A DNA stretch of 64,000 nucleotides from Mytilus galloprovincialis. Its lineage: Eukaryota > Mollusca > Bivalvia > Mytilida > Mytilidae. Numbering within the stretch: position 1 is the first letter of the stretch; each line of letters opens with the position of its first letter. A program made the position numbers and the translations under genes. Where the stretch lies: NCBI RefSeq assembly GCF_965363235.1, contig NC_134841.1:60161078-60225077 (forward strand). Reading direction: 5' to 3'. The notes beneath the pieces are model-generated. The model had not been told where the DNA came from, did not search any database, and saw only the letters and a list, made by a program, of their open reading frames with translations. Of this stretch, positions 1-64,000 are shown piece by piece.

Positions 1-105
1 ATGGTAATCTATGTCTGAGATAGAAAAGCCTTAGTTTTTCAAAACTTCAAAATTTTGTAAACAGTTAATTTATAAATATAAACATATCAATGATAATTCA
101 TGTCA

Positions 106-286
106 GCACAAAAAAAAGTGCTGACTATACTGGGCTTGTGATACCCTCGGGGAAATAAATCTCCACCAGCATGGCATCGACCCAGTGGTTGTAAATAAAC
201 TCATCATAGATACCAGGACTAAATTTTGTATATACGCCAGACGCGCGTTTCGTCTACAAAAGACTCATCAGTGACGCTCGAATCAA
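106..286 (-). repeat. Dispersed mussel-type repeat, fragment A
   Basis: Read on the minus strand, this stretch carries the core GTCTTTTGTAGACGAAAC, then ATCTATGATGAGTTTATT, then a CCCGAGGGTATCAC-like block. The same blocks recur in plus orientation at 888-985, 2141-2275, 2422-2500 and 7205-7260, so it is an interspersed family. I see no coding potential. I recall this family from mussel sequences, but the name and class are not determinable here. Confidence 0.7.
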
Positions 287-650
287 AAAAAGTTAAAAAG
301 AGGGATGAAATATACCAGAGGGACAGTCAAACTCATAAATCGAAAATAAACTGACAACGCCTTGGCTAAAATATAAAAGGACAAACAGACAAACAATAGT
401 ACACACGACACAACATAGAAAACTAAAGAATAAACAACACGAACCCCACCAAAAACTAGGGGTGATCTCGGGTGCTCCGGAAGGGTAAGCAGATCCTGCT
501 CTACATGTGGCATCCGTCGTGTTGCTAATGAGATAACAAATCCGGTAAATAGTCTAATTCGGTAGGTCACATTTATGAAAGGGAATGGGATTGTAGTTAC
601 GACGTAAGGAACATATCCGATATCATTTGTGAAACAGTTATTCAATAAAG
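287..650 (+). repeat. Dispersed repeat, family B (shared with 61695-61925)
   Basis: The block from about 300 to 530 (CAGAGGGACAGTCAAACTC, then GGGTGCTCCGGAAGGGTAAGCAGATC, then ATGTGGCATCCGTCGTGTTGC) is matched in reverse complement at 61695-61925, and its first part again at 56375-56470. The open frame on the minus strand here reflects the repeat and is not treated as a gene. Confidence 0.7.
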
Positions 651-887
651 GTCAACCAACTCGTGATGGCGTCTGTAAAATTTACGAAGAGATGATTTTA
701 ACTTTACCATTTGGAACTCTTGATTTAATAGCTTCCTTGTGAGCAACAACCCTCTATCAAGAAAATCATGAGAGAAAATGCAAGTACGGGAATATCGTAT
801 CAATTGGGAGATATATTCAACGTATGCAGGTGCTGCTGGAATGTTGCTACTTAGAACTGGAAAGTTCACAATTGAAAAGCTTACATA

Positions 888-985
888 ATCTCTTTTGTAG
901 ACGAAACGCGAGTCTGGCGTAAATACAATCTTTAATCATGTTATGTATGATGAGTTTATTTACAAAACAAAACATTCTGTCATAT
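888..985 (+). repeat. Dispersed repeat, fragment A
   Basis: TCTTTTGTAGACGAAACGCG followed by a GATGAGTTTATTTAC block matches the family described at 106-286, in the opposite orientation. It is a short decayed fragment without coding capacity. The next 700 bases (986-1690) hold no gene that I can support; they are AT-rich. Confidence 0.65.
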
Positions 986-1698
986 CTATATAGATGCTTT
1001 GTATCGGTTAGTGCGACAGTAACTCAATTTTGCATATGACAAACAGTTCACAAAAACTCCATGTACATGACAGAACGGGTAAACTTATGTCAGTTGTTGT
1101 CTTGCAATAAATACTACATAATGTTACAAATTACACAGTTATGTTTTATTGAAGATCGTGCAAGTTGGGTTTTTTCCTTTGATTCATGCATGTTTGTCAT
1201 CTTTATACACAGTTGGGCCCTTTATAGTTTACTGTTCTGTGTGAGCCGAGGCTTCGTGTTGAAGGCCGTACTTTGACCTATAATTGTTTACTTTTTATAC
1301 ATTGTGACTTGCGTGAAAAGTTCTCATACCACATCTTATTATTTCTACTTGAAATGTGTTTATCATTACTTTTATGGAAATAATTGAATATCCCTCCATA
1401 AAATAAAAATGTCTTTCCGTCAAACAAAATTCTATTACCTGATATCAAAACATTTCAGTTATCCTGCTACCTAAAAATTTATTTCTGCTAGGCTCGATAA
1501 TGTACTGTAAATTCATTCTAGAAATCGGGTATCAAACAAATTTTTGCCATAAAGTGTTGTTTGCAATAGAATCTTGAAAGTTCAATTGTATAGACTATTA
1601 TGATTTATCAGTGTGAACACATTTAAACCAAAATTGCAGTTTGAAATCATGTAGTTGTCTAAAGCAAGTTATTGTATACGAATATGGCGCAAATACAA

Positions 1699-2136
1699 CA
1701 GGTTGGGGACAACCCGCCAAATGGGGAACTATTCCACAAATGAGTAACAACCCCTCATTTGAGTAATCATTTCATAGTGCTAAAAACAATATTTTCTAAA
1801 AATAGGTCTTTTTAGTTAAAATGGCACTAATTTATAGAAAATGGAACAACTTCTTCTCAAGAACAATATTTTTAATATGGATTTTATAAAAGTTAGTAGC
1901 CTTGAAAATAGTCAAATTTTCAAAATGTTCACATGCTTGTATCTTCTCAATAAATTAAGATAGGGATGATCATCTTTTAGAAAATATGGTGCATTTTTCA
2001 TGAATATGTGCCATTTTACGAAAAAAGACTCAGTTTAAAAAAATTATTTTTTTAGCACTACCAAATGATTACTCAAATGAGGGATTGTTACTCATTTGAG
2101 AAACAGTTCCCCATTTGGTGGGTTGTGTCCAACCTG
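1699..2136. mobile_element. MITE with ~85-bp inverted repeats, TSD TACAA
   Basis: The left end CAGGTTGGGGACAACCCGCC is inverted at the right end (GGTGGGTTGTGTCCAACCTG). The two arms match for about 85 bases, including the AAATGGGGAACT and AAATGAGTAACAA blocks. A 5-bp direct repeat TACAA flanks the element at 1694-1698 and 2137-2141. Removing the element plus one TACAA restores a continuous copy of dispersed repeat A (GGCGCAAATACAAAATTTC), so it is a nested insertion. The 438-bp element has no coding capacity and must have been moved by a transposase encoded elsewhere. Confidence 0.85.
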
Positions 2137-2500
2137 TACAAAATTTCAATACTGATATCTATGATGAGTTTATTCATAACCACTGGGTCGATGCTGTTGA
2201 GGTTTTTATTCTCAGAAGGTATCACCAGCACAGTAATCAGCACTTCTGTGTTGACATGAATTATCATTTTAAAATAATTATGGTCATAATTATCAATTAA
2301 CTTAAAAAATTTTAAATACAAAGGCTTTTCTAGCTGTAATTGGTAAAACTTTTAAGAATTTTTGGTCCTTATAATACTCTTCAACTTCGTACTTTATTTG
2401 GCCTTTTCAACTTTTTTTATTCGAGCGTCACTGATGAGTCTTTTGTAGACGAAAAGCGCGATACTACATAATTTAAATCCTGGCATCTATGATGAGTTGA
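2137..2500 (+). repeat. Dispersed repeat A, two pieces
   Basis: From 2141 to 2275 the block ATCTATGATGAGTTTATTC, an ACTGGGTCGATGC block, GGTATCACCAGCAC and a TCTGTGTTGACATGAATTATC block matches the reverse of 106-230. From 2422 to 2500 the CGAGCGTCACTGATGAGTC core recurs. Both are non-coding fragments. Confidence 0.65.
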
Positions 2501-2930
2501 ATTAATATGTATTTTAAATTTTGTTGTATCCCTAAATGTCTTAGCAAGAGGTGTTAAAGAATTGACAATGGTAGTCTACGTGACATGTATATGATTGAAC
2601 AAGCCACCAGCCATGATGAATATTTTTTGGATCTTTTGATTATTTGACATGCGTCATGTAGCACCATTTGCCTTCACATTCATGCTGAAGCAACATATTT
2701 TTTTTATATAAATATACTGTTTATGAAAAAACTTCATGAAATTATAGTCTTAGAAATTGTTTTACATTGTCTTATCGGGGCCTATTATAGCTGACTATGC
2801 GATATGGGCTTTGCTGTCTGTGTCATTTTGGTCTTTTGTGGATAGTTGTCTCATTGGCAATCATACCACATCTTCTTTTTTATATTTGAATAAAATTGAA
2901 CTCCTTTCACTTGTTTCTTTTTTTTTATAG

Positions 2931-4705
2931 GGGAAGACCGTTGGCTTTGCACATTGATGCTGCAACAAGGTTATCGAATAGAATATTGTGCAGCTGCGGA
3001 AGCAGTCACATTTGCACCTGAGGAGTTTCGAGAATTTTTCAATCAAAGGCGAAGATGGATGCCATCAACAATGGCAAATATTTTGGATCTTCTAATAAGT
3101 TACAAGCGTACAACAAGAAACAATTCAAATATCTCCTATCTTTATATTTTCTATCAATGGATTTTGTTTCTGTCGTCTATTCTTGGGCCATCTCTTGTAT
3201 TACTGGCAATGCGGTCTGCTATTAGTTCCGTTTTTAAGGATAGTGTTAGTCCATGGGTTGCTTACCTTCTGATTTATGGTCCTACTTTAGTTTTTATTTT
3301 CATTTGCCTAAAATGTAAAACACAGACACAGTTGACAGTTGCAATGGCTCTAAGTGCAATTTACGCAATGTTTATGATGGCAGTTTTAGTTGGAACCATT
3401 GTTAACATAGCAGAAGAGGGAATCTTTACGCCAACTGCTGTTTTCATGTACGTTCTTATTGGAATCTTCCTAATAGCTGGTCTTTTTCATCCGCACGAAT
3501 TGACAGATTTATTCTGGGGACTTTTGTACTTCGTGTGCATACCATCCGGATATTTATTTTTAATTGTTTATGCAATATGTAATCTAAACAATGTATCTTG
3601 GGGGACACGAGAAACACAAACGGCGGTTCTCGAGCAGCAGTTTGATGGAAAGCAACGGCGAAAAAAGAAAACAGAGGAAGAATTTGGAGTTGTCTCTGAA
3701 GATATTCTTGATGATATTCTAAAGCAAATAAAGACAACAAAAGTTAAAAATGCTTCGTATACAGATCTGATTCCATCGTACTTTCAATGGCATAATAATC
3801 TTGTACTTTTACGATCTTTAGAAAGCGTGCAGAACATTGTTAAACATACTGAATCGACAGTACCTGATGATGGTTCTGATCTACGACAAACAAGAAGAAA
3901 AAGAGTAAGCCTTGCACAAACAATCAAAGACAAACCAGATTCGGAATCTGTAGATGATACATCCTGGGCTGAAGATCACGGTCAAACTAAAGAATTACAG
4001 GATGACGAGAAATTATTTTGGAAGGACCTTATCCTGAATTATCTGAAACCAATAGATTCGGATAAAAAGAGAGAAAAAGAAATAGCTCGAAGTCTTAAAG
4101 AGTATCGAGATAAAGTAGCTTTTGCATTTTTCTTTGTAAATGCATTGTGGGTTGTCGTTATGTCTGCAATGAATGAGGTAAAAGGTCAGTTGAACATAAA
4201 AATTCCAGCAATTGGTAGTAACACAGTCATTGAGCCACTTGGACTTATGTTTTTATCAATATTTGCCCTTCTTCTCTTTATGCAGTTTATTGGTATGATT
4301 CGACATCGATATGGCACACTCCTTCATGTTTTGTCAGCAACAACTCTGAGACAAACTCAGGGAAACCCTGAATCAATAATCAACCGAATAAAAGATATTT
4401 CTTCCATATCGCCGGCCAGTGAGCCAGAATTTGTCACCACCAAATTGAATCACGTAGGCGAAAGTGGTGCTTCGGATACGTCAACAGTTGACATGGAAGA
4501 AATCGACCAAATTTACGAGAACATCTATGACTTAAGGTCGAAGAAGAAAAATGAGCTTGGGAAATCAGTAAAAAGACCTACAGCTCATCTTTCCAATATG
4601 CCATTTGATCTGAAAAAGACATTTCGTACAAATGTTAAGACTATGAAACGACAACATAAGGGCAATAAAAGGTATAAGCAAAAAACAACTGAAAACAAAG
4701 TTTAG
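2931..4705 (+). CDS. Chitin synthase, C-terminal exon
   Basis: This is the last coding exon of a family-2 glycosyltransferase that polymerises UDP-GlcNAc into chitin at the plasma membrane. A polypyrimidine tract and AG at 2929-2930 form the acceptor. The exon opens with two bases of a split codon and then EDRWLCTL at 2933, so the first in-frame ATG is not a start. QRRRW lies at 3044-3058; EDRW and QRRRW are the catalytic and product-binding signatures of the family. Five membrane helices follow (about 3128-3585), then SWGTRE at 3596-3613, a charged lysine-rich cytosolic stretch, two more helices (about 4120-4320) and a basic tail. This order matches animal chitin synthases. Upstream exons with the rest of the catalytic domain (and, in many bivalves, a myosin head) must lie left of the window. 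The exon is intact, ends in TAG, and has no frameshift. Confidence 0.93.
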
Positions 4706-5110
4706 AGATTATAGGCATATTGATTCGGTATCATTGGAAAATGTCAGAGACCGAGACTATCAACGGTTAATAAGACAAGATTCACTCGCAGGATTATATT
4801 GATGTCAATTTAATTTCAATTTTTCAGTTTAAATAATTATATATTTTGGTAAACTTTAGTAAAAACTCGTCCAAGCAAAGTCAGTCGTTCACAGTTTAAA
4901 TGCATGTTGGTTTTTAGTATAATTAAGGCAACCCAAGTTATGGTTCCAACTTCTTAAAGTAAAGTTAAACTTAGAGGGATTTTAATTTTCTTTTAAGAAA
5001 CTTTTGGTCAGAAGCTCTTGTGGTAGTCACTCGGACAGAAGTTGTGGTAGTCATTCGGACAGAAGCTCTTGTTTAAGTAGTTGTACATCTTTGTTTTTCT
5101 GATAAAGCTC
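4706..5110. other. 3' flank of chitin synthase, no gene seen
   Basis: AT-rich sequence after the chitin synthase stop. It contains a short direct repeat of AGTCRYTCGGACAGAAG around 5024-5068. I see no clear polyadenylation signal close to the stop and no further exon. Confidence 0.5.
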
Positions 5111-5622
5111 TTAAGCTGGGGTCACACATTCACGATTTTTACTGCCGTCCTTGACAGGACCATTCCCGATTAAAATTTATCAAAAGTCTGATCAAGATCC
5201 TATGAATCGTGGATGTAAATTCAAACTTTAAAAATTTAATCACGACAACAATCAGATATTGTTCAGGAAGCGTCGATATTCAACCGTTTCCAAGCGAATT
5301 TATCCCGATAATCCACTTCTAAATCCGTTTCTAATTAGATTTTTATCTTTCGCCAGGTAAAATTCGTCCGAGTCTGTCACGACTGCGTCCCGATTCTACC
5401 GAATGTAATCCGACAGAGATCAGATAGTGACAAGACAGTGAACCGACGCTGACGGAAGTTATCCGTTCGAACAAATTTCTCCAGATCGTTCCCGTTCCAC
5501 AAGACACCGTCCCGAATACACAAAACATTGTTAGGAATTTGATCCGATACAGCAGAATCTGTCACGACATAGGCACGATTGTAATACGACTAGACAACAT
5601 CGGCTGAGTTTCCCCGAATGTT
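5111..5622 (-). mobile_element. Foldback-type element, truncated copy
   Basis: This copy starts TTAAGCTGGGGTCACACATT and is the reverse complement of 36830-37353, matching over blocks such as CCGTCCTTGACAGGACCATT, TCTGATCAAGATCC and CCCCGAATGTT. The other terminus present at 36625 is missing, so this copy is truncated near 5622. The small minus-strand open frames inside are incidental: the matching copy at 36625-37349 preserves no reading frame. Confidence 0.75.
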
Positions 5623-5875
5623 GCACATTTAATTGTAAACATATTTATAATATGATTTTTAACATTTAATTTATTAACAAAGCCATAGTATTATAATGTG
5701 AACTTATATATTGATCTCTTTTCTTTACTTAGTTATCTCTCTTTTATAGGCTTCATTTCCTACATGCTTATATGTCAATAATATTTAAAAAAAAAAAAAA
5801 GTACTTCATAATTCTTATACTCTGGTTGAGTATTTCAATAATTACCAAAAGTTGGTCAATAAAAGTATATATATG

Positions 5876-6146
5876 ATTTACCATATTTGATGCGTTTAGT
5901 GCTTTTGTCTAGGTTGACCGACACGATTAAATCGAAGCAAAAAATGGGGACAAGGGCTGATATGCATAAAACTACTTAGGTTAAGATACTAAAATATCGT
6001 GGAATATGAAGAAAAATGTGTCCATTCGGATCAGATCTTAACTAAAGTAGTTTTATGCGTATCAGCCTTTGTCTCCATTTTTTGCCTCGAGTTAATCGTG
6101 TCGGTAATCCTAGACATTAGCACGAAACGCATCAAATGTGGTAAAT
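5876..6146. mobile_element. Palindromic MITE (long hairpin)
   Basis: The left arm (ATTTACC, TGATGCGTTTAGTGCTTTTG, CCGACACGATTAA, AAAAATGGRGACAA, CATAAAACTACTT) is repeated inverted from about 6030 to 6146. Arms of roughly 110 bases surround a loop of about 45 bases. It is non-coding and would fold into one long hairpin. The class is unknown. Confidence 0.8.
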
Positions 6147-6724
6147 TATAATTTGGTATCTAGAAAAAATATATCCAGAGGTCAACTTTGTTAGATGCAG
6201 TCTTTTTTGTCTTGTTGAACACAGTATTATAGATACCAAGTATAAATATAACGGGATTGGTTTGTAGATTTGATTAGGTTAAATCACGAATTGTCTCCCC
6301 TAGACATAATCGAAAAAAACAAATTGAAATTCAATTTATATGTTCATTTATCTAATCAATTTTCACACTCCTAAACATGTATATACTATTGTAGTCTCAT
6401 ATAACAGTTAAACTGTAATAAGGTAATATACATTAGTTTGTAATTAGTAGGTATTAGCTTTGTCACTCTTTCTCCAAAGTATCACACTTTCAATATATGG
6501 TTAGTTAAATTACAGTTTTGATAACAGATATACCTATACTCTTATATATAGCATATAACTGAATTAATGTGATATTTTCTTATTTCATTAAACGATAAAA
6601 AGTTTGTCTTTTTATTCTACTTACTTCGCCTTCGTCGATACCATCATCGAGTACTGGTCTGTTGTTTTTTATTCAATCTGTTCATCCATATATCTCCGTA
6701 TAAATGTTTATATTATTATATACA
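6147..6724. other. Intergenic AT-rich sequence, no gene seen
   Basis: No open frame of note, no splice-bounded exon and no recognisable repeat in this stretch. Confidence 0.5.
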
Positions 6725-7073
6725 CCAGCTGTATAAATTAAACTCACCTTGTAAAAGAGAGGTACAACCCTTAATCAGATGTACAAATTAAACCGCGCTT
6801 CTAAGAGGTACAACCTCAATCAGGTGTACAAATTAAACCCAGCTTCTATGAGGTACAACCTTAACCAGGTGTACGATTTTAACCCAATTTCTAAGAGGTA
6901 CAACCTTAATGAGGTGTAATAATTAAATCCAGATTCTTAGAGGTACAATCTGAACCAGTTGTACAAATTAAACCCAGCGTCTAAGAGGTACAACATGAAC
7001 CAGTTGTACAAATTAAAATCAGCTTCTAAGAGGTACAACCTTTACCAGGTATACACTTTAAACACTGTAAACT
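6725..7073 (+). repeat. Tandem repeat, ~46-bp unit, about 7 copies
   Basis: The unit GTGTACAAATTAAACCCAGC, then TTCTAAGAGGTACAACCTTAA and CCAG, recurs about seven times with 10-20% divergence between copies. Copies keep the AGAGGTACAA and GTACAAATTAAA blocks best. It is a diverged minisatellite with no coding frame. Confidence 0.85.
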
Positions 7074-7204
7074 GTGGACTTAAATCAATTTTTCGAAACA
7101 CTAATGATGCTCTACTCTACTAATAGGTTAACTTGGCTGTATTTGGCCAATTCGTTCGGAATTTTGTTATTAACTGCGTACATTATCTTTTCTTAAACTT
7201 CTTT

Positions 7205-7262
7205 GATACGATCGTCACTGACGAGTCTTTTGTTGACGAAACGCGAAATGCTAACCATAATA
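7205..7262 (+). repeat. Dispersed repeat A, fragment
   Basis: CGTCACTGACGAGTCTTTTG then TTGACGAAACGCG matches the repeat A core. From here to 8034 I see no gene; AATAAA on the minus strand (TTTATT at 7954-7959) is a plausible polyadenylation signal for the minus-strand gene ending at 8035. Confidence 0.6.
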
Positions 7263-8034
7263 CAGAATGTCTCTCTTTAAGTTTTATCCGTTTGTTGCAC
7301 TTTTGAGTGTCTAATTCTTTTTAATCTGTATTTAATTTAAAGTGTATGCGAAATATTTGTATTGTCTGTAAACAGTTTCTACTGTTGAAGTTGTGAATAT
7401 CTATACAATGTAGCTTCATGTCGACTGAAAAACATTTTAAAGTTAACCGTCTCAAACGAATCAGCCATTCGGCGACCGTGGCTGCCCCCGCAACCGTGAA
7501 CATTATACTAGTAATATATTATAAGTAAAATCTAAAAAGTCTTCCTTTGATCAATCCCCTAAATAGAATTTTACCATACAGTTTTTCGGAGTCAATTTTT
7601 GACAAATAGCCGATCGGATCGACCATGAAGGCCATATATTTCTTCAGATTGGACCCTAAGTAAGCATCAAATGGTTTAAAGAAATCACGTTGGTCTGATT
7701 CTTATAGGGTTTTTTTTTCTCTAAAACCACTGAAAAAATGATGCCAATCATGTTAGATATAATATTCTGTATGTTATCACTTTGATTCTAGTGACAGGTT
7801 ATATGTTGCCCCTTTGGGAAAAGTAAATCAATGTACGAGATTTAGGCTTCTTGAATTATTTAGTTGTGTTCATGTTGTTTTTTCTCTCTCGATTAGCTAG
7901 CTGAACATAAACATACTACATGTGACATGACAAATTCTAAAAATATATTATAATTTATTCTGTAAAAATATGAAAATAAACAAAAACAAAAAGTTATTTA
8001 CAAAAATGTATACTGTATATGATGCTCTGTGTCT

Positions 8035-8908
8035 TTATCTTCGAAATTCACGCTTGATTAGTTCAAAATTTGGCAACCTTGCTTGGCATCCATTCTTTTC
8101 ATTAAATTCCTGAAAAAAAAACCCAGTTTTTTTGTTATTTAAGAGACTGAACAAAACTAGTTGAAAGTATTTTGATTGATATATTTTAATAATTCATTTA
8201 TCTATTGAAATTATGCGCCTTTAGCCAGTATCTCATTTGATTTCAAAGAAATATATTGTCTTCTAATTCCGATTCATTGCATAGAATAAGTTTCATATTT
8301 TCCTAACGTTCAATAGTCCTAAATGATATATTTTAGTCGCGGACCTTTATTCATTTTTTTTTCATCCCTGTTAAACAACCTTGCATTGACCTAAATCTAT
8401 TGACATAAATAGTTTATAGTCGTGAATATGCCTGTAATGTTTTCAACTGGACAGTTAGGAAGCCCAACAATCAATTAATATTGCAAGTTGTCAGTTTCAT
8501 TAAATCTGTTAGAGAATAAAATTGAGAATGGAAATGGTGAATGTGTCAAAGAGACAACAACCCGACCAAAGAGCGGAAAACAGTCGAAGCCACGGTGGCT
8601 TACAAATGTAACTCTGTCAAATCATCTGAAACGTTTTAAATCGAGTATATATATTTTTTTATCGTTGATTTAATAGAATGTTTACTCAGTAAACAACAAT
8701 CAACCATATTTATAAAAGCTCTTGTAATAATCTTCATAACGATACATTGGTTAACGCAGAAGTATTTTTTGTGTTAGTACTGTCACTTGACTTACATATG
8801 CTCAAGAATATAGTAAATGAACTTACCTGAGGCATGGTAAACTGGTATTTGCTACTCATTCTTTGCACAACAGTTTGTACTGGTATGATTGTGTGTATTC
8901 TACTATTT
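8035..8908 (-). CDS. Last two exons of an unrecognised minus-strand gene
   Basis: Two exons join in frame. The first is 8908-8827, with acceptor CAG at 8909-8911 and donor GTAAG just below 8827. The second is 8109-8035, with acceptor CAG at 8110-8112 and stop TAA at 8035-8037. The first begins with one base of a split codon. The 51 residues read NSRIHTIIPVQTVVQ, RMSSKYQFTMPQ, EFNEKNGCQARLPNF, ELIKREFRR, a basic tail. Only one frame is open across both exons. A polyadenylation signal lies about 75 bases downstream. The exons upstream of 8908 could be those at 10800-11953, but the splice phase does not join directly to the end of that exon set, so an exon is missing, a donor is unusual, or they are separate genes. 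No family recognised. Confidence 0.55.
8514..8600 (+). repeat. SINE-like dispersed repeat C
   Basis: AATTGAGAATGGAAATGGTG, GTGTCAAAGAGACAACAACC and CGACCAAAGAGC match copies at 18929-19012 and 25880-25995 (plus) and 51718-51855 (minus). It sits inside the intron between the two minus-strand exons of 8035-8908. Confidence 0.75.
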
Positions 8909-9741
8909 CTGAAATGAAATAAAACATATTGCTATGCGGTACATTGTTGTGTACTTGGTTTTTATCTTTCCAACAAATTTTGTGCGAATTTTCCATAAAT
9001 CTTATTCCCTCCGACTGCTATATATTCCCGTCTTTAAATTGCCTTTTAAATGGTCGAATCTTCATTTCATTTTGGCTTTCACTTTATCATTTGTAATAAT
9101 AGTTTTTAATTTTGTGACACACATGTGCTTTTGTAGTTTGACAGTTGACAAATTTAGCGCTTGCACTTGAGTTTTTTCCTATTATCGTGTATTGTTTGTT
9201 TGCTGGCTCAACATTCTTTCTTCAACGCCATGATAATAAACAGATAAATATTTTAACTGACATCAGTTTATATACAAATTACTTACACAGGCGTTGTCCT
9301 ATCATTCATTTGGAATTCAATCATTTTCATTATGTCATGTTCCAGCTTAAACAAATAAAAAAACAAAAAGTAATTACAAAAGAACCATAATTGTGAAAGA
9401 AAAGGAAAATTTTATTTATCTGTGCATTTTTTTTATGTAACTATCACACTTTAAGTTCTAGCTCTTATCTTGACACTGCTGGGAAATATTTATTTACTTC
9501 CTATGCATGTATCTAGCACCAAAATCTGTCATATATTTTTCAGTGGCAGTTCATAAAAATCAAGCGGTGTCAAATTTCAGTTCAACAAAACAAAAAAACC
9601 TTTTGGTGTGGGATTTAAGGATACTATCCTTTTAAGTGTGTCCATGTGTTAGAAACGTTGACTGGAGTTTAATACAATATATTTTTCTACAGTAAAGTGC
9701 TGAGTGTAATTGTTTTATAGTTCCTTGTTTAGTTGAATATA

Positions 9742-10785
9742 CACATGGAAAAAAGTATTGCAACACCAAATTGAAATTGAAATTAAAAAAAACACTTTTT
9801 ATTTTTTTGTGATATAATTTGGTAAAATAGAACTACTTAAACATTATTTAAGTATCACCTGAGTTTAATCAATAAATATCGACTCGGTAAGTTTTTATCT
9901 GCACATGCAGCTACTGTACCCGTAAACAGCAAAACAGGTGTTTTCATCCTCATTGTTTTCAACACTTTAAATAACCAAAATTTTAAAGTTATGTGATTGA
10001 CACCTTGTAATGGGTCATCGACAACTCTTAACTGCAGCAAGATGACAGATTATCAGCATGAGTGAAGCAGGAGGTCGCTGTAATAACTGCACGTATTGTT
10101 GGTCATCACCATTCCACTAGAAGTCGTTTTGAGAATTAAAAAATGGCACTAAACGATGTTAAAGACCTTCCGAAATAAAGAAGACCCTCTATACCATTTG
10201 CTAGGGAAAATCAAGCAAAAAAAAGGTTGGTCAGAAGGAAACCCCTTGCATACAATACAATCCAAAAAAGAGAGTGTTTGGCATACAGGGACCTTTTAAC
10301 AAGAACTGTTCGAGATTGACTCATCGCTACTGGTTATCGTGCGATAAGACCATTTCGGAGACCTTTGTTCACGAACAGACACACAGTTTTCCGTATCCAA
10401 TGTAGTGCAGAGCTCGCTAAAATTGAAAATTAGCATCATGGAGGAAGATTCATTGTTCCAATGGAATTCGGGTCATCTTCGGTGGACGGATCGTAGCCCA
10501 GATTTGAACCATATCGAGCATATATGGGACACTATTGGGCGGGAAGTGCGCGAAAGGACACCCCAGTTCAAACACATCATGAAATAAACAATGCCCTTCA
10601 TCAGAAATGGTTGCTGCTACCTTAGCAACAAATTAGTCGATTTTTGGCAGGAATCAGAAGACGTTAAGATGCGGTTATCCGTTTGAATGGAGGCTGCGCA
10701 CAAAGTACTAATTCTTTGGCGTGTAACGATCAACCATGATGTGAACAGTCATCTGAAGATTAATTTTGAAATGTCTGACATTGTA
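9742..10785 (+). pseudogene. Tc1-like transposon remnant
   Basis: The left end CACATGGAAAAAAGTATTGC follows a TA and resembles Tc1-family termini. Near 10470-10570 the frame reads RWTDRSPDLNHIEHIWDTIG followed by REVRERTP, the segment holding the catalytic glutamate of DD34E transposases. The reading frame upstream is broken by frameshifts and stops, and I cannot find the right inverted repeat, which should lie before about 10790. The element lies between exons of the minus-strand gene(s), probably in an intron. Confidence 0.8.
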
Positions 10786-10799
10786 AAGTTCGACTACAG

Positions 10800-11953
10800 T
10801 CAAAGTTGTAAAATGCATTTTTTTGCTTGCTTTAATGTTTCTTGAAGATGTTTCTGAACTTTATTTATTGCTTTTTGTGTCGTGTGTTCTTCATGCGCAC
10901 TTAAATTTTCTTCTATGTAATCATTAATCTGCTTTGAAGTATCCAACTTGTATGTAACTTTTCTGTTGGCAAGCCAACACACCTGCAATGTTAATTTTAA
11001 TCAATTTTTAGAAATAATAGTTTCTTAGAACTGATTCAAATGATAATCGTATTTAAAGCATCTGTTGTCATTTAGCCAAAATGTTTACAAGAATATTTGT
11101 CAGAAGTCAAGTCAATGTATGAATGTTGTGGTTCCTATCTTAGGTGCAATGACTTCTGTCCTTATCAAAATTCGGGGTTGGTAGTATCACAGTTCAATTT
11201 ACTCTTATCATAATAACTGTTTAAATAGTTCCATTTGACAATCCCTTTTTCTTCAATTTCTTTTTTCTGTTTTATCTCACATATTTTTTTCTGGTTTCAT
11301 GGGAAGGGGGAGGGGAGAGGGCTAATGTGAATTAGGACTATTACCTTTTGCTGATTCTGCAATTTCTTGTAAATTTGATTGTGCTTTTTAATTTCCTTTT
11401 CCATTTCTTTGATTTTCTTTTCACATTGCTGGACAATCTTCTTGTCAAACCTACAACAAAGAGTGTTAAACATATTTTTAAACATGATTTGACGAAATTG
11501 TTGAAATCTATCATTTTTTTAAAAATAATTATAGATATAAGAAGATGTGGTATGATTGCTGATGAGACAAATATCCACTAAATTTCAAATGAAGTGGATT
11601 TTAGCGATTAAAGACAACCATGAGGCCTTCAACAATGAGAAAACCTTATACCAAAAGGTCAGCTATAAAGGCCCAGACATGATATTATGAAACAATTCAA
11701 ATGAGAAAACTAACGGCATTATTTTAAACAAAACAGTTTACAAAAATCAAACCAATTAACCTTGCATGGTCAAAAAGATTATAAAACTCCCAGACCTTCA
11801 CGAAAACAATGGATATTAATTCAGCTCAGAAACTGAAATTATTATTTAACTTGACTATTGAATTCTTAAAAATACTTACATTCCACCAAACACATATTCT
11901 ATTCCATACATCCTTGGAATATATATGGTCATTACGGCATCTGTGGCCTCCAT
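10800..11953 (-). CDS. Small spliced coiled-coil protein, unrecognised
   Basis: Three exons fit GT-AG rules and phase: 11953-11880, 11450-11345 and 10982-10800, giving 363 nt and 120 residues ending in TGA. The first exon could extend upstream, because the frame stays open past the ATG at 11953 to a possible acceptor TCGCAG near 11972. Exon 1 encodes MEATDAVMTIYIPRMYG then IEYVFGG. Exon 2 is a highly charged helix rich in K, E and Q (KKIKEMEKEIKKHNQIYKKL). Exon 3 is a second helical segment (INDYIEENLSAHEEHTTQKA). The protein should be mostly coiled coil. A Tc1 remnant begins immediately downstream, and exons at 8908 and 8109 on the same strand may belong to the same transcript through an alternative donor. 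I do not recognise the family. Confidence 0.6.
11536..11745 (+). repeat. Dispersed repeat D (GATGTGGTATGATTGC family)
   Basis: AAGAAGATGTGGTATGATTG, then GAGGCCTTCAACAATGAG, CAGCTATAAAGGCCC and AACAATTCAAATGAGAAAAC follow the order seen at 12288-12480, 27590-27745 and 33385-33600. Short minus-strand pieces occur at 2830-2885 and 38150-38195. This copy lies in intron 1 of the minus-strand coiled-coil gene. Confidence 0.8.
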
Positions 11954-12287
11954 CTCTATTATTTTTCTCTGCGAAAAGTTACTGAATCTCTGCTTGTAAT
12001 ACTATTCACGTCGTTGTGAAGGAATGAAGAGAACGATGGGAAGGGCCGACGTCACAATAAAGACGTCTTCCAGTTGGACGTTAAAAGAACAATACGAACG
12101 ACCTCGAAAACTATTTTCGCCCATAACTCTTGGATTGGTAGACTGGGTACGTTTCTGTTAATCAAACTAATGGTACATGACAAGGTGCGACCATAGAGAA
12201 TATGCTCAATATGAAAATAAGGAGATATACGGAATGTCAATGTGAATACTATCCATGCATCCGAGCACTAATGAATATAAAAATAAG

Positions 12288-12480
12288 AAGATGCGGTATA
12301 ATTGCACCAGAGACCAAAAGACATAGAAGTTAACAATATCGGAGGTCACCGTACGGCTTTAAATAACGAGCAAAACCCATACCTCATATTCAGCTATTTG
12401 CGGCCCCGAAATGAAAAATGTAAGACACCGAAGTCGATTAAAGCGATAACAAACAACCGACCGGCCTCCATGGTGGTTAT
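12288..12480 (+). repeat. Dispersed repeat D
   Basis: AAGAAGATGCGGTATAATTG, a GGAGGTCACCGTACGGC block and GAGCAAAACCCATACC match the family at 11536. Bases 12319-12372 are the apparent template of the second half of the filler at 12682-12762. Confidence 0.8.
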
Positions 12481-12651
12481 TGAATAAAAACGTTACAAAA
12501 ATACCTACTCGGCAAAGCGTTCCTTTGTGTCATCATATGTATTTGGTTTTGTTATGAAACTTAATTTCACAAAACATCTATTGGTTGGACTGTATATCTT
12601 CAAATGAAGGAACTAAAATGGTGTTCCACAGAAAACTCTCAACAGGCTAAC

Positions 12652-12660
12652 ACATAATTG
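12652..12660 (+). repeat. Left target-site duplication of the LINE
   Basis: ACATAATTG here is repeated exactly at 18341-18349, immediately after the (TTA)n tail of the retrotransposon. Position and length fit a target-primed reverse transcription duplication. Confidence 0.6.
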
Positions 12661-12681
12661 GCTTAATTGACCATTTGATAC

Positions 12682-12762
12682 ATTTTCGCCCATAACTCTT
12701 GGATTGGTAGACAATAGAGTTAACAATATCGGAGGTCACCGTACGGCTTTAAATAACGAGCA
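12682..12762 (+). repeat. Templated filler DNA at the LINE 5' junction
   Basis: Bases 12682-12712 are identical to 12113-12143, and 12718-12762 are identical to 12328-12372. The two sources are 184 bases apart but lie side by side here, joined through the shared AGAC (12140-12143 and 12319-12322) with one small shift. The same order and strand are kept. This is what a template switch to the upstream target strand would leave. Confidence 0.75.
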
Positions 12763-13221
12763 TGGGGATTGTGACGTCATGCAAACATAATGGCTGCTTA
12801 AAAATTCGCTCATCTGATTCGGATAGAAGTTTACCAAATTTGGAAGCATATTCATGAATCAAAGTTTTTCAACTATCTTCATACAGAACAAAAACCAATT
12901 GCAAGACTTTAGTTCAATTTCAGGAACTTTCCAAAAGTGTATTTAAACTTTATTCAAAGCGAATATCAACCGAATCAACGTTTACCGTCACGGAAATACA
13001 GATCTGGACATATCAGACAAATTTACAAGTTGTAAAACTGGATACAAAGTTAACGGTATGAACATTAATACTAATTCAAACATTAATTAAAACTAAAACA
13101 TAATTATAACTATGAAATTCTTTATTTGTTTTTCATAACAATGTCCTACTCGTCATAGTGCAAAATTCCGCGAAAAAGACGTCAACGTTTTCGCAACCTA
13201 TAGGTCTATAAACATTGAAAA

Positions 13222-15105
13222 ATGGATGTATACATTGACGGTGCATGTAAAAATAACGGAAAGCCGTCAGCAAAGGCAAGCTTTGGAATACTCTGGGAGA
13301 AAAATAGTACAAGAAATAGTTCTGGTCTAGTTCCAGAAACATACAAGCAAACCAATAATACTGGAGAATTATTTGCTGCAGTTAAATGCCTGCAACAAGT
13401 TCATCAACTTAATATAGTTAATATTCAAATAAAAACTGATAGCGAATATTTGGTAAGGGGGATCACCAGCGATATTACATACTGGAAAAACAACAACTGG
13501 AAGCTCAAGTCCTCCGGAAAGGATGTAAAAAACAAAGAATTATGGTCAGAGATTGACAATTTGTCAACAAATTTAAATGTATCTTGGGTATATGTTCCGC
13601 GAGATTCTGAAAGTGAACAAATCGAGGCCGACAAACTTGCAAAAAATGCACTAAATATTAAAACAGTATCCACTAACATAATGCAAAGTCAACAACAAAT
13701 CACAATTCATACAATTGATGAAAGTGAATGTAGTGATAATGATGATGAAACAATTCCGATGAAACTAGTTACCCCACGCCGGAGTACTACAATTCAAAAA
13801 GCAAAGAAAATTAGCAACAAAACCAGCTCGCCATCATTTGGTGTTATTTCCGCATTAAGAAGAATTGAAGGTTTACTTCTATCTACATCTGAAGATGTCT
13901 CAAATTTAAACGACACTGTAAACTGTCACATTGACACTTCAAATAAACAATTTCAAGATATCAATGATAAATTTGTTTCCTTGGCAAACACAGTAAAAGT
14001 GCAAACTAGTTCAACATCAGCCTCTGTTGAAGAAGTGTTAGAACAAACCCAGATCATAAAAGCGGACATTAACTCTAATAACAAAACGTTCGTTGACAAA
14101 TCTAAGAGTTTATGGGATAAACTTAACTCATTATTCCAAGAAGTTAAATCATTAAAGGCATCAAACGAAAATATCGCTATGCAAGAACAAGTTGCCCAAA
14201 TACATACCAGTACCCCAAACAGCAAAAGAGAAAAAAATAATTTAACCTCAACAAAAATGACACCTGGAACATACAGTAATGCAGTAAAAAGTGGATTACA
14301 GTATAGAACAAGCCAATCAACTACTCCAAACACATCAGAACCGTTTTTGAGACAAAGGGGTGAACAAATACCAAACGTTCAGTATCATGTGACAGAATTG
14401 GAACGTCCCAAATATCCATTATTTGAGAAAAACAGTAACAAGAAAAACTTATTTCTAATAGGAAGTTCTACACTAAAACGAATGTCGGCCAGAAAAATGA
14501 CAACAAATAGCATCACAACAAAAGTAAAGACTATCCGTGGAGGAAGAATAAGGGATATTGAGAATTGCCTTATAGAGCATATATCTGATGGCAAACTCGA
14601 CTGTGTTGATGTCATAGCTGTGCATGTTGGAACCAACAATGTGTCTGATAGAGATACTGTTCGTACTATAATAAATGATTATAAAAATCTTATTCACACG
14701 GTAAAACAGAGCTTACCGGAAACGCAAATAATTATTTCATCAATTCTACCAAGGCCTTCAGATTACAAGTCAAACCATATTATTTCTGAAGTAAACCAGC
14801 AGTTACTAACAGTTGAAGATAATCAAGTGAAAATACTAGATAACACGTTAGACTTTTTGTACGGCAATCGTCCTAATCAATTGCTTTTTCAGGACTATGT
14901 ACATACCAACGTAGACGGTGCTAAAGTTCTAAGCCATAACATTATTTCTTGTGTTAACACAATGCTTAGATTGTACGATTCAAATTCACAATTTGAACAA
15001 AATTTTTATTCGGAGAGGATACCAGGGAGGAGATATGCGCCATTAGAGACAACCAATCAAGATTATCAACATCCACATTCATTTCGTCCAAACGTCTGGA
15101 ATTAG
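13222..15105 (+). CDS. LINE ORF1: RNase H - coiled coil - SGNH esterase
   Basis: 627 residues, start ATG at 13222 in an AAAATGG context. Residues 1-145 are an RNase H1-type domain: DGACKNNG with D6, TGELFAA with E49, TDSEY with D73, and EADKLAKNA with D137, which is the full DEDD set. The usual loop histidine is not present; the loop reads VPRDSESEQ. Residues about 150-225 are Ser/Thr/Asn-rich. Residues about 225-335 form a coiled coil, likely for trimerisation as in other LINE ORF1 proteins. Residues 408-590 are an SGNH hydrolase: GSS at 414-416 (nucleophile Ser), GTNN at 470-473, DYVH at 558-561. Esterase and coiled coil are known for CR1/L2 ORF1; a functional-looking RNase H in ORF1 is unusual. 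The last 105 bases overlap the ORF2 frame. Confidence 0.92.
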   Translation: MDVYIDGACKNNGKPSAKASFGILWEKNSTRNSSGLVPETYKQTNNTGELFAAVKCLQQVHQLNIVNIQIKTDSEYLVRGITSDITYWKNNNWKLKSSGKDVKNKELWSEIDNLSTNLNVSWVYVPRDSESEQIEADKLAKNALNIKTVSTNIMQSQQQITIHTIDESECSDNDDETIPMKLVTPRRSTTIQKAKKISNKTSSPSFGVISALRRIEGLLLSTSEDVSNLNDTVNCHIDTSNKQFQDINDKFVSLANTVKVQTSSTSASVEEVLEQTQIIKADINSNNKTFVDKSKSLWDKLNSLFQEVKSLKASNENIAMQEQVAQIHTSTPNSKREKNNLTSTKMTPGTYSNAVKSGLQYRTSQSTTPNTSEPFLRQRGEQIPNVQYHVTELERPKYPLFEKNSNKKNLFLIGSSTLKRMSARKMTTNSITTKVKTIRGGRIRDIENCLIEHISDGKLDCVDVIAVHVGTNNVSDRDTVRTIINDYKNLIHTVKQSLPETQIIISSILPRPSDYKSNHIISEVNQQLLTVEDNQVKILDNTLDFLYGNRPNQLLFQDYVHTNVDGAKVLSHNIISCVNTMLRLYDSNSQFEQNFYSERIPGRRYAPLETTNQDYQHPHSFRPNVWN

Positions 15106-18101
15106 AAGAAACTTTTGAATTCTGCTCAAGTCAAGCACACGATTGTATTTTATATCATTCTATAGTTATTCTCATTGTATATGTTTGTATTGCTATTTTT
15201 CTTCTTGAGCAAAATTCAGAATGCTCCAAGTATACCCAGATCAATCCTTTTATATTCCCACACAAATCCCTTAACATCTGTCACTTAAATATAAACCATG
15301 TTTTACCAAAATTTGCCGAAATACAATACTTAATTTCGGATTCAAAATCAAACACGCATATTTTATGTTTGAGTGAAACATTTTTGTCAAGTAGTGTCAA
15401 AAATAAAGAGATCAATATTCTAGGGTACAATTTACATAGAAAAGACAGAATAGATAAATCTGGGGGTGGGCTTTTACTTTATACTTCAAAACAAATAAAT
15501 ACGTTTAGAAGGATCGATTTGGAAATGCAAGAAATTGAGTCAATGTGGATAGAAGTTATTAATATTCATCAAAAGCCTATTTTACTAGGTTATGTATATA
15601 GACCACCTAACAGTAATGCTGACTGGGTTACTAAGTTTGAAACCATGATGTTAAAAGTTGACACTGAAGAAAAGGAAACTATTATTATGGGAGATTTTAA
15701 TATTGATATAATGTCAAGTAAAAAACATGCTAAGTGGTCACACATCAAAAATATTTTCAACATGAGTCAAATGGTTACAGAACCTACCAGAGTAACTAAA
15801 ACTTCATCTACTTTAATTGACCATGTGTATTGTAATCTGCCAGAAAATATTAATTATATTGCAGTTCCAAAATATTCAATTAGTGATCACTATCCAGTAT
15901 GTATTTCTCATAAAAGAGGGTTCAAAACGAAAAAGCAAATTCATGATTATATAACTTATAGATCTACAAAATATTTTAACGAGACTGATTTTATTCACCA
16001 TTTATCTCAGTGTCCCTTTGACAGTATACTAGAAATTGATGATCCTGATGAAGCGCTACTAAGTTTTATAAATATTTTTACTGAAGTGTTAAATCATCAT
16101 GCTCCTCTCATTAAAAAGCGAGTTAAACATGTTTATCAAAATCAGTGGATAAATGATGAAATTAAGGAGGGCATGAAAAAACGTGATTATTATCATAAGA
16201 AAAAAGACACATATAACTATAAATTTTGGAGAAATAAGGTTAAATACCTCATAGAAAATTCAAAACAAAATTTTTATACTGAAGTATTAGAACAAGAAAA
16301 AGGAAATAGTAGCAAATTATGGAAACACTTGCATAATGTAAATGGTAGTGAAAATCATCATAACCATGCAATCTTAAATGACTGTAGTAATAAACCAATT
16401 ACAGACCCTAAAAGCATTGCTGATACTTTCAATAATTATTTTACAAATATTACTGAAAATGTTAATCTTAATTCAAACTCAAGCACCAGTTGTTCTGGAA
16501 AACTTGATAATTATATTTCATGTCGTGTACCAGAAAATGTCTTTTTTACCATACCACAAATAACTAATGAATTTGTTCTCCATCAATTAATCACACTTGA
16601 TGAGAAAAAAGCAACAGGTCTTGATAATATCAGTGCAAAGTTTTTAAAAATGTCATCACACCTAATTTCAGTTCCATTATGCCACATTTTTAATTTAAGC
16701 ATAAGAAAATCAGTGTACCCATCGTTATTCAAACTGGCTAAAGTTCTACCAGTTTTTAAAAATAAAGGTTCAAAAAATGATGTTTTTAATTACAGACCTA
16801 TTGCAATTTTACCATTACTATCTAAGATCCTTGAGCGACACGTAAAAACTCATTTCATGAATTTTCTAAACAAATATAATCTATTGTATGTCATGCAATC
16901 AGGCTTTCGTGCAAACCATTCCTGTCAAACTGCTATGACTTCTTTGTTAGACAAATGGTTAAAAGCCGTTGATGAAGGAAATTTAGTAGGGGCAGTATTT
17001 TTAGATCTATGTAAAGCTTTTGATCTTCTAAATCACAAACTGCTCCTTCAAAAATTACAAAAATATAAATGTTCTTATAATTCAATTCATTGGTTTACTT
17101 CGTATTTAGCTGATAGACATCAAGTCGTATCAATTTCAAATACTTTTTCAGATGTATCTACATTAAAAGCAGGTGTACCTCAAGGGTCCGTTTTAGGTCC
17201 TATATTATTTTTAATATTTATTAATGATTTGCCTTTGTGTAATCCTAATCATAATCTTGATCTTTTTGCTGATGATAGCACTATTTCTGTAATTGGAAAA
17301 GACAAAAGGTATATAAGTCAGACACTCAATGTTGTATTAGAAAATATTTGTCAATGGGTTGATGAAAACAAAATGTTAGTTAATGTGTCAAAAACTAAGA
17401 CAATGTGTATAGGTTCAAAACAAAAACTGTCTGTAATGTGTAATGACACATTAAATGTATCCATTAATGGCCAAAAGATTAATGAAAGTCACTGTGAAAA
17501 AGTCCTGGGTATTTTTGTTGACAAAACTCTTTCTTGGTATGATCAAATTAATCATATAATCAAAAAAGTTAATTCTTCATTAGCTTTATTAAAAAGAATC
17601 AAGAAATACTTGAATCACAATGCACGAATTCTATTTTACAATGCGTATATTCTTCCACATTTGGATTACTGTTGTTCAGTATGGGGAAACTGTAACAAGT
17701 TTTTAGTTGACAGTCTACTAAAATTGCAAAAAAGGGCAGCTAGAATTATTTTAAACGAACACGATATTCGAAAACCATCTATTGAACTATTTAAGAAATC
17801 TGGAATCATTCCTGTTACTAAGAGAATATTTTACCACAAATCATTATTAATGTATAAATCAAAACACCAACTGGCACCAAAATATTTATCCAATCTTATT
17901 GTGCCTACAAGTAGTAAACAATCGTACAATACTCGACTTTCATCATCGGATAATTTTATTGTCCCTAAATCAAATACAGAATTATACAAATCAAGTTTTT
18001 CTTTTAGTGGTCCAAAAGTGTGGAATTCACTGTCCAGTGAAATTAAAAAATCAAAAAGTATATCTGCATTCAAAAACTCTTACAAGTCATTTTATTTTTA
18101 A
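14997..18101 (+). CDS. LINE ORF2: APE endonuclease and reverse transcriptase
   Basis: The -1 frame relative to ORF1 is open from after TGA 14994-14996 to the stop at 18099-18101. No ATG occurs before about 15525, which is already inside the endonuclease, so ORF2 is probably made by frameshifting at 15000-15006. The endonuclease starts near 15267 (SLNICHLNIN), with LSETF at 15369, GDFN at 15690 and SDHYP at 15882. These are the metal-binding and catalytic motifs of APE-type LINE endonucleases. RT follows: NYRPIAILP near 16790, FLDLCKAFD near 17000, PQGSVLGP near 17178 and the catalytic FADD at 17265-17276. The C-terminal region (LDYCCSVWG, AARIIL, GPKVWNSL) is the usual CR1-like thumb and tail. 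There is no RNase H after RT. The enzyme nicks the target and primes cDNA synthesis from it. Confidence 0.92.
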   Translation, partial: TKFLFGEDTREEICAIRDNQSRLSTSTFISSKRLELEETFEFCSSQAHDCILYHSIVILIVYVCIAIFLLEQNSECSKYTQINPFIFPHKSLNICHLNINHVLPKFAEIQYLISDSKSNTHILCLSETFLSSSVKNKEINILGYNLHRKDRIDKSGGGLLLYTSKQINTFRRIDLEMQEIESMWIEVINIHQKPILLGYVYRPPNSNADWVTKFETMMLKVDTEEKETIIMGDFNIDIMSSKKHAKWSHIKNIFNMSQMVTEPTRVTKTSSTLIDHVYCNLPENINYIAVPKYSISDHYPVCISHKRGFKTKKQIHDYITYRSTKYFNETDFIHHLSQCPFDSILEIDDPDEALLSFINIFTEVLNHHAPLIKKRVKHVYQNQWINDEIKEGMKKRDYYHKKKDTYNYKFWRNKVKYLIENSKQNFYTEVLEQEKGNSSKLWKHLHNVNGSENHHNHAILNDCSNKPITDPKSIADTFNNYFTNITENVNLNSNSSTSCSGKLDNYISCRVPENVFFTIPQITNEFVLHQLITLDEKKATGLDNISAKFLKMSSHLISVPLCHIFNLSIRKSVYPSLFKLAKVLPVFKNKGSKNDVFNYRPIAILPLLSKILERHVKTHFMNFLNKYNLLYVMQSGFRANHSCQTAMTSLLDKWLKAVDEGNLVGAVFLDLCKAFDLLNHKLLLQKLQKYKCSYNSIHWFTSYLADRHQVVSISNTFSDVSTLKAGVPQGSVLGPILFLIFINDLPLCNPNHNLDLFADDSTISVIGKDKRYISQTLNVVLENICQWVDENKMLVNVSKTKTMCIGSKQKLSVMCNDTLNVSINGQKINESHCEKVLGIFVDKTLSWYDQINHIIKKVNSSLALLKRIKKYLNHNARILFYNAYILPHLDYCCSVWGNCNKFLVDSLLKLQKRAARIILNEHDIRKPSIELFKKSGIIPVTKRIFYHKSLLMYKSKHQLAPKYLSNLIVPTSSKQSYNTRLSSSDNFIVPKSNTELYKSSFSFSGPKVWNSLSSEIKKSKSISAFKNSYKSFYF
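15000..15006 (+). promoter_or_regulatory. Candidate -1 ribosomal frameshift site
   Basis: AAATTTT read in ORF1 codons is A AAT TTT, an X XXY YYZ heptamer. It lies three bases after the -1-frame stop at 14994-14996, the earliest place where slippage could enter the ORF2 frame. A purine-rich GGAGAGGATACCAGGGAGG segment begins five bases downstream. I did not find a definite pseudoknot by eye. Confidence 0.5.
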
Positions 18102-18340
18102 AAGTGTTGAATTTATAAATTAAGCCACAATGTATACCATAGTTGTTTTTTTTGTTGTTGTTATATTACTTTATATACGTCTATTGTTTACATGTGTGTA
18201 ACAGTAGATTAATTATTTTTTATTTTTTATTCATATTGTTAACATTGTATGCAAGTAGAGAGCCTTATTGAAAATTGGTTTAATCCAAATGAGTCACTCT
18301 CTTTAAATAAAGATATTATTATTATTATTATTATTATTAT

Positions 18341-18349
18341 ACATAATTG
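18341..18349 (+). repeat. Right target-site duplication of the LINE
   Basis: ACATAATTG directly follows the (TTA)n tail and equals 12652-12660. From 18350 to 18928 I see AT-rich unique sequence and no gene. Confidence 0.6.
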
Positions 18350-18928
18350 AAGTAATAAAACATTATTTTAGACGTTTCGACTGTTGGCCTTATTAACTGT
18401 CTTCGCATCTAAGAAACCACTTTATATATATTTTTTAATGATATATATTTATTCGTATAGTGTGAATTTCCTCTGGAAATATATATTTCTTTGGTTTTCG
18501 ATTGCGTGCAATGCTACTTCAAGCCAACTATGAATGAAACGTGCTAAAATGAGATATTTGGTAAAAGAAAAAAGCAATATTATGATATAATGTCGACGTC
18601 AAATGCTGATTATAAGCTGAATTGGATTTTTGTTAGCATCTTATATATTTTACCAACTCCGACTATTTTTTTTTTAAGTCCTGTTCATATTTGTAGGCCA
18701 GAACTTGATGTACTCCATTGTAAAAAAAACAAAACAAATTCGGATTCAAGTTTATTTCATATACCCATCTCCAACCTCCATAAACATCATATGGTCGCTC
18801 CCCATTAAAACAATACAAATTTCAAAAGTTATTACGGAATTGTTTTCGAATAGTTAACCTATACAGAGAAAAAAAAGTGTAATACGATATTAGTTTCAAC
18901 TACTGTTTAAAAAAACAACAACAGATAA

Positions 18929-19012
18929 CTAAATTGAGAATGGAAATGGAGAATGCGTACGTCAAACAGACAACAACCCGACAAAAGAGCAGACAACAGC
19001 CGAAGGCCATGA
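18929..19012 (+). repeat. SINE-like dispersed repeat C
   Basis: AAATTGAGAATGGAAATGGA, then CAAACAGACAACAACCCGAC and CAGACAACAGCCGAAGGCC, the same block order as at 25880. It is truncated at the 3' side. The following 780 bases show only a short direct repeat, GACGAATCACGATAA, at about 19387 and 19443. Confidence 0.75.
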
Positions 19013-19800
19013 AATACCCCTCAAGAACATGCTATATCTGTTTAATTACAACGAATGTTAATGTTCAAAAACGCATTGATGATCGTGACGTTATAAGCGT
19101 CCAGTCGGATAGAGTATTTTTTGGCAAATACCAAGGCAGACAGGGTCAAAAAGCCATATCCTTTTTGCATATACCTCAGCGGCGTTAAAAAAATTAACGA
19201 TATTTATTTGATAACAGTAAATTGGTGAAAAATACACTGGCTATCAACCAATCAAAACCCAGGATACTTACATAAGGTGTAATTACGGTAAAAATTCTTG
19301 CCAAATGACGTTGACTGTAATTTTTGGAGTATGACGATACAATTTACACTTTCTTTTAGACGAAAAAAAACATGGACTGATTTTGACGAATCACGATAAT
19401 TATTTTCCAAAAATGACACTAAAGATAATTATTTGAGACCTCTGACGAATCACGATAAGGATATTTTGAGGAAATTAGCAATGAAAAACAAAAATTAAGT
19501 CAACATTTTGACGTTAAACCCGGGTCGTGTCATTTTTGGAGCTTATACAAGTGTAGACAAAGATCATTGATGAAAGTATGTGCGGATGTTTGACAGTATG
19601 TCCTGACAAAATATATAGTTTTCTTGGTTTTTATTCTCCCATAGAGTTCAACATTATGAACTGTTTCACAATAACAGCCTACATCAACCAAACTCTAAAC
19701 ATTAGCATTGTTGTTAAATAATACTTTTTATCTTACCTCCTATACATTTCTAGGAATGTGATTGGTTAAAAGTGCCCTCGTGGAGAAAGTGTATATTTAT

Positions 19801-19937
19801 ATAAGGTTAGTAGGGAGGCGGGGCTTATCTCATACAAGGTTAGTAGTGGTGTTACGTCCCTTTATATTCCATATAAGGTAGTAGGGAGGCGGGGCTTATT
19901 TCATACACGGTTAGTAGTGGTGTAACGTCCCTTTATA
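19801..19937 (+). repeat. Tandem duplication, 72-bp unit, two copies
   Basis: ATAAGGTTAGTAGGGAGGCG begins at 19801 and again, one base shorter, at 19873. Both units keep GGCGGGGCTTAT and ACGTCCCTTTATA. Just upstream lie GATTGGTTAAA (19760) and TATATTTATATAAGG, which look like CCAAT and TATA elements, but no exon follows that I can support. Confidence 0.75.
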
Positions 19938-20174
19938 AAAACAAAACGGTACTTAGAAAAAAAATCGTAAAGGTTTCAACAGACGAAGAAATTGATGATT
20001 AAGATTGAAATAAATTCATAAAACACATTTAAACCAAACAAGTTGTTATTGTTGGTATCTGTTTTTGTAGGATCAATGGAAGAAGTTTCTTAATTGCTAT
20101 CAGTATTGAAGACTTACTCATTTTGATAGGTCTAAATTTAACATGTTAATTAAGATAGTCGGTAAGATAAATTC

Positions 20175-20243
20175 GTTACATAGTGTGCTATTGATTTACT
20201 GACCCCATATATACCGTGTTAGGTCACTAGTACACTATGTAAC
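20175..20243. repeat. Short inverted repeat (hairpin)
   Basis: GTTACATAGTGTGCTA at 20175-20190 pairs with TAGTACACTATGTAAC at 20228-20243, with one mismatch and a loop of 37 bases. Probably a small MITE. Confidence 0.65.
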
Positions 20244-20420
20244 TAATAGTGCGATACTCTTGTATTAGCAGAAAAATAGGTGCTAGATCAGAATTAGGTA
20301 TATTCACTTTGGACTCTTATATAAAAACTCAAACACTCATGTATTTTTATAGAATAAACTATAATGATATTAATCCCCTGGTTAAAGAATCATAAATTTA
20401 CATTCGGCAGGAATTTATTC

Positions 20421-21897
20421 ATGCCCGCGTCACACTGTCCCGATTTTAATATACGATGGACACCCGAATGCGAAAATTGTAAGTTCGTACGAAGTTGGTC
20501 CCGATCTCATTAAAATACCAAAAAGAGACCGAAGCAAGTACGATGAATAACGAAGTCTATACGGTGGTGCCGAAATTATATACGATAGCAAAAGATGGAC
20601 ATACGAAGGTTAACCGAAGACGGGTATTTAAGCTTCATATCTCAGCCGAAGCCTACACGATGGATCACGAAGGCTACACGATGGATTACGAAGGCTACAC
20701 GATGGATTACGATGATGGCGCGATGGCCATACGATGTCTCAAAGACGTCGTGTACAGCTTACGATGCATTTAAATTATATGCCGAAGGCATCACGCGTGA
20801 TGCCGAGCTCGGCATTGTCTTGTTTGAACTGTAAAATGTGTGCACTAATCTGAATAATCACCCATAATTATGCCCATGTTTACTGATCTATCTTAAAGGT
20901 AAGCTAATGGGTTCGTTGATCCCTTTTATTCAAAAAGAGCTCTTTCCAGGAGAATATCATAATAATATAGACAAAAGGAAGGATGTGGGGAAAGCAACAA
21001 ATGCGGCAAAATATGACATATAGAAAAACAAAATGGTTATGGAGTAAACATTCGTGTGACAACAACTCAGACGATACATAAAAATTCAGAATAATGAAGA
21101 AAAAGTTGGTTTCCCTATATACATGTACCTGCAGTGTTGGTGTACGAGGCGCGTTTATGATTTTCATTATGTTACTTGATATGAAAAATTGACAAAAAAT
21201 AATGATTTAACTTGTAAAAGTAAATCCTGAGCCTGTAATAGCTGCTCTTCTTGTTCCATTTGAATTAATAGAAACAACGCTGTCGCCTTTCCTGTTCTCA
21301 TAGAATCATATGATATGAGCGCCATGTTTTGTGAACGTCTTTCTTAACTGTCGTATTAGACTGACCAGTGCATATCGCGCATGGCACTTTAAATGTATTT
21401 TAGCGCGAAAATTAACTTACATTTAGCTGGATTTATTGCCGTCGTAGTTCCATCTTGTCGCCTTCGTACTTTTATTGGATGGCAACACGACGGGATTACG
21501 AGGTCTTCACGAAGTCGTGTTGCCTTCGGGTAGCTTCGTGATTCATCCGTGTAAACATCGTAATGTCAAAACTGCCGGATGGAAACGATGGAAACACGAA
21601 TGCACTACGATGTTCAAAGATGCATTCCCGGTGACATTACGATGGTGAGGATGGTGATACGAACTCAATAAGAACCTTCAACATCGGACGCACCTTCGGG
21701 GATTTTTTAACATGTTAAAAAATTTAGAACTCTTCCCGAAATTGTCCCCGAAGGCTAGAAAAAGTGGCCGACGGTTATACGATAGTTAAAGATTTCACTA
21801 CGAATAGCCCGATCTGGATACGATCAGTCCCAATTTTGAAAATTTCCATAATCGTGTTGCCATCGGCGTAAAAATCGGGACAGTGTGACGCGGGCAT
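20421..21897. mobile_element. Foldback element, 1.48 kb, TIR ATGCCCGCGTCACACTGTCC
   Basis: The left end ATGCCCGCGTCACACTGTCC then CGATTTT is inverted exactly at 21871-21897. Inside, both halves are crowded with short degenerate words (TACGAAG, ACGATGG, GGCTACACGATGG in tandem at 20650-20710; CTTCGTGT on the opposite side), which make the interior self-complementary at low identity. No transposase frame is visible. The GTCACAC next to the terminus is shared with the elements at 5111 and 36625, suggesting one superfamily. No certain target duplication could be read. Confidence 0.8.
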
Positions 21898-22128
21898 CAT
21901 GGAACTCACTTGCAGATAAAATTTTAAAGATATGAAAATAATATTAATGTACCTCTTAAACAATCAAAAAAAGTGTTAAAATGTAATATAAAAAAGTGTG
22001 TGTCAGAGGAATATGAAAAAACTACCTTAAATAAACTTTCAAAAATGGATTTCACAAACTTTGTCTTTATGGGAAATTAAAACATAATTGTCAGTCTGAG
22101 GAATATTTAAAACGCAATATTTTTTTTA

Positions 22129-22580
22129 CATAGGCAGTTACTCTCAGAATTTAGACTTAGTGATCATTCTCTATACATTGAATTAGGAAAGTACAGAAAT
22201 ATTCCAAGAGCACACAGATTATGTAAAAAATGTGGAGTCCTAGATGACGAATTTCATTTCTTTTTGCATTGTAACATTAACATATCATTGCATTCATGTA
22301 CCATTTTTTAAACATCTTGATGCATTTAATAAACTAAACCACATTCTTAACCCCATCCCTGAACTTGTTTGTCATAATGGAGTCTTCATTAAGCAGTCTT
22401 TAGAACCTCAAGGAAGTCGGACCCATTTCAGACAAGCTTATGATTGTGTTTTTTACATCAATTTATAATTAAAGTATGTTCTATTATTCTATATATTGTG
22501 TTGTATAACATCGTATTGCATTGTATAATGTATAATGGTATTGCTTGACCCTTATGGGTGTAATTTTGAAATAAAGATAT
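22129..22580 (+). pseudogene. 3' end of a second non-LTR retrotransposon, decayed
   Basis: The frame from 22129 reads FRLSDHSLYIELGKYRNIP followed by RAHRLCKKCGVLDDEFHFFL and HC. This is the CxxC...HxxxxC zinc-binding tail common at the C-terminus of LINE reverse transcriptases. A frameshift near 22270 moves the rest to another frame (HVPFFKHLDAFNKLNHIL). The end TGAAATAAAGATATTATG resembles a LINE 3' end. It is only the last 450 bases of an element, from a family different from the one at 12661. Confidence 0.7.
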
Positions 22581-22756
22581 TATGATAACTGAGGAAATGT
22601 TCATAAATCATAGCTATCAATTAAACATACGCTAAATAAGTTAAATTTTGCGCATCATTCATCCATATGTCAGATATAATTACATATTCGCTTAACGGGA
22701 TCAAAATGTACAAAGAAAACTCGTGCTCATGCATGGACCATTTATTCAGAGCACAC

Positions 22757-25054
22757 GGCCGACACTTGGCTAACCGAGAGATTGGTCGGTTAATCTATAT
22801 TGAGTATGCGGCTATATCGGCGGTTGGTCTGTTAATCGGGTTGGCTAAAGTCTGTTAATCAGGTGTTATCGAGAAAATCATTGAAAACTCAGCATGTTTC
22901 ATTGTATATATAACCTTTTAAATATATGTTTATCATAAAAAATAACAAAACTATTCAATGTACTGAATCCAGTGGTGTAATTATTATTTTTCTAGCTTCT
23001 ATGTACGATCTATAAAATGAAAAGGCAAGTTACTCATCAATAAATTTATACACATTTTACACACACAAAATGTACACAAAATGACACTTGTGTTGAATTT
23101 ACTTGCATGCAATATTTTGAACATCGAAAAAAAGACAGGCATTATGTGTGTTAACCAAATTGATATCATTGTGTGAAAAATCTACACGAAAATCCGTATT
23201 TTGGTGACATAAATTAATCAATCTTTTTTTAAACCTGGTCTGTTAATGGGTCGGATGTATAAAACCCGGTCTGTTAATTGGTCTGTTAAGAGTTATGAAT
23301 GACAATAAAAGTATAATTATATTACTATATAGTGTGTTAATTTGGTAGGCTCAAGACGAGCGGCTAAAATGGAACATAAAATATATACGGAAACAAAACA
23401 TGAGCAATGGAATATAAAATATACGGAAACAAAACACATGAACGATTAACAATTTAGGCAATGGATATTGAAAATTGATAAAAGTGGTTTCAAAAAGTGT
23501 TAAATTAAAGTAAAATTAATTTTATCCGAGAATGGTCGCATATATTCTGTGGATTCTGTTTTATTGTCATGAATGACACCAATTTGTCATCTACATTGGT
23601 AACCAGTATATAAATCAGAGATTAACGTCGTAATGTAACTAAACATCAGTAAGTAAAAATATATTGGGATGCCTAAATATAAAGAATAGAGAAAGAATAA
23701 TGAGTAAGATAAATAAAATGTATAGAAAAGTAACATAACAATTTAAAGAATAAAGAAATAATCAACACCCCAATCCCCAATCCGACCCTCATGGTATACA
23801 CGAGAATCTGGATGGAGATACAGAATATAAATAAAAGATAAGGACAGTAGAGAGTGATGCATTGCTAAAAAAGAGAGAAAAAACAATAATTGTTTAAGAA
23901 TAAAGACATGAAACCACCCTGGGTGTGGAAACAGTAACGGATTGCGATGTACTCATATTGGTAACAAATGCTTGGAGTTTACATGTGGACAACTGCAGTT
24001 CTCCACTGCACATATGTAGAAAAGGAACTAAACGGAATAACATGAATTTAAACTTAATACAACCAAATGTAGCTGCATTCGCTCCTTTCCATTTACTTCT
24101 TTAGAATGAGATGATTAAGTAATAGAAGACAAGAACCAATTGGATGATGCTGACGAATTAGGGTTAAACGTCCAGTGACAAATATCATGTGCATATGAGA
24201 ACGACAACACGTTATATGTACCCTGTGTTGTATTAGAAAGACACGTTCAGTCGGATTTGAGAACATGCTACTTTTTGCAGACACAAAAATTAAGGCTGAT
24301 TGAAATCGTTAATAATAAATTCATTCATATTCCAGCGGCCAACCCAGATCACGCTATATTGAAGTGACACACTCTTCAATAAAATGCAAAGAAAGTCAAA
24401 ATAAAAATGCGTTTACTGGAAGGATAGTGCTGCACCGTGTTATCATTTTTTTTACTCAAGAATCTCTCATTCTTAACTTTTTCAATGGGAAAATATAAAG
24501 GTAGCAAAACTATTTTCGTGGCTAAATAACTCTTAACTGACACAATTTCAATTGTCCAACCCATTAACAGACTTTATAACCCATAATTTTCACTAAAACG
24601 TGGTATTACTCACGTTATATTACAATTATGAAATATTTACTAATGTCAATTTATATGCAAGAACCAAAGTAGTATTTTATGTCTTTTAAATGATATCTAA
24701 AATTGTTTGTTTCGCCTTTTATTAAAAAAATTGCTACTAGTATGCGTGTAGTCATAAATACTACATACTTGCGCGATGCCTTTAACTTTTACTGAAAACT
24801 GCGCAGACTATAAAATGTTTTTAAAGGTGGAAAATGTTCTATGATAGATATCATTTTGTCAGACACTTTTCTTTTTTTGATTTGATTCTTATAATATACC
24901 AAAAATCTGTATATTTGATATAGTTTAACATTAAATTGTGCGTTTTACTCTTAACAGACGTATAGCCAACCCGATTAACAGACCAATCTCCCATATAGCC
25001 GCATACTCAATATAGATTACCCGACCAATCTCTCGGTTAGCCGAGTGTCGGTCG
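22757..25054. mobile_element. 2.3-kb element with ~100-bp inverted repeats
   Basis: The left arm GGCCGACACTTGGCTAACCG, AGAGATTGGTCGGTTAATC, TATATTGAGTATGCGGCTAT and TTGGTCTGTTAATCGGGTTGGCTA is inverted from 25054 down to about 24950 with few mismatches. A second, inner pair built on GTCTGTTAATGGGT lies near 23240 and 24550. The 2 kb between is AT-rich without a long frame, so this is a non-autonomous DNA transposon. No flanking duplication is obvious. Confidence 0.8.
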
Positions 25055-25267
25055 TGACGCAGTGGAAAATGTTAATGGAAGAAATCAGAAAAGTCCAAGA
25101 GACGGCGAACAACATCCGAATGTCAATGACATTGCGTTCGCAACATTGTGACGTTGTCCAGCTAAGGTACCTTGGCAATGTCAGTATAGAGTTGTCGCTT
25201 TACAAGTAAAGAGAACGCTTATAGTGGAACTTAAAAAAAATTGAAAAAAAATCAATTATTCTATAAG

Positions 25268-27854
25268 ATGGAGAGTATTTCAATTTCAAGACTTGACTTA
25301 ATCTTGAAGCAGTTTATTCGGTATGTATTTAGTTACCATTAATTTGTGGATATTAACTTTATAATTTTGTATTTTAATAAACTTTTCTTCAAAGACTAAA
25401 AGCGATAAAAATTAACGTAGTTTGGCATGGTTTTCGAAGTAAAATGTATCAGAGGCTTCAGACAAGATAATAATGTTTTACTCGAAAATAAAAAAAAAAT
25501 ATCATTGATAGTTGTACAGCTTATGATAAAAACACCAGTTAGTCTTCCGTATAACTTTATTTTATTTATTACCAATTATTGATTATTATTGTTTTTGTTT
25601 AGAATTGACCAGTATAAAGGGTACTGCAGCCTTTTGAAGGAATATGCAATGGAAGCATTTACAGTAAATGGAATGCCAGCACCAATATATGTAGCGAAGA
25701 GAATGGCATATTCCCAGGAAAATGACAATTTCGGTATTCTTGTTTATCATTCAATTTGTAATGTTACAAATATTGTTTCGAATCGAATAAGTTAATAATT
25801 TTCACCTTTGAGCATATATCTTTGAAATAATTCAAATATAATGAATTCGAAATGTGACCCCAAAAAAAGTATAAGTGATGAAAAAATTGAGAATGGAAAT
25901 GGGGAATGTATCAAAGAGACAACATCCCGACCATAGAACAGACAACAAGAAGAAGGTCACCAATAGGTCTTCAATGCAGCTAGAAATTCCCGCACCCTTT
26001 AACCTTTTTGAGCCTTTATGACTAAAAACCGTTTGTAGTATTAAAGAAATGGTCCGTCTTATGTTTGGAATCTCTTAAATTATATATCGATTGGTACTCT
26101 CATATATGATTTGGAGATGCTTTCTGATCTTTGATTGTATTAGCATACTATCCACACTGATATGTGTCCACACTTGTTAAGTTAATTGTATAAAAAAACA
26201 AAAATAAAGAAAAAGAAAAAGAAACAGAAACAGAACATTGCTATAATTAAATATGGAAACAGCTCTGCAGTCTATATGAAATTATTTCATATCTTTTGTA
26301 TGGACTGTGGATTATTGATAACTTGTTTATGTATATTATGTATTATTATTTGGAGTCTATTATTTGACAGGTATGGTTGAAATGAAGGATTTTTTGGTGC
26401 CACTTTGTAACACCGCCTATCTTCTACACTGTCAGACACCAGAAATTGCTTTCATTAAAGAAAAGAAACCAAACTTTGACGTGACGTGAGTACATGTATA
26501 AGATGAATATACAATCACAAATGGTATATTGTTAACGTGCGTGATTGTATATTATTAAATGTTATATATAAACTAGCTTAAATGTTGTAAGAACTTTGCT
26601 CTAACAACACATTCAAGAGAAAGTCTTTAGATAGAAGTTTAACGATTGTCACCTGTTTGTCAACAATCAACAAAAAAACATTGATATTGAGCACGTGTTT
26701 AACATGTACAATCAGATAATAGTTTATTTTAAGGACATCCATTCGTATTGCGATCACCGGATTTTTACGAGATGGGTCACACTGAAGTCACTTTGCATAC
26801 GAAAAATATGTCGGGAGAATTGCTTCCCGGAAGGAAGCATGAAAATAAAGTAAACTTCTTCTAAATATGATTAAATTAAAGAATTTTCTTCAGGAAAAAG
26901 TATATGTACATAAGTTTTGTAATGAAAACTATCGATTGAGTTATAAAAAAAACATATACATTATTTTTTTTTAATTTGAGGTTTCTCACGGTGGGTATGG
27001 TTGTCCTGCGAGTGAACATTCTGTGCTGGTGATTTGGTCCTGTCAGGTGCTGGTGGGTCCTAATTCTGTGCTGGTGGGTTTGTTTACATTGTATCAGAAC
27101 GGCAATAAAACGACTGTTTTGTTGCTTAATTTTTCTCTGATGCGTCATAAGTACCATGCAAAGTATATTACAACAATATTATATTGCAAAAGTCGTGCAA
27201 GTTCGTTAAACGGAATTGTCCTGACGCTGTGCTGGTGATAAGAAAAACGGTCCTGGTTCTGTGCTCCTATGTCCTGGTTCTGTGTCTTTATATTTTTGTT
27301 AAAAGTGGCATATATTCAAGATCATTGATGCTGTACTGTTATTGACTAATTAACTGTTGTCTGCTTTCTTGAAATTGACATTGTTGTGAATCTGTTTACT
27401 GTTATTATGAGAGAAAAAATACCCCTTTTTTTTAATTAACTGTAATCTTAATTATTGGCCTGTTAATGGAACTCTTCTTGTCCCCTTTTAAGATAAGAAA
27501 ATATGTTTACGATTTTCGGGATTACGATCATTTTTTGCAAGATCACCAAAATACGTTGTAATTTATACAATACTTATTTAAGTAGATGATGTGGTATGTT
27601 TGTTGTCAATGGACAAATTTCCATAAGAAACCAAAGAAAGTATGTGTTAACAACCATACGTCATCGTACGACCTTCAACAATAACCCATGAAATAAAAAT
27701 GTAAAAGGTTTTGCATAAAAATGGAGAGCAAAAATATAGAACAAAAGACTTTCTGAGCGTTTGAATCATATGTCTTTAGCAGCTTAAAACACATTTGTTT
27801 GTGAACAATTTAGTGCTGACTATAAGAATGACAATAGTGATGCGGGTTTGTTTG

Positions 27855-27886
<32 letters not shown>

Positions 27887-30800
27887 GGGGGATAAGTTAG
27901 AGCGAGGTTACAGTGAAAGTTTTAAGCTTGGAATAAATTACCGTAAGATTTAAAAGTTGTATTTTAAAAGTTCGATAGAATACTAAAAAAATCACTATTT
28001 TATGAAAGGGCAGACTGGAATATGTCAATTTCGAAAATTAAAATATCTCGTAGCTTCGTACTACCAATTGAGTATAAAACAAGTATATAAGTTTAAAAAA
28101 GAAATTCTTAGATTAAACACCTACATTTAACTTTAAAAGGTCATAACATTTTAAAACAATACACACACACACAAAACTGGTTTACTTTCAACTGGTTATC
28201 AACCCCAATCGCTATGAGATCACATATAAGCTCACCTGTGTCGAGGGGTCGTGTGAGGTTCATGTATTGTCTTGGCGTCCGCAATTACAAAAAGATATAA
28301 TCTGAAATTACTTGACCAAATGTTACCAAATGATTTTTCAAGAGTGAATCTAGAAAAACAATATTCATCAACAAACATGACCACTGTCTATTAAAATGTA
28401 TTCGAGTTTTTAGTTACAGCCGATTCCATTGAGTATGTAGGCAGGGGTAATATCTTTGGTTAGCTTGCTTGTTAGCTAAACCGTGAAGTCATTGTTAGGT
28501 AAGGTATACTACCCTCCTTTCGAAGTAGCCTGGTCCTACAGACATAAAGATGTGTCATTTGTCGGACTAGTCTACTCTTAAAGTAGGGTAGTTTACATAA
28601 CCTAACAATGACTTCTTTTCTGTTCAGCAAGCAAGATAATCAAAGATATTCCCTTTGTCTACACACTCATTAAAATCGGCTTTAATATTGAAAATCTTCA
28701 ACCAATTAGGGCAAAACTTACCGAGTAAAAAAATCAAAAGGCCAATGTCTATCTACCTTGCACATTTCAGAAAATTCAGATCAGATAACGAAACTGGGTC
28801 CAGCAACATTTATAAGCAATTTAAGATTTTGACCCTCACAGTTTCCATTCATCACACATATTCTCGTTACAACGAATCATTTTAAATACAAAAATACCAG
28901 TTGCAGCCTTTTGTTTAATATCTGATATTGGACGAAAGATGTTGCCCTTTTATGTAATTATGTAATACAAGTTACGATCATTTGAAAACACATATTAAAC
29001 AGCCAAATGGATGCACAAGAGCTAAAATAGGAGTCATAGATCCTATTGACAACAATTATCTGCCCAATTTTATTGATTTTTTAACATTTGTTTCAAATAT
29101 GACCAACTTCTTATCCATAATCACCAGCACCGTATCAGGACCCACCAGCACAATGACAGGACCCACCAGCACAGTATCAGGACATGAATATTATTATAAA
29201 TTGAGAAAATGCTAAATTTTAATAAATTGCAATGGTTTTTTCACAAAACAGTTTTGACGTGTGGATTGCGGTATAGAAACCGACTCTATGCACATTTTTG
29301 TTTTATTTTTTCAGTTCTAGATTTTCTGAAAATGAGCATTTTTGTGTTACGCTTACTGAAACAGTTTAGAGGGTCAACTTTTTAATGGTTTACATATGAA
29401 CCCATAAGAAACAAAATTGAAAAATCTCAACTGTTTTCTTCCATTTTTTATGAGTGAAAACGTCAAAAATCATCATTTTCGTCTTTGTTTACATTTTTTC
29501 ATTGATCACCAGCACCCGTCAGGACCGAATCACCAGCACAGAACGTTCTCTCGCAGGACAACCATACCCACCGTGTTTCTTATGACTTTAACCCGAATTT
29601 CATTCTTCTTTCAGATTTGATTCTAGTATTTGTCAAGATATTATAATAATGGAGAAGGAAGTTAGTCGTAAAATAAGGAGTCATATTATATGTCTGGAGG
29701 GACTCAGGGATTTACAGAAAGTAAGTTATAAGAACTATACATGTTAATAAAAAAGAAAACACAAGACTGGACATCGTACGATTATAGATTCGGACATTTA
29801 TAAAACATCAAATGAATTACATTTATAGTGTTTAATCAAGTTGCCATCATTTAACTAACTCCCCTTTAAAAATTGAACTTATGCTCTGAATCTGAAACTT
29901 TATCGAAAATTTTTAAATGTATCATAAAGAGAAATATTGTGGAAAAAAGTCCTCATGATGACGTCATCAAAACGAGCTTGGAATTAATTTGGGATTTCAA
30001 TGATCTAAAATATGCATGTAGTTAATTTTTGGACAGTGTTTGATTTTTATCATTTCAAGGATTGTTGGTCCTGGGAAAAACGCCTGAAACACAGGAACAA
30101 TAGAATGGACACTTTCTTGAAGAAAAACACAAATGAAGGACAAGATGTTACTAGTAAGCGTCAAAGCAAATATGATAATCTAGTATTAAAGCAGAGTGAG
30201 GCAGCAAAACGTTACAGAGCTATACTGGTTTGCTTCCAAGACAAAATGGAAGATGAGAAGAAACTGAGGTCAGCTGTTTTGCAGGTAAAATATGTTTAAT
30301 TTGCTGTAAACTATGTCCATCAATTTTCTGTTCACAGATTATTTTATTTTTCTTTATTTTTAATGACGTTGATGGATATCCTATTTAGTCTGACAGTTTG
30401 TCAAAATGAACACCAGGCAACGAATTTGGTGTTCCCATTTAAAATTTGTTGGTCCTGGATTTGTAGAAATATTTACCAACTACTTATAAAAGATGAGAAT
30501 ATAAAGTTTTAGTCACTAGTAACTAATCCAAGTTCAAAGGCGAAAGCAAAATCGTTAGTTAACCTTTTGAAAACATTGAACTTTAGGATAAATTCGTCCC
30601 TGTTATTCCAATGTCGGTACCATTATTAAACTTTTACAATTATTAGGCACTACTAATGTAAAAGACTTGTGCAACTTAAGTCTTAGGAAATTGTATCGAA
30701 GGGGGGCGGGGAGGGAGATACCGACTGTTTGTTGTAATTCCTTTTGAGTTCGTCAGTTACTATCAGGTTTCTTAGGTTATGTTTATCATTAAAAGTTTGC

Positions 30801-33240
30801 AAAACACATATTTTCAAACTTATTATTTTCTTATAGAAAGTGGCTGCCATCCGAGAAAAGTTGTCATCTGTCATGAAAGAAAGCTTAACCCATGCCTACA
30901 GTGACATGATACAGGCTGCATACATGGCAACGGAACAAGACGGGTATGAACTTTCATTGTTTTTGTGACAATTTCCTCTAGAATAGTATGTGACAGTTGT
31001 AGAACATATCTTATATTGATCTATATCTAATAGTAGTATGCTTAAATATGTCGTTTAATAGTTTTTGAATGTATTGCCCAATGGACAAATGTCTCAACTC
31101 GATGCTTTTTATGAACCGTTAAAAAATATCAGGTCACTCTACAATGTTGCTTGACATAAATTTAAAGAGTACAATAAAATCAGTAAGACCTCCAGTTTCA
31201 TGCGTGGAACTGTAGATGAATTTGATCTTATGCGTAGATTTTTTTTCCAGATTTAACTTGGTTGATCAACAACTAACATCAGTTAACATTGATGACATCG
31301 TTGAGAAGTTATATGAGATAACATCAGCCACATACAACACACCAGTACCTGAGGTTTGTATACTTCAAGTAACACCCCGAAGTACTTATCTTTACTTAAA
31401 CGTTATCATTCACTCAGATACAAAGTAAATTCAAAAACGTCCGTTAATTTTTTTTAAATAGGAGGATCCAGGGGGGCCGGTCACCCCGTCCTCCTCATTT
31501 GTGTGGGAAATTTGGTTGATTAAATAGGAAAACACTGAAGCAATACTGGAGCCCCCCCCCCCTTTTTACATAAACTTTTGGATCCACCACTGTCTTATAA
31601 TATTTATCGGAGATTAGTTGTATGAGAATTCAAATGAAATGTCTTATATGAAGCAGTGTTTAAATTTGAGATTTTTTTGGTACATTTTTTAATTTAAAGC
31701 AATGACTATTTGTTATCAATATAACGTGTTGTACAGAAATACATCAAATTCTTACAAAACTATAACTGTAAATAACTTCTAAACTTATGTAATGGTACCA
31801 TCATGTAGTTTTCAGTTTAAATGAAAGATAATATGCAAGATTTGTTTTGTAGGATTTTATCCAAGCCACTGGATCCGACGAAAAGTTGTCCGAGATATAC
31901 TACAAGGAGTGTGATTATGAAGTACTGGGAATGAAGAAGGGAAACTATTTCAGAAAATTAAAGACTGAGAAAGAATCTTTGTTTGAAAAAAAGGAGAATG
32001 GTAAAGGTAACTCTTCTTTCTTGTATATTTACAATATTTTTGGTTTTGGTTTTGGTTTTATTTATATTTAATGTATATTTTAAATTGTAAGTAACTGTAA
32101 AGAAAGAAAATGATTAATTCGTCCAAATATTTCGAACTGTCGTTTAAGAGTAACTACATATGAAATTTACATAGTAGTATATGTTGGTTGTTTATATTAA
32201 CAGATGAATACAGCTAGATTTATAGTGCAAAGATATTCAAGCTGTTCAAAGAGAGTAAACATTTTAACTACAATTTAGTTTCGTCAATTTAATATTTCAT
32301 TTTAATTATTATTTTAGAAGGCTGTTTCTTCCCCATAAATGGTGGAATTCGAACAAATTCAGTAACACGTGATGGAAAAAGCAGAGGAATTATCAACATC
32401 AAAACAGGTTTGTTAAGTATTTACTTTTAGGATGGAATGCTTCAACCGACCGATTTTGAATTATATCCCGAACCCAATCGAATTGTTAAATCAATTTTCA
32501 AAATATTTTTTTTTAAACTGAGAATGAATTGTTCTGATCACACAAATTACATATACTAGTATCTTGATTCTTTATACAGAAGAATACGCCATGAAAAACC
32601 ACAATCTTTTTTTAGTTCAAAATGCAGAACCAAGAGTTTGGAAAACCTACATTAGAAGTAAAATTAATCAAAGTTTTCCTTCTTTTAGAATTAAAGATTG
32701 CCAAATTATAAATCATGTAAGATTAAGAAGATTTGGTAAATATATAAGAAGATGTGTTGTATATATTTTGAAGAAGATGTGGTAGATAAATAAGGAGATG
32801 TGGCATGATTGCCAATTTAACAACTCTAGTTACTTTATGCTTGTCAGTAAATGAATACATTTTAGTTTGTAGTATGTATCTTATGTTGTGTTTTTTTTAT
32901 TACAACAGGTTACCAAGTGAAATTAAAATTAGCTTTAATGGACGGAAACGTTGGTTTTGGTTGGGTGAGACAAAATGCATTCTTTAAAGGGAAGACATGG
33001 GGTTTTTATTTCCTGACATCAGAAGATTCAACAACATCATCAACAATAGGTGTGCCGTCAGTATCATCCCTCAAAGATATTCCAACAATTGAAGTAACCG
33101 ATTGTTCTGACGATTTTAGAGGACAGGGGGATAATCCATGTGTTATAGCCCAGGAAAACGACAAGCACGAAAATACAGGAAAGAAAGAACAAGAAGATGC
33201 AGTTGTAGTGCCTATGATAGGGAAAATTATTGCTGAATAA
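25268..33240 (+). CDS. Ten-exon gene for an unrecognised 471-residue protein
   Basis: Exons: 25268-25320, 25603-25733, 26371-26485, 29615-29720, 30060-30284, 30837-30943, 31251-31353, 31853-32006, 32318-32407, 32909-33240. All introns are GT-AG, phases join without error, and the total is 1416 nt. The start is MESISISRLDLILKQFIR. Exons 2-4 encode a largely helical part; exons 5-6 a strongly charged helix pair (WEKRLKHRNNRMDTFLKKN, KYDNLVLKQSEAAKRYRAIL, DKMEDEKKLRSAVLQKVAAI) that looks like a helical bundle. Exons 9-10 encode a Gly/Phe-rich, probably beta segment (KLKLALMDGNVGFGWVRQN, KGKTWGFYF). The tail is Ser/Thr- and acid-rich. There is no signal peptide or membrane helix, so it is likely cytosolic. 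AATAAA at 33346-33351 is a good polyadenylation signal. A BAR-like fold for exons 5-6 is only a guess. Intron 3 carries a 2.6-kb transposon. Confidence 0.85.
25880..25995 (+). repeat. SINE-like dispersed repeat C, in intron 2
   Basis: AAAATTGAGAATGGAAATGG, GTATCAAAGAGACAACATCC, GACAACAAGAAGAAGGTCACC and TTCAATGCAGCTAGAAATTCCCGCACC is the most complete copy in the window. Confidence 0.8.
27590..27745 (+). repeat. Dispersed repeat D, fragment
   Basis: GATGATGTGGTATGTTTGTTG, an ACCATACGTCATCGTACGACC block, then TTCAACAATAACCCATG and AAGGTTTTGCATAAAAATGG follow the order of the family at 11536. Confidence 0.6.
27860..27891 (+). repeat. T16-G16 homopolymer junction
   Basis: Sixteen T (27860-27875) are followed directly by sixteen G (27876-27891). 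The G run could form a G-quadruplex and is prone to slippage, so its exact length in the assembly is uncertain. Confidence 0.9.
28418..28681. mobile_element. Palindromic MITE, 264 bp, nested
   Basis: The left arm AGCCGATT, TGAGTATGTAGGCA, AATATCTTTGGTTAGCTTGC and AGTCATTGTTAGGT pairs with the right arm ending AAAATCGGCT, with about 85% identity over roughly 95 bases each side. It lies inside the larger element of intron 3. Confidence 0.75.
31455..31595. mobile_element. Small MITE in intron 7
   Basis: GGAGGATCCAGGGGGG at the left and TTGGATCCACCACTG at the right are inverted, a combination I recall from short mussel repeats. The interior has a C-rich run next to a T-run at 31553-31566. Ends are approximate. 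Confidence 0.5.
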
Positions 33241-33345
33241 ACTTGAAGAAAACATATTGGTAGTTTGAATTGGAAAACAAAACCAATTATAAGCCAAATG
33301 AATGTTTGAATTGTACATATAACTTTTTAATTTTAATTAATCTTT

Positions 33346-33351
33346 AATAAA
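33346..33351 (+). terminator. Polyadenylation signal AATAAA
   Basis: AATAAA lies 106 bases after the stop of the ten-exon gene and is followed by a T-rich stretch (TTTTGTTACTGTTTTTGG). Confidence 0.7.
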
Positions 33352-33384
33352 ATTTTGTTACTGTTTTTGGAATCTTAGATTTAT

Positions 33385-33600
33385 ATATAAGAATAAGGAG
33401 ATGTGATACGATTGTCAGTGAGACAGCAGTTGAACCAAAGAATCAACCATAGACCAAAGGACAATGGTGTAAACAACAACAGGTCATTGAACGCTTTCAA
33501 CAATTAGAAAACCATGCCGTATACTAGTATAGTAAGCAAAACAAGACCGTACCATCTTCAACAGAGAGCAAAATCATACCGCATAGTATGCAATAAAAGG
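33385..33600 (+). repeat. Dispersed repeat D
   Basis: AATAAGGAGATGTGATACGAT, GTCAGTGAGACAGCAG, GACCAAAGGACAATGG and GCTTTCAACAATTAGAAAACC follow the family order seen at 11536 and 12288. A further ~1.2 kb to 34828 is AT-rich sequence in which I see no gene. Confidence 0.75.
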
Positions 33601-34828
33601 GCAAAAAGAAGAATCTTCTGCAACATGATCTGCATTTCCGAACGAATGATTAGAAAAATGTATGATTACGTAAAGACAAATTGATTGCACATGCTGTTTG
33701 GCCATGACCCTTCCTTTTTCTCCTGTTCTTTTTTAAATAGGCAAAAAGTAAGGGCATACGATAAAGTTTTGATCCCGTATTTACAGTTTGATAAAAATTT
33801 CCATTTAGACTATTTTTACCTGATTAAATCAAATATGTAATACAAAATATACCTTCAAGTGCAACTTTTTGAGTAAAATGAGGTCGAAATTTTGTATGTT
33901 TGCTCAAAATTCGGATTTGTGGCCGTTTTTTTTTCCTTTCGAAAGAAATGCATAACTTTTTTTGTTTTAAAAGATGAACAGAAATTGTTTTTTGTTAAAT
34001 AACTTGTAATTTCTGTATTTTATAAGAATCAAAAAAATTAATCAAACCAAATGGCATTTTAAAAAAGAGGGGTCCATGAACTCGTTTTCAAGTTAAATAA
34101 GTTTGAATGATAAAAATCAGTCTAAAACTGAATCTTTTCCCGATAAGTCATAGTTTGTCGTCGCGAAAGGGGGTTCGCGGGTCTAAATCAATTTTTGTTT
34201 ACTTGATATAGGATTTCGCTATATTTTTCTATACATGAACTTTATCTTATACTTAATAGAAAAATACAATTAAAAAATTGGGTCACCGTTCATTTACGCT
34301 CACAATCTGCCCTCGAAAGAGGCATACATTAAAGTGTATTTATATATACTCCAAGACTGTCATGGAGGAGACACTTAATTGCATTGACTACCAAATTTTT
34401 TTGATCAAATATGTTCCACATCTTTGAATTTAGATGGCTAGGAGAGGAATTTCTGCACAACGTAGATTTTAATATGGGAGATGGTATCTGAGAACATGCA
34501 TGCATTTATACTATTTGTATGGTTCTATTCAGTTCCTTTGAGATGGTCATTTCTTACTTAGGTCCGTCCACGAAAACTGAATTAGTTGAAGTGCCTTTCC
34601 AGTATCGTTAGTAAAAGATTTCGTTTAAATGTCGAAATTGTTTCTAAAATTAGAAGAAATTTAATGGTTTTAAGTTTTGACGATGCCTGATATTATGCTA
34701 GGGGCTAGACGAGAAAGAAAGTAAACTTTTGTGTTTTGTTTTTATTTATTCTACCTCTTCTCCAAAGCCTAGCGAAAATGAAAAAAATAAAATAAACTAT
34801 ATATATATATAGTCTGAGAATGATATCA

Positions 34829-35058
34829 ATTCAATTCAATTCAAAGTTTTATTGCCATATAAACTTTACAGTTTGTGACATATAACCGAACAACAAAAAC
34901 AAATAAAGACAATAACTAAGTAATTCAATATATATACACAAATTCAGGTAAATATTAAAGGGTCCCCTGTCCTCAGTTCCATTGACTTTTTTATAAAGGA
35001 TCCTAGTTTATTCACTTGTGTTGGTGTTGATGGGTTAAGTATATTTAACCTATAGCTG
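34829..35058 (-). pseudogene. 3' tail of another LINE, minus strand (probable)
   Basis: CAATTCAATTCAATTCAAAG then TTTTATTGCC reads on the minus strand as a 3' end AATAAAACTTTG followed by (AATTG)n, typical of LINE tails with short tandem 3' repeats. No protein motif is preserved in the adjoining bases, so only a 3' untranslated fragment remains. It is cut by the element at 35061. Confidence 0.45.
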
Positions 35059-35060
35059 TA

Positions 35061-36112
35061 CAATGTAACCTATTGGAGTGCAACCCGAGTATAAATCGCA
35101 ATAACCGAAAATTATACCATAGCTATCCATGGTATAGGGTGCTATAAACAGTTTCGTATAAAAAAAACTAGGGGTTATTTTATTCCCCAACTAAAAATAG
35201 ACATGGAGGGAAGTCCCTTTTTATCAACATAATTGGTGAAAAAGTATCATGTTTTTTGTATTTGGTTGTAAAGATTTGTTAATTAACTTCAATTAAAGCA
35301 GGTTGAATGATTAAAATAATTTAAAAAATTAGATTAAATATACATGTTTTGAGGGGAGACAACACTGTAAACAGTCTGTTTTTTGGCAGTGAAAATTGAA
35401 AACTTATTTGCAGCCACTGTAGCTCTTTTCGGAGCAGGCGAACGTACCCTGAAGCATGAATTTTTTGAAAGACCAGGTAAAAATCTATGAAATTCATACA
35501 ACTTTGATTATGAAAAATGTGCAGGTATCATGTCTTCAGGGGTGTGCACATGACCTCAGGCTGATTTCAGGTTTTTTAAGCTTAAATTAGGCAATGTTTT
35601 TCCAAGTTTCTCTGGATAACACTTTTTTATACTATTAAAAGTACACCTTTTTTTTTATTTCATTATAAACTAGAGAACATTCTGATTCCAGTGATATCTA
35701 GTTTTATACAAGTATCTTTATTAATCAGTCCACCACTAAGGGTCACTTATACATGGTCCCTCAAAATATGACGTCATAGAAAAAACTGTTGATTGCACCC
35801 ATAATTTTCACATTTATACCATGGTTTTGTTGTATAAGGTATTCAAAAGAAAAACATTGTCAAGACCTGGCCGCGGCCGTCTGAATTTTTTGATAGAAAC
35901 AACAAAGTCAGTGTGGGGCCACTAAGCTAATTTGCCCGCTTTGCACCAGCTGAAATAAATGATTGCTTAGGGTGGGAATCGAACCCACATACACCAACTC
36001 TCTTGTCCTATATTTTAAATGAACCAAGATTCGCACCCAGAACAAACAAATAAAGTTTTGAAATATGTTGATTTTCGGTTATTAAATGGTAAACTTTCTA
36101 TAGGCTCCACTG
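35061..36112. mobile_element. 1.05-kb element with TA target duplication
   Basis: Left CAATGTAACCTATTGG and right CTATAGGCTCCACTG (inverted CAGTGGAGCCTATAG) are imperfect terminal repeats, flanked by TA at 35059-35060 and 36113-36114. Subterminal ATAACCGAAAAT is also inverted on both sides. Excision restores CTATAGCTGTACAGCTACAT. CAGTG termini and a TA duplication point to the Tc1/mariner superfamily (pogo-like). No transposase frame. A palindromic ACCATAGCTATCCATGGTAT lies at 35116-35135. Confidence 0.65.
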
Positions 36113-36485
36113 TACAGCTACATTTACATGAATCACATCTAACCGTTTGTTTGGCAAGGCGGGTTAGCTTTTAAGGGATGGAGAAGACAGGAAGCACCCC
36201 TTTTTTAACTGTTTAAAGAACTTTAAATATGGTAAACAAATAACCTATTTAATAGTATTTTTAAATGTTGGCTTGCTTTACCCCCACCCCCACTTTAAAA
36301 GTGTTTGATCCACACACGGTTTTTTAAACACTGCTGACATCTAGACTTTTAATGAGGCTACTCTATGTTTGACCGTTAAAATTAGATAGCGTTTTACTCT
36401 AAACAGGAATATATATATGTTAGATATACTGTTCCCAGCTCTGAATGAGCTATTTCTTTTTTTTTTTGGAATTATATTGAAAAAA

Positions 36486-36572
36486 ACCATAGTTTTTGTT
36501 GAAACCCCTCGGCAACCTCACTCAACTTCGTCTCGTGACGTTATTGCCGGGGGTTTCAACAAAAGCTATGGT
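36486..36572. repeat. Hairpin of 29-30 bp arms
   Basis: ACCATAGTTTTTGTTGAAAC, CCCTCGGCAA at 36486-36515 pairs with TTGCCGGGGGTTTCAACAAA, AGCTATGGT at 36544-36572. The loop is 28 bases. A further inverted AATTATA flanks both sides. Likely a miniature foldback element. Confidence 0.75.
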
Positions 36573-36624
36573 ATAATTTACGATACACCACAAAACTGTC
36601 CAAAAGATATGAAATATCTATAAT

Positions 36625-37349
36625 GCGGGGTTCACACATTGCCGATTATTGCTCCCGTTTGAGATCAGACAGCGATACGACACGAAAAGTGAAAAAAGTC
36701 GGATTAGTATCCTCAATTATCTGGAATGTCCTATTATTGTCTGAACACAGTCGTTTTAGTTCGTAACAGATTCCTACTGGTCGGGAAGGGTCCGAATAGT
36801 TCGGCAAAGCACCCCGACAGTTAGGTGCGTCCCGTAACATTCGGGGAAACTCAGCCGATTTTGTCTAGTCGGATTACAATCGTGCCTATGTCGTGACAGA
36901 TTCTGCTGTATCGGATCGAATTCCTAACAATGTTCTGTGTATTCGGGACGGTGTCCTGTGGAACGGGAATGATCTGGAGAAGTCCCGGCGACAATAACAG
37001 AATACAATACGACTGAGACCAGACAAAGCCGTTTGCAATGCGATAGAGCGGACCGTGATAGGATTACGTTCCGACAGTACCTGATCATCCCGATTATGCC
37101 GACAGTTTTCGAACGGATAACTTCCGTCAGCGTCGGTTCACTATCTTGTCACTATCTGATCTCTGTCGGATTACATTCGGTAGCATCGGGACGCAGTCGT
37201 GACAGACTCGGTCGAATTTTACCTGGCGAAAGATACAAATCGAATTTCCATCCACGTTTCACAGGATCTTGATCAGACTTTTGACAAATTTTAATCGGGA
37301 ATGGTCCTGTCAAGGACGGCAGTAAAAATCGTGAATGTGTGACCCCAGC
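36625..37349 (+). mobile_element. Foldback-type element, full copy
   Basis: Ends GCGGGGTTCACACATTGCCG and (inverted) GCTGGGGTCACACATTCACG are imperfect terminal repeats. Its right two thirds match the truncated copy at 5111-5622 in reverse orientation. The interior is rich in TCGGA and CCGA words and carries no frame preserved between the two copies, so it is non-autonomous. Confidence 0.75.
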
Positions 37350-37742
37350 TTAACATATAACTTTGTCATTGTCAGTGAGATTAGCAAATGAATCACTTTC
37401 TCTGTTAATGCAATTAAAATATTTTAATCTAATATTTGAATTATGAAAACAATTTATTAAGAAATGTTTCTCATCATCTAGTACTTTGCATTTTTTGCAA
37501 AGTGAAAGTCTCTCTTCGCGAGGAATTTTAAAATGCCTTCCTTTTTCAATTAATAATGAATGATATCAATATAAGAACATTTGTGAGTATGCTTCAAATA
37601 CTCATAACAAAAAGGCATCCGTAGTGATAAAGGATTGCTGTTATGAACTCGAAGAAAAACACATTCCATGATAGTTATTATCAAAGACTGAGATATTATA
37701 AACGTAACACTCCTTGTATTCATTGACCTTGACTGAAATAGT

Positions 37743-37807
37743 TTTTAATGCAGTGTTCAGTCAAGTACGTATAAAATAAAAATTTTAATGCAGTGTTCAG
37801 TCAAGTA
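37743..37807 (+). repeat. Direct repeat, 42-bp spacing
   Basis: TTTTAATGCAGTGTTCAGTC then AAGTAC occurs at 37743 and again at 37785. It is part of a larger diverged duplication: the TTCATTGACCTT and GGTTTCCATT...CACTGAAG blocks of 37690-38240 recur at 38580-38760. Confidence 0.7.
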
Positions 37808-37811
37808 CTTA

Positions 37812-38050
37812 GGCAGCAACCATTTGATTTTCTGGAGGGGGCTATGGTATTTATTTCGCGACAAGTCGAAACAATTTTTTTCTTTTAATTTTAGCATTAC
37901 ATATAGTGGCAGCTGAGGGTGAAACAAACAATTTTTTTTTCTCAGAATCAAAAACAAATATTTTTTCTCCAAAAACTGGAAACAAACTTTTTTTTCCAAA
38001 AAAAAAACATAGCCCCCCCCCCTCCCCCAGAAAATCAAATGGTTGCTGCC
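37812..38050. mobile_element. Harbinger-like MITE, TSD TTA
   Basis: GGCAGCAACCATTTGATTTT, CTGG is inverted at 38050 (CCAGAAAATCAAATGGTTGC, TGCC). TTA flanks at 37809-37811 and 38051-38053. The interior is G-rich then T/A-rich, and the minus strand holds chance frames only. TIR sequence and 3-bp duplication fit PIF/Harbinger. It splits a locus whose empty relative lies at about 38690 (GGTTTCCATTTTTTTTC). Confidence 0.75.
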
Positions 38051-38202
38051 TTATGAAATAAAATTTGTGGTTTCCATTAATTATAAAAGCCACTGAAGCA
38101 AGATATCTATATTGACCTGTAATGGTTACTTTTATAAATTGTGACTTGGATGGGGAGAGTTGTCTCATTGACACTCATACCACATCTTCTTATATCTATA
38201 TA

Positions 38203-38246
38203 GGTTTTGAAAATATAAGTAAAGGTTTTGAAAATATAAGTAAATA
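38203..38246 (+). repeat. 22-bp tandem duplication
   Basis: AGGTTTTGAAAATATAAGTA occurs twice in tandem, and once more, diverged, at 38733. The segment 38247-39204 otherwise shows no gene. Confidence 0.7.
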
Positions 38247-39204
38247 AACTGGCTTTATGATTTCATGTTGGTCAGTTATGCAGTATGCCTCTCCATTTAA
38301 CAAAGATCAATAAAAAGTTATGGTCACTGGGGAGAGTGGACTCGGCAACTGCATGACATATGTTTATTATTTCTTCCCTGTCCCGTGGTTGTATTTATAT
38401 TCTGGTGATGTATTTGACACTGTGTTATTTGTTTACTTCACGTTTGCCATCAATTCCATTAGGGTAAATTGAATAAAGATTTGAATATATACATCCCAAT
38501 TGCGGCCCCTACGACACTCAAATGAATTTGAAAAAAAATATATGTAATAATAATAATTCCATGACATTAATAAGCTTAACACTCCTTTTATTCATTGACC
38601 TTCGAATAGTCTGGTTAAGCATTAATCAATCAGCAGGTGAGTGATCTAGACCTTACTGCATTAATCAGTCAGGTACGTATCAATCAAATTTGGGGTTTCC
38701 ATTTTTTTTCTAAAATTAAAAGTCACTGAAGTAAGATTGGTTTTGAAAAGATAAGTAAATATATACATATATATATAGTATCTATTGTAAGTACATGTTT
38801 AGTACATCAAAATATTATTTTCATACAATTCAATTAGAATTTACAGACGTCAACGTTTTAAACATAAGTTCATGGTGGGTTTAAATTGTTGAAGATGTTA
38901 TCGACTGTACGATTAAAGTACGATAAACATGTTATCGAAAGGATCAGATTATTTGCCCATACTTTTAAAGAGAACGTTCATTCCTCCCCTTTTTTCGTTT
39001 TATTACATTGCAGAGTGTAATATCTCATATGTCGAAAGCATAAAACAGTGTTCGCAAAATGCGCTTCTGAATATTGTATTAGACATTTATAAATATTTCT
39101 TGGTGTTTTATTACTCCAAATCATAACACTGTATTCTACAGATGGAAGAATTTCGCTAACAAATATGCAGATCATGCAAATACAGTTGTAAAATAAAGAC
39201 AAAG

Positions 39205-40494
39205 CAGGGGCGTAGCTAGAAAGAAACGATGTGGAAGCAAAAATGTTGGGACCCTATTATGCAGATTTTTTTTTTTCGGTTTTCGGTCATAGGACGGTTA
39301 AAAGAGGAGCTATACGTAGATAAAAATTTATGAATGTAAAACTATTAAAAAATCTTCTGAATATAGTAATACATAAACAACACATATTTGTGATACAGAA
39401 TTTACTCAAAATTGTCCAAAATCTTCTCTTCGGGTCTGGGCAGAAACAACTGAACTTCTCTATTACTTTGTCAACATTCACACTCAAATCCCGAAATGCT
39501 ATGTAACTTTCGTTGTTCATTGTTGATCGTACATTTGTTTTCAATTACATACGTAGAACCGTGACTGATAGATCTCAGGGCCATCATGGCATGGTAGCAC
39601 TCGCGAGATGTTATAAACCAGCGTACGTGTTCGGCATCGAGCGACCTCCCAATTGAATTCGTCAAAATTACATGCTAGGTCAGTTTCGTATGTTTCAGAC
39701 AATATTGAGATTTGTTCGTTTGCCAGTGATATTTCCTACAACACGATGAAGCAGATACAGCACAAAGAAGCGATTTTCTGATAACTTGACGCGACTCCAC
39801 TGTCCAGTTGCCTTATCAAATGGTATATGAACGCAAAAAATAATGAGACTTTCCAATACTGTTTTGGCGTGGTTGTAGGGTGATTGTCTCCGGTAGTCTG
39901 TCAACCACATCACCTCGGCATATTTTCAATGATATCGAAGGAATCTGATAATTAATGCCGATTGGTACATCTCATTCCAAACTGATAAACTACACTGTAA
40001 AATGTGCTCCAAAACTACATATCTTTAATACTTAGACTGAGTATTACAAATTCAAAAGTAAAAATCTTGTAAAAATTACAAGTAACCTTCCGATTTTGTC
40101 ATAATCTCCAAAAAAAAATTTATTTTGAAACCAAATGTCGTTATAATAATTTAATGATATTTCATCAATTAAAAAAAGTGACAACATAGGTGTTTCCTTT
40201 AACATTCAATTTATAAATTTTTATTTTGCCATTTCTTTTTTTGAATGCCGAATCAATGTGAACGCAACTTCGGAGCTACGATCTTTTTCTGAATGAACAG
40301 CTTCATCAACACTTGTAACTAGGTTGTCAAACTAATATCCGGGATAGACGGAAAAGACACCAACAGTCTCCGATTCCGATTGACCAACTCATCCTTCTCT
40401 CTTCTGCTTTTTTTTTTTTTTTTTTTTTTTTTGTTGTTTTGTGAAAACGACGTGGATGCACGTGCTGTCGTGCCTCCGGGTAGCTACGCCCCTG
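39205..40494 (-). mobile_element. hAT-like transposon remnant
   Basis: CAGGGGCGTAGCTA at the left is inverted at 40481-40494, and CAAAG flanks both ends (39200-39204 and 40495-40499). CAGGGGCGTAGC is typical of hAT termini, although hAT duplications are normally 8 bp, so the 5-bp match may be partial. On the minus strand several overlapping short frames (39913-39287) suggest a decayed transposase, but no conserved motif is left that I can name. A T-run of about 20 lies at 40411-40431. Confidence 0.55.
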
Positions 40495-40631
40495 CAAAGA
40501 AAGTCTGTAAAAACGAGGGTATATTGAAAAGGGATAGAAATTTTGCCTTTCAAGAGGCCACCTACGTACCCCTTCTTCCCCCAAAAAAGTTGTTACAATG
40601 GTTCTTAAAAAAGCGTGAATACCCTCTTTAA

Positions 40632-40840
40632 GCCCAAGTCCCACTAAACCACGATAGCACCACGCTCACCGCAATCTAAAAAAAATTCAGATCGTGGTGA
40701 GCTCGCAGTATGAGCGGCATGAAAACGTAAATTTTCGTTTCAGTCTCGTTGCTACTACGTCCACATTTACGCTGCTATGTGTACCGATCCTTCTACGATT
40801 ATACCGCACGTTCTCACCACGCTTATTCTGCGACCTCATT
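40632..40840. mobile_element. Foldback element, left half (interrupted by a LINE)
   Basis: GCCCAAGTCCCACTAAACCA followed by many CTACG, CACGAT and CACGCT words. The same word content resumes at 42114-42300 after the truncated LINE, so the LINE at 40841-42113 inserted into it. A similar element lies at 44540-44960. Confidence 0.55.
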
Positions 40841-42113
40841 ATAATAATAATAATAATAATAATATCTTTATTTAGAGAGAGTAACTCATTTGGATTACAC
40901 CAATTTTCAATAAGGCTCTCTTAATACAATAATAATTACATTACAAATAAACAATGCATCAATAATAATGGTAAATAAAAATTATGTACAATTTAAAATA
41001 CAATAAACAATTATGATATGGCATTACAGTAAAAATATGATGGTAATGTTAAAAGTACATAGATTTGTATTTATGTTTAAATTCGGATACTGTATTTGAT
41101 TTTTTTTATTGAATTAGGAAGAGCATTCCACACTTTTGGTCCATTGTACGAGAAACTAGACTTATACAACTCTGTATTTGGTTTTGGAATAATAAAATTA
41201 TCTGAGGATGAAAATCTCGTATTATATTTTTGGTTTGCAGAAGCTGATACAATAAGACTGGACATATATTCTGGAGCTAAGCCATGTTTTGCCTTATACA
41301 TTAGTAATGATTTGTGATAAAGTATTCTTTGTGTGATTGGCACAATGTTACATTCGTGAAATAATTCTCTTGAAGGTTTGGTGTAATCATGTTCGTCTAA
41401 AATTATTCTTGCTGCCCTTTTTGCAGTTTTAGTAAACTATCTAATAGAAAGTTATTACAGTTTCCCCATATTGAACAACAATAATCTAAGTGAGGTAAAA
41501 CGTAAGCGTTATAGTACATTTGTCTAGCTTTATGATTTAGATATTTCTTTATCCTTTTTAGTAAAGCTAAAGAAGAGTTAACTTTTTTGATAATATAATC
41601 GATATGAGAAGACCAAGATAGAGATGCATCAATAAAAACATCTAGAACTTTTTCACATGTACTTTCTATAATTTGTTGTCCATTTAAAGCAAGATTAATG
41701 TTTTCATTTGATGTAACGGAAAGCTTTTGTTTAGATCCAATGCATATAGCTTTCGTTTTAGATACATTTACAGCCATTTTATTGTCATCACACCAGCGAA
41801 AAATATCTCGTAAAACCGTATTAAGTGTTTGACTGATGCAACTTTTGTTTTGTCCAATGACTGATATGGTGCTATCATCAGCAAATAAATCGGTGTTATG
41901 ATTAGGATTAGACAAAGGAAGATCATTAATAAAAATTAAAAACAACACCGGTCCTAATACGGATCCTTGAGGTACACCCGTTTTTTGTTTTTGTACGTCT
42001 GAAAATGTATTTGAAATAGATACTTTCTGATATCTGTCAGCCAAATATGATGTAAACCAACGTAATGAAGTATAAGCTAATTTGTATTTGTTTAATTTTT
42101 GAACGATTATCAC
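40841..42113 (-). pseudogene. 5'-truncated copy of the RNase H/esterase LINE
   Basis: Read on the minus strand it starts within RT (QKLNKYKLAYTSLRWFTSYL), keeps PQGSVLGPVLFLIFINDLP and FADDS, and ends with the same 3' untranslated block and (TTA)n tail as the full copy. One base is lost in an A-run at about 41419 (AAAAAGGGCAGC against AAAAAAGGGCAGC), shifting the frame after LLKLQK. The rest of the C-terminus (QRILYHKSLLMYKAKHGLAP) continues in another frame. The region before QKL was never copied. Confidence 0.9.
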
Positions 42114-42300
42114 GCTCTTTCTACGCTCATCACGTCCTCACTACGACCATAACAAGATTTATTCGATTGCAACATGATCTTACCATGCTACTACTGCGAT
42201 TATAACACGCGCTTATATTTACCCCGGTCATAATACGATCATATCACGATCATACCGCGATCTTACTGCACTCTTAGCAATAACGTCAACATCGTGTTCC
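42114..42300. mobile_element. Foldback element, right half
   Basis: CACGCTCTTTCTACGCTCAT, CACGTCCTCACTACGACC and repeats of ACGATCATA continue the degenerate CTACG/CACGAT composition of 40632-40840. The right boundary is not sharp. From 42301 to 43819 I see no supported gene. Confidence 0.5.
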
Positions 42301-43819
42301 ACATAAATATTATATATCATTCCTTCAATTTCTCATTGATACAAAATCATTTAAAGTGATATCCAAAATTTGAAAATAACTTGAGTGACCAAGAAAAATC
42401 TAAGTAAACGAAGACAGCAACAAGGAACTTCATACATGTATGACCACAGAATGAAGACGTACAGAAAACTTAAAAAGTAAATGACCAAGCTGGACTCCTC
42501 CAAAAAAACTTGAAATCGAGCACGGATCAGGTGCACCAGTAGAAAAAGAATGTATTTCATCCTGTAATCAATGGGAAAAATCGTTTTCCTGTTTGCAACT
42601 GTCACAATATGACGATCTATACTGGTCTAATACTGTCCTGTGTCTGATCTCCTTTCCATTTCATTGTCCTGAATATGCATGCAATATTTGCCACTTGACA
42701 TTAAACAACCATTCGACAATTAATTTTGTCCACATTGCGGACCAGTTTCATGACTCTTTTCACAAGTTGCCAATAAAATCTGATAAGATATTAACTCAAT
42801 ATAAAAAAAAGATATAAAAGTCAATCATAATTTTGATAATCACTCAATCAGTCGAAAAATACGGGTTAAAAACGTTCTAATAAAAATGTGATTTTTCATG
42901 CATGCGCAGCTCCTTACTGAGTAACTGAAAGTGAAATGTTGCTACTCATTTCTCAATTTAAGGGAACGGAAGCATTCTAATCAAACCTTAAGAACATACT
43001 CACCCCTTCTCGTCCAATGAAAAGTCAGTTTTTTGCCCTCTAATTTTCACTAGTACATGGTTTTCCATGCACTATGAAATGCTATACATGAATGACTTTT
43101 CATTGTCAGTTAAATTGAATTATGAAAGTGAACTCTAAATAGCTGCACTAACGAACTGTTACGAAGTGTACAATCCCCTAAGGCATTTTCCTTGGGAAAA
43201 TAGCCTACTGATTACAGATGAATGAGAAAAGATTGAAATAAAAACCTTTTGAATTTTGCAAAATTTCATGCATTTTCTAATGGTACACATAATAGAATAC
43301 ACAAAAAAAATATGGTAAGGATAAATAAAATGATATTTCTTTAATTAATATACCTTACATTTGAGGGATTATTTTTCTTTCCTTCAAAAAAACACAATGT
43401 CAGACTGGTGATATATAAAGCAAAGGGTTGTCGGAGAAACGCAATACATTTAAATTTATCAATAAAAAGTAAGCATTTAATGTTTAATGGTCTGAATTCA
43501 AATATTCATACAGAGAGTTTTATATCTATAAATAAAAAATCAAATTCCAAAAAGGGGATTTATATAACATTGTGTTGCTTTTTAAAATAAAAAAAAATGT
43601 AAAGATGTATGAGTATTAAAATTTACCTGAAGCAGAAGAAACACAATTTATCCTTCACCAACTATGTCCGTGCTATTTCATTTCATTCATTGAAATGATC
43701 ATTACCTATGTTTTATATTTAGTTCATTATAAAAAGTGAACTCTTATTTAGGTTTGAATATTACAATGGGAAAGGAAAATTTTGTAAGGTCACTCGAAAG
43801 TGTGAATATGTTCTAAATT

Positions 43820-43916
43820 GGTCAGACAATACTTGATCATGTTTTATGAAGATTTAAGCCCTCGGCTTCGCCTTGGGCTTAAATCTTCATAAAACATGAC
43901 CAAGTATTGTCTAACC
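43820..43916. repeat. Near-perfect 97-bp hairpin
   Basis: GGTCAGACAATACTTGATCA, TGTTTTATGAAGATTTAAGC, CC pairs with 43875-43916 with only two mismatches over 42 bases; the loop is 13 bases (TCGGCTTCGCCTT). It resembles a miniature transposon or a pre-miRNA-like foldback. CCAAGTATTGT is repeated again at 43929. Confidence 0.85.
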
Positions 43917-44539
43917 TATAAATAGAAACCAAGTATTGTTTTTTTAACTATTCAGAACTATGAAAAATAATAGCAATGTATACGCATGCGCAGTAATCGT
44001 GAATCTATTTTTCGTGACGAAATGTATTTAATATCAAAGTGGCGAAAATGGGTCCCCCTCGCCAAATAAAAACACTGTTTTTCTCACATGTTTGCACGTG
44101 TTTTACTACTGAATATTTATGATCTCGGGGCAATTTAAAAAATCGTTTAACTTTATTAAATAGTTAAATTCATTAAATGGCGAATATGGGCGCCCGACTT
44201 TACGTATAGTTTTTCGGAAACAACGCAGTCATGCAACCAAAATCTGCGTAAGGGTGAGGGTAGAGGTAGAGACAGAGGCAGATCTGATAGTAACGAATCA
44301 TGATCCAGAAGATATATGTCGGACCGACTAATCCAACCTGAATCACAAATGATTGCTGGTCCATCAAGTTCAATGACGATGTTTTAGTAAACGATAGTAG
44401 GGATGACACAAATGTGTCAAGCATGGTTGAGCCGTTGGCTGAGAAAAAGGACAAGAGGTCAAAATTACATACAGACAATCAAAAGCTGGAGAGATTTATA
44501 AATTGTATATGCCAATGACAATGAGCATGATGATCCGGT

Positions 44540-44960
44540 AGTATTATAAACGTAGACGGGTCGTAATAACAGCGTGATGAGGACGGCATAGGCGTGCTAA
44601 AATCGTACTATGGTCTTGAACAGCTTGATAAAAGCGTGGCATAGACGAGGTATAGTCGTAGTGGACGTGTGTTTGGGTCGCGGTACGAACGTAATGGTCG
44701 TAGTGAGATCGTAGTAAAGTCGCTGTGAGATCGTATCGCAGTCTCCCCGACTAGAATCGCGCTTTCGCTACGCTGTTGCTCCGATGGCACGACAACCTTA
44801 CTGCGCTCTCACTACGCTTCTTCTACGACCTGAATTCGCCACGACTGCACCACGATTGTTTTGAACATGTTCAAAGTTGGACACGCTCATCACGATCATG
44901 AAGACATCACCAAGACCGTACGACCTTACTACGATCTGCACGATCGCACTCGATAGTTAG
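44540..44960. mobile_element. Foldback element rich in GTAG/CTAC words
   Basis: The left half carries GTAGTGAGATCGTAGTAAAG and GTCGTAGTGG; the right half carries the complements CACTACGC, TTCTACGACC and CTTACTACGATC. The change of strand is near 44740. Similar composition is seen at 40632-42300. No conserved frame. Confidence 0.55.
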
Positions 44961-45825
44961 TTCGATGCCGTTTAGACTAAAATACACACGAAACGAAGTT
45001 TCATATTTTCGAGCCCACCCCCTGTAAATTGTTTATTCAAGACTTTTCAAACTTTGGATAAATGTTTTACTTTGTTATAAATCGAATATGAAAATTTGAG
45101 TGTCTAATCGCCTTTTCGACAGCATTCGTGTACATTACTTTTTAAGAAAAAGAACTAACGAAAAAGGATTTCATACTGCATTTATGGTATCATCCTATTA
45201 CTAGTATTTCGTAGGACATTTTCTGTATACTGTATATTTACAGCACCCCCAGTTCTTCATTTTCAAACCATTATTCGACTGTCTGTAAGTTCTATTCGGG
45301 TCCTCATACATTAAATATTGTTAGCACAAAATTAAAACTGACCTTAAAAGCGCAGCGCCGAATTTGAGGAACCTATTTTATTCTGGTTGTTATAGCTTGT
45401 GATTAACGGGTTGCATTCACAACATGTTTATGCATGTTTATGCAATTTGAATACTGTACTCAAAGCACTGGATACAACAGTAATGTAAAACGGACACAGA
45501 GCATGACTTAGTACGGAGGAATAACAGAATACAATAAATAATGTATCTATAATTCATATTAACAATTAAAGTATTTAATCGTATCGTCCATACTATTACT
45601 TTTTCCATGCATAATAAATAAATTACTATTAAAATGTTAACGGGATGGATGAGTTAAGCAATCAGCCAATAAGACAACCAATATAAATCAATGACTTGGT
45701 TTTTTTTAAGTAAAAATTAACTGTTGTGTATAATTTTAAAAATATTCACACGTTAAACTTCAACCCCACCTATTCACCGAGTTTAAGCCGATTCTTAAAT
45801 TTTTTATGGTCTTTTACAATTCATA
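44961..45825. other. Intergenic AT-rich sequence, no gene seen
   Basis: Unique-looking AT-rich sequence. I see no repeat family and no splice-bounded exon. Confidence 0.4.
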
Positions 45826-45939
45826 ATGCAAGTACTTCTAGTTTATGCATTTTCTCCCATTGTTGTAGCACTGCAACTAGGAGAACTCAATCAAAACAAC
45901 CAAGATAACATGGTTGGAAGAGCCTTTCCTTTGCCGACA
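45826..45939 (+). CDS. Candidate first exon with signal peptide (weak)
   Basis: ATG at 45826 opens MQVLLVYAFSPIVVALQLGE then LNQNNQDNMVGRAFPLPT, and a GTAAAC donor follows at 45940 in phase 0. The hydrophobic N-terminus resembles a secretion signal. I found no convincing acceptor and second exon downstream, so this could be chance. Confidence 0.2.
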
Positions 45940-46888
45940 GTAAACATTGAATATGTTTTAGGAATAATCATATTTCGTAAATGTAAATGTTCATGTTTTA
46001 AGATGCATATTGTCTCCTGGGTGACAAAACAATTGCACTAAGGTACTCTGATTTTCGAAGAATGTACCGGTTATTTATATTTGAGGGAGATAAGTCGCAA
46101 TTTTAGTCAATGAAACTAAATGAAGACTTTTTTCAATCAAAATGCCATCAATGACATTTTTGAATAATCTTAGTGCATAAACTTTGCATTCATTTAACTA
46201 GATCAATGTATGTAACTTATTGGAGTGTGTTACCACACATTTTCGTGTCAGCTGGTTTTTTACGAGAGTGCATTCATCCTAATATGGGAATTCCATAATC
46301 AAACAGCATATCACTATATAATAAAAAATGTATTTAAATTGAAGTACACATATTTTATATTATTTAATTCGGGCGGAATTATAATTATAGGGATGCCTTG
46401 CAATTAACCTTAGTACTAAATGTGTTGGTGAGGATTCAGAAAGGTAAGATCAATGTCACGCAAAACCAGTCAGTTAAACTTTAAGGCGATTTTCAAAATT
46501 TTGAAATTCTTGTACACGATGCATGTGATTTACCGAATAGATCGAGAGGTAAAATATTACTATAAAAGTATGTTACCATTGAAAACGAATTTCAAGAAAA
46601 TATGCAGTTTTAAGTAAACTGGACAACCCATCTCGTTTGGGTTGCGAACTAATCACATCACTAAGCATACTAACTTACTTAGAAGAAATGACAAAGCTAG
46701 TCGGTTTATAGTAGGAAAAATGTTCTCGGGTGGATGGTTTACACAATGTATGTCATCTATGAACTAAACCCTTGTGAACTAAAAAAGAAATGCAGGATTC
46801 TTATTCCTATCATATAATATTCTCGTCCTGAATATGATCTGTGATATTTGCCGTGGATGTTATTCATCTATCCGATCTGATAAATATT

Positions 46889-46897
46889 TATAAATAG
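46889..46897 (+). promoter_or_regulatory. Candidate TATA box
   Basis: TATAAATAG is a consensus TATA element. ACCATGG, a strong Kozak match, lies 45 bases downstream at 46931-46937. The short open stretch MESLQNTTV ends at a TTTGTAAGA donor (GT at 46962). No second exon could be assigned, so the promoter is suggested by motif spacing only. Confidence 0.35.
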
Positions 46898-46961
46898 CGG
46901 CTTCAATAAAGCAAACAATTGGAAAACAGAACCATGGAGTCACTGCAAAACACGACCGTTT

Positions 46962-49718
46962 GTAAGAAGATTGTTTGACTTGTTATTGTTAACTGTTTTT
47001 GAAACGACATAAAAAAAAATCAACATTCATTGTCAAGCTAGGACATTTATGTAAAATTGTTGCGAAAGCGAGAGCTAGCGATCCTACATTACATCGCTTG
47101 CGGCATCAGCATTAAGGTTCTGTTTGTGATAAGCTTTGTAGTGCCAACAATACACTATTCAGGGCAAAATTTCGATGGATTTAATTTTATGCAGTTTACA
47201 TTTCCTCACATTACGGAAATTCTTTTTGCACATGCTAAATTTGTACCTACATGGATTGTTAAACTAGACACTTGGAAAGACGTCAATTTTCAACATCAAG
47301 AATACGTATATCAAGAAGAAGAAACAATGATTTTCACAGACACTTCCCCCCTTATTTCCATGTATTAATGATAAATATACTTACTTTTTACAAACAACAT
47401 CACACTTTTACATTGACAACACCAACCGTGGACGAGGCCGAACCTTTTGCGATTATTTTTAAAATTAATAGGTCTATTATACTTGATTTTTGTAGGAATT
47501 GTAACACTCAAGATAATTGATCTATATATTTGAATGAAAAAAATCAAGACGCAGGTAACATTGCATGGCTATAGCAATCGTCTATAAACTCTCTTTTATT
47601 GTTCCACTGACGATTTCTTTTGCAAAAGAAAAACGTAACTATACTGGAGAACATACCGATATATCAATAAATATACAAATGCATGCAAGAATATCTACGT
47701 ATAGAAATAGGAAATCATTAATTGTTTATTTACAGAAATTTCTTCACATGTCTGAACTCAAGACCATTAAATTGTAGTGTACTATGGGATGCCAGATTAT
47801 ATGTAAATAAAAAGCATCGATTTCACAATTGTAATTGGGTATAATTGAACCTATGTTTATACGTATGAACTTGTTATGGTTCATAGTAAAGTGCTGTTTT
47901 GGCATCATTGAAGATGTTTAAGGACTGTGCCAGTTATAAGTCTTGTAAATAATACATTGAGTGATGAGAGTTTTTTTTTTAATGAAAAGTAATCAAGATA
48001 TAATATACATTTTTTGTTCGTAAATAGGAACCAAAATTAAGTTCGTTTATTTTAAGGGAACCTTGTTTTACCAATTCAGTTACTGTGATGTTAATGACAA
48101 ATTCGATTGATTTCCTACATGGTTATTGATTCCAACGATACCATGGTAAGACTATAAACCTTTATAGTTTTACTATTTGTACATGTAACAGTAAAGGGAC
48201 AAAATAAGATAGTTGACATGTTAATACTGCGTAAAATCCGGCCTCGAACACGTTAATACTAATTGAAATATGGTGTCGATATAAGATTTTCGGTGGGATC
48301 TATTGAATTATTGATTTGAATAGACTTGAACCGAATTTTGTAGTAATTTATATCCCGCTCCCTACGAGACTTTGTCGATTATAACGGTGTAGAATTATTA
48401 GAGAATGTCTAGACTCGGAAAATTAATATATTGTAATATATACGGTAAGTGCACTTGCTTTATTCATCAGTGAAAATGAGTACATCTGATATATTTTTGT
48501 GAATCTGTGTTGTTTGTTTGCTGTCATGGATTGTCTGCAAATGTTCCGATGTCTATGATTCAAAAGCAATTAAAACTTTAGACCTTTTATGTTTGGTTTC
48601 AGGAGCTGCTCTGTTGACATTCCGTTTTTAGACATCCAATACAGGGAATTTATTGACCATTGCCATTAATATATTTATTTTCAATTTGGTAAACAAAAAG
48701 AAACCAATTAAATGCGTTATTTGGTAATTAAGAACTATTGATTTCATTTAAACGGTTTGATTTGAACCTGAACATGTTTCGTTTCGCACAAATATGCCAA
48801 TAATTAACGGGCATTTATTATTGATATTACTTATATATATATATATTACTTTCTATGAAATATGTCTAAATAGGTAATTATAACAGATTGTTCGGAATTA
48901 AAAAAAATAGATCCAGTTGTTCATCCGTAACCTAATTTAAAATCCACAGTAACAGTAATTTTCACAGTCGGGTGATATTGGTGGTGAATTTATTTAATTT
49001 CTATCCTATTGTGTGGTAAACATATTTTCTTGTAAATTGGAATGTTCTGGCGTAAATGGATCGTGATGTTTATCTGTAACAAATTGTGATAAAAACGCAT
49101 TTTGTAGAAAATCTGGAATCAAAAGCGTAAGTAATTTTTTTTCTTCACAACTATTGGCATGTCTAAATTTTGTAATTGAAACAATTTTCATGTTTTTTTT
49201 TTAATTTAGAAATGAAATTGTACACAATTTTATACCCCATGTAATAAAACTTTTTAATTTAAAAAAACGTTCTGACGGATAATGAATTATTAATGATATA
49301 TAAACATGAAATATGAGCAACAGGATACATCATTTCGTTTAAAATTCATGAATACATCTCAAGCATGTTTTAATTTGTTTTTAAATGAAATCTGAGTTTA
49401 AAAAAATAGTTTTGTGGCCAGATAACTCGAAAGTTAAATATTGGAACGTATATTAACTTGTGAGTTTTTTTTATATCTTTTTATATCATTATTTCTATAC
49501 CTTTGGACCTGTGTGTATTTCATGGACAGAGTCACATTCTTAAAATAATTATGATATTAAAGTTAACATTTCAAATCTGCAAATATATTCCAAACTTTTA
49601 ATACTTCGATGCGCTTATTATAGAGTTTGGCATGTGCATATAATAGACACGTGTCTGTTACGGAAGACCATGTGTTGATTGACTTTGAGATGTCTTCTTG
49701 AATTTCAGAGTTGTGAGG
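46962..49718. other. Intergenic sequence, no supported gene
   Basis: AT-rich. Short open frames at 47057-47368 (plus) and 49191-49006 (minus) have no start context, splice sites or motif that I can defend. An (AT)n run lies near 48833. Confidence 0.4.
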
Positions 49719-49941
49719 CCCCTCATGGGGGGGGGTCCTAGTAATCACATAATCACCATTTTTTTGCCAATATAATCACATAATCATTAAATATTTGCTT
49801 ATCTTTAGTAATCAAATAATCATAAACTAAAAATACAGTCCTAGGTAATCAAATAATCATGAAATATTTGGCTTAATAATCAAATAATCATTAAAAAAAC
49901 CGGCCAAGTAATCACATAATCAAAAACCCCATGAGGGCCCT
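49719..49941. mobile_element. MITE with TAATCACATAATCA internal repeats
   Basis: GGCCCCTCATGGGG at the left and CCCCATGAGGGCCC at the right are inverted. Between them TAATCAMATAATCA recurs about six times at irregular spacing (49741, 49773, 49808, 49837, 49867, 49909). Non-coding. Confidence 0.7.
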
Positions 49942-51717
49942 CAGTTGTTTGATTGCTGTCTCTTTTTCAAATGTCACTCATCTGCTATGTATTAGGGTAG
50001 TATATTGCCATTTCAACTAGAGTTGCTGGAATTATATCTGTAAAAATCCAATGTTCAAATTGACTTTCTATAAGTCTTATGAATACAGACATTTCATCTT
50101 TTTTTTTACGAGAAAGCCGTTTGAACAATACTTAAAAAGAACGTGAAATAAAACTTTTATTAACGCATCTGTAGTCTTTCTTTGACAAAGTTTTGGTTGC
50201 GAACACTAGACGGACACCTCTGTTGCAGAGGACTAGTGACGCAACGTTTTTGCTGCCGGAAATGCAAGGGAAAGGGATGCCTCTTTATTTCATTCGCAGT
50301 CACAATGCAATGAGTCATTTACATTTTTTAAAGTGTTTTCTATATCTTGTCTTACAATTCGTCGAAAATATTTGATTTGTTTTGTTTTTGTTTTTGTTGC
50401 CTGGTTGTATTCTTTTATTAAAAGACTACTGTTAGCGGCCACAAAATCAATTAAATATTTGGTAAATGACCACACTATATTTCTATATTTGCAATTTTAT
50501 ACATTTCTCTGATCTTTATTATTCACATCACACAAGGAAATTATGTTGTCAATAACGACTATTATAAACAAACGTGTGGTCAGGTAAAAAAGGAAAAATA
50601 CGTTTTTTTATTTTGTCAATTTTAATTTAATCCTTTATGTGATATTATCTTGTGAGAATTATGTCAATATTATGTTTTGACTTTTGAAATACTTATTCCA
50701 TTATTCGTATTCGTTAAATTATAAAATGTTTATAGATTACAGGTAAATACAATTTAATACCTATATGTAAGTCATCTTTGATAATATATTAATCTTAATA
50801 GTAATTTAACCCAATTCTTTTATTCGTCGGCTCATTTTGGTCACTCTGTAGTGTTATGGAGAACACGACTGACTTAGGAATCTAACCTTACTCGAAATGT
50901 ATGCAAATTATCATTTATATCACCAAAAAAGAAATACCGGAAATATGTGTATCGAATCTACCTCCGACGAATTTCATTATTAAACTAAATCACTCCTTTG
51001 TTAAAAAAAATTAAATGACGAATATGTGAAGCATCGTTTTAGGTAATAACTCTCCCCCATAGAACTTAACATAACTGTGTAAAATTTGTGAACGAGAATA
51101 TGAGTGTGTTTATATTAAAAAGGCAATTATGTTCTTATAAAAGTCTTTAATATTATTTTATGATTGCTCTAGAATTAAACCGCTGCAGATAAATATAATA
51201 CAATGTTTCTGGTTAAACTAGTTTTATTTTATTGAAATAGATTGGTTTGAAATATATTTCCCTTGATATTCATGTGTAATTAAATTCACTTTCAAAAATG
51301 GAAAATAACCTTTTGAAACCTTTTATTAAACATTTCAAGTTTAAGCACTTTAATTGTCCAAGTATTTCTATTACCTATGTAAGATAGAATTATAGTTATA
51401 TACAAACGTGACTTTAATATGTCATCCTTAATCTTGGGTTGATAATCCTTGTAGTACATACTAATTGTATATTTATTTTTAATAACCAGTTGATTATCCC
51501 ATTTCTATTTTGAGTTTTTTGCTTTGAAAAATTCTTAGTTCAATTATGTTTTATGAAGTCTATTCAGCCATTCTACTAACAACATCCACCTTATTTATCA
51601 AATTACACGTTTTTATTCATGAAATCTTTAAATTCTTTATTATCTACCACTGAAAGTTAAACCATCAGCATCGGAGTTCATTATCACTGACCTACATGTA
51701 GTATACATTTTTGTTTA
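49942..51717. other. Intergenic AT-rich sequence, no gene seen
   Basis: No repeat family or exon recognised. Confidence 0.4.
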
Positions 51718-51855
51718 AGGGCCAGCTGAAGAAAACCTCCGGATGCGGGAGTTTCTCGCTGCATTGAAGACCCATTGGTGGCCTTCGGCTGTTGTCTGCT
51801 CTTCGGTCGGGTTGGTGTCTCTTTGCCACATTCCCCATTTCCATTTTCAATTCTA
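51718..51855 (-). repeat. SINE-like dispersed repeat C, minus strand
   Basis: On the minus strand it reads GAAAATGGAAATGGGGAATG, GCAAAGAGACACCAACCC, GACAACAGCCGAAGGCCACC and TCTTCAATGCAGCGAGAAAC, the fullest match to the copy at 25880. Its 5' end touches the satellite that begins at 51862. Confidence 0.85.
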
Positions 51856-51861
51856 ATAGAG

Positions 51862-54800
51862 AACCATTGCAACTGAAATCATACTCTTAGAGAACCGTTG
51901 CAACATGAACCATACTAATAGAGACCCCTTGCAACATGAACCATACTAATAGAGAACCCTTGCAACTAAAAGCATACTAACAGAGAACCTTGCAAAATGA
52001 ATAATCCTAAAAGAGAACCCTTGCAACTTAAAAAATACCAATAGAGATCCCTTGCAACATGAATCATACCAATAGAGAACCATTGCAACTGAAATCATAC
52101 TCTTAGAGAACCGTTGAAACATGAACCATACTAATAGAGACCCCTTGCAACATGAAACATACCAAAAGAGAACCATTGCAACTTAAAACATACCAATAGA
52201 GAACCCTTGCAACATGAATCATACCAATAGAGAACCATTGCAACTTAAAACATACCAATAGAGAACCCTTGCAACATGAATCATACCAATAGAGAACTCT
52301 TGCAACATGAATCATACCAATAGAGAACTCTTGCAACATAAAACATACCAATAGAGAACTATTGCAACTTAAAACATACCAATAGAGAACCCTTGCAACA
52401 TGAATCATACCAATAGAGAACTCTTGCAACATGAATCATACCAATAGAGAACTCTTGCAACATGAATCATACCAATAGAGAACTCTTGCAACATGAATCA
52501 TACCAATAGAGAACCCTTGCAACATGAAACATACCAATAGAGAACCCTTGCAACTTAAAACATACCAATAGAGAACCCTTGCAACATGAATCATACCAAT
52601 AGAGAACCATTGCAACTGAAATCATACTCTTAGAGACCCCTTGCAACATGAACCATACAAATAGAGAACCCTTGCAACTAAAAGCATACTAATAGAGAAC
52701 CTCGCAACATGAATCATACTTATAGAGAACCCTTGCAACATGAATCATACCAAAAGAGAACCCTTGCAACTTAAAACATACCAATAGAGAACCCTTGCAA
52801 CTTAAAGCATACCAATAGAGAACCATTGCAACTTAAAGCATACCAATAGAGAACTCTTGCAACATGAAACATACCAATAGAGAACCCTTGCAACTTAAAA
52901 CATACCAATAGAGAACCATTGCAACTTAAAGCATACCAATAGAGAACTCTTGCAACATGAAACATACCAATAGAGAACCCTTGCAACTTAAAGCATACTA
53001 ATAGAGAACCTTGCAACATGAATCATACCAATAGAGAACTCTTGCAACATGAATCATACCAAAAGAGAACCCTTTCAACATGAATCATACCAATAGAGAA
53101 CCCTTTCAACATGAAACATACCAATAGAGAACCCTTGCAACTTAAAGCATACTAATAGAGAACTCTTGCAACATGAAACATACCAATAGAGAACTCTTGC
53201 AACATGAAACATACCAATAGAGAACTCTTGCAACATGAAACATACCAATAGAGAACCCTTGCAACTTAAAGCATACCAATAGAGAACCCTTGCAATATGA
53301 ATCATACCAATAGAGAACTCTTGCAACATGAAACATACCAATAGAGAACCCTTGCAACATGAAACATACCAATAGAGAACCCTTGCAACTTAAAGCATAC
53401 CAATAGAGAACCCTTGCAACTTAAAACATACCAATAGAGAACCCTTGCAACTTAAAACATACCAATAGAGAACTCTTGCAACATGAAACATACCAATAGA
53501 GAACCCTTGCAACTTAAAACATACCAATAGAGAACCCTTGCAACTTAAAACATACCAATAGAGAACTCTTGCAACATGAAACATACCAATAGAGAACCCT
53601 TGCAACATGAATCATACCAATAGAGAACTCTTGCAACATGAAACATACCAATAGAGAACCCTTGCAACTTAAAGCATACTGATAGAGAACCCTTGCAACA
53701 TGAATCATACCAATAGAGAACTCTTGCAACATGAATCATACCAATAGAGAACTCTTGCAACATGAAACATACCAATAGAGAACCCTTGTAACATGAATCA
53801 TACCAATAGAGAACTCTTGCAACATGAAACATACCAATAGAGAACCCTTGCAACATGAATCATACCAATAGAGAACCCTTGCAACATGAATCATACCAAT
53901 AGAGAACTCTTGCAACATGAAACATACCAATAGAGAACCCTTGCAACATGAATCATACCAATAGAGAACCCTTGCAACATGAATCATACCAATAGAGAAC
54001 CCTTGCAACATGAATCATACTAATAGAGAACCTTTGCAACATGAAACATACCAATAGAGAACCCTTGCAACTTAAAACATACCAATAGAGAACCCTTGCA
54101 ACATGAATCATACCAATAGAGAACTCTTGCAACATGAATCATACCAATAGAGAACTCTTGCAACATGAATCATACCAATAGAGAACTCTTGCAACATGAA
54201 ACATACCAATAGAGAACCCTTTCAACTTAAAGCATACTGATAGAGAACCCTTGCAACATGAATCATACCAATAGAGAACTCTTGCAACATGAATCATACC
54301 AATAGAGAACCCTTGCAACTTAAAACATACCAATAGAGAACCCTTGCAACATGAAACATACCAATAGAGAACCCTTGCAACATAAATCATACCAATAGAG
54401 AACCCTTGCAACATGAATCATACCAATAGAGAACCCTTGCAACTTAAAACATACCAATAGAGAACCCTTGCAACATGAATCATACCAATAGAGAACCCTT
54501 GCAACATGAATCATACCAATAGAGAACCCTTGCAACATGAATCATACCAATAGAGAACCCTTGCAACTTAAAACATACCAATAGAGAACCCTTGCAACAT
54601 GAATCATACCAATAGAGAACCCTTGCAACATGAATCATACCAATAGAGAACTCTTGCAACATGAAACATACCAATAGAGAACCCTTTCAACTTAAAGCAT
54701 ACTGATAGAGAACCCTTGCAACATGAATCATACCAATAGAGAACCCTTGCAACATGAATCATACCAATAGAGAACCCTTGCAACTTAAAACATACCAATA

Positions 54801-55948
54801 GAGAACCCTTGCAACATGAATCATACCAATAGAGAACCCTTGCAACATGAATCATACCAATAGAGAACCCTTGCAACATGAATCATACCAATAGAGAACC
54901 CTTGCAACTTAAAACATACCAATAGAGAACCCTTGCAACTTAAAACATACCAATAGAGAACCCTTGCAACTTAAAACATACCAATAGAGAACCCTTGCAA
55001 CATGAATCATACCAATAGAGAACCCTTGCAACATGAATCATACCAATAGAGAACTCTTGCAACATGAATCATACCAATAGAGAATCCTTGCAACATGAAT
55101 CATACCAATAGAGAACCCTTGCAACATGAATCATACCAATAGAGAACCCTTGCAACATGAATCATACCAATAGAGAACCCTTGCAACATGAAACATACCA
55201 ATAGAGAACCCTTGCAACTTAAAACATACCAATAGAGAACCCTTGCAACTTAAAACATACCAATAGAGAACCTTGCAACATGAATCATACCAATAGAGAA
55301 CCCTTGCAACATGAAACATACCAATAGAGAACCCTTGTAACATGAAACATACCAATAGAGAACCCTTGCAACTTAAAACATACCAATAGAGAACCCTTGT
55401 AACATGAAACATACCAATAGAGAACCCTTGCAACTTAAAACATACCAATAGAGAACTCTTGCAACTTAAAACATACCAATAGAGAATCTTGCAACATGAA
55501 TCATACCAATAGAGAACCCTTGCAACTTAAAACATACCAATAGAGAACTCTTGCAACATGAATCATACCAATAGAGAACCCTTGCAACATGAATCATACC
55601 AATAGAGAACCCTTGCAACTTAAAACATACCAATAGAGAACCCTTGCAACATGAATCATACCAATAGAGAACCCTTGCAACTTAAAACATACTGATAGAG
55701 AACCCTTGCAACATGAAACATACCAATAGAGAACTCTTGCAACATGAAACATACCAATAGAGAACCCTTTCAACTTAAAACATACTGATAGAGAACCCTT
55801 GCAACATGAAACATACCAATAGAGAACTTTTGCAACATGAATCATACCTATAGAGAACCTTGCAACATGAATCATACCAATAGAGAACCCTTGCAACATG
55901 AAACATACCAATAGAGAACCCTTGCAACTTAAAGCATACTGATAGAGA
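51862..55948. repeat. 31-bp satellite array, about 130 copies
   Basis: The unit AATAGAGAACCCTTGCAACA, TGAATCATACC repeats with a strict 31-bp period across 4.1 kb. Two main unit types alternate irregularly: one with ACATGAATC/ACATGAAAC and one with ACTTAAAAC/ACTTAAAGC. A second change is CCC against CTC after GAGAA. The left ~280 bases are more diverged (CTAATAGAG, CTCTTAGAG, ACTGAAATC variants), while the middle and right are homogenised. Because 31 is not a multiple of three, the minus strand reads the unit in all three phases (LQGFSIGM, ARVLYWYDSC, KGSLLVCF), giving long chance open frames up to 109 codons. There are no unique spacers, so it is not CRISPR. Confidence 0.97.
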
Positions 55949-58630
55949 AATAAACATTTGATAAGTCATTAATAAGTGTGGGTTTTGTTTCCCAAATAGT
56001 TCTTTATATTACAGTAACCTTTAATAATTATGTTAAGATAGCTTTAATGCTACTGTTTAACTTTGCTGACCCATATCATATATAAAACGTGACATAGTAT
56101 ACCAAAGATCATTTTAAATGTATTTATAAGTCATGCATAAAAGCATAGACGGTTTTATGCATACTCCATGATAGTTGTTCATAATTTTATTACAGTAAAC
56201 TTGCGTACAAGTCGTCAAGAAAATATTTCGAATACGAATTTCTTAACTACTTTCCGTGTGATTCAGAATAATGGCTGAAGAGGGGTTGGGTTTTTTTGCG
56301 GTTTTTTTTTTGCGTCTGAAATAAAGACATTAATTTGGGGTTCATGTGTCTGTTTTGCTTCAATAGTTCGTTACTTAAACAGAGGCGAAAGATATCGAAG
56401 GGAAAATCAAACTAATAAATCGAAAAAATTTGCAAAAAAACCAACGAAAATTAATTAAAAAAACACAACACAGAAAAACTGGAACTCCGCAACAATCCGA
56501 TGGTTATCGTGATAAATATACAAAAATGTACCTTCAAACAAGTAGAAATGGTCGATTCGAGCCAAGTGACAGTTCACGGACATATAAATAATGCCATTTA
56601 TCAAATAAAACCCGAACTTTGTGTTTTATTTGCCTTGGTCAATTCTTATTCTGTGCTGACAAAAGATGAATATGATTAATGCATCTGAAAACAGAATGTA
56701 TATTAACGAATGAGGCATTGCACAAAACATCTCCTGAAGTAGTTTTAAGTAGTAACTTATCGGTGAAAGGGGATGCTGAAATTGTATTGAGCAGGCGGGC
56801 GTCGTGGTTGGTAACGAGTCACTGAAAAGAAAATAGAAAATAGTACTTAAGTAGTTGATATTTTATCAGAAGGGTCAGACGAACGGATATGGGAATCAAA
56901 TTATCTCGTAAAATGTTCCGAACAATAAAAAAATAAGCGGGTCCATGAGCAATTGCAAACGTCACGTTAGATAAACAGAAATTTATATAAATAAAAAAAG
57001 TCTAGTAAACATACTATCAAAATCCCACAACTGTACATATTTACATTAATATTTATCGAAATGATCTTTGGCGTTCAATTTCACCGATTAATTCATTTAA
57101 ATATAAAGGATAAAAGCAATTTTATATTTGTAAAAAGAATTTATTTTAATCCATGTATAACATTAATCCTAATCAAGTATATATTTTCACTGAAACGTAC
57201 AGTTAGTGGGGGAAATGTCTAGGTTCAATGAGATATTATACCTTTTTAAAGATGGTAAGTGCTACTTATATTAATTTTGTGCTATTATATAAGACTTTGT
57301 ATTCAAGTGTTCAAAAGATGTAATATGCGGCCAATTTCTCTTGTATTTACCGTCAGTATAGAAAGACCAGTTTAAGAAGCACTTAATTTTAACATCAATA
57401 TGTGTATTTTGCGATTTTGATGATAGTGTGTCATACCTACTAAAAAGAAGTTTCTAAATTGCGAGGAAAAATAGAATATGTACATTATGTAATTAGGGAA
57501 CAGGGGACGAGTTTCATATATTGTTATCTGTAAAAATGCTAATGTTTATACTCTTAGATCAAAGTTTATACCAAATTATTATATAATGCATCCAAGCAAG
57601 AAGAAATTTACTGCTGTCTATATTTAACGTACACGTTCAAAGGAAACTGTCAATTTCGTAAAGAAAATTTTGAAATCATGAATTTAACTTATAATATCAA
57701 TTGCCTTTTACAATATACTATGTATTTTTGTTTCGTCTGTCCTGTCTCGCTATTATTAACTTATGTTTGTAATTATGTTTTCTTGTACCCCTGTGTGTGT
57801 CTAAGGTAATGAATACAATCTTTTTTTGATAAACATTTCAGAACAGATGACAAAAAAAGATCTCGCAATTTAAATGAATCTGTTATATTATGAGTTGTTA
57901 ATGATAGTTAACAAAAGTTACAATGCACTCAAATAGAAAAATATAAATCGTCCAATTAAAAACATGCATTTGCAAAGCGGTGAGTGCAAGTTTCAAACAA
58001 TCATATCAAGTATACATGTACTTCGGTAAGTTATGAAATACCGAGTTATTGCACATTTATTTTGCGGTAAATATTGATAAAAAATCAACACCTAATTTCG
58101 AAGATGAAATTCATACTATTTAAATATGTGCGAAGGAAATCAATTATTTTTAGTCTATTTTAATTAAAACATATTAAAGTTCAAACATCGATTTAATGTT
58201 TTATGTACTCTAGTAATGGCTTTTAGTGTTACTTTTGATGGCTAGTATACTATTTGTAACACGATAAAAAGGATATTAGAAACCAAAACGATCAAAGATA
58301 AAGTATGTAATTAATTTTGGTTGACCCTGAATGAAAATGTGTAATATATTTGAATAATTTAGTAAGGTTGTCCTCAATATATATAACTACACTTGTGTAG
58401 AACTGAATGATGTAGATATTGATAGTTATATACAGAACATTTTTAAAAAATGCTTTTATACATCAGTATATCATGAAAGATATTTAGTTTTAGATTTTGT
58501 CATCTCCCTTCATTGTTACTGTCTCTGGCTCTGAAATAATATACTAGTATAGGGGTCTGATTTAGCCTGATAATCATATAGTTATTTAATGGCTTTCATT
58601 TCTTAAAACGTGTTTCTTATCTTTTTACAG
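55949..58630. other. Upstream region of the repeat-protein gene
   Basis: AT-rich. A fragment of repeat B lies at 56375-56470 (AACAGAGGCGAAAGATATCG, AAACTAATAAATCG). A possible untranslated first exon ends at a GATG|GTAAGT donor at 57254/57255. No coding exon seen. Confidence 0.4.
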
Positions 58631-58663
58631 ATTACTGTAGTTAAAGAATAGGTAAAGCATCCA

Positions 58664-60538
58664 ATGGCGGAATCAACATCGCCATTACCACCATCTAACA
58701 GAAATACAGAACGAGGTACAAACCACGACTCTGAGATAGACGACAGAGATATATTTGATACTCCTAGGGAGGAAATAGACGTTGGAAACAGTATTGAAAG
58801 AAATAAAAGAGATGATCAGACAAACGGGAATGACACTTCTCGTTCCAGAAATTCACAAATAAACGATAATGACACATCTCGTTCCAGAATTTCACAAATA
58901 AACGAGAACGACACATCTCGTTCCAGAAATTCACAAATAAACGGGAATGACATTTCTCGTTCCAGAAATTTACAAATAAACGAGAATGACACTTCTCGTT
59001 CCAGAAATTCGCAAATAAACGAGAATGAGACTTCTCAATCCAGAACTTCACAAATAAACGAGAATGACACTTCTCGTTCCAGAATTTCACAAATAAAGGA
59101 GAATGACACTTCTCGATCCAGAACTTCACAATCAAACGGGAATGACACTTCTCGTTCAGGAACTTCTCAAATAAACGGAAATGACACTTCACGTTCAGGA
59201 ACTTCTCAAATAAACGGAAATGACACTTCACGTTCCAGAAATTCACTAATAAATGAGAATGACATTTCTCCTTCAAGAAGTTCACCAACAAAACCACGGG
59301 TGATTGATTCTGAAACTAAATACACCGTTGGAGAAGACAATTCACACCCAAACAACTCTGAAAATTCAAATAAAGATGGAAAAAATAGTGTGAATTCAAA
59401 AAAGGAGACAAAGCGAAATAATTATTCAAAGGAAGAAATATTAAAAGGAGATAATACAACACGTTCAAACCAGAATAATAAAAAAGACGAAACTGGGAAA
59501 TCTCCAGATGGTGAGGACGAAAACGAAATCACGAATACCAAGAAGGTCGAAAAAGAAAATCAATCAGTTTCAGATGATGGAAACATAAATAATAACTCAA
59601 ACCACCCGACATTTTCCGAAATTCAAAAAGCAAACGATGACAGCTTAAAGAGTCCTTCACGAGAACCAATAACGAATAACAATGTTACTTCATCAGCCAG
59701 TGAAAAACATTCTGACAGTGATAGATATACAGACAGCGAGACAACAGGTGGCAAATCGTCATTAAGTGAACATACGCCAAGAAGCCAGACAAAAAAGTCA
59801 AAAAAGAAACCAAAACGTAGTTCGAAGTCTCCTAAACCTACAAAGTCAAAAAGTATTTTGAAGACTGAAGAATCAAAGCCGCATAAACCTCTAGCCTTCA
59901 TGTCTTCTTTATTGGAAGATGGAACTACTCCCCGTAATCCGACAAGAGACAGTGGGGATAGTACCGTTGTTTCATTGCCGGCAATAAACCGGCAAAATGT
60001 TATAAACAAGGTATACGTAGATGATACAGAGAAAATAGTTAACAAATATCCCAAACGAGACAAGGATTTCAAGTTAGAATTTGTATATGACCTAAGGCCA
60101 AAATATCCGTCTTGGTATGCACCTGAAAAAAGATTGAGTCGTCGAGAAGAAAAAGTCTTCAGCGATATGTCTGGCGTATATGCAGATTATAAACAACAGG
60201 ACGAACGCCATCTGTCGAAGACAAAGACAATGGACGATAGACTGAAAAAACTTGAGAAATTAAAGAGAGAGGAAATCAAAGAGAAAAAAAGAAAGAAATT
60301 AGAAGCTGCTTATGAACAATATGAACAATTAAAAGACGTTCGCGAAAAATTCGATATTATGTGTTGGTATCGTAATCATACGCAATATATTACTCCGAGA
60401 GTTTTAGAACATGAAAAATTGAGTCGACATGTCTATGGACTTCCAGAATCTTTAAAAGAACAACAAAAATTGATAAAAAATCTAAAACGCAAACCAAAGA
60501 AACGAACGAAGAATGGAAATCGAATTGACAGTCACTAA
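58664..60538 (+). CDS. Disordered protein with twelve 13-residue repeats
   Basis: The exon begins after a TTTTTACAG acceptor at 58630. ATG at 58664 follows an in-frame stop in the leader. The 624-residue frame ends in TAA. Residues 54-209 are twelve copies of NENDTSRSRNSQI (39 bp each), with conserved D/E-T-S-R-S-R spacing. Residues 210-440 are Asn/Ser/Lys/Asp-rich and low in hydrophobic residues, so intrinsically disordered, with a KKSKKKPKRSSKSPKPTKSK patch near 380. Residues about 445-624 differ: KYPKRDKDFKLEFVYDLRP, YPSWYAPEKRLSRREEKVF, then a long basic helix (KKLEKLKREEIKEKKRKKLE) and a KKRTKNGNR tail. No signal peptide or membrane helix. The repeats could be phosphorylation or mineral/polyanion-binding sites, but that is speculation. 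The C-terminal conserved-looking part is where homologs should be sought. Confidence 0.85.
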   Translation: MAESTSPLPPSNRNTERGTNHDSEIDDRDIFDTPREEIDVGNSIERNKRDDQTNGNDTSRSRNSQINDNDTSRSRISQINENDTSRSRNSQINGNDISRSRNLQINENDTSRSRNSQINENETSQSRTSQINENDTSRSRISQIKENDTSRSRTSQSNGNDTSRSGTSQINGNDTSRSGTSQINGNDTSRSRNSLINENDISPSRSSPTKPRVIDSETKYTVGEDNSHPNNSENSNKDGKNSVNSKKETKRNNYSKEEILKGDNTTRSNQNNKKDETGKSPDGEDENEITNTKKVEKENQSVSDDGNINNNSNHPTFSEIQKANDDSLKSPSREPITNNNVTSSASEKHSDSDRYTDSETTGGKSSLSEHTPRSQTKKSKKKPKRSSKSPKPTKSKSILKTEESKPHKPLAFMSSLLEDGTTPRNPTRDSGDSTVVSLPAINRQNVINKVYVDDTEKIVNKYPKRDKDFKLEFVYDLRPKYPSWYAPEKRLSRREEKVFSDMSGVYADYKQQDERHLSKTKTMDDRLKKLEKLKREEIKEKKRKKLEAAYEQYEQLKDVREKFDIMCWYRNHTQYITPRVLEHEKLSRHVYGLPESLKEQQKLIKNLKRKPKKRTKNGNRIDSH

Positions 60539-61694
60539 TAAACACATTTAATTCAATTCATTCAATATGTGAATGTGAGAATGTGCACAATACTAAAGAT
60601 GGGAACAGCCATCCCTTAGAAAAATATTCACTTTTAATTCAATATTCTTAGATATCTATAATACTAAAAGTGGTAGTTTTGCATATCTAATTGGATATTT
60701 ATTAAAAATATACTGACGTAAAAAGTGATGTGGTTCATGTGTATTGTTAATCTTTTGTAGCTACTATTTTCGTTCAAATATATATACAAGCAGTTCATAA
60801 AACATATTTACAAAACAGTAATCATGCATGGCATCATACGCCGCTACTCGCAGATCGAGATCGGGGCGAACCAGTGCGTCACATGGTTCTCTCTTTTTTT
60901 TCTCTCTCTTCCTTTTTCGTTTCAAAATCAACCTTTTCAAAACATGATCATAGAAAACCTTTTTGACCAATGTATATAGAAAAAGGGTACTTAATAAACA
61001 ATTTGATTCCATACAATGAAAAATATGAAAGCAGATTGAATTAAGTGTTTGAAATTGACATTGTTCAATCTATATATAGTTTGGGTGTACACAGATAAAT
61101 TACAATGATGACCATTGTTGTCAAAAAGTTTTCTCACGACATAATCTTAATCTTTATCCATGAAATATTTCCTAGTAACGCAAACACCACTAACGGGTGT
61201 CTCTTATAAAAATTATTTGCAAAGAATTCAAAATCTTATTTCCGAACATAATGCACTTCTAATAAAAATAAAAATAAAAATATTGAAACTTAAAGTAGTA
61301 CTCATAAGAAATAATGACTTTTGATACCAAACACTACTAAAATTCACAACTTCACACAACTTCACACATTTTTACAACATGACAGTCTACCTCATTACAA
61401 TGGAAAATACGCATTTATAAATGTTGATCTACTTCTGATTTTATGCTAAGTGTAAGAAGCCTGTCAAATTATGAATCTTCGATGAACGAATACTAAACTA
61501 GTGAGGTGATTAATGTGATTACAGATACCCCTGCCCTTAGTAACTTATAGATAATTTTTGTGTTTAGTGTTTCAAAACATTCCATAAATTTAATGATTTC
61601 AAAAAGCGGTTCTTGTTTATCATTTGGAAATCGCATAATCCTATCCTCTTTTCTCGAATCAGCATGATCAGCGAATAAGACTCATCACCAGGTT
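60539..61694. other. 3' flank, no gene seen
   Basis: AT-rich sequence after the repeat-protein gene. The minus-strand open frame at 61012-60764 is Lys-rich low-complexity and not supported. Confidence 0.4.
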
Positions 61695-61925
61695 TGTGCT
61701 TAAATTAGCAGCACGACGGGTGCCACATGTGGAGCTCGATCTGCTTACTCTTCTGGAGCACTTGTGATACGCCCAGGTTTTCGATATGTGTAGTTTTTTT
61801 TATCAGTCTTTAGTTTTCTATGGAGTTTTGTATATGTATTGTTTGTCTATTGGTCGTGTTTCGTTTTTTGGCATGCCGTTTTCAGTTTGTCGTTTACTTC
61901 CGGATGTGACAATAAATATAAAGTT
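61695..61925 (-). repeat. Dispersed repeat family B, minus strand
   Basis: AGCACGACGGGTGCCACATG, TGGAGCTCGATCTGCTTACTC, GTTTGTCTATTGGTCGTG and CAGTTTGTCGTTTACTTCC are the reverse complement of the block order at 300-535. Confidence 0.75.
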
Positions 61926-62390
61926 TTCTACAGATACAGCTGTACAGCATCATTTTGTATCTTTGGTAGAACCTTTTCTTCACTCATGATAGAGACATCA
62001 TTTTTTTTTTAAATCAAACAAGATATTATTTATTAAAATCGCTAAATATGGGATTGCATTCATTCCAGCTTATACATGGTCAAATATGAATAAAAGGAGA
62101 TATACAACAACGTAGGAGAGACTGTTACACTTTTTACCTGTCTGCCAGACACTACGGAATACTAGTATATATGTTTTCATTTAGATAAATCTTTTGCACA
62201 ATTTTAGTCAACTGACTTGTGAATTGAAGGTCAATTACAGTATAGAATAGGAAAACGGGTATCGAGATGCAAGAAGGTATTCACCAGACGGCAACAAAAA
62301 GACAAACGTAATCAGGATATCTAGATAGCAACATTATCATTGACATCGACGTGTGTCTATTCAACACGTCAAAATTAGTTACTCTCTTTG

Positions 62391-62485
62391 TAGTCCGAGA
62401 TTAATCTGACGTCCAACGTCTGTTTTGCCACGGCCACAGCTTGTCTGGCAAAACAGCCGTTGGACGTCAGAGTAATTTCGGACTA
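62391..62485. mobile_element. 95-bp foldback MITE with 9-bp TSD CTCTCTTTG
   Basis: TAGTCCGAGATTAATCTGAC, GTCCAACGTCTGTTTTGCCA pairs with the right arm (TGGCAAAACAGCCGTTGGAC, GTCAGAGTAATTTCGGACTA), with four mismatches in about 40 bases and a 15-base loop. CTCTCTTTG is duplicated exactly at 62382-62390 and 62486-62494. A 9-bp duplication is typical of Mutator-like transposases. Confidence 0.85.
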
Positions 62486-62494
62486 CTCTCTTTG

Positions 62495-63106
62495 AAAAAT
62501 GATAATACCATTATTATTATTATCATGTCCAGGGCTTAAAATTAACCGTGATTTATGACGGTTGATATTTGTTCAATCGCCGTGTAAATTTCTATTTTGA
62601 CGTTAGGAGTATTTTCTCGGTGAATTGGGAACTTAAAGTGGTACCGAAATCTACAGGGAGATAACTCTGTAAAAATCACATTTTATCGTTAGAAAAAACA
62701 GTTTCTCAATGATCAATAGGAGTGTTTGTTAAACTGATATATATCCAATAAAGGTGTGTGGTTCAAGTTTTTTATTTCTTATTTTTGACATGGGATCAAA
62801 CAGATATTTGTCAAAATTTTATTAAAACGATGCTAGCCGAATTAAATTTAGTCGAGGTGTTTAGATCTGTTTAGTACCACCTTAACAACTAATGAACAGC
62901 TGTTGCATGAGCGCTTGATACATCCGTCATGTGCATGCGCGTAGCTACGTTTACGTCAAAACGCACTTGAATTTTGAAAATGAAAAAAAAATATTAAAAA
63001 AATCAGAAAATCTGGTTAAAAGCACATCAGCCGTGTGATTCTTTTTGCGATGGATTGTAATTGTGAATAAAAAGGGACTGAATTTACTTTAATCAACTAG
63101 ATCCTA
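62495..63106. other. Intergenic sequence, no gene seen
   Basis: No repeat or exon recognised; probably the 3' flank of the minus-strand gene ending at 63107. Confidence 0.4.
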
Positions 63107-63433
63107 TTATAGATTTCTTCCAATTTTCTGTAAAAGTCTGAATCTACTTTGAATTCTGCGTACTTTTCTTATATTTATACAATTCATTATCTGCTGAGAT
63201 TCGATATGCGGTTTGCATTTTTTGTCGAGCCTGTGATTAATGTCTAAAAAGCGAGTCAAAGCGTCGTCGGCGGCGTCAATATTAATAAGATTTCGAATTG
63301 ATAAAGTGTTTTGAATGGCTCTCCGTGAAATTTTACGAAAGTTGGAAGAAAAATGTTCATGATCAAAAGAGTATCCAGAGCAATATAATAATGCTTTAAT
63401 TTTCCCGCATTTAACGGATAAAAGGTATTCTTT
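63107..63433 (-). CDS. Last exon of an unrecognised minus-strand gene
   Basis: Read on the minus strand, ATTAATTGCAG at 63434-63444 is a good acceptor and the exon runs 327 bases to TAA-containing sequence (stop at 63107-63109). In phase 0 it encodes 108 residues: KEYLLSVKCGKIKALLYCSG, YSFDHEHFSSNFRKISRRAI, QNTLSIRNLINIDAADDALT, RFLDINHRLDKKC and a basic end (RKVRRIQSRFRLLQKIGRN). Composition is that of a soluble, largely helical, basic domain. The rest of the gene lies to the right, within 63445-64000 or beyond the window. No family recognised. Confidence 0.5.
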   Translation of the reverse strand, partial: KEYLLSVKCGKIKALLYCSGYSFDHEHFSSNFRKISRRAIQNTLSIRNLINIDAADDALTRFLDINHRLDKKCKPHIESQQIMNCINIRKVRRIQSRFRLLQKIGRNL

Positions 63434-64000
63434 CTGCAATTAATAAGTGGTCACAGTTTGGGCTTAAAGTTTGTTTATTCTTAATTAAACATTTTACTAC
63501 TTTGTCAAACCTTTATCGAATTTGATAAAAGTTTGAAAGAAGTTTTTAAAATTTTGAAAGCTTTTGTTTGCCTTTATTTTCTGATCTTTACTCATAGCCG
63601 GACTTAATTTACGCAATTAATTGTTTTTTAATGATCAATTTATAAAACATCATAGATTGTCATGAAATATTGGCACACTTAAAAATTCTAGATGAAGAAA
63701 AAATATAAAAAGAGAATTTTAGTTTTTTTTAAAAACAATTTAAGGGACTGATAAACTGATTCACTTTTTGTGGGAAGAAATCATAGGTGTTCCAGGGAAT
63801 TTTTGTATTGCACCTGTTAGAATTAAATTTGCATGTCCATTAAAAGGTGCTTTTGTCGATTGTATGCTCACTCACGGCTCTCTTTAAACATATTTGAAAG
63901 TAATATTGGTTTGGACGTTTTCTCTAAAACCAATGACCACTAGCTTCCAGTTTAACACGATGAATAAGTTAAACATATTTCAAAATTAAACATAAAAATA

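Follow-up and report, generated by a model that had tools for sequence, protein, structure and literature searches.

Why would the ORF1 of a LINE begin with an RNase H domain, and what could such a domain do there? The question is raised by a 627-residue frame in a 64,000-nucleotide stretch of the Mytilus galloprovincialis genome (the window; NC_134841.1, positions 60,161,078 to 60,225,077, forward strand). The first-pass annotation, made from the sequence alone, read this frame as the ORF1 of a LINE, opening with an RNase H and closing with an esterase, and the ORF2 that follows as lacking RNase H. Both readings held: the frame at 13222-15105 is unbroken, and a Pfam scan of ORF2 matched RVT_1 and Exo_endo_phos_2 and found no RNase H, including after the reverse transcriptase (Table 1). 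The element is a two-ORF LINE of the endonuclease-reverse transcriptase/esterase-ORF1 kind, and an N-terminal RNase H in ORF1 is an unusual position for such elements. The combination in ORF2 of an APE-type endonuclease and a reverse transcriptase, without RNase H, is a CR1/L2-type trait; the element may belong to the CR1/L2 group, as the esterase match would suggest. Our preferred explanation, to which we assign a probability of roughly two in three, is that the element captured an RNASEH1-like RNase H, kept it by selection and uses it at the RNA:cDNA hybrid, probably in part as an ORF1-ORF2 fusion.

The 5' boundary was placed where identity to a 99.6% identical copy (L002) begins and the flanks differ, and the 3' boundary where the match to three further copies (L070, L071, and L072) ends, an (ATT)n run preceding the end point at 18337-18340; inspection by eye showed no clear target-site duplication at the window copy. 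A hydrophobic, membrane-segment-like stretch (15144-15206) precedes the endonuclease and was also seen by eye in the other subfamily and in a related LINE (L075). Elsewhere in the window lie a 236-residue reverse transcriptase fragment similar by eye to the element's ORF2 (41403-42113, minus strand), a 583-residue frame presumably resembling part of a chitin synthase (2954-4705, plus strand), and a 624-residue frame with many degenerate 'NDTSRSR..SQIN' repeats (58664-60538, plus strand).

Table 1. Features of the LINE copy in the window (positions are those of the window)
Feature	Position	Strand	Basis or remark
Whole LINE copy, ~5.26 kb	13083..18340	+	Ends set by comparison with other copies
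ORF1 (627 aa), with RNase H, helix-rich middle part, and SGNH esterase	13222..15105	+	Unbroken frame
RNase H type 1 domain, residues 1-145	13222..13656	+	Pfam PF00075, human RNASEH1 match, copies
RNase H residues D6, E49, D73, D137	13237-13239; 13366-13368; 13438-13440; 13630-13632	+	
RNase H loop position D128	13603-13605	+	
Helix-rich region, possible coiled coil, residues 205-330	13834..14211	+	Periodicity; low-confidence AlphaFold helices
SGNH esterase, residues 406-585 (S416, N472, D558, H561)	14437..14976	+	4c1b; Lipase_GDSL_2
Candidate -1 slippery heptamer A AAT TTT, ORF1 register	15000..15006	+	Aligned codon in both subfamilies
Overlap of ORF1 end and open ORF2 frame (-1)	14997..15105	+	
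ORF2 open frame	14997..18101	+	Conserved endonuclease stretches precede the first in-frame ATG (15525)
Endonuclease match (Exo_endo_phos_2)	15588..15899	+	Conserved start of the region upstream, from ~15234
Reverse transcriptase (RVT_1)	16773..17447	+	1.2e-26

The identity of the N-terminal domain was established by profile and residue evidence. Residues 2-144 of ORF1 matched the Pfam RNase_H family (PF00075) at 2.2e-26 (93.1 bits; cut-off, 25.8), and the best solved relative in a PDB search was human RNASEH1 (3.9e-22). The four acidic residues first noticed for their RNase H1-type contexts, D6, E49, D73, and D137, align to the catalytic carboxylates of RNase H (D-E-D-D). This set is complete in all five intact ORF1 copies described below; over all pieces, D6 was kept in 18 of 19, E49 in 17 of 22, D73 in 18 of 22, and D137 in 14 of 17, with every departure sitting in a stop-bearing copy. 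A tryptophan-rich stretch (W88-K..W93), which we take to be the 'basic protrusion', is common to ORF1, RNASEH1, and bacterial rows and absent from ORF2 RNases H. The structural check proposed in the first-pass annotation gave a divided answer: a single-sequence AlphaFold model of residues 1-151 (mean pLDDT, 46) had a strand-helix order that fits RNase H, but a PDB fold search with this low-confidence model returned 14 matches (E up to 10), none below 0.001 and none an RNase H. The confidence for the whole ORF1, again from a single sequence, was 38.

The active-site loop histidine of the human and E. coli rows is replaced, as had been claimed. The position is D128 in the window copy; of the 18 pieces covering it, 17 have Asp and one has Asn, and both subfamilies have Asp, a change that may lower RNase H activity. 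The fold could have been kept mainly as a module for binding RNA or hybrid, with cleavage lowered by the histidine loss. The uniform Asp/Asn at the loop and the retained tryptophan-rich protrusion would suit such a role, as would the description of esterase-type ORF1 proteins, in passages of PMC3905857, as being without defined RNA-binding domains; binding alone, however, would not demand the four catalytic carboxylates, which the intact copies of both subfamilies have kept. Because these catalytic residues are kept under strong selection, we favor an enzymatic role and consider a purely binding one unlikely.

The C-terminal part of ORF1 is an SGNH esterase. Lipase_GDSL_2 matched residues 463-568 at 32.3 bits in the context of the whole protein (cut-off, 32.9) and at 34.8 bits, above the cut-off, when the C-terminal part was scanned alone. 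The best solved relative was the ORF1 esterase of ZfL2-1 (4c1b; 5.1e-11), alignment to which showed SGNH blocks with the catalytic Ser, Gly, Asn, and His, and S416, G440, G441, N472, D558, and H561 were invariant in a four-row alignment. The coiled coil that had been reported between the two domains is plausible: a hydrophobic periodicity of 3.5 residues over 205-262 beat shuffled sequences (fraction, 0.0035), but the other four stretches tried gave fractions of 0.025 to 0.15, and the AlphaFold helices in this middle region were of low confidence.

The first-pass annotation had named a one-off fusion confined to this copy as the outcome that would undo its reading, and the source genome (1.38 Gb in 331 contigs) showed otherwise. 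An ORF1 search gave at least 75 matching pieces; since 70 of 666 candidates were scored, the ORF1 copy counts are lower bounds. At least five copies span residue 1 to at least residue 615 without a stop, two in subfamily A (the window copy and C13:24210358, 99% identical) and three in subfamily B (C13:69915370, C1:74838004, and one on the small contig C289, counted here as a separate locus), which is 60% identical to A. With the RNase H domain alone (residues 1-145) as the query, 37 pieces were found: one exon of the host RNASEH1 gene, one 38% match, and 35 pieces that fall, by our own grouping, into 24 loci (23 of them aligned). RNase H in ORF1 is a trait of the family, shared by two old subfamilies. 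Among the individual copies, L072 (1037-1359) is 5'-incomplete, with 220 bp of the element's own sequence lying inverted next to the 5' end; inversions of this type resemble those from twin priming. At L011 (~2020-2131), a further element copy lies head to tail with L011, its 3' end directly upstream of the L011 5' end.

The RNase H is also the best-conserved part of ORF1 between the subfamilies. Comparison of A (window) with B (L007) gave identities of 76% for the RNase H, 68% for the esterase, and 49% for the linker, and dN values of 0.144, 0.199 (SGNH), and 0.419, respectively, with synonymous sites near saturation (pS of 0.75 to 0.82 over the three parts; 0.75 in the RNase H). The domain has been retained in the element by purifying selection for a long time, and because synonymous sites between A and B are saturated, the earlier proposal that it was 'newly' captured is wrong. 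The comparison also bears on whether the domain is a passive passenger without effect on the element. Over ORF1, the two recent A copies (window and L002) are separated by 2 synonymous and 9 nonsynonymous changes, with no constraint visible, as a passenger would predict; the RNase H dN between A and B, lower than that of the esterase at saturated synonymous sites, speaks against it, and we give this possibility very little credence.

The source of the domain is most likely a captured cellular RNASEH1-like sequence. When the human RNASEH1 domain was searched against the mussel genome (76 matches), the best 16 were all ORF1 RNases H (1.4e-24 to 4.5e-12). Next came the host RNASEH1 exon, with 51% identity across 45 residues; among ORF2 RNases H, the strongest match reached an E of 3.9e-5. 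The exons of the host RNASEH1 gene (G000:C1:86601101-86603879) are interrupted inside the RNase H domain. The ORF1 RNase H is 36% identical to human RNASEH1 and 41-43% to the partial host RNASEH1, as against 24-28% to ORF2 RNases H. Its identity to bacterial and phage rows is 29-37%, two of which (33-37%) are as near as human. In a 25-row tree, ORF1 formed a group with the human and the partial host RNASEH1 (92/91). Crystallised variants represent human and E. coli, and the outgroups are phage and plasmid RNases H (25-37% identical among those listed, 30 of 734 and 25 of 899 records). A 17-row tree, with two long rows and near-duplicates dropped (8 rows in all), gave the same grouping at 89/91, and neither node was starred.

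The grouping with cellular RNASEH1 is not decisive, as AU tests rejected neither a placement of ORF1 with ORF2 RNases H (p of 0.162 and 0.183) nor one with bacterial and phage RNases H (p of 0.178). These values are what would speak for a domain taken from the ORF2 of another LINE, an LTR element, a bacterium, or a phage rather than from animal RNASEH1. Against such a source stand the lower identity to ORF2 RNases H, their lack of the tryptophan-rich stretch, and the PDB search, in which retroviral RNases H reached only 0.0003 (an engineered fusion) to 0.5; we regard it as quite improbable. A scan of viral contigs with the RNase H alignment matched 63 stretches, of which none was confirmed. 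The first-pass annotation had left the choice between a domain moved from elsewhere in the element and a captured one. Capture is the likelier; a move from ORF2 is not favored, given the likeness to RNASEH1, although the AU tests permit it.

Related LINEs in the same genome suggest when the gain took place. Six loci with ORF2 42-44% identical were examined; ORF1 was readable well in L073 and L075 and only from mid-ORF1 onward in L077. All three resemble the window element in their ORF1 SGNH esterase and related ORF2. L073 and L075, in contrast, carry another N-terminal region in place of the RNase H, a different sequence with no RNase H match and with zinc-knuckle-like motifs below Pfam cut-offs. 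Since these two carry the esterase without the RNase H, the domain probably entered the element once the lineages had separated, although L073 and L075 may instead have lost it. The ORF junctions of these LINEs were of more than one type. ORF1 and ORF2 lie in one frame with a single TAG between them in L073 (3535-3537, plus strand) and a single TGA in L075 and L077 (minus strand), and they overlap in -1 in L074, the fourth readable junction. The one in-frame stop at three of four junctions suggests stop readthrough in the related LINEs.

Among the open-access papers listed, we found no report of an RNase H in a LINE ORF1, Repbase lying outside that scope, and passages of PMC5408684, PMC11203168, PMC5009743, PMC10294476, PMC6068448, PMC2881922, and PMC3905857 contained none. 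In the passages of PMC10294476, on bivalve transposons, 'RNase' occurs within RNAseq and 'esterase' is absent. The ORF1 domain table of Metcalfe and Casane 2014 (PMC4120745) covers 448 Jockey-superfamily elements and gives RNase H in none and the esterase type of ORF1 in vertebrate groups only.

How ORF2 is translated matters to the function of the RNase H, which a fusion of the two ORFs would place on the reverse transcriptase protein. In the window copy, the ORF2 frame has no in-frame ATG from 14997 up to 15525 (528 nt). The stretch 15234-15368, upstream of that first ATG, is nevertheless strongly coding (41 codons; pS of 0.86, pN of 0.08, A versus L008), so translation must enter upstream without an in-frame AUG; the motifs that we label HLNIN and ETF, presumably of the endonuclease, also lie upstream of this ATG. 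The ORF2 frame overlaps the end of ORF1 in -1. Within the overlap, an X XXY YYZ heptamer stands in the 0 frame (A AAT TTT, one codon into the open -1 frame), and AAATTTT occurs at the aligned place in subfamily B, the -1 frame opening there in both subfamilies. It was kept at 17 of 20 distinct covering places (3 of 5 A-type, 14 of 15 B-type), the three losses all falling in stop-bearing copies; the B-copy heptamers are not independent because these copies are near-identical. In-register heptamers are not rare in ORF1 (nine in A, eight in B, three of them aligned). In the -1 frame, the opening 16 codons of the overlap show conservation (56% identical; pN of 0.19), and synonymous differences drop in the last 29 aligned ORF1 codons, which overlap ORF2 (pS of 0.25, pN of 0.41; A versus L007). 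The excess of codon identity in the overlap was weak (9 of 11 versus 167 of 348; p of 0.026). In the 5'-incomplete copy L070, a difference of one base puts ORF1 and ORF2 in a single frame.

The -1 overlap, the shared in-register heptamer, and the lack of an ORF2 ATG together suggest that ORF1 and ORF2 may be fused by -1 frameshifting. An ORF2 that starts independently, whether from a non-AUG codon or through reinitiation once ORF1 has ended, and is never fused to ORF1 comes close to an even chance. A conserved downstream stimulator, either a stem or a two-layer G-quadruplex, was sought and found unsupported, a G-rich stretch 5 nt downstream of the heptamer having lost one GG pair in L017; the 42 codons of the ORF2 frame just past the ORF1 stop are poorly conserved (29% identical); and AUG-independent initiation is deemed likelier for mammalian LINE ORF2 in a review (PMC5009743). 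An independent start is harder to reconcile with the opening of the -1 frame at the heptamer in both subfamilies, the ATG-free 528 nt of the window copy, and the conservation of the first overlap codons in that frame.

Returning to the captured RNase H as an enzyme, we envisage the following course. In an ancestor of at least two present subfamilies, an RNase H type 1 domain would have come to form the start of ORF1, its most likely source being a cellular RNASEH1-like mRNA. The ORF1 protein would carry this RNase H to the RNA:cDNA hybrid of target-primed reverse transcription, where it would remove or loosen the template RNA. Part of the ORF1 protein would probably be made as an ORF1-ORF2 fusion by the candidate frameshift, which would join the RNase H and the reverse transcriptase in one polypeptide. 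A fuller scheme on a Gag-Pol-like plan, in which the -1 shift yields an RNase H-esterase-endonuclease-reverse transcriptase chain, the particle holds free ORF1 protein together with the reverse transcriptase-linked captured RNase H, and transposition is independent of host RNase H2, can be offered only tentatively, and we lean against it in this complete form.

Comparison with known systems shows what is shared and what is new. The domain is the one found in cellular RNase H1 (RNASEH1), with its D-E-D-D set and tryptophan-rich protrusion; it differs in the Asp at the loop histidine, in the start of ORF1 directly at the RNase H, and in the fused esterase. LINEs with an RNase H in ORF2, which we assume to be the I-type group, would be alike in supplying their own enzyme, whereas here it stands at the ORF1 N-terminus and the tree separates it from the ORF2 RNases H of this genome. 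The zebrafish L2-group element ZfL2-1 (PDB 4c1a and 4c1b) also has a related SGNH esterase after a helical region and an ORF2 with endonuclease and reverse transcriptase; its ORF1 protein, by contrast, is described in passages of PMC3905857 as a coiled coil and an esterase, without RNase H. LINEs without an RNase H, ZfL2-2 included, need host RNase H2, and LINE-1 is partly rescued by RNase H1 overexpression, according to passages of PMC6068448. An RNase H of its own at the hybrid would make the mussel element independent of the host RNase H2 that such LINEs need, all the more if it were joined to the reverse transcriptase.

A LINE with a cellular RNase H1 in its RNA-packaging protein would serve as a natural test of two questions: is LINE movement limited by RNase H, and does the RNase H have to lie next to the reverse transcriptase? 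The esterase-type ORF1 proteins, for whose RNA binding passages of PMC3905857 give no explanation, would also gain a nucleic-acid module from it.
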